From Desulfobacteraceae bacterium (GTDB lineage: Bacteria; Desulfobacterota; Desulfobacteria; Desulfobacterales; JALSRD01), in assembly GCA_027061725.1 (NCBI GenBank), contig JAMOVG010000212.1, positions 1-40,178 of the forward strand: a stretch of DNA of 40,178 nt, in the 5' to 3' direction. Under the pieces are notes generated by a model. It was given only the letters and a program-made list of their open reading frames with translations. It was not told where the DNA came from and did not search any database. This document shows, piece after piece, positions 1-40,178 of this stretch. The position numbers and the translations under genes are program-made. Position 1 is the first letter of the stretch. Each line of letters starts with the position of its first letter.

Positions 1-21
1 ATGATCCGTAGTACGTCAGGT

Positions 22-654
22 TCACGGTTCTTCCTCTTCGCAGATTCCGGGATTTTCGTCCACCAGCATCTGGGCGATGGTCAGCTTCAGCCGCCGGCGT
101 GGGTCGACGCCGAAGGCGCTGCGGAAATCCCATTCCAGTTCGGCCAGCTCCCGGTAAAGCGGCGTGCGGTCCAGGGGAACGTAATCCATGTGCCCGTATC
201 GTTCGGTGAACAGGGCGCACCCCGGGCCGCGCACCATCTGCCCGTCGGGCCGGATGAAGTGATGGGGCAGCCCGTGCAGCCGGCAGATCATGGTGCGGTG
301 GCCGTACAGCCCGCACGGGCCGTCATCGTTTAGGGGGCACATGTAGCCGGCCTGCCGGCCGCCGGCGGCCTGCGCCCGGCAGGCCTCGGCCGCCCGGCGG
401 CGGAAGGTGCGCCGCCGCTCTTCACCGGCCGTGGCCACCCCCTTGAGCAGATAGTAGTATTCCAGGTGGGTGTGGTGGTGAAAAACCGTCCGGCAGCAGT
501 TGTCCCGGCAGCCCGTGCACTGGAAACCGTAGTCCCCGGCGGCCTGGCGGTAGGCCTGGTCCATCTTCTCGTAGAGCGCCGCCAGCCGGGACAGCAGCGG
601 CGCCAGGGCGGGCGAGGAAAACGGTATGGGATCGGGACGGTACAGTTTTTCCAT
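22..654 (-). CDS. YkgJ-type Cys-cluster protein (putative metal-binding)
   Basis: A 210-residue soluble protein of the YkgJ/UPF0153 zinc- or iron-chelating family; the biochemical role of the family is unknown. The signature is C46-x2-C49-x3-CC53-54, followed by further cysteines in MCPLND, GPCGLYG, ICRLHG and GPGCALF, giving the two-part Cys pattern seen in this family. The acidic C-terminus ends in a run of glutamates. The ATG lies only three bases after the stop of the dGTPase-like gene on the same strand, so the two are almost certainly co-transcribed and probably translationally coupled. A second member of the family lies at 27470-28249. The family call is firm; the function is not known. 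Confidence 0.85.
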   Translation of the reverse strand: MEKLYRPDPIPFSSPALAPLLSRLAALYEKMDQAYRQAAGDYGFQCTGCRDNCCRTVFHHHTHLEYYYLLKGVATAGEERRRTFRRRAAEACRAQAAGGRQAGYMCPLNDDGPCGLYGHRTMICRLHGLPHHFIRPDGQMVRGPGCALFTERYGHMDYVPLDRTPLYRELAELEWDFRSAFGVDPRRRLKLTIAQMLVDENPGICEEEEP

Positions 655-657
655 GGC

Positions 658-1713
658 TCAGATCAGCGGCGAGGGGAAGAACAGGCGCTCGTAGAGGTTC
701 AGGGCGTAGCGGTCGGTCATGCTGGCAACGAAGTCGCAGACCACCCGCCGCGTGTCCCGGTCCTGGCCATTGCAGCGTGCCATGTCAAGGCTGGCCAGTT
801 CCTCGTCCAGCCGGTCGCCGTTCTCCAGGAAGTAGGCGTAGAGTTCCGAGAGGATCTTCTTGGCTTTCAGAAACTCGCTGTGCACCCGCTCGGAGCGATA
901 GACGTTGTCGTAGAGAAAACCGCGCAGCTCCATCATGGCATCGTGGATGCGCGGGCTCAGGTGCAGCTCCAGGCGGCCGTCGCCGTCCCGGCTGCTGGAA
1001 ATCAGGTCCCGGATCATGGTGGTGGCCCGCGAGGAGTGGTCGTGGCCGATGACGTCCAGGCAGGAGGACGGCACCTGGTTGTAGCGCACCACCCCGCTGC
1101 GGATGGCGTCGTCCAGGTCGTGGTTGAGGTAGGCCATGATGTCGGCGATACGCACGATCTGGCCCTCCACCGTGCAGGCCATCTCGGCCGGGTCGTCGGG
1201 GATGATCTTGCCGAAGCCCTTGGAGTGCTTCAGGATGCCGTCGCGCACCTCGTAGGTCAGGTTGAGCCCGCGGCCGTTGTTCTCCAGCACGTCCACCACG
1301 CGCAGGCTCTGCTCGTTGTGGGAAAAATGCGGGTCGAAAATTTCCTTGAGGGCCGTCTCCCCACTGTGGCCGAAGGGCGTGTGGCCCAGGTCGTGGCCCA
1401 GGGCGATAGCCTCGGCCAGGTCCTCGTTCAGGAAGAGGGCCCGGGAGACGGTGCGCGCGATCTGGGCGACTTCCAAGGTGTGGGTCAGCCGCGTGCGGTA
1501 GTCGTCGCCCATGGGCGTCAGAAAAACCTGGGTCTTGTGCTTGAGGCGCCGGAAGGCGTTGGAGTAAACGATACGGTCGCGGTCCAGCTGGAAGGCGCTG
1601 CGCACCGGGCAGGGCTTCTCGGGGTGCAGCCGCCCCCGCGTGGCAGCGCTGGGGCAGCCGTAGGGAGACATGAAGTTCGACTCGCGCCGCTCGAATTCTT
1701 CGCGAATGGACAT
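658..1713 (-). CDS. dGTPase-like HD-domain deoxynucleotide triphosphohydrolase
   Basis: A 351-residue HD-superfamily hydrolase of the dGTP triphosphohydrolase-like group, which removes triphosphate from dNTPs in the cytoplasm. Visible motifs are the N-terminal NAFRRLKHKTQVF block with the invariant arginines, TRLTHTLEV (H78), and the HD pair in GHDLGHTPFGHSGE (H107, D108, H111), which would coordinate the divalent metal. The length fits the short bacterial type-2-like subgroup rather than the roughly 500-residue enterobacterial Dgt, so the exact substrate is open. The start codon ATG at 1713 precedes the conserved N-terminus; its Shine-Dalgarno is weak. A good promoter lies upstream at 1772-1800. 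The Cys-cluster gene follows immediately in the same operon. Confidence 0.9.
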   Translation of the reverse strand: MSIREEFERRESNFMSPYGCPSAATRGRLHPEKPCPVRSAFQLDRDRIVYSNAFRRLKHKTQVFLTPMGDDYRTRLTHTLEVAQIARTVSRALFLNEDLAEAIALGHDLGHTPFGHSGETALKEIFDPHFSHNEQSLRVVDVLENNGRGLNLTYEVRDGILKHSKGFGKIIPDDPAEMACTVEGQIVRIADIMAYLNHDLDDAIRSGVVRYNQVPSSCLDVIGHDHSSRATTMIRDLISSSRDGDGRLELHLSPRIHDAMMELRGFLYDNVYRSERVHSEFLKAKKILSELYAYFLENGDRLDEELASLDMARCNGQDRDTRRVVCDFVASMTDRYALNLYERLFFPSPLI

Positions 1714-1771
1714 GATGACCCGGCACCCCGGGAGTTGCGGGTTTATCCTTTACATTATCACCAAAGGATTT

Positions 1772-1800
1772 ATTTTATCGGTAATCGGTATAAATTGCAA
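1772..1800 (-). promoter_or_regulatory. Predicted sigma-70 promoter for the dGTPase-like gene
   Basis: On the minus strand TTGCAA (1800-1795) and TAAAAT (1777-1772) are separated by exactly 17 bases, matching the consensus at 4/6 and 5/6 positions. The predicted transcript would start near 1765, about 50 bases before the ATG at 1713. The region is A+T-rich against a G+C-rich background. Seen by eye; not tested. Confidence 0.55.
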
Positions 1801-1821
1801 AGAATTTCTGGACAGGCCCCC

Positions 1822-2373
1822 ATGACCGGACACCACCTCATCCTGGGCGAACTGCAGGACTACATCACCGGCAAGACGCTGCCCGACACCCACGACGAGC
1901 GCTACCGGCAGAAACTGGCGCGCTTCCTGGTGGAACGGCGCGGCTTCGCCCGCAGCGAACTCCGCCCCCGGCGCTTCATCCGGCTGGACATCGACGGACG
2001 GCAGGAGCCCGCCGTGGTGGACCTGGCCGTTGACGTCGAGGGTCGCATCGCCATGATCATCAAGTACGGGCCGGGCTCCCTGATTACCCGGCACCGGCCG
2101 GCGCTGGCGGCTTCGCGGCTGCTGGCGCCCTACCAGATCCCCTGGGTGGTGGTCACCAACGGCGAGGATGCCGACGTGCTGGACGGCGCTAGCGGCAAGG
2201 TGCTGGGCAACGGCCTGGCGGCCATTCCCTCCCGCGACGAGGTGTTGCACCGGCTGGCGGACATGGATTTCAAGACCCTCTCGGAGAAGCGGCGCCGGGG
2301 CGAGGCGCGCATCCTGTACTGTTTCGACATCGACGGGCGTTGCCCCTGCGACGGACCGCTATGCGAAATATAG
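1822..2373 (+). CDS. HSDR_N-like (type I restriction enzyme N-terminal domain) small protein
   Basis: A 183-residue protein resembling the stand-alone HSDR_N_2 / type I restriction enzyme R N-terminal domain family, which has a PD-(D/E)xK nuclease-like fold. Supporting features are the N-terminal helical part with RRGFARSELRPRRFIRLD, then a beta-rich stretch with PAVVDLAVDVEGRIAMIIKYGPGS (acidic residue and lysine at the positions expected for the nuclease core), and IPWVVVTNGEDADVLD. The C-terminus contains a small CFDIDGRCPCDGPLC segment. No methylase or specificity subunit is nearby, so this is not a restriction system. The open frame runs far upstream opposite the dGTPase gene, but coding character begins only at the ATG at 1822. 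Its 3' end overlaps the next gene by 13 bases. Confidence 0.7.
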   Translation: MTGHHLILGELQDYITGKTLPDTHDERYRQKLARFLVERRGFARSELRPRRFIRLDIDGRQEPAVVDLAVDVEGRIAMIIKYGPGSLITRHRPALAASRLLAPYQIPWVVVTNGEDADVLDGASGKVLGNGLAAIPSRDEVLHRLADMDFKTLSEKRRRGEARILYCFDIDGRCPCDGPLCEI

Positions 2374-2897
2374 ACCACACCGTTTTCATGCGCAGCGCCC
2401 TGGAACAGGCCCGCCAGGCCCTCGAAGAGGGCGAGTTCCCGGTGGGCTGCGTGCTGGTTCACCGGGGGACCGTCATTGCCGACGGCCGGCGCGCCGGCAG
2501 CGGCCGCCGGCAGCCCGACGAACTGTCGCACGCCGAGATCGTGGCCCTGCGCAACCTCAGCCGCCTGGCGCCCGACATGGCGCGCGAAGAGGTCACGCTC
2601 TACAGCACCATGGAACCCTGCATGATGTGCCTGGGCGCCGTCATGCTCAACCGCATCGGCACGGTGGTCTGGGCTTACGAAGACGTCATGGGCGGCGCCA
2701 CCGGCTTTCCGCGCCGGCACCTGACTCCGCTGTACCGCGACAACCCGCTCAGGATCATCGGCCCCGTGCTGCGCGAGGAGAGCCTGGCGCTATTCCGGAC
2801 TTTTTTCAGCCGTCCCGACAACGCCTACTGGCGCGGCAGCCTGCTGGCGCGCTACACCCTGCAGCAGCCCTGTCCGGCGGCAGACGGTGCAAATTAG
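2361..2897 (+). CDS. tadA: TadA-type nucleoside/tRNA adenosine deaminase
   Basis: A 178-residue cytidine-deaminase-fold protein of the TadA group, which converts adenosine to inosine at the wobble position of tRNA-Arg. The zinc site is complete: HAE (H57, E59) and PCMMC (C87, C90). The C-terminal part is less like canonical TadA, which usually has HxHxxxV... and a conserved tail, so a guanine- or other nucleoside-deaminase role cannot be excluded. The ATG at 2361 is preferred over an in-frame TTG at 2340 because MRNIDHTVFM fits the family start; it overlaps the preceding gene by 13 bases, implying coupling. The stop is followed by the infC leader. Confidence 0.75.
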   Translation: MRNIDHTVFMRSALEQARQALEEGEFPVGCVLVHRGTVIADGRRAGSGRRQPDELSHAEIVALRNLSRLAPDMAREEVTLYSTMEPCMMCLGAVMLNRIGTVVWAYEDVMGGATGFPRRHLTPLYRDNPLRIIGPVLREESLALFRTFFSRPDNAYWRGSLLARYTLQQPCPAADGAN

Positions 2898-2927
2898 GGG
2901 CATCAAAGGAAATTTTTCATTTTTTTA

Positions 2928-2956
2928 TTGCTTTTCGCCGGCGCATTATATATGGC
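2928..2956 (+). promoter_or_regulatory. Candidate promoter upstream of infC
   Basis: TTGCTT at 2928-2933 is followed 17 bases later by TATGGC (2951-2956); an alternative -10, TATATG at 2949-2954, gives 15-base spacing. The surrounding 2911-2954 is markedly A+T-rich. It is the only promoter-like block in the 164-base gap before infC. Confidence 0.35.
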
Positions 2957-2970
2957 ACTTGCCAAGACAG

Positions 2971-2990
2971 TTGCCGCCCCAAAGCGGCAA
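2971..2990 (+). promoter_or_regulatory. Stem-loop in the infC leader
   Basis: TTGCCGC (2971-2977) and GCGGCAA (2984-2990) form a perfect 7-bp stem around a 6-base CCCAAA loop. There is no T-run directly behind it, so it is not a simple terminator. It sits about 70 bases before the infC start, within the predicted untranslated leader, where it could serve regulation or RNA stability. Confidence 0.4.
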
Positions 2991-3061
2991 ATGAGTGTGG
3001 TGCGCCCTGAGGGGAGCGTCTTTGCCTTTTCGACAATCAGTAAAACCAGGGAGGTGCAGGC

Positions 3062-3601
3062 ATAGCTTTACCGAGAAGACCCCGCAGAAATGACAGATCG
3101 GATCGCACGAGAATCAATCGCAACATTCGGGCGAGGGAAGTCAGGCTGATCGACCCCGACGGCAATCAGGTCGGTGTCATGCCTACGTACAAGGCCTTGG
3201 CCATTGCCGGCGATCACGGGCTGGACCTGGTCGAGATTTCACCGACGGCCAATCCGCCGGTGTGCAAAATCATGGACTACGGCCGGTACAAGTACGAACA
3301 AACCAAAAAGAAGCAGGAAGCCAAGAAGAAGTCCACGACTTTCCAGCTCAAGGAAATCAAGGTTCGCCCGAAAACCGGGGAACACGACCTGCAGACCAAA
3401 ATCGGCCATATCAAGAAGTTCATCGGCCGGGGCGACAAGGTCAAGGTCACGGTGATGTTCCGCGGGCGGGAGATTACCCTCACCGACAAGGCGCGGGAAG
3501 TTTTGCAGAGAATCGCCGAAGAGACGGCCGAGATCGCTGCCATAGAGCAGATGCCCAAGTTTGAGGGACGCACCATGATCATGGTGCTGGCCCCCCGCTA
3601 G
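3062..3601 (+). CDS. infC: Translation initiation factor IF-3
   Basis: IF-3 binds the 30S subunit, prevents premature 50S joining and proofreads start codons. The frame encodes the full N-domain (INRNIRAREVRLIDPDG... followed by NPPVCKIMDYGRYKYEQ) and C-domain (IKVRPKTGEHDLQTKI..., GRGDKVKVTVMFRGRE). No ATG, GTG or TTG exists between the in-frame stop TAA at 3041 and the ATG at 3179, and starting at 3179 would delete the conserved first strands. The ATA at 3062 follows GGGAGGTG (3049-3056) at good spacing and gives 179 residues, the normal IF-3 length; ATC at 3113 is a second, less likely option. Rare start codons in infC are the known basis of IF-3 autoregulation (AUU in E. coli). First gene of the infC-rpmI-rplT-pheST operon. 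Confidence 0.93.
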   Translation: MALPRRPRRNDRSDRTRINRNIRAREVRLIDPDGNQVGVMPTYKALAIAGDHGLDLVEISPTANPPVCKIMDYGRYKYEQTKKKQEAKKKSTTFQLKEIKVRPKTGEHDLQTKIGHIKKFIGRGDKVKVTVMFRGREITLTDKAREVLQRIAEETAEIAAIEQMPKFEGRTMIMVLAPR

Positions 3602-3746
3602 CCGACGCGGACAGGATACCTGGGAAGACGCTTTCCAGAGGACGGCTGTGGCACAGCCAGGCCGAAGATATTGCACGGACAGCCCATGGCGTGAGCCGAT
3701 ATTCACTATCGTTCACGCTTTCAATTTTTGACGGATCCGTAAAGAG

Positions 3747-3780
3747 CCGCCTCCCGTCCCAGGCCGGGAGGCGGACTTTT
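3747..3780 (+). terminator. Strong hairpin between infC and rpmI (attenuator-like)
   Basis: CCGCCTCCCG (3747-3756) pairs perfectly with CGGGAGGCGG (3765-3774) around an 8-base loop, followed by ACTTTTGAC. The T-run is short, so it may be a weak terminator, an attenuator or a processing signal. It lies in the unusually long 227-base infC-rpmI gap. A near-duplicate of TTTTGACGGGATC flanks the stem on both sides (about 3726-3738 and 3777-3789). Confidence 0.45.
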
Positions 3781-3828
3781 GACGGGATCGTTCTTTTTTT
3801 GCAGAACAGACACTGAAGGAGAGACAAA

Positions 3829-4026
3829 ATGCCGAAAATAAAAACCAATCGTGCTGCGGCCAAGCGCTTCAAGCGCACCGGAAGCGGGAAGGTGGTCTTT
3901 TTCAAATCCCACGCCAGCCACATCCTGACCAAAAAGTCCACCAAGCGCAAGCGCTACCTGCGCAAGAGCCAGATTATTGACAAGTCCAACATGAAAGAGA
4001 TAAAGTTACTACTTCCCAACGGTTGA
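3829..4026 (+). CDS. rpmI: 50S ribosomal protein L35
   Basis: A 65-residue basic protein with the typical L35 opening MPKIKTNRAAAKRFKRTGSG and the central HILTKKSTKRKRYLRKS block; length is exactly that of the family. It is a component of the large ribosomal subunit. A strong Shine-Dalgarno AAGGAG (3816-3821) sits seven bases before the ATG. It precedes rplT in the conserved infC-rpmI-rplT order, where expression is usually controlled by L20 binding to the leader mRNA; the 227-base upstream gap with a strong hairpin is compatible with that. Confidence 0.97.
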   Translation: MPKIKTNRAAAKRFKRTGSGKVVFFKSHASHILTKKSTKRKRYLRKSQIIDKSNMKEIKLLLPNG

Positions 4027-4148
4027 GCGGCGGCGGGGACACGGGCTTCGCGGTCCATGCCGCCGACCACCGGGAAAACACCTGAATTTCGCAAACGAGA
4101 GCGGCCGGGGCACAGGGCGCCTTCGGGCCGTGCATTAGGAGAACGAAC

Positions 4149-4502
4149 ATGCGAGTCAAAAGAGGTTTCAAAGCCAGGAGAAGACGAAAGAAGATTCTCA
4201 AACTGGCGCGGGGCTACCGCGGCGGTCGCAGCAAGCTGTACCGCACCGCCGCCGACGCGGTGGACAAGGCGCTTATGTACGCCTACCGGGACAGGCGCCA
4301 GAAAAAACGCGATTTCCGGCGCCTGTGGATCAGCCGCATCAACGCCGCTGCGCGCATGAACGACCTGTCCTACAGCAAGTTCATCCACGGCCTCAAGCTG
4401 GCGGGGGTTGAACTGGACCGCAAGGTGCTGGCCGAACTGGCCGTGTCGGACCCCCAGGGATTTTCGCACATCGCCGCAATGGCCTCCGAAAAGCTCCAGT
4501 GA
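4149..4502 (+). CDS. rplT: 50S ribosomal protein L20
   Basis: A 117-residue L20, needed early in 50S assembly and, in the bacteria studied, translational repressor of rpmI-rplT. The start [29 protein letters not shown] and the C-terminal globular part [28 protein letters not shown] are diagnostic. AGGAG at 4137-4141 lies seven bases before the ATG. The 122-base gap after rpmI contains G+C-rich inverted segments but no recognisable gene. pheS follows 41 bases downstream. Confidence 0.97.
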
Positions 4503-4543
4503 CCCCGGGCCGGCGCCCGTAAAGAGACAGAGCGGACAGCACC

Positions 4544-5551
4544 GTGGAAAAATCCATCGAACAGATCCATGACGACGCCCTGCGGGAAATCGAAGCCGCG
4601 ACCGACGACGAGACGCTGAAGCAGATCGCCGTGCGCTTCCTGGGCCGCAAGGGCGCCGTGACAGGATACCTGCGCAGCATCTCCCAGCTCCCGCCCGACC
4701 AGCGTCCGGCGGCCGGCAAACGCGCCAACGAAGTTAAAAAACTCCTCGAGGCCGCCATCGAGGCGGCACGCGGGCGCATTGCGCAAGCCGCCGCCCGCGC
4801 CGGCGGCGACATCGACGTGTCCCTTCCGGGCCGGCCCGCAAGGGCGGGCAGCCTGCACCCTGTGACGCGCGTCAACAACGAGATCTGCACCATTTTCAGC
4901 CGACTGGGCTTTGACATCGCCGAGGGCCCGGAAATCGAGAGCGACTACTACAATTTCGAGGCGCTCAACTTTCCGCCCCACCACCCGGCCCGCGACATGC
5001 AGGACACCTTTTTCGTGTCCGAGGCCGTAGTGCTGCGCACCCACACCTCGCCACTGCAGGTGCGGGTGATGGAACGAACACAGCCGCCCGTGAAGGTGAT
5101 CGCGCCGGGCAAGGTCTACCGCTGCGACTCCGACCTGACCCACTCCCCGGTGTTTCACCAGGTCGAGGGCCTGCTGGTGGACAGCAACGTCTCCTTCGGC
5201 GACCTCAAAGGCACCTTGACCACCTTCATCCACCAGCTGTTCGACAAGCAGATCAAGCTGCGTTTCCGCCCCAGTTTCTTCCCTTTCACCGAGCCTTCGG
5301 CCGAAGTGGACATCATGTGTGTCATCTGCCGGGGACGCGGCTGCCGGGTCTGTTCGCACACCGGCTGGCTCGAGATCCTGGGCTCCGGCATGGTGCACCC
5401 GGCGGTGCTCGAAAACGTCTCCTACGACACCTCGCGTTACAGCGGATTCGCTTTCGGTGTGGGGGTCGAACGGCTGGCCATGCTGAAGTACGGCATCGAC
5501 GACATCCGTCGCTTTTTCGAAAATGACATGCGCTTCTTATCCCAGTTTTAA
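4544..5551 (+). CDS. pheS: Phenylalanyl-tRNA synthetase alpha subunit
   Basis: The catalytic alpha subunit of the alpha2-beta2 PheRS, which charges tRNA-Phe. 335 residues: an N-terminal coiled-coil tRNA-binding arm (roughly 1-90), then the class II aminoacyl-tRNA synthetase core with the HPVTRVNNEICTIFSRLGFDIAEGPEIE segment, motif 2 around FHQVEGLLVD, and motif 3 near the C-terminus (GFAFGVGVERLAMLKYGIDDIR). It also has a Cys-rich CVICRGRGCRVC stretch after FTEPSAEVD, seen in many PheS proteins as CxxCxGxGCxxC. The start is GTG at 4544, giving the usual length; the Shine-Dalgarno is weak. pheT follows by 24 bases. Confidence 0.97.
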   Translation: MEKSIEQIHDDALREIEAATDDETLKQIAVRFLGRKGAVTGYLRSISQLPPDQRPAAGKRANEVKKLLEAAIEAARGRIAQAAARAGGDIDVSLPGRPARAGSLHPVTRVNNEICTIFSRLGFDIAEGPEIESDYYNFEALNFPPHHPARDMQDTFFVSEAVVLRTHTSPLQVRVMERTQPPVKVIAPGKVYRCDSDLTHSPVFHQVEGLLVDSNVSFGDLKGTLTTFIHQLFDKQIKLRFRPSFFPFTEPSAEVDIMCVICRGRGCRVCSHTGWLEILGSGMVHPAVLENVSYDTSRYSGFAFGVGVERLAMLKYGIDDIRRFFENDMRFLSQF

Positions 5552-5575
5552 TGCATCCTCAGCAACGGCGGCAAA

Positions 5576-7993
5576 ATGAAAGTTAGTCTCAGCTGGCTCA
5601 ATGAATACATACCGGTAACCCTGCCGGCGGCGGACCTGGCCGACGCCCTGACCATGGCGGGGCTGGAGGTCGGCGCCGTCGAAGACCGCTACGATTACCT
5701 GGAAACGGTGGTCGTGGGCCGGGTGGCGGCCGTGACCGACCACCCCAACGCCGATCACCTCAAGCTGTGCCGGGTGGAAGCCGGGGACCAGGCAGTCTCG
5801 GTGGTCTGCGGCGCCCCCAACGTGGCCGAGGGCATGCTCAGCCCCCTGGCGCGGCCAGGCACGGTGCTGCCCAACGGCACGGTCATCCAGGCCAGCGTCA
5901 TCCGCGGCGAGGCTTCCGAGGGCATGCTGTGCAGCGAGAGCGAGCTCGGCCTGGGCGAAGACGCCTCGGGCATCATGTCCCTGGACCCCGGCCTGACGCC
6001 GGGTGAGAGCCTCAAAAGCGCCTTGGGCCTCTCGGACCCGGTGCTGGACCTGGAGCTGACCCCCAACCGGCCCGACTGCCTGAGCATCGTCGGCGTCGCC
6101 CGCGAGGTGCGCGTCATCCAGAACGGCGAACTGAGGTTGCCGCCCACCGAGATCCACGATGCGGGCCGCGACATCGAGGGGCTCACGTCGGTGACCATCG
6201 AGGCGCCGGACCTGTGCCCGCGCTACACCGCCCGCGTGTGCGTGGACGTGGCCGTAGGGCCGTCGCCCTTCTGGCTGCAGGACCGCCTGATGTCCGTGGG
6301 GCTCAAGCCCATCAACAACATCGTGGACATCACCAACTTCGTCATGATGGAAACCGGCCAGCCGCTGCACGCCTTCGACCTGGACCGCCTGGCGGAAAAC
6401 CGCATCGTGGTGCGCACCGCCGGGGAGGAAAAAACCTTCACCACCCTGGACGGCAAAGAGCGCAAGCTCAAGCCGGAAATGCTGATGATCTGCGACGGCC
6501 GCCGCCCCGTGGCCGTGGCCGGCGTCATGGGGGGGCTGGACTCGGAGATCGAAAACGACACCCGGCGCGTGCTGCTGGAAAGCGCCTGCTTCAACCCGGC
6601 CAGCATCCGCCGCACGGCCAAGGCCCTGGGGCTGAGCACCGATGCGGCCTACCGCTTCGAACGCGGCGTGGACCCGCTGGGCACGGTGGCCGCGGTGAAC
6701 CGGGCCGCCCTGCTGATCGCCGAAACCGGCGCCGGGCGCCTGGTCGACGGCCTCATCGACGCCCACCCGCGTCCGATCGAGGCGGCCCGCATCCCGCTGG
6801 ATCCCCACCGCACCAACCAGCTGCTGGGAACCGGCCTGGCCGCCGACAGGATGGCCGCCCTGCTGACGTCCATCGGGTTTACGGTACGCCCAGACGGCGA
6901 CGGCGCGCTGGACGTAACGGTGCCTACCTTCCGGGTAGACGTCACGCGGGACATCGACCTGGTGGAGGAAATCGCCCGCCTGGAGGGATACAACAACATC
7001 CCGACCACTTTTCCGCGCATCGACACCGCCGAGCGCCGGCCCAACCCGGCGCTGGACCTGCGCGACCGGGTGCGCCAGTTGATGACCGGGTTCGGCTTCA
7101 CCGAGGCCATCAACTACAGTTTCCACAGCCTGCAGAGCCCGGACCAGCTCAAGATTCCGTCCGGAGACGACCGCCGCCGCATGGTGCGGGTCCTCAACCC
7201 CCTGACCGAGGACCAGGCCGCCATGCGCACCTCCCTGGTGCCCGGACTGCTGGAGTCCGTGCGGCGCAACCTGTCCTGGGGAACGCGCGACCTGAAGCTC
7301 TTCGAAATCGGCAAGGTCTTCTTCGCCGCTGATACCCCGGCGGAACTGCCCGAGGAAGTCGAAATGCTGGGCGCCCTGTGGACCGGCGTGCGCCGGCCCG
7401 CGGCCTGGCTGTGCAAGCCCGTACCCTGTGATTTTTACGACCTCAAGGGCGCCGCCGAGGGCCTGCTGCACGCCCTGGGGTTCGAACACCCCGTTTTTAC
7501 CCGGCAGCCGGAAGAGGCCTGCGCCTACATGCGCATCGGCCACAGCGCCCGCATTCTCGTCGACGACCGGCAAATCGGCACCGTCGCCGAGGTGGCCGCC
7601 GACGTGCTGGACGGCTTCGACATCAACCAGCCCGTCTTCATGCTGGAAATCGACCTCAACCGGCTGCTGCCGCTGGTGCCGACATCCAAGACGCTGCGGC
7701 CCATCCCCCGCTTTCCGGCCGTCACCCGCGACGTCACTTTCATCATCGACCGCGACATCGAGACCATGTCCATCCTGGAGAGCCTGCGGCAGATGAAGGA
7801 GGAGCTGGTGGAGGACGTCTACCTGTTCGACGTTTTCGAGGGCGACCCCATCGCGGCAGGCAAGAAGAGCATCTCGTTTCGCATCGTGTACCGCTCGGCC
7901 AGCCGCACGCTGGAAGACGATGTGGTCAACCGGAAACACAAGGCCCTCACCGACAGGCTCATCGAGAAGTTTCACGCCAGTCTGCCGGGATAA
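5576..7993 (+). CDS. pheT: Phenylalanyl-tRNA synthetase beta subunit
   Basis: An 805-residue beta subunit of PheRS, providing tRNA recognition and editing of mischarged Tyr-tRNA. Domains in order: N-terminal MKVSLSWLNEYIP, the EMAPII-like tRNA-binding domain (about 40-150, with HPNADHLKLCRV), the B3/B4 editing domain (about 210-375), the B5 domain (about 400-475), the pseudo-catalytic core (about 490-690), and the C-terminal FDX-ACB anticodon-binding domain with FPAVTRDVTFIIDRDI. Full family length, no interruption. A long open frame on the opposite strand is a composition artefact. No ihfA follows, unlike the E. coli order; a merR-type gene comes next. Confidence 0.97.
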   Translation: MKVSLSWLNEYIPVTLPAADLADALTMAGLEVGAVEDRYDYLETVVVGRVAAVTDHPNADHLKLCRVEAGDQAVSVVCGAPNVAEGMLSPLARPGTVLPNGTVIQASVIRGEASEGMLCSESELGLGEDASGIMSLDPGLTPGESLKSALGLSDPVLDLELTPNRPDCLSIVGVAREVRVIQNGELRLPPTEIHDAGRDIEGLTSVTIEAPDLCPRYTARVCVDVAVGPSPFWLQDRLMSVGLKPINNIVDITNFVMMETGQPLHAFDLDRLAENRIVVRTAGEEKTFTTLDGKERKLKPEMLMICDGRRPVAVAGVMGGLDSEIENDTRRVLLESACFNPASIRRTAKALGLSTDAAYRFERGVDPLGTVAAVNRAALLIAETGAGRLVDGLIDAHPRPIEAARIPLDPHRTNQLLGTGLAADRMAALLTSIGFTVRPDGDGALDVTVPTFRVDVTRDIDLVEEIARLEGYNNIPTTFPRIDTAERRPNPALDLRDRVRQLMTGFGFTEAINYSFHSLQSPDQLKIPSGDDRRRMVRVLNPLTEDQAAMRTSLVPGLLESVRRNLSWGTRDLKLFEIGKVFFAADTPAELPEEVEMLGALWTGVRRPAAWLCKPVPCDFYDLKGAAEGLLHALGFEHPVFTRQPEEACAYMRIGHSARILVDDRQIGTVAEVAADVLDGFDINQPVFMLEIDLNRLLPLVPTSKTLRPIPRFPAVTRDVTFIIDRDIETMSILESLRQMKEELVEDVYLFDVFEGDPIAAGKKSISFRIVYRSASRTLEDDVVNRKHKALTDRLIEKFHASLPG

Positions 7994-8056
7994 AAAACCG
8001 CACAGCGAGGGTTGAACGCATAAGGCACCGAAACCGACTCAAAATGGGACTGCCTC

Positions 8057-8404
8057 ATGGCCGCTGATCAGCACGCAAAACCCGTTGTTCCCGACAAGCT
8101 GTATTTCAAGATTGGGGAGGTCAGCCGGATTACGGGACTGCCGGCTTACGTGCTGCGTTTCTGGGAAACCGAGTTCAAGGGGATCCACCCCAAGCGCACC
8201 TCCACCGGGCAGCGCATGTACCGCAAGAGCGACGTCGAACTCATCCTGGACATCAAGCACCTGCTGCACGAAAAGAAATTCACCATCCGCGGTGCCAAGC
8301 AGTACCTCAGGGACCGTCGCAAAGCATCCCAGGCACCCCCGGAAACGCTGACCCTGAACGAGATCCGCTCCGAGCTTCAGCAGATCCGGGAACTGCTGTC
8401 CTGA
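8057..8404 (+). CDS. MerR-family transcriptional regulator
   Basis: A 115-residue DNA-binding protein with a MerR winged-helix domain: YFKIGEVSRITGLPAYVLRFWETEF (helix-turn-helix), then the wing segment HPKRTSTGQRMYRKSDVELI and a helix IKHLLHEKKFTIRGAKQYL. The remainder, rich in E, L and R, is a short dimerisation coil; there is no Cys-rich or drug-binding effector domain, so no metal or drug specificity is implied. Small MerR-like genes are common directly after pheT/ihfA in proteobacteria and deltaproteobacteria; their target is generally unknown. Shine-Dalgarno is poor, so the start is the least certain part of the call. Confidence 0.88.
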   Translation: MAADQHAKPVVPDKLYFKIGEVSRITGLPAYVLRFWETEFKGIHPKRTSTGQRMYRKSDVELILDIKHLLHEKKFTIRGAKQYLRDRRKASQAPPETLTLNEIRSELQQIRELLS

Positions 8405-8532
8405 CCCTGCCTTCCGTCCCGCGAGGGGCCCGTGCCGGGGCGCAGGCCCCGATCGGGTTCCCCTGCAGAGGCTTCGCGCACGGCCCGCCGGGACCGCATC
8501 GCGCATTTTTCACAAAAGCATGACAAAATATA

Positions 8533-8559
8533 TTGACAGGCGGCCTCTTTTGCTTTAAT
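8533..8559 (+). promoter_or_regulatory. Promoter of the tRNA-Gly gene
   Basis: A perfect TTGACA at 8533-8538 is followed by TTTAAT (8554-8559, 5/6 match) with 15-base spacing; a less good -10, TAATTA, gives 17. The tRNA starts at 8575, about nine bases after the predicted start site, as expected for a stable-RNA promoter. Confidence 0.65.
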
Positions 8560-8574
8560 TAGTAAGATTGGTGA

Positions 8575-8650
8575 GCGGGCATAGCTCAGCTGGTAGAGTA
8601 CAAGCTTCCCAAGCTTGGTGTCGCGAGTTCGAATCTCGTTGCCCGCTCCA
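8575..8650 (+). tRNA. tRNA-Gly (anticodon CCC)
   Basis: A 76-base cloverleaf: acceptor GCGGGCA/TGCCCGC, D-stem GCTC/GAGT, anticodon stem CAAGC/GCTTG with the 7-base loop TTCCCAA (anticodon CCC, reading GGG), five-base variable region, T-stem GCGAG/CTCGT with loop TTCGAAT, discriminator T and an encoded CCA end (8648-8650). It stands alone upstream of rimP-nusA-infB, with its own promoter and terminator. Confidence 0.95.
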
Positions 8651-8656
8651 CCACTT

Positions 8657-8680
8657 CGAAAGTCCGCCCTTTCGTTTTTT
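8657..8680 (+). terminator. Rho-independent terminator after tRNA-Gly
   Basis: CGAAAG (8657-8662) and CTTTCG (8669-8674) form a perfect 6-bp stem around TCCGCC, directly followed by six T residues (8675-8680). It would release the tRNA precursor seven bases after the CCA end. Confidence 0.75.
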
Positions 8681-8812
8681 GGGTTGTACTGGTGGATTAC
8701 ACGAAAGTTGTGGTTGCGGGTGAGTTTTTCCTTCTGTACTTTAACGGAAAGCGTGTAACGTGAACAGTTAACTTTTTCCGCTTCACGGGACAAAGACCAC
8801 AAGAATGAGAGG

Positions 8813-8837
8813 AAACGGGCATTTTGCCCGTTTTTTT
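8813..8837 (+). terminator. Second terminator, upstream of rimP
   Basis: AAACGGGCA (8813-8821) pairs with TGCCCGTTT (8825-8833) around a three-base loop, and the T-run continues to 8837, a near-ideal Rho-independent terminator. It lies only 24 bases before the likely rimP start and so would act on transcripts entering the nusA operon, as an attenuator if the operon promoter lies upstream. Confidence 0.7.
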
Positions 8838-8861
8838 GTTATCCGACGGTCGGGAAACGGT

Positions 8862-9404
8862 GTGAAACGCAGACAGGGCCAAAAAGCCGGCGGCGGCGCG
8901 ACCGTCACCGAAAAACAGATCGCGGCCTTCGTGGAAACGGCCCGTTCACTGGGAAACGCCCTGTGCGAGGCCGAGGGAGTGGAACTGGTGCACGTGGAGT
9001 ACCAGCGCGAACCGGTGGGAAGGGTTCTGCGCCTGTATATCGACAAGCCGGGGGGGGTCACCCTGGACGACTGCGTGGCGGTCAGCCGCCAGATGGGCGA
9101 CCTGCTGGACATCCACCTGGATGTCGAGGTATCCTACCGGCTGGAAGTGTCATCGCCCGGCGAACAGCGGCCCCTGGGCCGGCGGGAGGATTTCACGCGC
9201 TTCGCCGGCAGACGGGTTGAGATCAGGGTCCGGCAGCCCGTCGGCAACCGCCGGAAGTTCAAAGGGACTCTGCTCGGCATGGACGGAGAAACCGTCAACA
9301 TGCTGGTGGACGGCAGCCCGGTCGCCATCCCCTTCGGGGAAATCAAGCGGGCGCGCCTGGGAAAACAAACGGAGAATAATAGGGATGTTCATCACAGACA
9401 TTAA
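8862..9404 (+). CDS. rimP: Ribosome maturation factor RimP
   Basis: About 180 residues; RimP assists maturation of the 30S subunit. The N-terminal alpha/beta domain (ALCEAEGVELVHVEYQREPVGRVLRLYIDKPGGVTLDDCVAVSRQMGDLLD) and the SYRLEVSSPGEQRPLGRREDF motif are diagnostic; an SH3-like C-terminal domain follows. The open frame extends back to an ATG at 8805, but that would place the 8813-8837 terminator inside the coding sequence, so the GTG at 8862 is preferred. The Shine-Dalgarno is weak. The gene overlaps nusA by 20 bases in the classical rimP-nusA-infB order. Confidence 0.93.
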   Translation: MKRRQGQKAGGGATVTEKQIAAFVETARSLGNALCEAEGVELVHVEYQREPVGRVLRLYIDKPGGVTLDDCVAVSRQMGDLLDIHLDVEVSYRLEVSSPGEQRPLGRREDFTRFAGRRVEIRVRQPVGNRRKFKGTLLGMDGETVNMLVDGSPVAIPFGEIKRARLGKQTENNRDVHHRH

Positions 9405-10998
9405 ACGCGTTGTCGACCAGATCAGTCGTGACAAGGGCATCGACCGGGACGTACTTATCAGCGCCCTGGAAGAGGCGGTGAAATCGGCGGCCAAGAAGAA
9501 ATTCGGCAGCAAGATCGACATCGAGACCCAGTACAACGAGCGCACCGGGGAGATCGAGGTCTTCCAGTTTAAGGAGGTCACCGAAACGGTGACCGATCCG
9601 GAGATCGAGATCAGCCTCGAAGAGGGGCGCCGTCTGGACCCGGGATGCGAGATCGGCGACAGCCTGGGCACCAAAATGGACACCACCACCTTCGGTCGCA
9701 TCGCGGCCCAGTCCGCCAAGCAGGTGATCATCCAGAAGATGAAGGACGCCGAGCGCGACGCGGTCTATGCCAGCTTCATCGACCGCAAGGGCGAAATCAT
9801 CAACGGCATCGTGCAGCGTTTCGACCGCGGCGACATCATCGTCAACCTGGGCCCCACCGAGGGCATCGTGCCGGTGCGCGAACAGGTTCCCCGGGAAAAC
9901 TACCGCCGGGGCGACCGCATCAGGGCGCTGATCCTCGACATTCTCTACGAAACCCGCGGGCCGCAGATCGTGCTGTCCCGCACGCACCCCGACTTCATGG
10001 TGAACCTCTTCAAGACCGAGGTGCCGGAGATCAGCGAGGGCATCGTAACCATCATGGGCGCCGCCCGCGAACCCGGTGTGCGCGCCAAGATCGCCGTCTC
10101 CTCCAACGACTCGGACATCGACCCCGTGGGCGCCTGCGTGGGCATGAAGGGCTCGCGCGTCCAGAACGTGGTCCAGGAACTCAAGGGCGAGAAGATCGAC
10201 ATCATACCCTGGCACGTTGACCCGGCCAAGTTCGTGTGCAACGCCCTGGCCCCGGCCGAGATATCGCGGGTCATCATCGACGAGGAGAACAAGTCCATGG
10301 AGGTCATCGTGCCCGATGAGTTCCTGTCCATCGCCATCGGCAAACGTGGACAGAACGTGCGCCTGGCCTCGAAGCTGACCGGCTGGCACCTGGACGTCAA
10401 GAGCGAATCGCGCTACAGCGAGGATATGCAGAGCGGCTACGACTCGTTGGTGGCCATGGAGGGCATGACCGTCAGCCTGGCCGACGCCCTTTATGAAAGC
10501 GGCCTCTACTCGGCCGAAGAGGTCAGCCGCGCCTCGGTGGACGACCTGATGCAGATCCGCGGCATCGATGAAGAGACTGCGCTGCAGCTCATCGAGGCCG
10601 CCGAAAGGCAGCTGGCCGTCCAGGCCGCCGAGGCCGAACGCGAAGCCCTCGAGCTGGCCGCACGGGAAGCCGAAGAGGCCGAAGCCGCGGCAGCCGGGGA
10701 ATCCGCCGAGGCGGGGTCCGAAGAGGCCCAGGCAGCGGCCGGGGAAGAGACGCCGGACGAAGCCGAAGGGGACCAGGAAGCGGATCCGCCTGCCGCAGAG
10801 GACACCGCAGATGAGCCGGCCGGCGAAACGCCGCAGCAAGCGCCGACGGAAGACGCCGAAACCGCTGACGCGGCCGAAGCGCAGGCGACGGACGAGGGGG
10901 CCGAACCGGCGCCGGACGAGTCCCAGGAGCCGGCACCGTCACCGGCCGACGAGGAAAACAAGACGGATACCGCCCGGGACGTGGCGTCGTCCGAGTAA
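9385..10998 (+). CDS. nusA: Transcription termination/antitermination factor NusA
   Basis: A 537-residue NusA, which binds RNA polymerase and modulates pausing, termination and antitermination. Order: N-terminal RNAP-binding domain (about 1-125), S1 domain (about 135-200, with [21 protein letters not shown]), KH1 and KH2 (about 225-345, including [13 protein letters not shown] and [11 protein letters not shown]), then a single helix-hairpin-helix unit (about 370-405). Residues 409-537 form an extreme Ala/Glu/Asp/Pro low-complexity acidic tail not found in E. coli NusA. The ATG at 9385 gives the standard [14 protein letters not shown] start. No ylxR gene follows; infB comes next after 68 bases. 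Confidence 0.97.
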
Positions 10999-11066
10999 GA
11001 CGGGATGAACGGCCGGGCAGCTTCCGGCGGAAAGACCGTTTCTAAATGCAGAAGCAAGGGGGATGA

Positions 11067-13859
11067 ATGGCAAAGATCAGGATATATGAACTTGCCAGAG
11101 ATTTTAACATGACCAACAAGGCGCTGCTGGAGAAAATCCGGGATCTCGACCTGCCGGTCAAGAGCCACATGAGCTCTCTGGACGAGGATGCCGTCGCCAA
11201 GATCAAGGCCCATATTTTCGGTGCCAAGGGCGAACAGGTCGAGGAAACCCGGGTGAAGCCGACGGTCATCCGTCGGCGCAGGAGGGTGGTCAGCAAGGAA
11301 CCGGAGGCACCGCCCGCGGACGAGGCGCCGGCCGAGGAAGCCGCGGCCGAAGCCCCCGCGGAAGAAACCGCCGTGGAGACGCAGCCGCCTGCCGCCGAGA
11401 CGGCCGAAGCGGAGGCCGCGGCCCCGGAAGAATCCCCCGCAACCGAGGAAGCGGCCGCCGAGCCGCCGGCCAAGGTCGTGAGAAAGCGGAAAGAGGCCGC
11501 CAGGATCATCAAGAAACCAGAGGCCCCCAAAGCGCCGGATCCGGAAGCGCCGCCCGCACCCGAAACCCCGGCAGAGGAGGCCGCGCCCGAAGCCCCCGTG
11601 GAGAAGGCGCCCGAGGCCCCCCAAGCCGAGGCCGCGCCGGCCGAAGAAAAGCCCGCCGGAGAAAAGCCCACCGAGGAGAAAACCGCCGAAAAGCCGGCCG
11701 AGGAGGCGCCGAAGGCCGAAAAAGCGCCCGAAGCCGAAAAGCCGGCCGAACCGGTAGTCAAGCCCATGGCCCGCATCAAGAAGCGGCTGGCCAAAAAGGA
11801 AACGCCGGCCAAGATCATCAAGCTGGGCCCGCCGCCGGAACTGCGTCGCGAGAGACCCGCCGCCACCGGCGTGCAGGGACCGCCAGCGGGAACCGGGGAC
11901 CGGGATGCCGGAAAGAAGGGCCGCAAGAAGGACAAGGATCGCAAGTTCTTCAAAAAGAAGATCTCCTTCCGCCGCAAAGCGGTGGTGGAAGGCGCCGACC
12001 TTTACAGCGGCGGCGGCCGCGGCCGCCGGGGCCGCAAGGGTGCCAAGGGCAAGGCCGCCTCGGCCACGGCCCAGAAGACCCAGATCACCACGGCCAAGGC
12101 CATCAAGCGCCGCATCAAGATTGACGAGACCATCGTGCTCTCAGATCTGGCCAAGCGCATGGGCATCAAGTCCAACGAGCTGATCATGAAGCTCATGGGC
12201 ATGGGCGTGATGGCCACCGTCAATCAGACCATCGATTTTGACACCGCCGCACTGGTGGCAGCCGAGTTCAACTACGAGCTCGAAAAGGCCGTCTTCGAGG
12301 AAGAGGCCGTGCTCAAGGTCCAGGAAGACGAACCCGGCAAGCTGGTGGCCCGCCCGCCGGTGGTGACCGTCATGGGCCACGTCGACCACGGCAAGACCTC
12401 CCTGCTGGACGTCATCCGCAAGACCCGCGTCACCCAGAGCGAGGCCGGCGGCATCACCCAACACATCGGCGCCTACAAGGTCGAAACCGACAAGGGCCAA
12501 ATCGTGTTCCTGGACACCCCGGGCCACGAGGCCTTCACCTCCATGCGTGCCCGGGGCGCCAGCGTGACGGACATCGTGGTGCTGGTGGTGGCCGCCGACG
12601 ACGGCGTGATGCCCCAGACCGTGGAGGCCATCAACCACGCCCGGGCCGCCGAGGTGCCCATCATTGTGGCCATCAACAAGATCGACAAGGCCAACGCCGA
12701 CCCCGAGCGCGTGCAGCGTGAGCTGGCCGAAAACGGGCTGACGCCCGAAGACTGGGGCGGCGACACCATTTTCGTCAAGGTGTCCGCCAAGCAGAACCAG
12801 GGCATCGACGAACTGCTGGAGATGATCATGCTGCAGGCCGAAATCCTGGAGCTCAAGGCCAACCCCGACAAACTGGCCTTCGGCCACGTGGTGGAGGCCA
12901 AGCTGGACTCCGGGCGCGGCCCGGTGGCCACCGTGCTCATCCAGGAGGGCACCCTGCACACCGGTGAACCCGTGGTGTGCGGCGTACACTACGGCAAGGT
13001 GCGCTCACTGATCAACGACCGCGGCGAGCGCATCGATTCGGCCGGCCCGGCAACCCCGGTGGAGATCCTGGGCCTGTCGGGCGTACCCCAGGCCGGCGAC
13101 GAACTCGTCGCCCTCAAGGACGAGAAGGACGCCAAGCAGGTCTCCGAGCACCGCCTGCAGAAGCAGCGCGCCAAGGAGCTGGCCAAGACCAGCCGCATGA
13201 GCTTGGACAAGCTCTTTGAGAAGATGAGCGAGGGCGACGTCAAGGATCTCAACATCATCCTCAAGGCCGACGTGCACGGCTCCATTGAGGCGCTGCGCGA
13301 CTCGCTGACCAAGCTGTCCAACGAGGAGGTGCGCATTAACATCGTGCATGCCGCCACGGGCACCATCACCGAGTCAGACGTCGCGCTGGCCGCGGTGTCG
13401 GACGCCATCATCATCGGCTTCAACGTGCGGCCCTCGCCCAAGGTGCAGGCCCTGGCCAATGACGAGCAGATCGACATGCGCTACTACAACGTCATCTACA
13501 ACGTCATCAAGGACGTCAAGGACGCCATCGTGGGCATGATGTCCTCCACGTTCGAGGAGCAGGTGCTGGGGCAGGCCGAGGTGCGCGAGGTTTTCCACGT
13601 GCCCAAGGTGGGCGCCATCGCCGGATGCTACGTGACCGACGGCAAGATCGAACGTGGCCGCCAGGTGCGCCTGCTGCGCGACGGCGTGGTCAGCTACGAG
13701 GGCAAGATCGCCTCGCTGCGCCGCTTCAAGGACGATGTCAAGGAGGTCCAGAGCGGCTACGAGTGCGGCATCGGCATCGAGAATTACAACGACATCAAGG
13801 TAGGCGACATCATCGAGTGCTTCTACCTGGAAGAAATCAAGCCGGAACTCAGGGAGTGA
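11067..13859 (+). CDS. infB: Translation initiation factor IF-2
   Basis: A 930-residue GTPase that brings fMet-tRNA to the ribosome. Visible parts: N-terminal IF2_N domain (1-52, [21 protein letters not shown]), a roughly 240-residue Ala/Glu/Pro/Lys-rich linker, a basic patch ([22 protein letters not shown]), a second IF2_N-like domain (about 353-405), the GTPase domain starting at GHVDHGKTS (about residue 436) with DTPGHEAF and NKID, and C-terminal domains including the fMet-tRNA-binding barrel near the end. Start ATG 11067 follows a G-rich Shine-Dalgarno. Operon member between nusA and ylxP. Confidence 0.97.
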
Positions 13860-13866
13860 GGCGCCT

Positions 13867-13900
13867 GTTCACCGGTCAGCGGTGAACGGGGCCGGCCCCG
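13867..13900 (+). repeat. Tandem palindromes between infB and ylxP
   Basis: GTTCACCG (13867-13874) and CGGTGAAC (13880-13887) form a perfect 8-bp stem with a 5-base loop; the self-complementary GGGGCCGGCCCC follows at once. No T-run is present, so this is more likely an mRNA stability or processing element than a terminator. Confidence 0.5.
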
Positions 13901-13921
13901 ACAACGGGAGTGGAACACGAC

Positions 13922-14209
13922 ATGGTGGTAGGCATCGGCATTTTGACCTTCAGGCTGCACGACTGCCGCTCGCTCAAGGGAAAGCGCCGCGTGGTCAAGG
14001 CCCTGATCGCCCTGATCCGCAACCACTTCAACGCCTCGGTGGCCGAAGTGGGCGACAACGACGTTCACCAGCGTATCCAGGTGGGATTCTCGCTGGTGGG
14101 CAACGACGGCGGCGTGGTGAACTCCAAGATGGACAAGCTGCTGAACCTGGCCGACGACTTCGCCGAGGCGGAGATCATCGACAGTGAAATGGAACTGATG
14201 CATTTATGA
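13922..14209 (+). CDS. ylxP: DUF503 family protein YlxP
   Basis: A 95-residue DUF503 protein, small alpha/beta fold, regularly found between infB and rbfA; assumed to assist ribosome or RNA metabolism, but not biochemically defined. The opening MVVGIGILTFRLHDCRSLKGKRRVVKALI and the central VAEVGDNDVHQRIQVGFSLVGND match the family. The ATG at 13922 is chosen over an in-frame GTG at 13910 because family members begin at this residue and GGGAG lies at a suitable distance. Its stop overlaps the rbfA start (ATGA), a sign of coupling. Confidence 0.9.
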   Translation: MVVGIGILTFRLHDCRSLKGKRRVVKALIALIRNHFNASVAEVGDNDVHQRIQVGFSLVGNDGGVVNSKMDKLLNLADDFAEAEIIDSEMELMHL

Positions 14210-14586
14210 AACCTTTTGCCCGATCAGATCGGGTCGGCGGACAGATCCAGAAACTCATCTCGGAGCTGCTGCAGAAGACCCTCAACGACCCGCGGCTGGA
14301 AATGGCCACCATCACCACCGTGCGCCTGACATCCGACCTGCGGATGGCCCGGGTCTATTTCACGGTGACCGGCGGCCTGGAAAACCGCGACGAGGCCGCC
14401 CGCGGGTTCCGCTGCGCCACGGGCTACATCAAGCGCAGCCTTGCCCCCCGGCTGGGACTGCGGTATATGCCGGATCTTAAATTTTTCTACGACGAGACCT
14501 TCGAATACGGAACGCACATCAACCAGGTACTGAAATCGCTGAACATAGACGATGAAATCGACCCTGATGCACCTGAAGTCGTGTAG
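14206..14586 (+). CDS. rbfA: Ribosome-binding factor A
   Basis: A 126-residue RbfA, a late 30S maturation factor with a KH-like fold. Recognisable by RVGGQIQKLISELLQKTLNDPRL, the TTVRLTSDLRMARVYFTV strand pair, and LGLRYMPDLKFFYDETFEYGTHINQVLKSL near the end. The ATG overlaps the ylxP stop; the downstream nrnA start lies 35 bases inside this gene, so the three are tightly coupled. Length typical of the family. Confidence 0.95.
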   Translation: MKPFARSDRVGGQIQKLISELLQKTLNDPRLEMATITTVRLTSDLRMARVYFTVTGGLENRDEAARGFRCATGYIKRSLAPRLGLRYMPDLKFFYDETFEYGTHINQVLKSLNIDDEIDPDAPEVV

Positions 14587-15526
14587 GCGCGCACTGGTGG
14601 CCTCGCATGTCAACCCCGACGGAGACGCCATCGGCTCTCTGATCGCCATGGGCTTGGCCCTGAAGTCTTTGGGCAAAGAGGTCACCATGTACAACGAAAG
14701 CGCGATCCCGGCGGTCTACCAGTTCCTGCCGGCCATCGACCGCATCGTCAGCCGGGTGGCGGATTTTTCGGCCTACGACACGGCCGTGATCCTCGACTGC
14801 GGCAACCTGGATCGCGTCGGCGAGGCCGGCTCCGCCATCGGGGCCATCGGGACAGTGGTCAACATCGACCACCACGTTACCAACAACGGTTTCGGAGACC
14901 TGCAGTACGTCGACACCGAGGCCTGCGCCAGCGCCGAACTCGTCTATCGGCTGATCCATGAGCTGGGCGTGACCATCAGCGAGGCCATGGCCTGGTCCCT
15001 GTATACCGGCATCCTGACGGATACCGGTTCGTTTCGCTTCTCCAACACCAACCGGGCCGCCTTCGCCATCAGCGAAGAGATGCTGACCATCGGGGTGGAT
15101 CCCTGGATGGTGGCCCAGTACGTCTACGGCACCTATTCGCTGGGACGCATCAAGCTGCTCAACCTGGCGCTGGACACTATCGAGCTGGCCCACGACGGCA
15201 AGGTGTCGCTGATGACCGTGACCCGCAAAATGCTGGAGAAAACCGGAACCCGCCCGGAAGACGCCGACGGCATGATCAACTACGCCCGCGGCATCGAGGA
15301 CGTACGCCTGGCGGTGCTCATCCAGCAGAACGGAAACGGTGGGCCCGCCGCCAACGGCAACGGCCCCTATCATGTCAGCCTGCGCTCCGACGGCTCGGTG
15401 GACGCCGCGGCTATCGCCGCGGCCTTCGGCGGCGGCGGCCACGCCAGCGCCGCCGGTTTCAACGTGGAGGCCGTGAGCCTGGCCGAACTCAAGGCCAGGA
15501 TTCTGGAGCTGGCCACGGATCTTTGA
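14552..15526 (+). CDS. nrnA: DHH/DHHA1 phosphoesterase, NrnA-type oligoribonuclease/pAp phosphatase
   Basis: A 324-residue DHH-family phosphoesterase that degrades nanoRNAs and may dephosphorylate pAp. Active-site motifs are all present: SHVNPDGDAIGS (H19, D23, D25), LDCGNLDRVG, the DHH triplet at 106-108 (NIDHHVTN), and LTDTGSFRFSNT; the DHHA1 domain ends with GGGGHASAAGF. Location between rbfA and truB is standard outside enterobacteria. The ATG at 14552 overlaps rbfA by 35 bases; a slightly later internal methionine (residue 6) is possible. A short gap leads to truB. Confidence 0.93.
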   Translation: MKSTLMHLKSCRRALVASHVNPDGDAIGSLIAMGLALKSLGKEVTMYNESAIPAVYQFLPAIDRIVSRVADFSAYDTAVILDCGNLDRVGEAGSAIGAIGTVVNIDHHVTNNGFGDLQYVDTEACASAELVYRLIHELGVTISEAMAWSLYTGILTDTGSFRFSNTNRAAFAISEEMLTIGVDPWMVAQYVYGTYSLGRIKLLNLALDTIELAHDGKVSLMTVTRKMLEKTGTRPEDADGMINYARGIEDVRLAVLIQQNGNGGPAANGNGPYHVSLRSDGSVDAAAIAAAFGGGGHASAAGFNVEAVSLAELKARILELATDL

Positions 15527-15537
15527 TATTTTGATGT

Positions 15538-16464
15538 ATGGGTGACAACAGGCCAGACGGTTTCCTGATCGTCGACAAACCCGCCGGTATCAGTTCGGCC
15601 GGCGTGGTGGCGGCCGTCAAGCGCACGACAGGCGTCCGCAAGGCCGGTCACACCGGCACACTGGACCCTTTCGCCACCGGGGTCCTGGTGTGCTGCCTGA
15701 ACCGGGCCGCGCGGCTGTCGCGCTTCTTCTTGGACGGCAGCAAACGCTACGACGCCGAAATCCGCCTGGGAACCGAAACCGACACCCAGGACCTCACCGG
15801 CCGGGTTACGGCCGAGATGCCCTGGGACGGCGTGAACGAAGCGCAGATCCGGGCCTGTGCGGCGCGCTTCGAGGGCTGGATCGAGCAACTGCCGCCGGTC
15901 TACTCGGCACTCAAGCACCGCGGAAAACCGCTTTACCGGCTGGCCCGCGAGGGCGTTGCTGTGCAGAAGCCGCCGCGGCGCATCCGGATCTACGCCATCC
16001 GCATCGTACAGATCGACCTGCCGCGCATCCGCATGCAGGTGCACTGCTCGGCAGGCACCTACATCCGGACCCTGGCCGCCGACATGGCCCGTGCCCTGGG
16101 CACCTGCGGGCACCTGTCCGCGCTGCGGCGCACGGCCAGCAGCCACTTCGATCTGTCCATGGCGGTGGCGCTGGACGACCTGCCGGAGCTGGTGCGCGAG
16201 GGTGCGCTGGAGCGGCACGTGATTTCCATGGCCGAGGCCCTGCGGGATTTTCCGTCGGCCGGGGCCGACGCGCCGCTGGCGGAAAAAATCCGCCACGGCC
16301 GGCCTGTTTACGAAAAAGACCTGGCAATCGCTGGTATCGACACCGGCCGCCGGTCCCACCCTTACATCAAGGTTGTCGATCGCAGCAGCGGTGACCTGCT
16401 GGCGGTGCTGGAAACGCCGGCAAGGGGCAAACCCTACGGTTATTGTTGCGTTTTCGCCGGTTAA
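15538..16464 (+). CDS. truB: tRNA pseudouridine(55) synthase TruB
   Basis: A 308-residue TruB, which isomerises U55 in the T-loop of tRNAs. Key motifs: DKPAGISS at the N-terminus, KAGHTGTLDPFATGVL with catalytic D43, the YDAEIRLGTETDTQDLTG strand segment, PPVYSALKHRGKPLYRLAREG, and the SAGTYIRTLAADMARALG segment that grips tRNA. The C-terminal PUA-like portion is short. Start ATG at 15538, 11 bases after the nrnA stop; rpsO follows after a 93-base leader. Confidence 0.96.
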   Translation: MGDNRPDGFLIVDKPAGISSAGVVAAVKRTTGVRKAGHTGTLDPFATGVLVCCLNRAARLSRFFLDGSKRYDAEIRLGTETDTQDLTGRVTAEMPWDGVNEAQIRACAARFEGWIEQLPPVYSALKHRGKPLYRLAREGVAVQKPPRRIRIYAIRIVQIDLPRIRMQVHCSAGTYIRTLAADMARALGTCGHLSALRRTASSHFDLSMAVALDDLPELVREGALERHVISMAEALRDFPSAGADAPLAEKIRHGRPVYEKDLAIAGIDTGRRSHPYIKVVDRSSGDLLAVLETPARGKPYGYCCVFAG

Positions 16465-16557
16465 GCCATAGACTCGACCGGAAACGCCGCCGCCGCGGCT
16501 GCGGAAACGGTTCCAGCAAGAGGACGCATCACACCGAATACAGGAGGCTTAGAGAAA

Positions 16558-16827
16558 TTGGTTTTTTCAACGGAAGACAAAAAGAAACTGATCGAAAAGT
16601 TCAGGCTGCACGAGAGCGATACGGGATCACCGGAAGTCCAGGTGGCCCTGCTGAGCCACCGGATCGCCTACCTGACCGAGCATCTCAAGGTGCACAAGAA
16701 GGACCACCACTCCCGCCGGGGGCTGCTGATCCTGGTCGGCCGTCGCCGACGCCTGCTGAACTACGTAAAAAACAAGGACGTAAAACGTTATCGTGCCATC
16801 ATCGAGGCACTGGGATTGAGAAGGTAA
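16558..16827 (+). CDS. rpsO: 30S ribosomal protein S15
   Basis: An 89-residue S15, exactly family length, with [56 protein letters not shown]. It nucleates the 16S rRNA central domain. The start codon is TTG at 16558, with a perfect AGGAGG upstream about ten bases away; no in-frame ATG gives a sensible N-terminus. In several bacteria S15 represses its own translation through the leader; a 93-base leader lies upstream here, but no known S15 motif is recognised by eye. pnp follows, as in E. coli. Confidence 0.96.
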
Positions 16828-16920
16828 GGACCTTTTCTCCCGCACTAACCGGATGGGCGCCGCCACGGGTGCGCGCTGCAGCCCGGTCGTTATTCATTAC
16901 CTCAGGAAGTTGATATTATT

Positions 16921-19020
16921 ATGGAACACACATTCAAGACCCAAATTGGCACAAAAGAGCTTTCCATCCAGACCGGCAAGGTCGCCAAGCAGGCCTCCGG
17001 CTCGGTGGTCGTGCAGTACGGCGAAACCGTTGTGCTCGTATCGGTGGTTTCCACCCACGACGAGCGCAACGTCGATTTTCTGCCTCTTACGGTGGAATAC
17101 CAGGAAAAGATCTACGCGGCCGGGCGCATTCCCGGCAACTATTTCCGGCGTGAGATCGGGCGCCCCAGCGAAAAGGAAACCCTCACGGCGCGCCTCATCG
17201 ACCGGCCCATCCGGCCGCTTTTTCCCAAGGGCTACCGTTTCGAGACTCAGGTGATCGCCACCGTGCTGTCGATGGACCAGGAAAACGACCCCGACACCCT
17301 GGCCATGCTGGGGGCCTCGGCGGCCCTGGAAATTTCGGACGTACCCTTCGCCGGCCCCATCGCCAGCGTGCGTGTGGGCCGCATCGACGGGGAGCTGATC
17401 GTCAACCCCACCCTGGCCCAGCAGGAAGAGAGCGACATTAACATTATTGTGGCCGGCTCCAAAACGGGCGTGGTGATGGTGGAAGGCGGCGCCGATGTGG
17501 TGGGCGAAAAAGACATGCTGGAGGCCATTTTCTTCGGTCACCGCGAACTGCAGCCGCTCATCGAGCTGCAGGAAAAGCTCAGGGAAGCCGCCGGAAAGCC
17601 CAAGCGCGAATTCCTGCCGCCGGAAAAGGATCCCGCGCTGGTGGAAAAGCTGTCCGCCGAAGCCACTGACGCCATCCGCGAGGCTGTGCTGACGCCGGCC
17701 AAGGTGGAGCGCAACGCCAAGCTGCGCGAGGTCAAGGCCCAGATTTTCGAAAACCTGGGCGAGGACTACGCCGAGCGCAAGGGGGAAGTCTACGAGATCC
17801 TCGGCGATATCCAGAAAGACGTCTGCCGCCGGTTGATCCTGGAGGAGGAGCGTCGCATCGACGGCCGCCGCTTCGACGAAATCCGGCCCATCAGCTGCGA
17901 GGTCGGCGTGCTGCCGCGGCCCCACGGCAGCGGCCTGTTCACCCGCGGCGAGACCCAGGTGCTGGGCGTGCTGACCCTGGGATCCGGTCAGGATGAGCAG
18001 CGCGTCGAGACCCTCAGCGGTGAGGAGTTCCGGCCTTTCATGCTGCACTACAACTTCCCGCCCTTCTCGGTGGGTGAGGCGCGCCGCATCGGCGGCCCCA
18101 GCCGCCGCGACATCGGCCACGGCGGTCTGTCCACGCGCGCCATCGAAAAGGTGCTGCCGGACAAGGAGGTCTTCGATTACACCATCCGCATCGTCTCCGA
18201 GGTGCTGGAGTCCAACGGTTCGTCCTCCATGGGCACGGTCTGCTCCGGAATCCTGGCCCTCATGGACGGCGGTGTCCCCATTAAGGCGCCGGTAGCCGGC
18301 ATTGCCATGGGGCTGGTGCAGGAAGGCGACAAGGTGGTGGTGCTTTCTGACATCCTGGGTGACGAGGACCACACCGGTGACATGGACTTTAAGGTGGCCG
18401 GCACGGCGGAGGGCATCACCGCCCTGCAGATGGACATCAAGATCCACGAGCTGCCGCGCGACATCCTGGAAAAGGCCCTGGCGCAGGCCCGCGAGGGGCG
18501 CCTCTTCATCCTGGACCGCATGCTCGAGGCCATCGGCAAGCCCCGCAGGGAAGTATCGCCCTATGCGCCGTCCATCGTGACGGTCAACATCAAGCCGGAC
18601 AAGATCGGCGACGTCATCGGCACCGGCGGCAAGGTGGTGCGCGCCATTCAGAGCGAGACCAACACGCGCATCGAGATCGACGACAGCGGCCTGGTCAAGA
18701 TCGCGGCCTTTTCCAAGGAAGAGGGCGAGAAGGCCAAGAAGATGGTGGAAGACATCACCCAGGAGCCGGAAATCGGCGCGGTTTACGAGGGCAAGGTGGT
18801 CAAGATTACCGACTTCGGCGCCTTTGTCGAGATCCTGCCCGGCACCGACGGACTGGTGCACATTTCGCAGCTGGCCCCCCAGCGGGTTACCAAGGTGTCG
18901 GACATCGTCAAAGAAGGCGACCGCATCAAGGTCAAGGTGCTGGAGATCTCGCGTGACGGCAAGATCCGCCTGAGCCGCAAGGCCCTGATGGAAAAAGGCC
19001 ATGGCTCCCGCCGTAAATAA
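16921..19020 (+). CDS. pnp: Polyribonucleotide nucleotidyltransferase (PNPase)
   Basis: A 699-residue phosphorolytic 3'-5' exoribonuclease, core of RNA turnover. Two RNase PH-like domains (about 10-225 and 305-535) flank an all-helical linker; the second carries the catalytic [16 protein letters not shown] block. A KH domain ([23 protein letters not shown], about 555-615) and an S1 domain ([31 protein letters not shown], about 620-690) complete it. Start ATG 16921 follows AGGAAG at moderate spacing. The last 20 bases overlap the M16 protease gene. The rpsO-pnp gap of 93 bases contains an ACCGG...CCGGT inverted repeat that could serve processing. Confidence 0.97.
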
Positions 19021-20260
19021 AACGGTACTTGACAACGGCGTCCGCATTCTCACCGAGGCCATGCCCCACAGCCGGTCGGTTTCCATGGGGGTCTGGGTGA
19101 ATGTGGGTGCCCGCGATGAAAGCGAGGCCGAACAGGGGCTCTCGCATTTCATCGAGCACATGATTTTCAAGGGCACGCGCAAGCGCAGCGCCTTTGACAT
19201 CGCCAAGGAGTTCGACGCCATCGGGGGCTACACCAACGCCTTCACCGGCATGGAGAACACCTGCTACCACGCCAAGGTCCTGGACAGCCACCTGGAAACC
19301 ATGGTGGACATCCTGTCGGACATCTTTCTCAACTCGGTGTTCGACGAGGAGGAGGTGGAACGCGAGCGGGCGGTCATCTGCCAGGAGATCGGCATGCTGG
19401 AAGACAGCCCCGACGAGTACCTGCACCTGCTGGCCGGCCGCACCTGGTGGGGCGATCACCCCCTCGGCCGCCCGGTGATGGGAACGCGCGAAAACATCCT
19501 GGGTTTCAGCGCCGGGCAGATCCGGGCCTTCTTCCGGCGCCTTTACCAGCCCGGGCGCATCATCGTCTCGGCCGCCGGCCACCTGGACCACGACCGTTTC
19601 GTGGACCTAGTGGCCCCGCTTTTTGGAACCATCGAAAACGGCGGGCACTTTCCGCGGCGGCAGCCGGCCCGGGGCCGGGCGCGGGTGGAGCTGTGCCCCC
19701 GCGACCTGGAGCAGACCCACCTGTGCGTGGCCACGCGGGGGCTGCCCATTGCCGACCCGCAGCGCTACGCCTTCTCGCTGATGAGCGCCATCCTTGGCGG
19801 CAACATGAGTTCGCGCCTGTTCCAGGAGATCCGCGAACGCCGCGGCCTGGCCTACTCGGTTTACTCCTTCGCGCACGCTTACGTGGACAGCGGCATGAGC
19901 GGCGCCTGCGCCGGGGTCGAACCGCGCAACGCGCAGGAATCCGTGCAACTGATCATCGAGGCCCTGCGCGCCCTGTGCGAAGCACCGGTGGGCGATGACG
20001 AGCTGCGCGACGCCAAGGAGTACACCAAGGGCAGCCTGCTGTTGGCCGCCGAGAGCAACGACAACCAGATGGTGCGCCTGGCCCAGAACGAATTTCACTT
20101 CGGCCGGCAGGTTCCGCTGGATGAGGTGGTGGCCGAAATCGAATCCGTCACCGCCAGGGATATCCAGCATCTGGCCGGCCACCTGTTCCAGCCAGGCGAA
20201 ACCGCCCTGACCGTGATCGGTCCGGTTCCCGACGCCCACCGGTTCGAGAGCCTTGTCTGA
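19001..20260 (+). CDS. M16-family zinc metallopeptidase (processing-peptidase-like)
   Basis: A 419-residue single-chain M16B peptidase related to mitochondrial processing peptidase beta and B. subtilis MlpA (YmxG). The inverted zinc motif HFIEH (H49, E52, H53) is intact, with the downstream glutamates in the [23 protein letters not shown] segment, and the C-terminal [13 protein letters not shown] motif typical of M16 is present. Position after pnp is a conserved arrangement in many bacteria. It lacks a signal peptide, so it should be cytoplasmic. It overlaps pnp by 20 bases and dut by 8, indicating co-translation. Substrate unknown. Confidence 0.92.
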
Positions 20261-20714
20261 TCGGCCCGTCATAAGGATTCGCCGCCTGAACCCGGCGACC
20301 GACGCCGACATCCCCCTGCCGCGCTACATGACGGCCCATGCGGCCGGCATGGACCTGCACGCCGCGCTTGAAACCGACCTGACCCTGCCCCCCGGGGAAA
20401 TTGCACTGATCCCCACCGGTTTTGCCGTGGCCATTCCCGAGGGTTTCGAGGGGCAGATCCGCCCCCGCAGCGGACTGGCGGTCCGGCACGGCATCGGGCT
20501 GATCAACGCACCGGGCACCATCGACGCCGACTACCGCGGCGAAATTCGCGTGGCCGTCATCAACCTGGGGAGAAAACCCTACACTTTCAGACGCGGTCAG
20601 CGCATCGCCCAGATGGTCATCCAGCAGGTCTGCCGGGCGACTTTCGCGGAGGTGGAGCAGCTGCCGCCAACCGACCGCGGTGACGGCGGTTTCGGCCACA
20701 CCGGGGATACATGA
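20253..20714 (+). CDS. dut: dUTP pyrophosphatase (dUTPase)
   Basis: A 153-residue trimeric dUTPase that hydrolyses dUTP to dUMP, preventing uracil incorporation and supplying dTMP synthesis. All five motifs are visible: AAGMDLHA (1), [11 protein letters not shown] (2), [11 protein letters not shown] (3), RIAQMVI (4) and the C-terminal [10 protein letters not shown] (5, with His where Ser is usual). The start is TTG at 20253, overlapping the protease stop; no better start is available without losing the N-terminal strand. The stop overlaps the next ATG. Together with the dGTPase-like gene at the left end it shows nucleotide-pool housekeeping, but the two are not linked. Confidence 0.95.
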
Positions 20715-21529
20715 AAAGCGGAGAATCGGGCGGCGCCGCCGGCAGCCGGACGCCCGGCGGGCACCTGGCGGTGTGCATGCTGGCCTCGGGCAGCCGGGGC
20801 AACGCCATCTATGTCTCCGACGGCACCACGGCCGTCCTGTTCGACGCCGGCCTGTCGGGTATTGAGATCCAGCGGCGTATGGCTTCCCGCGGCCTGTCTC
20901 CCGACAACCTGGACGCCATCGTGGTCTCCCACGAGCACAACGATCACGTCAACGCCGTGGGGGTACTGGCGCGCCGTTTCGGCCTGCCGGTCTATATCAA
21001 CGCGGGTACCCTGCGGGCCGCCGAGCGGCTGGGCGTCCTGCCACAGGCCGTGGATTTCGCCTGCGGCACGGCCTTTCGCATCAACACCTTGGATATCCGA
21101 CCCTTTTCAACCTCCCATGACGCCGCCGACCCGGTGGGTTTCACCGTGGAAGGAGACGGCCGCAAGGTGGCCATCGCCACGGACCTGGGCATCGTCACCG
21201 CCATGGTGCGCGAACACCTGCGCGGGGCCCACATCCTGGTGCTGGAAGCCAACCACGACCCCGACATGCTGATCAACGGCCCCTACTCCTGGCCCCTGAA
21301 ACAGCGCATCCGCAGCCGCCTGGGGCACCTGTCCAACCAGGACACGCGGGAGCTGCTCAAATCCGTGGCACACCCAGCGCTGCAGCACGTCATCTTGGCG
21401 CACCTGAGTGAAACCAACAACACCCCCCACAGGGCCCGCTCCGAGGTAGGCCTGGCGCTGGACGATGTCCGCGTACGGCTGACCGTTTCCAGCCAAGACC
21501 GCAGCAGCAAACTGATCTTCACCCGCTAA
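20711..21529 (+). CDS. MBL-fold metallohydrolase, YycJ/WalJ-like
   Basis: A 272-residue metallo-beta-lactamase-fold hydrolase of the YycJ/WalJ group, some members of which are 5'-exonucleases involved in mismatch repair. Motifs: [13 protein letters not shown] near residue 23, the metal ligands in SHEHNDH (H74, H76, D78, H79), [13 protein letters not shown], and ATDLG..., [12 protein letters not shown], with a final HLSETNN. The first 18 or so residues are Gly/Ser-rich and non-conserved, but the ATG overlaps the dut stop, favouring this start. It ends the long rimP-to-MBL run; flavodoxin lies convergent just 17 bases away. Confidence 0.88.
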
Positions 21530-21546
21530 GGAAACTTTTGAAACGC

Positions 21547-21996
21547 TCAGCTTTGGGTGATTTTTTCGGCCACGGCCTTGCCGTACTCCTGGCAGGCCTT
21601 GATTCCATCAGGCGTGTCGATGATCTGCTCCTTGAGGTTGAGTGCGCCCAGGTTGACCATGTCCATTTTGTAGACGTACTGCATGGTGTCGAAAATCATG
21701 GGTCCTGATTCGCCGCTGTGGGTGTAGGAACAGAAGGCGCCGCCCGCCTTTCCGGCCAGGTCCTGTTTCTCCGCCAGGAACAGAAAAGTCTTCATGGCGT
21801 TGGTCATGTCGCGGTGATAGGTGGGACAGCCAAAGAGATACCCGTCATAGCCATCCAGATCCTTGGCGCTGCGAATGTCGGTGACCTTTTTGACCTCAAC
21901 CTCCTGGCCGCTGATGCGCAGGCCCTCGGCGATGAACTCGGCCATCTTCTGGGTGTTTCCCGTTCGACTGATGTAGGCTACCAGCGCTTTTCCCAT
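21547..21996 (-). CDS. Flavodoxin-family protein
   Basis: A 149-residue flavodoxin with the FMN phosphate loop SRTGNT (residues 10-15) and the typical DGYLFGCPTYHRDMTN segment around the isoalloxazine site, followed by GKAGGAFCSYTHSGESGP. It could act as a low-potential electron carrier, or as a WrbA-like or regulatory flavoprotein. The open frame extends 24 residues upstream, but the ATG at 21996 is the start: AGGAGG lies eight bases before it and the MGKALVAYIS opening is standard. Convergent with the MBL-fold gene, divergent from the aldo/keto reductase. Confidence 0.9.
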   Translation of the reverse strand: MGKALVAYISRTGNTQKMAEFIAEGLRISGQEVEVKKVTDIRSAKDLDGYDGYLFGCPTYHRDMTNAMKTFLFLAEKQDLAGKAGGAFCSYTHSGESGPMIFDTMQYVYKMDMVNLGALNLKEQIIDTPDGIKACQEYGKAVAEKITQS

Positions 21997-22104
21997 GACG
22001 CATCCTCCTTTTTCCGATGGGGTGTGCGTGTCCGCAGTTTTTACAACCCGACGGCGATCGTCGTTCACGATTCCGCGATGCCGCTGGCGTCAGATTCCTC
22101 TTTC

Positions 22105-22133
22105 AGCCTATCACCGCCCCCGGCGATTTGCAA
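22105..22133 (-). promoter_or_regulatory. Candidate promoter for the flavodoxin gene
   Basis: On the minus strand TTGCAA (22133-22128) and TAGGCT (22110-22105) are 17 bases apart. The -10 match is only 3/6, so this is tentative. The 256-base divergent gap also contains CCCCAG (22154-22159) / CTGGGG (22184-22189), an inverted repeat. Confidence 0.3.
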
Positions 22134-22215
22134 CGGACAACTGGCGCGTCCATCCCCAGTTTGTGCTTGCCTTTTGGCCGACGCTGGGGTAATTATTCCT
22201 GATTGATTTTTGCAA

Positions 22216-22229
22216 CACATTGGAATGTG
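22216..22229. repeat. Palindrome in the aldo/keto reductase leader
   Basis: CACATT-GG-AATGTG is a perfect 14-base inverted repeat 24 bases before the ATG at 22253, placing it in the mRNA leader or over the transcription start. It could be a repressor site or a small hairpin. Confidence 0.4.
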
Positions 22230-22252
22230 GCTGAAAAAGCAGGGAGGCGTTC

Positions 22253-23212
22253 ATGGAGACGCGCCAACTGGGCAAATCCGAGATCCGGATTTGCCCCATC
22301 GTCATGGGAACCTGGCAGGCCGGCAAAAAGATGTGGGCCGGCATCGAAGACGCCGAGACCATCGCCGCCATCCGAGCGGCCTTCGACGAGGGCGTGACCA
22401 CCGTGGACACGGCCGAGGTATACGGGGACGGGCATTCGGAGCGCATCGTGCACAAGGCCCTGGGCGACGTACGCAAGGAGGCGGTTTACGCCACCAAGGT
22501 CTTCGCCAATCACCTGGCCTACGACCAGGTGTTCGAGGCCTGCCACCGCAGCCTGCGCAACCTGCACACGGACTATATCGACCTGTACCAAATCCACTGG
22601 CCGGCGGGCTCCTTCGGAACCCCCGAGGTTCCCGTGGAGGAAACCATGCGGGCCCTGAACGAACTCAAGAAACAGGGCAAGATCCGCGCCATCGGGGTCT
22701 CCAACTTTTCCCGCCGGCAACTGGAGGAGGCCGCCCAATACGGACAGATCGACAGCCTGCAGCCGCCCTATTCGCTGTTCTGGCGTCACGTGGAAAAGGA
22801 CGCCATGCCCTACTGTGTAGACAACGGCATCACCATCCTGGCCTACTCCTCGCTGGCGCAAGGTCTGCTGACCGGCAAATTCGGCCCCGATCACCGGTTT
22901 GCCAAGGGGGACCATCGCTTCAAGAACCGGCTCTTCCAGGGGGAGGCTTTCGAGCGCGTGCAGCAGGCCCTGGCGGAGCTGCGCGACATCTGCGGCCGGC
23001 TGGGCCTGCCCATGAACCAGGTGGCCCTGGCCTGGCTGATCCGCCAGCCCATGACCTGCGCCATCGCGGGGGCCCGCAATGCCGAACAGGCCCGCCAAAA
23101 CGCCCGGGCCGCCGAAGTGAACCTCACCGACAGCGATCTGGAAATGATCGACGCCGCCGGCCGGCTGGTCACGGACCACCTGGACGACGACCCGGTAATG
23201 TGGAAATGGTAG
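22253..23212 (+). CDS. Aldo/keto reductase
   Basis: A 319-residue NAD(P)H-dependent oxidoreductase of the AKR superfamily with a TIM-barrel fold. The catalytic tetrad is visible: D52 and Y57 (VDTAEVYGDGHSE), K82 (ATKVF) and H115 (QIHWP). The C-terminal cofactor-binding segment reads AGARNAEQARQNARAAEVNL. It is closest in style to the YajO/YhdN-like groups; the substrate is not predictable. GGGAGG lies about eight bases before the ATG. A small Cys-rich gene follows 12 bases after its stop, itself overlapping the mla operon, so this gene may be the first in a long transcription unit. Confidence 0.93.
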   Translation: METRQLGKSEIRICPIVMGTWQAGKKMWAGIEDAETIAAIRAAFDEGVTTVDTAEVYGDGHSERIVHKALGDVRKEAVYATKVFANHLAYDQVFEACHRSLRNLHTDYIDLYQIHWPAGSFGTPEVPVEETMRALNELKKQGKIRAIGVSNFSRRQLEEAAQYGQIDSLQPPYSLFWRHVEKDAMPYCVDNGITILAYSSLAQGLLTGKFGPDHRFAKGDHRFKNRLFQGEAFERVQQALAELRDICGRLGLPMNQVALAWLIRQPMTCAIAGARNAEQARQNARAAEVNLTDSDLEMIDAAGRLVTDHLDDDPVMWKW

Positions 23213-23224
23213 GAGGGGACGCCC

Positions 23225-23422
23225 ATGTCTTTCTGCACCGTACCCGGACTTGAGGGGAAGCTCTTCACCCCGTCGCCGGCGCCCGCAGCAAGCCACAAAC
23301 ACGCCTGCCCGGACTGCTTCGCCTGCCAGGCCTGCAGCCAGGCCCGCTGCCGACTGTGCCGGTCGGAGGGTACGGTATCCGGCGACCGTTCCGCCGTTCC
23401 GCCGGAGGAGAACACCTGCTGA
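23225..23422 (+). CDS. Small Cys-rich protein of unknown function
   Basis: A 65-residue protein whose centre packs six cysteines in CPDCFACQACSQARCRLC, a CxxCxxCxxCxxxxCxxC arrangement suited to a zinc site or Fe-S cluster; one more Cys lies at position 4 and another at the C-terminus. No signal peptide or membrane segment. The evidence that it is a gene: GGAGGGG lies at ideal distance before the ATG, it fits exactly between the aldo/keto reductase and mlaE, and its TGA overlaps the mlaE ATG (TGATG). I recognise no named domain. It could be a redox or metal-binding partner of the aldo/keto reductase or simply a small metal-binding protein. Confidence 0.7.
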   Translation: MSFCTVPGLEGKLFTPSPAPAASHKHACPDCFACQACSQARCRLCRSEGTVSGDRSAVPPEENTC

Positions 23423-24225
23423 TGCCGACCGCTGAAGCCATCCGCAACGGCCTGGAGGCCCTGGGCCGGCACGCCATAACGCCCGTCGAGGAGATGGGGC
23501 GCATCGCCATTTTCTTCTTCAAGGCCCTGAGCCAGATCTTCACCCTGCCCCTGCAGGTGCGCAAGATCATCCAGCAGGTGTATTTCATCGGCGCCAAATC
23601 GGTGTTCGTCATCTGCCTGACCGGCGCCTTCACCGGTATGGTGCTGGGCATCCAGGGCTACTACACCTTGGTCAAGTTCGGGTCCGAGGGCCTGCTGGGA
23701 GCGGCCGTGGCGCTCTCTCTAATCCGCGAAATGGGGCCCGTGCTGGCCGCCATCATGGTCATCGCACGGGCCGGCTCGGCCATGTCGGCCGAAATCGGCA
23801 TCATGCGCATTTCGGAACAGATCGATGCCCTGACCACCATGGACATCGACCCCATCCGCTTCCTGGTGAGCCCGCGCATTGCCGCCGGCCTGATCAGTTT
23901 CCCGCTTCTGACGGCGCTTTTCGACGTCATCGGCATCATTGGCGGCTACCTGACGGGATCGCTGCTGCTGGGCATCAACCCGGGCATCTATTTTGCCCGC
24001 GTGCAGAGCAGCGTGGTCATGCAGGACGTCAGCGGGGGATTCATCAAGTCCATCGTTTTCGCCATCATCGTAACCCTGATCTGCTGTTATGAGGGCTTTT
24101 ACACCGACCGCCGCCGGGAGGGTTTTGGCGCCAAGGGGGTCAGCCTGTCGACCACCGCGGCCGTGGTCACCTCCTGTGTCCTCGTGCTGATCTCCGACTA
24201 CGTGCTGACGTCGATCCTGTTGTAA
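23422..24225 (+). CDS. mlaE: Mla system permease MlaE
   Basis: A 267-residue integral membrane permease of the Mla phospholipid transporter, which moves phospholipids between the inner and outer membrane. Family hallmarks: FIGAKSVFVICLTGAFTGMVLGIQGYY, then ALSLIREMGPVLAAIMVIARAGSAMSAEIG, the MRISEQIDALTTMDIDPIRFLVSPRI coupling segment, and a C-terminal hydrophobic part with about five membrane spans in all. The ATG at 23422 overlaps the stop of the small Cys-rich gene and has GGAGGAG upstream; an open frame reaching back to 23356 is not used. mlaF follows after nine bases. Confidence 0.94.
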   Translation: MPTAEAIRNGLEALGRHAITPVEEMGRIAIFFFKALSQIFTLPLQVRKIIQQVYFIGAKSVFVICLTGAFTGMVLGIQGYYTLVKFGSEGLLGAAVALSLIREMGPVLAAIMVIARAGSAMSAEIGIMRISEQIDALTTMDIDPIRFLVSPRIAAGLISFPLLTALFDVIGIIGGYLTGSLLLGINPGIYFARVQSSVVMQDVSGGFIKSIVFAIIVTLICCYEGFYTDRRREGFGAKGVSLSTTAAVVTSCVLVLISDYVLTSILL

Positions 24226-24234
24226 AGAGATGCC

Positions 24235-25464
24235 ATGGAAACGCCGCTCATCCAATTCCAAAACGTATTCAAGAGCTTCGGTGAAAACCGGGTGCTGCGT
24301 GGCGTAGACCTGGACATCTACCGGGGACAGGTAACCACCATCATCGGCAAGAGCGGCGTGGGCAAGAGCGTCATGCTCAAGCTGATCATCGGGCTGATGC
24401 AGCCCGACAGCGGCACCATCCTGTTCGACGGCCGTCCCCTGACGGATTTCAGCAAGAAGGAGAAAAAGGCCCTCAAGCAGCGTCTGAGCTACATGTTCCA
24501 GGGTACGGCGCTGTTCGACTCCATGACTGTATTCGAAAACATCGCCCTGCCGCTGGCCGAACGCCGGGGCCACTCCACTGCCGAAATCCGCAAGCGGGTG
24601 CGCGAGAAAATGCGCCAACTGGACCTGCACCAGATCGAGGACAAGTACCCCTCACAGCTGTCCGGTGGCATGAAGAAGCGCGTGGCCCTGGCGCGGGCCC
24701 TGGTGACGGATCCCGAGATCGTACTGTTCGACGAACCCACCACGGGACTGGACCCCATCCGCAAGAACGCCGTGCACAGTATGATCTCCAACTACCAGAA
24801 GCGTTACGGGTTCACCGGCGTCATCGTCAGCCACGAGATACCGGACGTCTTTTACATTTCCCAGCAGGTGGCCATGCTCGACGAGGGCCGTATCCTTGTG
24901 CAGGGAAAGCCCGACGACATCCTGGAATCCACCGACCCGGCCGTCCAGGAATTCATCAACGGCCTCGAGACCCGTCACGACGACCTGACCGGCCTGATGC
25001 CCCAGCCCCAGGGCACCAAAAAATTCTGGGAGCACATGGCCCACCTGCGGAATCACCACATCCACTTTTCGCTGGTGCTGCTGACGGTGGAAAATATCGA
25101 CGAAATCAACGACACCATCGGCCACGTGGCCGGCCAGATCGTGCTGCGCAATCTGGCCACGCAAGTGCAGCAGTTCCTGTCCATAACGGACACCTGCTCG
25201 CGCCTGGGGCTCAACAAGATTCTGGTGTCCCTGTCCGGCAGCAACCGAAAACGGGCTGAGGATTTCTGCGAGCGGCTCTCCGGAAAACTCAAGCCGGACA
25301 AAATGCTCGAGGGCCGCCCCGGGGCCAACTTCTGCGTGTCCATCAGCGCCGGCTTCGTGGAGGTGCACGAAAACAGCCAGCTCGAGGAACTGCTGGCCGG
25401 AGCGGAGCAGAACCAGAAGACCTTTTTCGAGTTTCGGGTCTGTACCATAGCGGAGGAAACATGA
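24235..25464 (+). CDS. mlaF: Mla ATPase MlaF with an extra C-terminal GGDEF-like domain
   Basis: A 409-residue ABC ATPase. Residues 1-245 are a standard MlaF: Walker A GKSGVGKS (38-45), signature LSGGM (142-146), Walker B IVLFDEP (162-168), H-loop H200. Typical MlaF proteins end near residue 260; here another 145 residues follow. Residues 277-400 match the order of a GGDEF domain: HFSLVLLTVENIDEINDTIG, then AGQIVLRNLATQVQQFL, then SRLGLNKILVSLSG where the signature should be (GLNKI at 325-329 in place of GGDEF), then FCVSISAGFVEV and ELLAGAEQ. The catalytic residues are lost, so it is unlikely to make c-di-GMP; a regulatory or nucleotide-sensing role is inferred. Its stop overlaps mlaD (ATGA). 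Confidence 0.92.
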   Translation: METPLIQFQNVFKSFGENRVLRGVDLDIYRGQVTTIIGKSGVGKSVMLKLIIGLMQPDSGTILFDGRPLTDFSKKEKKALKQRLSYMFQGTALFDSMTVFENIALPLAERRGHSTAEIRKRVREKMRQLDLHQIEDKYPSQLSGGMKKRVALARALVTDPEIVLFDEPTTGLDPIRKNAVHSMISNYQKRYGFTGVIVSHEIPDVFYISQQVAMLDEGRILVQGKPDDILESTDPAVQEFINGLETRHDDLTGLMPQPQGTKKFWEHMAHLRNHHIHFSLVLLTVENIDEINDTIGHVAGQIVLRNLATQVQQFLSITDTCSRLGLNKILVSLSGSNRKRAEDFCERLSGKLKPDKMLEGRPGANFCVSISAGFVEVHENSQLEELLAGAEQNQKTFFEFRVCTIAEET

Positions 25465-25910
25465 AAAAATCGTCTGCGGAAATGGTTGTCGGCATTTTCG
25501 TATTGATCGGCATTGTGTGTGTCGGTTACCTGACCATCCAGTTGGGAAAAATGGAGCTGATCGGGGGAAACTATTATCACCTGCAGGCCAAATTCGAGTC
25601 GGTTTCCGGACTCAAGACCGGCGCCCAGGTGGAAATCGCGGGCGTGCAGGTGGGGCAGGTAGACGCCATCAACCTCGACGTGGACCAGATGGTGGCCCTG
25701 GTGGACCTGAAAATCCGCAAGGGCATCGAACTCACCGACGACACCATCGCGTCGGTGAAAACGGCCGGCCTGATCGGCGATAAATACATCAAAATTTCCC
25801 CCGGGGGCTCCGATGAAGTCCTCAAGCCGGGCGGTATGATCATGGAAACCGAATCGGCCATCGACCTTGAGGAACTGATCAGCAAGTATGTCTTCGGCGG
25901 CATCAAGTAG
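25461..25910 (+). CDS. mlaD: MCE-domain lipid-binding protein MlaD
   Basis: A 149-residue inner-membrane-anchored MCE protein, the hexameric ring component of the Mla transporter. One N-terminal transmembrane helix (MVVGIFVLIGIVCVGYLTIQL), then a single MCE domain with YYHLQAKFESVSGLKTGAQVEIAGVQVGQV and AGLIGDKYIKISPGGSDEVLKPGGMI. It is shorter than E. coli MlaD (183), lacking most of the C-terminal helix, but ends with a short helix-like IDLEELISKYVFGG. It overlaps mlaF by four bases and precedes mlaC by 35. Confidence 0.94.
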   Translation: MKKSSAEMVVGIFVLIGIVCVGYLTIQLGKMELIGGNYYHLQAKFESVSGLKTGAQVEIAGVQVGQVDAINLDVDQMVALVDLKIRKGIELTDDTIASVKTAGLIGDKYIKISPGGSDEVLKPGGMIMETESAIDLEELISKYVFGGIK

Positions 25911-25945
25911 GCCGCCTTTCCACAGAAACGAGGGGAAGTGCACAC

Positions 25946-26554
25946 ATGAAAACCATTGTCACCTTCTGCCTGGGCCTGCTGCTGGTGGTCACCGCACCGG
26001 CTGTCGCCGGGGCGCCGGGACCCATGGAGACTCTGAGGGTCCCCGTAAACAAGGTCCTGGCCCTGCTCAAGGACCCGCAGTACAACACGCCCGAGAAGCG
26101 CAAGATCCAGCGTGAAAAGCTCTTCGAGTACACCGGCGACATCTTCGACAGCGTTGAGATTTCCCGGCGTGCCCTAGGGCGCAACTGGCGGCGCTTCACC
26201 CCCGAGCAGCGCAAGAAATTCACCGAACTGTTCGCCAAGATCCTCAAGAAAACCTATTCGCGGAAAATCCAGAGCACCCAGGAGGACTACAAGGTGGTCT
26301 GGCTGGGCGAGAAAAAGACCTCGCCCACCCGGGCCGTCGTGATGACCAAAGTGGTGCGCCCCAGCGGCGATTTTCCGGTGGACTACAGGATGCACCTCAA
26401 GAACAACCGGTGGAAGGTCTACGACGTAATGGTCGAGGGTATCAGCCTCGTCAAGAACTACCGCTCCCAGTTCAACAGGTACCTGGTCAACAAGAAACCC
26501 GCCCAACTGATAGCCCTGCTGCAGAAAAAAGTCGATCGCATGGAAAATGAATAA
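25946..26554 (+). CDS. mlaC: Periplasmic phospholipid carrier MlaC
   Basis: A 202-residue periplasmic lipid shuttle of the Mla pathway (Ttg2D family). The signal peptide is clear: MKTIVTFCLGLLLVVTAPAVAGA with cleavage likely after AGA. The mature part shows KREKL-type helices, RRALGRNWRRFTPEQRKKFTELFAKILKKTYSRKIQ, and the strands KTSPTRAVVMTKVVRPSGDFPVDYRMHLKNNRWKVYDVMVEGISLVKNYRSQFNRYL, which are typical MlaC. It carries lipid between MlaFED and the outer-membrane MlaA. Its last eight bases overlap mlaA. Confidence 0.94.
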   Translation: MKTIVTFCLGLLLVVTAPAVAGAPGPMETLRVPVNKVLALLKDPQYNTPEKRKIQREKLFEYTGDIFDSVEISRRALGRNWRRFTPEQRKKFTELFAKILKKTYSRKIQSTQEDYKVVWLGEKKTSPTRAVVMTKVVRPSGDFPVDYRMHLKNNRWKVYDVMVEGISLVKNYRSQFNRYLVNKKPAQLIALLQKKVDRMENE

Positions 26555-27473
26555 AAAAACCGATCGTCATGCTCTCATTGGGTCCAGGAGTCTCGCGGCC
26601 CTGATGGTGGTTCTGCTGGCGCTGACGGGCTGCGCCCACAAGCGAACCGCTGGTGGGCCGGCCGATATGCGGACTCCGGAAAGCGGCGCACCGTCGCCTG
26701 CGGCACAGGTGGTCCGGGTGTCCTCTTCTTCGGCCACGCCGGCCGAAACCGCCGGCGGCAAAGCCGACTCCGGCGCCGCCCAGGCCACTGATGATTCCGA
26801 ATTTTCCGACGATGCCTACACGGACGACGAGGATTTCCTGGACGAAGACGAGGACACCGAGCCGGCCATGGATGTCCCCGACCCGCTGGCGCCCTTCAAC
26901 CGCGCCATGTACGTCTTCAACGACCGCGCCTATTTCTGGGTGCTCAAGCCCGTGGCCTTGGCTTACCGCAAGGTGGCCCCGAAGCAGTTTCGCCTGTGCG
27001 TCAAGAATTTTTTCTACAACATCGCGGCCCCCATCCGTTTCGCCAACTGCCTGCTGCAAGGCAAGTTTACCTCGGCGGCTCGGGAACTGACCCGCTTCTT
27101 CATCAACTCCACGGTGGGCTGCGGCGGCCTCAACGACTTGACGCCCCTGTACCCGGACCTGCAGACCCACCCCGAGGACCTGGGCCAGACCTTCGGGCGC
27201 TACGGCATCGGCGAGGGGTTTTACATCGTCTGGCCCCTGCTGGGCCCGTCCTCACTGCGGGACACCATCGGCATGGTGGGCGACATTTTCATCGACCCGG
27301 TGACCTACTTCAACACGACCACCATCGGCATCGGAACGCGCGCCCTGGACATGATCAACCTGACCTCTTTCCGCATCGGCGACTACGAGGCCATCAAGGA
27401 TGCCGCCATCGACCCGTACGAAGCCCTGCGCAACGGCTACCTGCAGTACCGCCGCCAACAGGTCAGCGAGTGA
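26547..27473 (+). CDS. mlaA: Outer-membrane lipoprotein MlaA (VacJ)
   Basis: A 308-residue MlaA, which removes surface phospholipids from the outer leaflet and hands them to MlaC. The N-terminus is a lipoprotein signal (LAALMVVLLALTGC, lipobox LTGC), followed by an Ala/Ser linker and a strongly acidic stretch (about 80-108, DDSEFSDDAYTDDEDFLDED). The MlaA domain begins at DPLAPFNRAMYVFNDRAYFW and includes the GGLNDLTPLYPDLQTHPEDLGQTFGRYGIGEGFYIVWPLLGPSS signature. Having mlaA in the same operon as mlaEFDC is unlike E. coli, where it is separate. Its TGA overlaps the next gene's GTG (GTGA). Confidence 0.94.
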   Translation: MNKKTDRHALIGSRSLAALMVVLLALTGCAHKRTAGGPADMRTPESGAPSPAAQVVRVSSSSATPAETAGGKADSGAAQATDDSEFSDDAYTDDEDFLDEDEDTEPAMDVPDPLAPFNRAMYVFNDRAYFWVLKPVALAYRKVAPKQFRLCVKNFFYNIAAPIRFANCLLQGKFTSAARELTRFFINSTVGCGGLNDLTPLYPDLQTHPEDLGQTFGRYGIGEGFYIVWPLLGPSSLRDTIGMVGDIFIDPVTYFNTTTIGIGTRALDMINLTSFRIGDYEAIKDAAIDPYEALRNGYLQYRRQQVSE

Positions 27474-28249
27474 ACCGCCCTGGAACCAACCCGGTGCACG
27501 GGGGGCCCCGGCTGGCGGCCCTGGAAGCCGTCTACAGACTCTACGACCGCTTCGTCAAGGGGTTGAACTTGTTCTGCCGGCGGGGCTGCGCCCACTGCTG
27601 CACGGCCAATGTAACACTCACCAGCCTGGAAGCCCGCTACCTGCTCGACACGCTTCCGCGATCGGTTCGGGCGGACCTGCTGCAGCGCCTGGCGACGCAA
27701 GCCGGCAGCCGTCCCCCGGCGGCGCCGCTGACCACCAACAAACTCGCCCGCCTGTACGCCGAGGGCCGCACACCACCGGAAGCGACGGAGGTGGCCAATG
27801 CGGGCCGCTGCCCCCTGCTGACACGGGAAACCTGCCCGGTGTATGCCGCCAGGCCCTTCGCCTGCCGGTGCCTGGTGTCGACATCGGACTGCGGTGTCTC
27901 CGGTTACGCCAGCATGGATGAATTCACCCTGTCCCTGAATACTGTGTTCCTGCAGTGCATCGAACACCTGGACGCCAACGGGGTTTCCGGCAGCCTGGCG
28001 GTGCTGCCCGTCTGGCTCGGCCGTTTTCCGGGACGGATTCCGCCGCCAGCCACTGACCTGCCGTCGGGCCTGGCGGCCAACAGCCCCCTGACGGTCCTGA
28101 TGGTGCCGCCCGAACACCGTGCGGCCATGGCCCCCTGGCTGGAGAGGCTGCGGCAGGCCATGACCCCGGGACAACCCGCGGGACGGGACAAAACCCAAAA
28201 TCGGATCGCTGCAAAGGAGGAAACCTATGGCAAAAAGCCAGCACGCTGA
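27470..28249 (+). CDS. Cys-cluster (YkgJ-type) protein
   Basis: A 259-residue protein with an N-terminal cluster FCRRGCAHCC and further Cys motifs RCPLLTRETCPVYAARPFACRCLVST, the pattern of the YkgJ/UPF0153 metal-chelating family; no enzymatic role is established for it. It starts at a GTG that overlaps the mlaA stop (GTGA) and runs 23 bases into the next gene, so it is in the same transcript as the mla genes. The C-terminal third is Pro/Gly-rich with low conservation. A shorter relative sits at 22-654. Confidence 0.8.
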   Translation: MNRPGTNPVHGGPRLAALEAVYRLYDRFVKGLNLFCRRGCAHCCTANVTLTSLEARYLLDTLPRSVRADLLQRLATQAGSRPPAAPLTTNKLARLYAEGRTPPEATEVANAGRCPLLTRETCPVYAARPFACRCLVSTSDCGVSGYASMDEFTLSLNTVFLQCIEHLDANGVSGSLAVLPVWLGRFPGRIPPPATDLPSGLAANSPLTVLMVPPEHRAAMAPWLERLRQAMTPGQPAGRDKTQNRIAAKEETYGKKPAR

Positions 28250-29402
28250 TGTGGCCATCGTCGGCGGCGGTGTGATGGGCGCCTCGGTAGCCTACCACCT
28301 CATGGCCGCCGACGGTGCACTCAACGTCACCGTGGTGGAGCGCGATCCGGCTTACGAACACGCTTCCAGCTCCCTGTCCCTGGCCAACGTGCGCATTCAG
28401 TTCAGCCTGCGCGAAAACATTGAGATCTCGCGCTACACGCTCTCGGTGTTCGAGACATTCGAAGAGGACATGGCCGTGGACGGACAAGGGCCCAGGGTGA
28501 TGTTCCGCCCCGAGGGCAACCTTTTCCTGGTGGACGCGGCCGGCCGGGAGATCTTCCGCCGGGCCTTTGAGCTCCAGCAGGGGATGGGCTGCCGGGTCGA
28601 GTGGTGGGACCCGGAAACCGTGAAGCAGCGCTACCCCCTCTATCGGCCGGAAGGCATCGTGGGGGCCACCTTCGGCCCCGGTGACGGCCACTTCGATGCC
28701 CAGGCCGTGCTCATGGGCTACCGCGCCAAGGCGCGCGCCCTGGGCGCTGATTTCGTCAAGGACGAAGTCGTCGCTGTGACGCACCGCGACGGCCGGGCCA
28801 CGGGGGTACGCCTGGCCTCGGGGGAACAGCTGGCCGCCGGCTGTGTGGTCAACTGTGCCGGGGCCTGGGCCGCGGACCTGGCCGCCACGGCGGGCGTGGA
28901 CATACCGGTGGTGCCGGTCAAGCGCCAGGTCTTTGTGGTGGACACGGCCGTCAAGCCCGGAGGCCCCCTGCCGCTGACCATCCTGCCCTCGGGACTCTAC
29001 TTCCGCACCGAGACCGGCGGGCTGATCCTGGTGGGAAAATCCATGGAAGAAGACCCCACGGGCTACAGCTTCAGCTACGACCAGCGGCGCTTTTTCGATG
29101 TCCTGTGGCTGGAGCTGGCCGCCTTCGTACCGGACTTCGAGCGTCTCAAACTGGTGCGCGGCTGGGCCGGACTGTACGCCGTCAACACCCTGGACCGAAA
29201 CGCCATCCTGGGACAGTGGCCTGAACTGACGGGTTTTTACCTGGTCAACGGCTTCTCCGGACATGGTCTGCAGCAGGCCCCGGCCGTGGGCCGCTACATC
29301 TCGGAGCTGATCCTGGGGAAACCGCCGGTGCTGGACCTGTCCATCTTCAGTCCCCGGCGCATCCTGGAAAACCGCCCCATCCAAGAAGTGGGCATCGTCT
29401 AA
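28227..29402 (+). CDS. FAD-dependent oxidoreductase (DAO family)
   Basis: A 391-residue flavoprotein of the D-amino-acid/sarcosine oxidase (DAO) superfamily, resembling the FOXRED1-like group. The FAD site is clear: VAIVGGGVMGASVAYHL at residues 9-25, VVERD, then GGRVNCAGAW-type segment VVNCAGAWAADLA around 205, and the C-terminal GFYLVNGFSGHGLQQAPAVG. Such enzymes oxidise N-methylated or free amino acids to imino/oxo acids; the specific substrate cannot be read from sequence. AAAGGAGG stands at ideal distance before the ATG. A 2-oxoacid:ferredoxin oxidoreductase follows 12 bases downstream, which suggests that it supplies a 2-oxoacid. Confidence 0.85.
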   Translation: MAKSQHADVAIVGGGVMGASVAYHLMAADGALNVTVVERDPAYEHASSSLSLANVRIQFSLRENIEISRYTLSVFETFEEDMAVDGQGPRVMFRPEGNLFLVDAAGREIFRRAFELQQGMGCRVEWWDPETVKQRYPLYRPEGIVGATFGPGDGHFDAQAVLMGYRAKARALGADFVKDEVVAVTHRDGRATGVRLASGEQLAAGCVVNCAGAWAADLAATAGVDIPVVPVKRQVFVVDTAVKPGGPLPLTILPSGLYFRTETGGLILVGKSMEEDPTGYSFSYDQRRFFDVLWLELAAFVPDFERLKLVRGWAGLYAVNTLDRNAILGQWPELTGFYLVNGFSGHGLQQAPAVGRYISELILGKPPVLDLSIFSPRRILENRPIQEVGIV

Positions 29403-29414
29403 GGAGAACCGGTC

Positions 29415-30536
29415 ATGACCGCGAGTTTCATGGAAGGCAACGAGGCCATCGCCCACGGGGCGATGGCGGCCGGCTGCCGCTTTTTCGCCGGCTATCCCAT
29501 CACGCCGGCTACCACCATCTTCCAGTCCATGTTAACCCTGCTACCGCCCGCGGGGGGCATCTGCCTGCAGGGCGAGGACGAAATCGCCTCCATCGGTTTC
29601 TGCCTGGGGGCCTCCATGGCCGGCCTCAAGGCCATGACGGCCACTTCGGGCCCCGGCATCAGCCTCTACAGCGAACAGATCTCCTTCGCCATCGGCAGCG
29701 AGATCCCCATTGTTATCGTGGACGTCCAGCGCCTAGGGCCCTCCACCGGCTCGGCCACCCGTGGTGCCGACGGCGACATCCAGTTCCTGCGCTGGGGAAA
29801 CTCTGGCGGTCTGCCCGTCATCGCGCTGGCGCCGGTGAATCCAGCCGACTGCTTCGTGCTCACCATGGCGGCTTTCAACCTGGCCGAAACCTACCGCTGC
29901 CCGGTCTTTATCGCCTCGAACAAGGAAATCGGCATGACCCGCGAAAGCGTCGACCTGCGGTCTCTGCCGCAGCCGGAAATCGTCGAACGGCGCGGGTTTG
30001 CCGGGCCGCCGCCCTACCGGCCCTTTGCCGTTGCAGACGGCCGCGACGTGCCCGATTTTCTGCCCATCGGAGCGGATATCCTGGTGCGGCAAACCTCGTC
30101 GACCCACGGGCCGGATGGATACATCACCACCGATGCCGTCCAGATCGCCGCCGCCCAGCAGCGCCTGGACCGCAAGCTGCGCTCGGCGGTGGACACCTTC
30201 ACCTACTGGGAGTTTTACGGACCGCCGGATGCCGACACCCTGGTCATCACTTACGGCGTCAGCGCCCGCGCCGCCCGCAGTGCGGTGGACGCCGCCCGCG
30301 CCGCCGGGACCACGGCTTCGTTGCTGGTTCTGAAAACGCTCTGGCCGGTTCCGGAAGCCCTCATCCGGGAAAAGGCGGCCGGCGCCGGCCGCATCGTGGT
30401 CGTCGAGATGAACCTGGGACAGTACGTGCGGGAGATACGGCGAGTGCTGGGGAATCAACACATCGACTTCATCGGGCAGATGGACGGCCGTCTGATCCAT
30501 CCCGAGACCATCGAGGAGGTGATCTGCCATGGATAG
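29415..30536 (+). CDS. 2-oxoacid:ferredoxin oxidoreductase alpha subunit
   Basis: A 373-residue alpha subunit of a CoA-dependent 2-oxoacid:ferredoxin oxidoreductase (OFOR). Domain I shows the substrate/CoA motif GYPITPAT near residue 28, then CLQGEDEIASIGFCLGASMAGLKAMTATSGPGISLYSEQ, the TPP-side partner. Domain II begins near ADTLVITYGVSARAARSAV with LWPVPEALI and EMNLGQYVREI. It lacks the N-terminal gamma fusion common in KorA proteins; the gamma part is instead fused to the next gene. Substrate class (KOR, VOR or other) is uncertain. It overlaps the beta-gamma gene by eight bases. Confidence 0.9.
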   Translation: MTASFMEGNEAIAHGAMAAGCRFFAGYPITPATTIFQSMLTLLPPAGGICLQGEDEIASIGFCLGASMAGLKAMTATSGPGISLYSEQISFAIGSEIPIVIVDVQRLGPSTGSATRGADGDIQFLRWGNSGGLPVIALAPVNPADCFVLTMAAFNLAETYRCPVFIASNKEIGMTRESVDLRSLPQPEIVERRGFAGPPPYRPFAVADGRDVPDFLPIGADILVRQTSSTHGPDGYITTDAVQIAAAQQRLDRKLRSAVDTFTYWEFYGPPDADTLVITYGVSARAARSAVDAARAAGTTASLLVLKTLWPVPEALIREKAAGAGRIVVVEMNLGQYVREIRRVLGNQHIDFIGQMDGRLIHPETIEEVICHG

Positions 30537-31845
30537 CCTGATCAACGACAGCCGGCCGCCGGTGTTCTGCCCCGGCTGTACGCACGAGCGCGTGGTACAC
30601 GGCCTGGACAAGGCTTTCGCCCTGCTGGGACTGCCCGCCAACCGCATCGCCCTCGTCAGCGACATCGGCTGCTCGGGCCTGTTTGACACCTTCTTCAACA
30701 CCCATGCCATGCACGGCCTGCACGGCCGCGCCCTGACCTACGCCACGGGCCTGAAGATGGCACGACCGGAACTGACCGTGGTGGTGACCATGGGAGACGG
30801 CGGCCTGGGCATCGGCGGTGCGCACCTGCTGGCAGCCTGTCGGCGCAACCTGGACCTGACCCTGCTGGTGCTCAACAACTTTAACTTCGGCATGACCGGC
30901 GGCCAGTGCTCGGTCACCACGCCGCCAGAGGCTCAGGCCGGATCGTCCTTTCTCAACCGGCTGGAAAAGCCCATGGACCTTTGCCGCCTGGTGGAGGCCG
31001 CCGGCGCGCCCTATGCGGCGCGCTGCTCGGGCCTGTCCAAGGGCCTGGCTGAGAACATCCGCGCCGCCATCGCCTTCGAGGGCTTTTCGGTGCTGGACAT
31101 CTGGGGCATCTGTCCCGGCCGATACACACGTAAAAACCGCCTGACACCGAAGATGATCGATGAGAACCTGGCGGACATGCCCGGCGGACAGGGCGTCATC
31201 GCCGAAAACCGGCGCCCCGAGTACGGACGAAGCTACGCCCGGCAGCAGGCCGAATTGCCGCCAACCAAGCCGCCCCTGGAGGTCCCGCCCGAATTCACGC
31301 CACTTGCCGGAAAACGGCAGGAATTGGTCATCCTGGGCAGCGCCGGCCAGCGCATCATCACAGCCGGTGAAATCGTCGGGCTGGCGGCCATGACCGCCGG
31401 GCTGCAGGTCACCCAGAAAAACGAGTACAACATCACCGTGCTGCGGGGGCCCTCTATCAGCGAAGTAATCGTATCGGACGAAGCAATCGGCTACACCGGC
31501 ATCGAGACGCCGGACGTGGTGCTGGCCCTGGCCCAGGAAGGCGTGGACCGCCGCCGGGCGGCTTTCGCGCACTTCGGCGAAAACACCCTGGTGCTGGCAG
31601 CTGCCGACGTGACCCTGCCCGAAAGCCCGGCCCGCGTGCACACTATCGACTTCAAGGCACTGGGCGTGCGCCCGCCGGACCGCGCACTGGCGGCGGTGGC
31701 GGCGGTGGCGGCCCGCGAGCGGATCATCTCCCCGCCCATGCTGGACCGGGCGCTGGAATATCGTTTCGCGGGCAAGGTGCTGGAGTCGGCCCGGGCGACA
31801 GTGAAGAAAGGCCTCGAGGAGGGGCGCAAAGACGCAAAGCCGTGA
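30529..31845 (+). CDS. 2-oxoacid:ferredoxin oxidoreductase beta-gamma fusion
   Basis: A 438-residue fusion. Residues 1-240 are a TPP-binding beta subunit with CPGC (C14, C17), C48 (DIGCSG) and C195 (WGICPG), the four-Cys [4Fe-4S] pattern known from Sulfolobus OFOR, plus the TPP motif GDGG...NNFNFGMTGGQ (D90, N116-N117). From about residue 260 a gamma domain follows: ELVILGSAGQRIITAGEIVGLAAM ... YNITVLRGPSISEVIVSDEAI ... DVVLALAQEG. With the alpha gene this is a complete two-polypeptide enzyme with no separate ferredoxin-like delta subunit in the window. It converts a 2-oxoacid plus CoA to acyl-CoA, CO2 and reduced ferredoxin. Confidence 0.9.
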   Translation: MDSLINDSRPPVFCPGCTHERVVHGLDKAFALLGLPANRIALVSDIGCSGLFDTFFNTHAMHGLHGRALTYATGLKMARPELTVVVTMGDGGLGIGGAHLLAACRRNLDLTLLVLNNFNFGMTGGQCSVTTPPEAQAGSSFLNRLEKPMDLCRLVEAAGAPYAARCSGLSKGLAENIRAAIAFEGFSVLDIWGICPGRYTRKNRLTPKMIDENLADMPGGQGVIAENRRPEYGRSYARQQAELPPTKPPLEVPPEFTPLAGKRQELVILGSAGQRIITAGEIVGLAAMTAGLQVTQKNEYNITVLRGPSISEVIVSDEAIGYTGIETPDVVLALAQEGVDRRRAAFAHFGENTLVLAAADVTLPESPARVHTIDFKALGVRPPDRALAAVAAVAARERIISPPMLDRALEYRFAGKVLESARATVKKGLEEGRKDAKP

Positions 31846-32091
31846 AGCTGCCGAGCGGCGGCACGGTGGCCATTGCGGATCTGCCGCGAATCGGCCGTCC
31901 GATGCCGGGCATGCCGCCTCCTGCGAAGCACAACGGGCCGCTCGTATTTCATGAGGCGGCATCTTTTAGACCGGGGTAGGCAGGTATGGGTTGCGCACCA
32001 CTCGCGTACGGATGGATTCGAATAACGGAGGGGTGCCCGCAACGGGCAGACCAACGGCTTTGAATGGCCCTGCCGCTTTCGGGCCGCAACC
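31846..32091. other. Non-coding gap after the oxidoreductase operon
   Basis: Nothing codes convincingly in this stretch. It holds a perfect 10-bp inverted repeat ATGCCGCCTC (31911-31920) / GAGGCGGCAT (31953-31962) with a 32-base loop, followed by CTTTTAG, and a tight TGCCCG-CAA-CGGGCA hairpin at 32034-32048. It ends at the DUF134 promoter. Confidence 0.5.
31911..31967 (+). terminator. Candidate terminator of the oxidoreductase operon
   Basis: A perfect 10-bp stem (ATGCCGCCTC / GAGGCGGCAT) followed by CTTTT. The long loop and short T-run make it a weaker candidate, but it lies 65 bases after the last stop and before the next promoter. Confidence 0.4.
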
Positions 32092-32120
32092 TTGACGGTT
32101 CGCCGATACGGTGCTACATT
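32092..32120 (+). promoter_or_regulatory. Promoter of the DUF134 gene
   Basis: TTGACG (32092-32097, 5/6) and TACATT (32115-32120, 4/6) are exactly 17 bases apart. The predicted start is near 32127, 29 bases before the GTG start codon. Confidence 0.65.
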
Positions 32121-32138
32121 TTGGTAAAACGACCAAAA
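32119..32138. promoter_or_regulatory. Inverted repeat over the DUF134 transcription start
   Basis: TTTTGGT (32119-32125) and ACCAAAA (32132-32138) form a perfect 7-bp inverted repeat with six bases between, overlapping the last -10 base and the predicted +1. This is the usual place for an autorepressor operator. Confidence 0.5.
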
Positions 32139-32155
32139 AGGAGGCTCTCCAAACC

Positions 32156-32485
32156 GTGCCCAGGCCCAAAAAGCCTCGTCTTGTTTCCCAGTATCCTTTT
32201 CTGACACGCTTTGGACCGCTGCAGGGTGCGCCCAGCGGCGAGGTGCGGTTGAGCGTCGAGGAAATGGAGGCCATCCGCCTCAGCGATTTCGAGGGGCTGG
32301 ACCAGGAGACCGCCGCCGGCCTAATGCAGGTATCGCGGCAGACCTACGGACGCATCCTGTCCCAGGCCCGCCGCACCGTGGCCCAGGCGCTGGTGACCGG
32401 CAAGGTGATTTCCGTCGGGGGCGGTGACTATCGCTTCCGGGGACACGGCCCCGGGCGGCGGCGCAGGAGAAGGGGCTTGGGGTAG
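32156..32485 (+). CDS. DUF134 (UPF0251) DNA-binding protein
   Basis: A 109-residue DUF134 protein, a predicted sigma-factor-like helix-turn-helix regulator found widely in anaerobes. The conserved opening is MPRPKKPRLVSQYPFLTRFGP, then the EVRLSVEEMEAIRLSDFEGLDQETAAGLMQVSRQTYGRILSQARRTVAQALVTGKVI block containing the helix-turn-helix, ending in an Arg-rich tail. GTG at 32156 is chosen because family members start exactly with MPRPKK and AGGAGG lies 11 bases upstream; an in-frame ATG at 32111 would overlap the promoter. Its promoter carries an inverted repeat at +1, suggesting self-regulation. The DUF123 gene follows directly. Confidence 0.85.
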   Translation: MPRPKKPRLVSQYPFLTRFGPLQGAPSGEVRLSVEEMEAIRLSDFEGLDQETAAGLMQVSRQTYGRILSQARRTVAQALVTGKVISVGGGDYRFRGHGPGRRRRRRGLG

Positions 32486-32544
32486 CGGCGCCGAGAGAGG
32501 GGGGGACCTATGTTCTTATCCTGCACCTCCGGCGTCACGCTGCT

Positions 32545-32919
32545 TTGGAAATCGGCCGGCTGGGAACCATTGCTTTTCCCGCCGGATACTATGCCTACGT
32601 CGGCAGCGCTCACGGCCCGGGGGGATTGGCTGCCCGCCTGAAACACCACTTCGGCCAAAGCCCCCGTCCCCACTGGCACATCGACTACCTGAAGACGCGG
32701 GCCGCCATCGTGGATGTCTGGATGGCTGCTCACCGGGACCGGCTGGAGTGCCGCTGGGCCGGGGTGCTGGCGCACACGGACGACAGCCGTACGCCGGCGC
32801 CGGGCTTCGGAGCCTCAGACTGCACCTGTACCAGCCACCTCTTCCACTTCAACGGAAATCCGCGGCGGGCCGACTTCAACCGGCGGCTCACCGAAATCGG
32901 TGTCAGGGGGCCGGCCTAG
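32545..32919 (+). CDS. DUF123 GIY-YIG nuclease-family protein, start unclear
   Basis: A GIY-YIG-like protein of the DUF123 (Uri) family; 124 residues from the TTG at 32545. Visible: GRLGTIAFPAGYYAYVGSAHGPGGLAARLKHH (YIG-equivalent and catalytic Arg), HWHIDYL, LECRWA, and the C-terminal PGFGASDCTCTSHLFHF block. The reading frame upstream of the TTG still encodes the first conserved strand (GTYVLILHLRR at about 32503-32535), the GIY-equivalent, but between the in-frame stop at 32425 and 32545 there is no ATG, GTG or TTG. So the true start is either non-standard, or a one-base error in the G7 run at 32499-32505 hides it, or the gene is decaying. Confidence 0.7.
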   Translation: MEIGRLGTIAFPAGYYAYVGSAHGPGGLAARLKHHFGQSPRPHWHIDYLKTRAAIVDVWMAAHRDRLECRWAGVLAHTDDSRTPAPGFGASDCTCTSHLFHFNGNPRRADFNRRLTEIGVRGPA

Positions 32920-32944
32920 TGCTTTTTTCCGGCCCCCAAACAAA

Positions 32945-32982
32945 ACGGGGCGGCATCGGCAATTCCGCCGATACCGCCCCGT
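32945..32982 (-). terminator. Terminator for the Hsp20/membrane-protein pair
   Basis: A 15-bp stem with a single mismatch: ACGGGGCGG (32945-32953) with CCGCCCCGT (32974-32982), and ATCGGC with GCCGAT inside, around AATTCC. On the minus strand it is followed by TTTTGTTTG, so it mainly terminates the minus-strand genes; it could also block read-through from the DUF123 gene. Confidence 0.7.
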
Positions 32983-33017
32983 GAGCCGGGTACGGCACGT
33001 CTGCGCTTTCGTTCAGA

Positions 33018-33278
33018 TTACCACAGGCGGCCGAAGAACGCGCGCTCGAAATTCACGAAAGGATCATAGAACCCGTCGCCGAAGAAGGCTTCGTCTTCTA
33101 GTTTCCCGAACTCTTCGTGCAGCTTGCGCACATGGTGCGCCGCGTACAGCACGCCAATGCCGATGGTGATCAGCGTGGCGGCCACCAGCGCCACCAGCAG
33201 TTCAGGAACCGCAACAATCAGAATTCCCAGTAGAATCAGTACACTTCCCGGAACATAGTAACCCAGTTTACGCAGCAT
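33018..33278 (-). CDS. Small membrane protein of unknown function
   Basis: An 86-residue protein with two predicted membrane helices (YVPGSVLILLGILIVAVPELLVALVAATLITIGIGVLYAAH) and a charged C-terminal tail ending in aromatic residues (FYDPFVNFERAFFGRLW). The start is ATG at 33278, eight bases after GGAGG; in-frame ATG at 33284 and GTG at 33287 are too close to the ribosome site. It lies 77 bases downstream of the Hsp20 gene and before a shared terminator, so both probably come from the Hsp20 promoter. No known family is recognised; membrane-stress function is only suggested by the neighbour. Confidence 0.65.
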   Translation of the reverse strand: MLRKLGYYVPGSVLILLGILIVAVPELLVALVAATLITIGIGVLYAAHHVRKLHEEFGKLEDEAFFGDGFYDPFVNFERAFFGRLW

Positions 33279-33355
33279 GACCATCACCTCCCCGCTTCAC
33301 TGTGGTGCATCGGGGCGGACGGCCCCCCGGCAGGGGAGCCGCCGCCGCATGTGCG

Positions 33356-33799
33356 TTAGTGAATGGCGATCTGCTTGGGTTTCTGCTCTTCGGGTTTGGG
33401 AACCACGATCTTCAGAACACCATCCTTGTACTCGGCCGCGATCTTCTCGGGATCGATCTCGCCGGGCAGGGTGAAGGAACGTTCAAAGCGGCCGAAGGTT
33501 CTCTCGCGACGGTAGTAGCTGTCCTCCTTGACTTCCTTGTCAGCAGAGCGTTCCCCGCTCAGGGTGAGGACACGATCCTTGACGTCCACTTTGATGTCCT
33601 TCTTGTCGACGCCCGGCATTTCGGCCTTGATTACGATGTTGTCCTTGTCATCGTAAATGTCCACGCGCGGTTCCCAGCTCGACAGACCCCAGTCGCCCTC
33701 GCTCCTGGTGGTCGGATAGAAGAAATCATCGAACATGGCGTTGATACGGTTGCGCAGACTGAACATATCTTTCATGGGATTCCACTTGACGAGTTCCAT
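33356..33799 (-). CDS. Hsp20 / alpha-crystallin small heat-shock protein
   Basis: A 147-residue small heat-shock protein that binds unfolding proteins without ATP. The N-terminal arm MELVKWNPMKDMFSLRNRINAMFDDFF, the alpha-crystallin domain (about 40-130, with EPRVDIYDDKDNIVIKAEMPGVDKKDIKVDVKDRVLTLSGER and the conserved DGVLKIVVPK) and the C-terminal IAI motif are all present. AGGAGG lies before the ATG. The promoter upstream (33869-33897) is embedded in a very A+T-rich block. Typical of heat-inducible genes in this group. Confidence 0.95.
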   Translation of the reverse strand: MELVKWNPMKDMFSLRNRINAMFDDFFYPTTRSEGDWGLSSWEPRVDIYDDKDNIVIKAEMPGVDKKDIKVDVKDRVLTLSGERSADKEVKEDSYYRRERTFGRFERSFTLPGEIDPEKIAAEYKDGVLKIVVPKPEEQKPKQIAIH

Positions 33800-33868
33800 A
33801 ATGACACCTCCTGATCCTTTTTATTTAGGCTACCTCACTGGTGCCGTTGCATGTCCTTTTTTGGCCTA

Positions 33869-33897
33869 TAAAATAAAAACAATTTTTTGCTTGTCAA
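33869..33897 (-). promoter_or_regulatory. Candidate promoter of the Hsp20 gene
   Basis: A perfect TTGACA on the minus strand (33897-33892) is followed at 16 bases by TATTTT (33875-33870) in an A+T-rich stretch; overlapping alternatives at 17-19 bases exist. No CIRCE element is seen. Confidence 0.45.
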
Positions 33898-34011
33898 GTT
33901 TTGGCATGCAATTTTTTTGTTCATTACTTTAAATGATTTTATTCTTTAATAATGCGCCATACCCGGGCAGTTTGTCGAAGAAAAAGGGTGGGGAAGCAGT
34001 TTCTCAGTGGT

Positions 34012-34070
34012 CCGGTTCGCAAAACCGGTGACGCACCAAAGTCGCCGAGGCGCCCGTCCGGCGAGGGGCG
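34012..34070. other. Cluster of competing stem-loops
   Basis: CCGGTT/AACCGG (34012-34028), GGTGAC/GTCGCC (34027-34046), and either CGCCC/GGGCG (34051-34070) or TCGCCG/CGGCGA (34042-34064). The helices share bases and so exclude one another in part, a pattern of regulatory RNA. No named riboswitch is matched. Confidence 0.35.
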
Positions 34071-34168
34071 AAAAATTCGGAACATCCGGCAAATGTTGGA
34101 ATTTTCACAACGCCACCGCACGGGGCGCATTGCCGGACAAATGCCACCGTCTGGATGAATCAGGCCAC

Positions 34169-34795
34169 TCAGACCGTGTCCCGGACTGAAAAAATGCGCA
34201 GGTCCGCGATGCGGTTTTCCTGGCAGGGGCCGCTGATCTTGACGCTTTCGTGGCTGAACAGCCAGATTTCCGGAATGATCTCGGCGATCAAGCGGCCTTC
34301 GTTGAACAGCCGCACCACCGAGCTTTCCGAGACCACCACGGCCACGGCATGGGTGTCGCGGGTGATGGAAGCCGCGGCCACGTGCCGGCTGCCCAGGCCC
34401 AGGGGCAGTTCAATGCCGTCGGCCGAGGCGTTGATATAGCGCGCCGCAGAGATGACCACACCGTCGCCGCCCACAATGAAAGCGCCGTCGAGCTGGGCCA
34501 GTTCCTTGATGGTCTCGCGCATGTTGGGGTCGGAGATGCGCTTGGCCTCCGGAGGGTGGCCGAACAGGGGGTCCAGGATGAGATTGCGCGAACGCCGCAT
34601 GGTCTCCCGCTCGTCGGATACCACGAAGAGGGTTCCGATCTTGTGGCCCTCACGCCCCTCCCGGGCTATCTCCACGGCCAGTTGGATCGTGTGCTCCAGC
34701 GTGTCGACATCACAGTCGACCTTGGATCCGCAAAGTTGTTTGAGGGTCGGCACCATGGGCTTCTCGGTTCCGGGGGATAGGGTCCGCCTGTGCAT
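34169..34795 (-). CDS. DisA_N (diadenylate cyclase) domain protein
   Basis: A 208-residue protein consisting mainly of a DAC/DisA_N domain, the fold that makes c-di-AMP from two ATP. The DGA motif (D103-A105 in LDGAFIVGGDGVV) and the second motif GSRHVAAASITRDTHAVAVVVSES (R137, H138) are present, but the canonical RHR reads RHV here. No membrane segment and no DNA-binding domain, so it is neither CdaA nor DisA; it resembles the soluble single-domain type. ATG at 34795 has no Shine-Dalgarno; an alternative is ATG at 34756, which keeps the domain intact. Activity is plausible but not certain. Confidence 0.78.
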   Translation of the reverse strand: MHRRTLSPGTEKPMVPTLKQLCGSKVDCDVDTLEHTIQLAVEIAREGREGHKIGTLFVVSDERETMRRSRNLILDPLFGHPPEAKRISDPNMRETIKELAQLDGAFIVGGDGVVISAARYINASADGIELPLGLGSRHVAAASITRDTHAVAVVVSESSVVRLFNEGRLIAEIIPEIWLFSHESVKISGPCQENRIADLRIFSVRDTV

Positions 34796-34820
34796 ACTCT
34801 AATGATAAAATGCTGCGCCG

Positions 34821-34867
34821 AAAAATACAAGGGGGGCGTCCTTAAAAAATTCAGTAACCCGCCTTGT
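34821..34867 (-). terminator. Terminator after the thioredoxin gene
   Basis: On the minus strand ACAAGGCGGG (34867-34858) pairs with CCCCCCTTGT (34836-34827), one mismatch, followed by ATTTTT (34826-34821). The 21-base loop is long. It separates the thioredoxin gene from the DisA_N-domain gene. Confidence 0.5.
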
Positions 34868-34912
34868 CCCCCACGGCGCAAACAGCCTACCAAAGGCGAA
34901 TTGTTTCGTTAT

Positions 34913-35251
34913 TTAAAGACGTCCCCCCTGAGATTGCAGTACCTGCTCCATGGCGGTGATGAGGTCTTCGGCGCTTTGAAGCCCGACGAAACGCTTCATT
35001 TCGCGGCCGTTCTTGAAGATGATCATGGTCGGGATGCTGGTGATCCCCAGTTTGAGGGCCTGGCGCTGATTCTCATCCACATTGACCTCCACGACGGCGG
35101 CGCGGCCCTTGTATTTGCGTGACAGTTTGGAAATAATCGGGCTCTGAATCCGGCAGGGGGCACACCACGGGGCGTTGAAATCTACCAGTGTCACTCCTTC
35201 TGCGATCAACTGCTCGAAACGAACTCCGTCTACTGCAATTGCCTGTTCCAT
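34913..35251 (-). CDS. Thioredoxin
   Basis: A 112-residue thioredoxin with the active site WCAPC (C30, C33), the preceding VDFNAPW strand, the SIPTMIIFKNGREMKRFVG segment with the cis-proline, and a final amphipathic helix. It reduces disulfides in the cytoplasm. The frame runs further upstream, but the ATG at 35251 matches the family start; the longer form adds 60 non-homologous residues. Downstream of the small conserved protein (35448-35765) on the same strand with a 196-base gap, so it may be in the same sigma-54 transcript or have its own promoter. Confidence 0.92.
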   Translation of the reverse strand: MEQAIAVDGVRFEQLIAEGVTLVDFNAPWCAPCRIQSPIISKLSRKYKGRAAVVEVNVDENQRQALKLGITSIPTMIIFKNGREMKRFVGLQSAEDLITAMEQVLQSQGGRL

Positions 35252-35447
35252 CGTTGCTGAATCCCCTACACCGTTTCGATGGAGAGGCCCGGATCCAGGG
35301 GGCTGTCCGGCCTCGGCACGAATTGTCAAAAAAAACTGCGCCCCTGCATCCCGGGGGAGCCCCCCGGAAGGGATCCGCTCCCGCAAGGGCAACCGACGGG
35401 CTGCCCCTGCGTCGAAGCAGGTGGCGGTCATGGGACGCGGCCTGCCG

Positions 35448-35765
35448 TTAGCCCCCGAAGTTACCGGCCCCCAGCCCCCTCATGGCTTCGTCGACGCTCA
35501 CCCGCAGAGTGGCCAAGTGCCTGTCGAACTCCTCTTTCTCGGTGCGGATGTCGTCGATGCCGGTTTCCGGTGTGCAGTTGTCGCGGATCTCCTCGATGCG
35601 CTCATCCATGTCGGAGATCATCATGTGGATATCCTCGATGTTGGGCAGAACCTTCTCCTTGGTTTCATGGGGAAGCGCCTCCATCTTGCGGACAATGTCG
35701 TAGACGATGGCTTTCCAGGCCGTCAGCTCCATCTCCATGGTTTTGCAACAATTTCTGGCTTTCAT
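35448..35765 (-). CDS. Small conserved coiled-coil protein of unknown function
   Basis: A 105-residue, mostly helical protein with two adjacent cysteines near the N-terminus (RNCCKTMEMELTAWKAIVYDIVRKME), then LPNIEDIHMMISDMDERIEEIRDNC and a second helix. Similar small proteins occur in sulfate-reducing deltaproteobacteria, from memory, with no known function. AAGGAG lies seven bases before the ATG at 35765. It is preceded by a -24/-12 promoter (35846-35861) and is divergent from a sigma-54 activator, so it is the probable primary target of that regulator. Confidence 0.75.
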   Translation of the reverse strand: MKARNCCKTMEMELTAWKAIVYDIVRKMEALPHETKEKVLPNIEDIHMMISDMDERIEEIRDNCTPETGIDDIRTEKEEFDRHLATLRVSVDEAMRGLGAGNFGG

Positions 35766-35845
35766 GGCGGTCTCCTTTCCTGGGTGGTTTTTCTTTCCGG
35801 GAATCACCCGGTTTTGTGTCTCTTTTTCCCTTCACCCTTCAACAC

Positions 35846-35861
35846 TACAAATACCGTGCCA
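35846..35861 (-). promoter_or_regulatory. Sigma-54 (-24/-12) promoter of the small conserved protein
   Basis: Minus strand TGGCACG-GTAT-TTGTA matches the consensus TGGCACG-N4-TTGCA with one change (C to T in the -12 element) and exact spacing. The start site would be near 35836, about 70 bases before the ATG. A sigma-54 activator gene lies divergent, which supports the call. Confidence 0.65.
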
Positions 35862-36000
35862 CCCTGGAGTGAAAACGGTCAGTCCACCGCCACTGAAAAA
35901 ATAACCACACATATTCAATGCGTTAAATGGCTCGCCCCATAGCGTTCCTGTTTTGAATAATTAGGTACGTATCCTTTTTCCACACGGCCCGCCCTGAGAA

Positions 36001-36020
36001 TGTAACGTTACCTAACGTTA
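36001..36020. promoter_or_regulatory. Activator boxes upstream of the sigma-54 promoter
   Basis: A perfect palindrome GTAACGTTAC (36002-36011) followed immediately by a second TAACGTTA (36013-36020). They lie about 165-185 bases upstream of the predicted sigma-54 start, the usual distance for an enhancer site. Confidence 0.6.
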
Positions 36021-36146
36021 TTTTTCCGGGCTGATCGCTGCCGTTCGTCACGCGCCAACGCCGGCAGTTCTTTCGGACCTTCTATTTGCCAAGGCATTTT
36101 TCAGGAAAACTAGGGCAACCACCTGAAGGGTTGCCGCATTCCGCTC

Positions 36147-36175
36147 TTGACAGCGCCCCCAACGTTACCTAATGT
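36147..36175 (+). promoter_or_regulatory. Promoter of the sigma-54 activator gene
   Basis: A perfect TTGACA (36147-36152) with TAATGT (36170-36175) at 17 bases. The -10 match is moderate. The -10 lies inside an AACGTTACCTAATGTAAC box, so the regulator could repress itself. Confidence 0.5.
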
Positions 36176-36201
36176 AACAGGTACGGGACCCGTAACGTTA
36201 C
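36161..36201. promoter_or_regulatory. Operator boxes over the activator gene's own promoter
   Basis: AACGTTAC (36161-36168), GTTAC-CTAAT-GTAAC (36164-36178) and a perfect GTAACGTTAC (36192-36201) repeat the motif seen at 36001-36020. They overlap the -10 and the first transcribed bases of the divergent promoter. Confidence 0.6.
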
Positions 36202-36240
36202 ACCATCCTCTCCAACCCTCCAAAAAAAGGTATCTGGACC

Positions 36241-37659
36241 ATGCCGCCAGAAACACACGACTTGTGGGACAGCCGCTTCCTCAACCAGATCATCCACTTC
36301 ATGGCCGACGGTGTCTTCACTTTGGACACCCGCGGCCGCATTTCCTCCTGGAACGCCGCCATGGAGCGCATCACCGGCTACTCGCCGGCCGAGGCCCTGG
36401 GAAAGACCTGCAACATCCTGGAGTGCAGCCAGTGTTTTGACAAGGAGTGCCCTTCGGGTCTGAAGGCCTGCGGGCTTCTTGAACACGGTGAATCCAAGGA
36501 CTACGAGTGCATGGTGCGCCACAAGGACGGCCACGAGGTACCGGTGATCAAAAACGCCCGGGTGGTGCGGGACGACGAGGGCGCCATCATCGGCATCGTG
36601 GAAACGCTGACGGACCTGACCGAACTGAAAAAAGCCCGCTTGAAGGCCGAGCAGGCCCAGCGCTGCCTGGAGGAACGGCACCGCCTGGGAAACATCATCG
36701 GCAAGAGCCGGGAGATGCAGCAGGTCTTCACCGCCATCCAGGCAGCGGCGTCCAGCAGCGCCACCATCCTGATCCAGGGCGAAAGCGGCACGGGCAAGGA
36801 ACTGGTGGCCGGCGCCATTCACTACAACGGTCCTTTCCGGGACAAGCCGCTGGTCACGGTCAACTGTTCGGCGTTGTCCGAGTCCCTGCTGGAAAGCGAA
36901 CTGTTCGGACACGTCCGGGGCGCCTTCACCGGCGCCATGCGCGACCGTATGGGCCGCTTCGAGGAGGCCGACGGCGGCACCGTTTTTTTGGACGAAATCG
37001 GTGAGATCAGCCCCTACATCCAGGTAAAGCTGCTGCGGGTGCTGCAGGAGCGGGAAATTGAGCGTGTGGGAGAATCGCGCAAGCGCAAGGTCAACATCCG
37101 TGTCATCGCCGCCACCAACCGCGACCTGTTCGGCCTGGTGCAGGAAGGCAAGTTCCGGCAGGATCTCTATTACCGCCTGAAGGTGTTTCCCATCCTGCTG
37201 CCGCCCCTGAGAAACCGGCGCGACGACATTCCGCTGCTGGTCAACCACTTCATCGAAAAGCAGAACCAGAAAACCGGCAAACACATCACCGGCGTGCGCC
37301 ACGCGGCCATGCAGCTCATCCTGGACTACTCCTGGCCGGGCAACGTGCGCGAACTGGAAAATGCCATCGAGCACGCCTTCGTGCTCTGTAACAGCGACCG
37401 CATCGACGTCTTCGACCTGCCCATCGAGATCCGCCAGATGAAATACCATCCGGAAATCGTGACCGTGCCCCCCTTTGCGGCACCGCCCCGGCCGCGGGCC
37501 CGCGCAAAGCTCACCCGCGAGAAGCTTCTCGAGGTGCTCAACGCCTGTAACTGGAACAAGGCCGAGGTGGGAAGGCAGGTGGGCCTGAGCCGCACGGCCA
37601 TCTGGAAGTACATGAAAAAGTGGGATATTCCCCTCAAGCCGCCGGCAAGCAGCACCTAA
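36241..37659 (+). CDS. PAS/AAA+/Fis sigma-54-dependent transcriptional activator
   Basis: A 472-residue enhancer-binding protein. Residues 10-125 are a PAS domain ([33 protein letters not shown]) with an unusual Cys group (C57, C62, C65, C70, C77, C90) that could hold an Fe-S cluster or act as a thiol switch. The AAA+ domain follows with Walker A GESGTGKE (about 180-187), the sigma-54 contact loop GAFTGA (227-232), Walker [11 protein letters not shown] and the arginine fingers. The C-terminus (about 420-465) is a Fis-type helix-turn-helix. No receiver domain, so it senses directly rather than through a kinase. Start ATG follows AAAGG. It likely binds the GTAACGTTAC boxes upstream. Confidence 0.94.
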
Positions 37660-37702
37660 CCACGCGCCCTTTTTCCCCTTCCGTAACGCCCCCTGGGGGC
37701 CT

Positions 37703-38761
37703 TCAATCCTCCCGGCGGCGGCGCACGGCTTCCAGCAGGCCGGCGGTGCCGGTCATCATATTGTCCCCCATGGGCGCGCCCCACAGCACCGCCAGCGAGG
37801 CGCCTTCCAGCATCCGCCGCTTGGGGCCCGTGGCGATGACGGTCTCCAACGCCGAAGGGCCCACGGCGCGGCGCACCCAGGCACCGTGTCCGCCCTCGGC
37901 CAGCAGCTGCTGGTGCGCCAACCGGCCATCAGCCAGGTCGCGCAGCAGCGCTTCCAGCCGCCAGGGGGTGATGTCGTGGGTGTGGTACTCGAAAAAGCCG
38001 GCCAGACGCCCGTTTTCCACCGTGGCCGCCACGGTATGCGAGGTGGCGATATCCAGCACCGCGAAGACTTCACGCCCGCGGGCCTGGCGGTCCAGCCCGG
38101 CGCCCAGAATGGCGGCCATGCCGCTGTCCATGAGATAGAGCTCCCCGGCCGGCAGGGCCGCAGCGCTGCGGGCGATGCACTGCAGGCGGGTCATGGTCTG
38201 CGGCAGGGTCCTGGGGTCGTAGAGCAGCCGGTGCACCATGGGCGACTCGCTGAGCACCTGCCGGAACATCAGGTGCCGGTAGTCCAGGGCCGATACCCCG
38301 GCCGGTGGGCGGCCGTGATCCTGGGCGCACACCGCCACCACGTCGAACGCGAAGGGCACGCCGAACCCCTGCACGATAGTCTCGATGCGGGCGGGATCCA
38401 GATCGGCCAGTTCCAGGTGCGCGAACCCCTTGCGCGACGTGAGCTCCTCGGCTCGGCTGTCTTCGACTACCTCTATGCCCATGGCCTGCACCTTCTGCGG
38501 GTCGCGGTGCACCGTGGCGGACGCCGAGCGGCTCATAATCACGGCAAAACGGCCGGCCCGCTCCCGCAGCGCCTGGGTCAGGGCGCCGCCGCCCATTTCG
38601 CCGCCGGTGACCAGCAGGTCTCCCCGCCCCTGTCGCACGCGGCCGGCCAGCATCCGCACGGGCGAGGCCACCACCGCCTTGTAGACCACGTCCGTCTCCT
38701 CGTCCAGGTAGAGCACATCCATGGTGCCGGCCCCGATATCGATCATCAGGTATCTGCTCAT
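37703..38761 (-). CDS. DUF1786 family ASKHA-like protein
   Basis: A 352-residue DUF1786 protein, a family of unknown function found in strict anaerobes and annotated at times as related to pyruvate-formate-lyase activation. The start MSRYLMIDIGAGTMDVLYLDEE has the phosphate-1-like motif of the sugar kinase/actin fold, DLLVTGGEMGGGALTQAL and LDIATSHTVAATVENGRLAGFFEYHTHDITPWRLEALL look like the second phosphate and adenosine parts, and Cys/His residues are dispersed (GFGVPFAFDVVAVCAQDHG). GGGAGAG precedes the ATG at 38761; a longer frame to 38830 is not used. Divergent from lgt. Function unknown. Confidence 0.75.
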   Translation of the reverse strand: MSRYLMIDIGAGTMDVLYLDEETDVVYKAVVASPVRMLAGRVRQGRGDLLVTGGEMGGGALTQALRERAGRFAVIMSRSASATVHRDPQKVQAMGIEVVEDSRAEELTSRKGFAHLELADLDPARIETIVQGFGVPFAFDVVAVCAQDHGRPPAGVSALDYRHLMFRQVLSESPMVHRLLYDPRTLPQTMTRLQCIARSAAALPAGELYLMDSGMAAILGAGLDRQARGREVFAVLDIATSHTVAATVENGRLAGFFEYHTHDITPWRLEALLRDLADGRLAHQQLLAEGGHGAWVRRAVGPSALETVIATGPKRRMLEGASLAVLWGAPMGDNMMTGTAGLLEAVRRRRED

Positions 38762-38891
38762 GTGTTCTCTCCCGTAGCGCCCCTTCCCCGCGGCCGACGG
38801 GATTTTCGGCCTGCGGGCGTGAGGCGGCACTTCCTACAGGGCTGAAAAACCCTCTTTCAAGCCCTTCGCAAATCGGCTATACAATCTGGCC

Positions 38892-39692
38892 ATGCTGCGC
38901 TATCCTGACATCAGCCCGGACATCGTGCGCATCGGCCCCTTTCACCTGCGCTGGTACGGCATGATGTACGTCCTGGGGTTCATCGCCGGCTACCTGCTGG
39001 TGCAGCGCCAGCGGCGCGCCAGAGAAATCGGCCTGGTGGGCCCCAAGGCCCAGGACCTGATCCTGTACCTGGCCATCGGTCTGGTGGTGGGTGCCCGCTT
39101 GGGTTACATCCTCTTTTACCAGTATGCCGACCTGGCGGCCTATCTGAAAAACCCCATCGAGATCATCGCTGTGTGGCACGGCGGCATGTCCTTTCACGGC
39201 GGCCTGCTGGGCGCCGTCGCCGCCGGCTGGTGGTTCGCCCGCCGCAACGCCATGCCTTTTGCGGTCATCGCCGACAGCGTCATCGTCACCGCGCCGGTGG
39301 GCCTCTTCTTCGGGCGCATCGGCAACTTCCTGAACGCCGAACTCTACGGCCGCGTCACCGACGTGCCCTGGGCGATGGTGTTCCCCAATGCCGGCCCGCT
39401 GCCCCGCCATCCCTCGCAGCTCTACGAGGCCCTGGGCGAGGGCCTGCTGCTGTTTGCCGTCCTGTGGACCCTGCGCAAACGCCGCTTCGCCGACGGCATG
39501 ATGGTGGCCTTTTTCCTGTGCTTCTACGGTGCTATTCGCTTCGTGCTGGAATTCTTCCGGCAGCCCGACCCGCAGCTGGGCTTTATCTGGGGGCCCTTCA
39601 CCATGGGCCAGCTGCTGTGCGCCCTGATGATCGCCGCCGGGCTGGTGCTGGCGCTCGTACTGCGCCGCACGGGTTCCCGCCCGGCGGAATGA
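38892..39692 (+). CDS. lgt: Prolipoprotein diacylglyceryl transferase
   Basis: A 266-residue inner-membrane enzyme that transfers diacylglycerol from phosphatidylglycerol to the lipobox cysteine of prolipoproteins, first step in lipoprotein maturation. It has about seven membrane helices, the FHLRWYGMMYVLGFIAGY opening, the HGGMSFHGGLLGA block, and the signature GRIGNFLNAELYGRVTDVPWAM with its catalytic arginine. It is required for lipoproteins such as MlaA encoded elsewhere in this window. Located between DUF1786 (divergent) and the MoaD-like gene (convergent), with no operon partner on this strand. Confidence 0.96.
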   Translation: MLRYPDISPDIVRIGPFHLRWYGMMYVLGFIAGYLLVQRQRRAREIGLVGPKAQDLILYLAIGLVVGARLGYILFYQYADLAAYLKNPIEIIAVWHGGMSFHGGLLGAVAAGWWFARRNAMPFAVIADSVIVTAPVGLFFGRIGNFLNAELYGRVTDVPWAMVFPNAGPLPRHPSQLYEALGEGLLLFAVLWTLRKRRFADGMMVAFFLCFYGAIRFVLEFFRQPDPQLGFIWGPFTMGQLLCALMIAAGLVLALVLRRTGSRPAE

Positions 39693-39693
39693 C

Positions 39694-39927
39694 TCAACCG
39701 CCCTCCAGAGGCGGAAAAACGGTCAACTCGTCGCCTTCGTTCAGCGCCTGCCGCACCGTTGCCACGCGCCCGTTGACCATGATGACCTTGGGCGTTGCCG
39801 CCGATATGCCAACGGCCTTCAGGGCATCGGCCACCGTGCCGCCCGGAGCCAGCTCCAGGGTGAAGGGGTTCCGCCCGCCGGGAGCCCGGCGCGCGAAAGT
39901 GAGCTGCAGCTTCACGCGCACCCGCAT
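39694..39927 (-). CDS. MoaD/ThiS-type ubiquitin-like sulfur carrier
   Basis: A 77-residue beta-grasp protein ending in the Gly-Gly tail (VFPPLEGG) that is adenylated and thiocarboxylated in molybdopterin or thiamin synthesis. KLQLTFARRA, GTVADALKAVGIS, PKVIMVNGRVA and the DELTVFPPLEGG end fit the family. The ATG at 39927 is two bases after the stop of the aldehyde:ferredoxin oxidoreductase gene, so they are one operon, which points to tungsten/molybdenum pterin rather than thiamin. It is convergent with lgt, with one base between the stops. Confidence 0.88.
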   Translation of the reverse strand: MRVRVKLQLTFARRAPGGRNPFTLELAPGGTVADALKAVGISAATPKVIMVNGRVATVRQALNEGDELTVFPPLEGG

Positions 39928-39929
39928 GG

Positions 39930-40178
39930 CTACGCCAGGCCCAGCTCGGCCAGCTTTTCGGGTGTCGGGATACCGTCGGCGTCCCAGCCCCGCAGGTGGT
40001 AGTAGTCGGTCAGCATCTCCTCCAGGTGGCACACCATACCCTCGGCCGGCCCGTCGGGAAGGGGCTCCGCCACAATGCGCGGCGGCAGGCTGTCATCACG
40101 GCGCGAAAACCCGGCCCGTACCAGGAACAGGCGCTCGGCGTTGAAGATGCGCTCGCCGGCCGTGCACAGCTCGTCCAC
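39930..40178 (-). CDS. Aldehyde:ferredoxin oxidoreductase, C-terminal part
   Basis: The last 82 codons of a tungsten-pterin aldehyde:ferredoxin oxidoreductase; the gene continues past the right edge of the window. The signature is AGERIFNAERLFLVRAGFSRRDDSLPPRIVAEPLPDGPAEGMV..., ending with YYHLRGWDADGIPTPEKLAELGL, typical of the family's C-terminal domain. The enzyme oxidises aldehydes to carboxylic acids with ferredoxin as acceptor. The MoaD-like gene follows two bases downstream. Which family member it is cannot be decided from this fragment. Confidence 0.9.
   Translation of the reverse strand: MDELCTAGERIFNAERLFLVRAGFSRRDDSLPPRIVAEPLPDGPAEGMVCHLEEMLTDYYHLRGWDADGIPTPEKLAELGLA

Follow-up and report, generated by a model that had tools for sequence, protein, structure and literature searches.

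The window analysed here is a 40,178-nucleotide stretch of a Desulfobacteraceae genome, in which a divergent gap of 475 bp separates the gene of a small protein from that of a sigma-54 activator (EBP). The features of the gap and of its flanking genes are collected in Table 1. The first-pass annotation had assigned to the activator a Fis-type DNA-binding domain, and domain searches agreed with it: next to the PAS domain, P0001 carries an AAA+ domain of the NtrC/NifA class (PF00158, 235.6 bits) and a C-terminal HTH of the Fis type (HTH_8, scoring 24.1 bits where the cut-off is 22), and its GAFTGA loop is intact. GAFTGA, GSFTGA or GAYTGA is found in 86 of 91 orthologues, the other five falling outside the search pattern. 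A gene for a DUF1786 protein (putative pyruvate formate-lyase activating enzyme; 37703-38830, minus strand) is convergent with the EBP gene. On the other side of the gap, the predicted structure of the small protein is a three-helix bundle (mean pLDDT 86), for which a fold search returned only generic helix bundles with E above 0.2 and no solved-structure relative. Its residues C7 and C64 are invariant among the homologues compared, and 110 of 292 genomes from this order encode a homologue. The thioredoxin-like gene follows after about 196 bp. Directly downstream of it lies a DisA_N/DAC-type diadenylate cyclase gene (34169-34795, minus strand) and further downstream, on the same strand, an Hsp20 small heat-shock gene (33356-33799).

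Table 1. Genes, promoters and boxes at the divergent gap (positions in the window).
Feature	Position	Strand	Basis and remarks
Thioredoxin-like gene (WCAPC)	34913..35251	-	Pfam Thioredoxin; probable second gene of the target operon
Small-protein gene, predicted target	35448..35765	-	105-aa ORF; predicted three-helix bundle; no Pfam family
Sigma-54 -24/-12 promoter TGGCACGGTATTTGTA	35846..35861	-	Fires toward the small-protein gene; sequence read directly
Enhancer box GTAACGTTAC, first of distal pair	36002..36011		One of only three in the genome; same pair in same-genus relative
Enhancer box CTAACGTTAT, second of distal pair	36012..36021		Spacing 10 bp; helical phase as in orthologues
Probable sigma-70-type promoter of activator gene, TTGACA-17-TAATGT	36147..36175	+	Sequence; offsets of boxes in orthologues
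Box CCAACGTTAC in spacer of activator's promoter	36159..36168		+12 from TTGACA; matches order-wide peak +12/13
Box GTAACGTTAC near activator's start site	36192..36201		+45 from TTGACA; one of three in the genome; matches order-wide peak +43 to +46
EBP gene (P0001)	36241..37659	+	Cys-rich PAS, sigma-54 AAA+ with GAFTGA, Fis-type HTH; Pfam and translation

A near-consensus -24/-12 promoter directed toward the small protein had been proposed, and it is present on the minus strand (35861-35846) as TGGCACGGTATTTGTA, with one mismatch to TGGCACGN4TTGCW. The mismatch lies in the -12 element, where GT replaces GC (consensus TGGCAC-N5-TTGC, with GG and GC 10 bp apart), and we class the element as a sigma-54 promoter. 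The ATG of the small gene, at 35765, is about 80 bp past it, and transcription would start near 35836. Counted from that start, the boxes GTAACGTTAC and CTAACGTTAT are located about 171 and 181 bp upstream, in keeping with the tandem palindromes that had been placed 165-185 bases upstream. This distal pair stands as described; the second pair, CCAACGTTAC at 36159 and GTAACGTTAC 33 bp from it at 36192, had been overlooked although it falls within the same interval. Thus four AACGTT palindromes (36002, 36012, 36159 and 36192) occur in the 475-bp gap against 0.05 expected, and only two more in the rest of the 40-kb window. Between the promoter and the distal boxes there is another palindrome-like sequence, TAGGTACGTATCC (35960-35972), which is outside the box class.

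The second pair overlaps what is probably the promoter of the activator itself. Its -10 hexamer, TAATGT, is weak in the window (three mismatches), and the assignment draws mainly on the conservation, in orthologues, of the distance between boxes and TTGACA. Among orthologue regions the offsets, counted from the T of TTGACA, cluster at +12/13, +32 to +35 and +43 to +46, and the pair in the window (+12, +45) matches them. Boxes overlap or abut the activator's sigma-70-type promoter in 62 of the 70 orthologue regions that have both a box and a recognisable promoter of this type, and no other arrangement is as conserved across the order. The position of the second pair at +12 and +45 points to this being the activator's promoter and to negative autoregulation, both probably.

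Conservation was studied in 292 sampled genomes, 86 of which encode EBP orthologues (at least 59% identity); 80 orthologue loci were fetched with organism titles, mostly from Desulfobacterales MAGs and isolates, and the carriers include the cultivable Desulfatibacillum alkenivorans and Desulfospira joergensenii. With the pattern GTRRCGYYAC and at most one mismatch, a box was found in 132 of 160 distinct orthologue upstream regions (shuffled sequences: mean 8.5, maximum 13), the remaining 28 having none at this threshold. The footprinting of the gap suggested earlier therefore came out in favour of the boxes, both across orthologues and in the nearest, same-genus relative, where GTAACGTTACCTTAACGTTTC stands in the equivalent gap. 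No box was found upstream of paralogous EBPs (0/20), which rules out a general trait of PAS-EBP genes. Spacings between boxes were 10-12, 20-22 or 31-33 bp in 66 of 77 cases, and thus the boxes lie on one helix face. A strong divergent sigma-54 element accompanies 86 of the 160 orthologue regions (1.8 in shuffles), with a median distance from box to start of 168 bp (65 strong sites). Since such an element is also found beside 11 of the 20 paralogues, it is the box and not the promoter that marks this EBP family. In most close homologues of the small gene a sigma-54 element lies 86-167 bp 5' of the start, often with a box 125-190 bp further upstream; element and box also occur at small-gene copies with no EBP orthologue in the fetched stretch.

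Pattern scanning of the whole genome (4.07 Mb, 410 contigs) showed that the boxes are not scattered, as had been asked of a motif scan. The exact GTAACGTTAC 10-mer occurs three times, twice in the gap and once at position 461 of contig C229 before a UspA-family gene, and paired AACGTTA motifs are confined to the gap, C229 and position 24544 of contig C323. The C229 boxes lie 5' of the UspA-family gene with the sigma-54 promoter TGGCACGTTTGGTGCA between, and those of C323 precede a small gene for a rubredoxin-like zinc ribbon, with the sigma-54 promoter TGGCACATCTTTTGAT between, so every paired-motif site in the genome has a sigma-54 promoter at enhancer distance. Because the same box-plus-promoter module also precedes these two genes, the description of the circuit as self-contained was wrong. 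The other paired site of the same-genus relative is likewise 5' of its Usp orthologue, where a weaker sigma-54-like element, TGGCACCGCCCGTGCT, lies about 350 bp before the start codon. Chance origin of the boxes is ruled out by their enrichment in the gap, their rarity in the genome and their conservation in orthologues.

The suggestion that the small protein, perhaps with thioredoxin, is the target was supported. For thioredoxin the support comes from relatives, in several of which its gene adjoins the small gene; in the window the two are separated by the gap given above and their co-transcription is putative. In one relative (L041) a single operon runs from the small protein through thioredoxin to Usp, joining two targets that are separate in the window genome. 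At the second box site, the UspA gene has a divergent neighbour that encodes an NtrC-type response regulator (L004, 637-1968). As a binder of the boxes this regulator is not favoured, because Usp is found in the small-protein operon beside the EBP in relatives and because, in the same-genus relative, the receiver-domain gene at this position beside Usp is a different one.

Two classes of box, AACGTT and GGCGCY, were distinguished among orthologues, and they follow residue 452 in the recognition helix of the EBP. Where both residue and box were readable, Thr452 goes with AACGTT in 69 of 70 cases and Ala or Ser452 with GGCGCY in 20 of 20. Of all columns of the protein, 452 carries the most information (0.70 of 0.78 bits). 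In a tree built without the HTH, residue 452 changes twice and the box changes along with it both times; two independent changes are too few for the covariation to reach significance. In our own alignment (SPSTIYRK vs SRTAIWKY), the position corresponds to Ser423 of LuxO, a residue whose replacement by alanine abolished DNA binding, whereas T424A was still active (PMC11407668). Among the lines of evidence that the divergent EBP would itself read the boxes, we regard this covariation, seen in sequence, as the strongest. Several genomes, G052, G227 and G263 among them, have EBP paralogues whose regions differ in box class.

Conservation, genome-wide rarity and protein-DNA covariation together lend support to promoter, enhancer, activator and target each. 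In the mechanism that we propose, the PAS-type EBP would bind paired 10-bp palindromes, GTAACGTTAC, on one helix face; from 36002-36021, some 170-180 bp upstream, it would loop to sigma-54 RNA polymerase at 35861-35846, and this contact would switch on the small protein and probably thioredoxin too. On the second pair, over its own TTGACA promoter, it would most likely repress itself, as PspF does. The EBP would also act at the UspA and rubredoxin-like genes elsewhere in the genome, which makes at least two likely targets beyond the gap, and its cysteine-rich PAS domain would read a presumed thiol/sulfur redox stress. That the EBP binds the boxes and activates the small gene appears very probable, and we have good, if slightly lower, confidence in the explanation as a whole, namely an EBP-box-sigma-54 regulon with autoregulation. 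Repression of the activator gene through the second pair, argued by analogy with PspF, is moderately probable, and the two pairs likely have distinct roles, activation of the small gene and self-repression. Since the boxes reappear in the order at large and at two further sites of this genome, the circuit would not stand alone but form the hub of a small regulon.

Most orthologue boxes overlap or adjoin the sigma-70-type promoter of the activator, a place open to any repressor, and they could thus be operators of a different regulator, such as a repressor of the activator gene, with the EBP using other sites. We judge this unlikely, however, since the boxes go with this EBP subfamily and not with its paralogues, their class tracks the recognition-helix residue of the EBP, and remote genes, too, have them at enhancer distance from their sigma-54 promoters. 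Slightly less probable still is that the boxes serve autoregulation of the EBP only, another EBP driving the nearby sigma-54 promoter. The divergent sigma-54 promoters beside box-less paralogous EBPs speak for such an arrangement, but in the window a separate pair, the distal one, lies near the sigma-54 promoter, and box pairs precede sigma-54 promoters of genes that are not beside this EBP. An EBP acting on both pairs remains our preferred explanation.

Concerning the signal, we looked at the strong predicted targets, defined as a sigma-54 element plus a box near an EBP orthologue. Thioredoxin-like proteins are the commonest (23 of 55), the others including SCO4226-like proteins, TusA, flavodoxin, OsmC, SBF-type permeases, a RACo-type ferredoxin protein, Usp, the small protein and rhodanese-bearing pyridine nucleotide-disulfide reductases (CoA-disulfide-reductase-like). 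From this order-wide set we infer a thiol/sulfur-redox stress regulon, and thiol/sulfur redox stress is tentatively put forward as the signal. The five PAS cysteines (57, 65, 70, 77 and 90), nearly invariant in orthologues, could be the sensor; their pattern is mostly common to paralogues too and so does not by itself point to such a signal. It is possible, if somewhat doubtful, that the circuit is right and responds instead to metal, arsenic or general stress, given that the targets include SBF-type permeases, Usp and SCO4226-like proteins annotated as nickel-responsive; the prevalence of thioredoxins, together with TusA and the rhodanese-bearing reductases, argues against it. Across the Desulfobacterales, PAS-type EBPs may form parallel thiol/sulfur-redox regulons, each self-repressing from in-phase box pairs and separated by one recognition-helix residue (Thr for GTAACGTTAC, Ala or Ser for GTGGCGCYAC), a proposal that we consider evenly balanced.

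The layout of the circuit is of a known kind, resembling those of PspF and FisR. PspF of Escherichia coli binds two upstream sites to activate a sigma-54 promoter, and through the same enhancer it lowers its own expression (PMC3709507). The PspF/pspA system shares with the present one an EBP, two upstream sites and, as proposed here, self-lowering, with activator sites overlapping the activator's own promoter. PspF differs in that it has no PAS domain and is held by PspA, and in the window there are separate box pairs, of which one lies close to the target and the other over the promoter of the activator itself. FisR of Cupriavidus and Acinetobacter is a sigma-54 activator divergent from its target operon, as is the case here, and responds to sulfide or reactive sulfur (PMC7315123). 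FisR targets are SQR/PDO sulfide-oxidation genes, whereas those found here include thioredoxin and TusA, and the activator here, whose signal is putative, has a PAS domain; as the target families differ, we do not class the EBP as FisR. In Desulfovibrio vulgaris, PAS-type EBPs of the one-component kind are co-located with the sigma-54 promoters that they regulate and mostly control 1-4 operons (Kazakov et al., 2015; PMC4641369), a PAS-type EBP beside a sigma-54 promoter being what we also observe. The main text of that paper, as distinct from its figure logos, names neither the box motif nor thioredoxin, and literature searches gave nothing relevant on the exact 10-mer or on a Desulfobacter regulon of this kind. 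In the literature searched we found no earlier description of the motif, of the regulon or of the one-residue specificity switch. A gap without previous annotation has thus led to the prediction of a regulon that spans the order and has a defined motif, geometry and set of targets. The proposed one-residue switch in a Fis-type HTH is directly testable by a Thr452/Ala swap against the two box types, and the setting is that of sulfate-reducing bacteria, where little is known about the regulation of thiol and sulfur stress.
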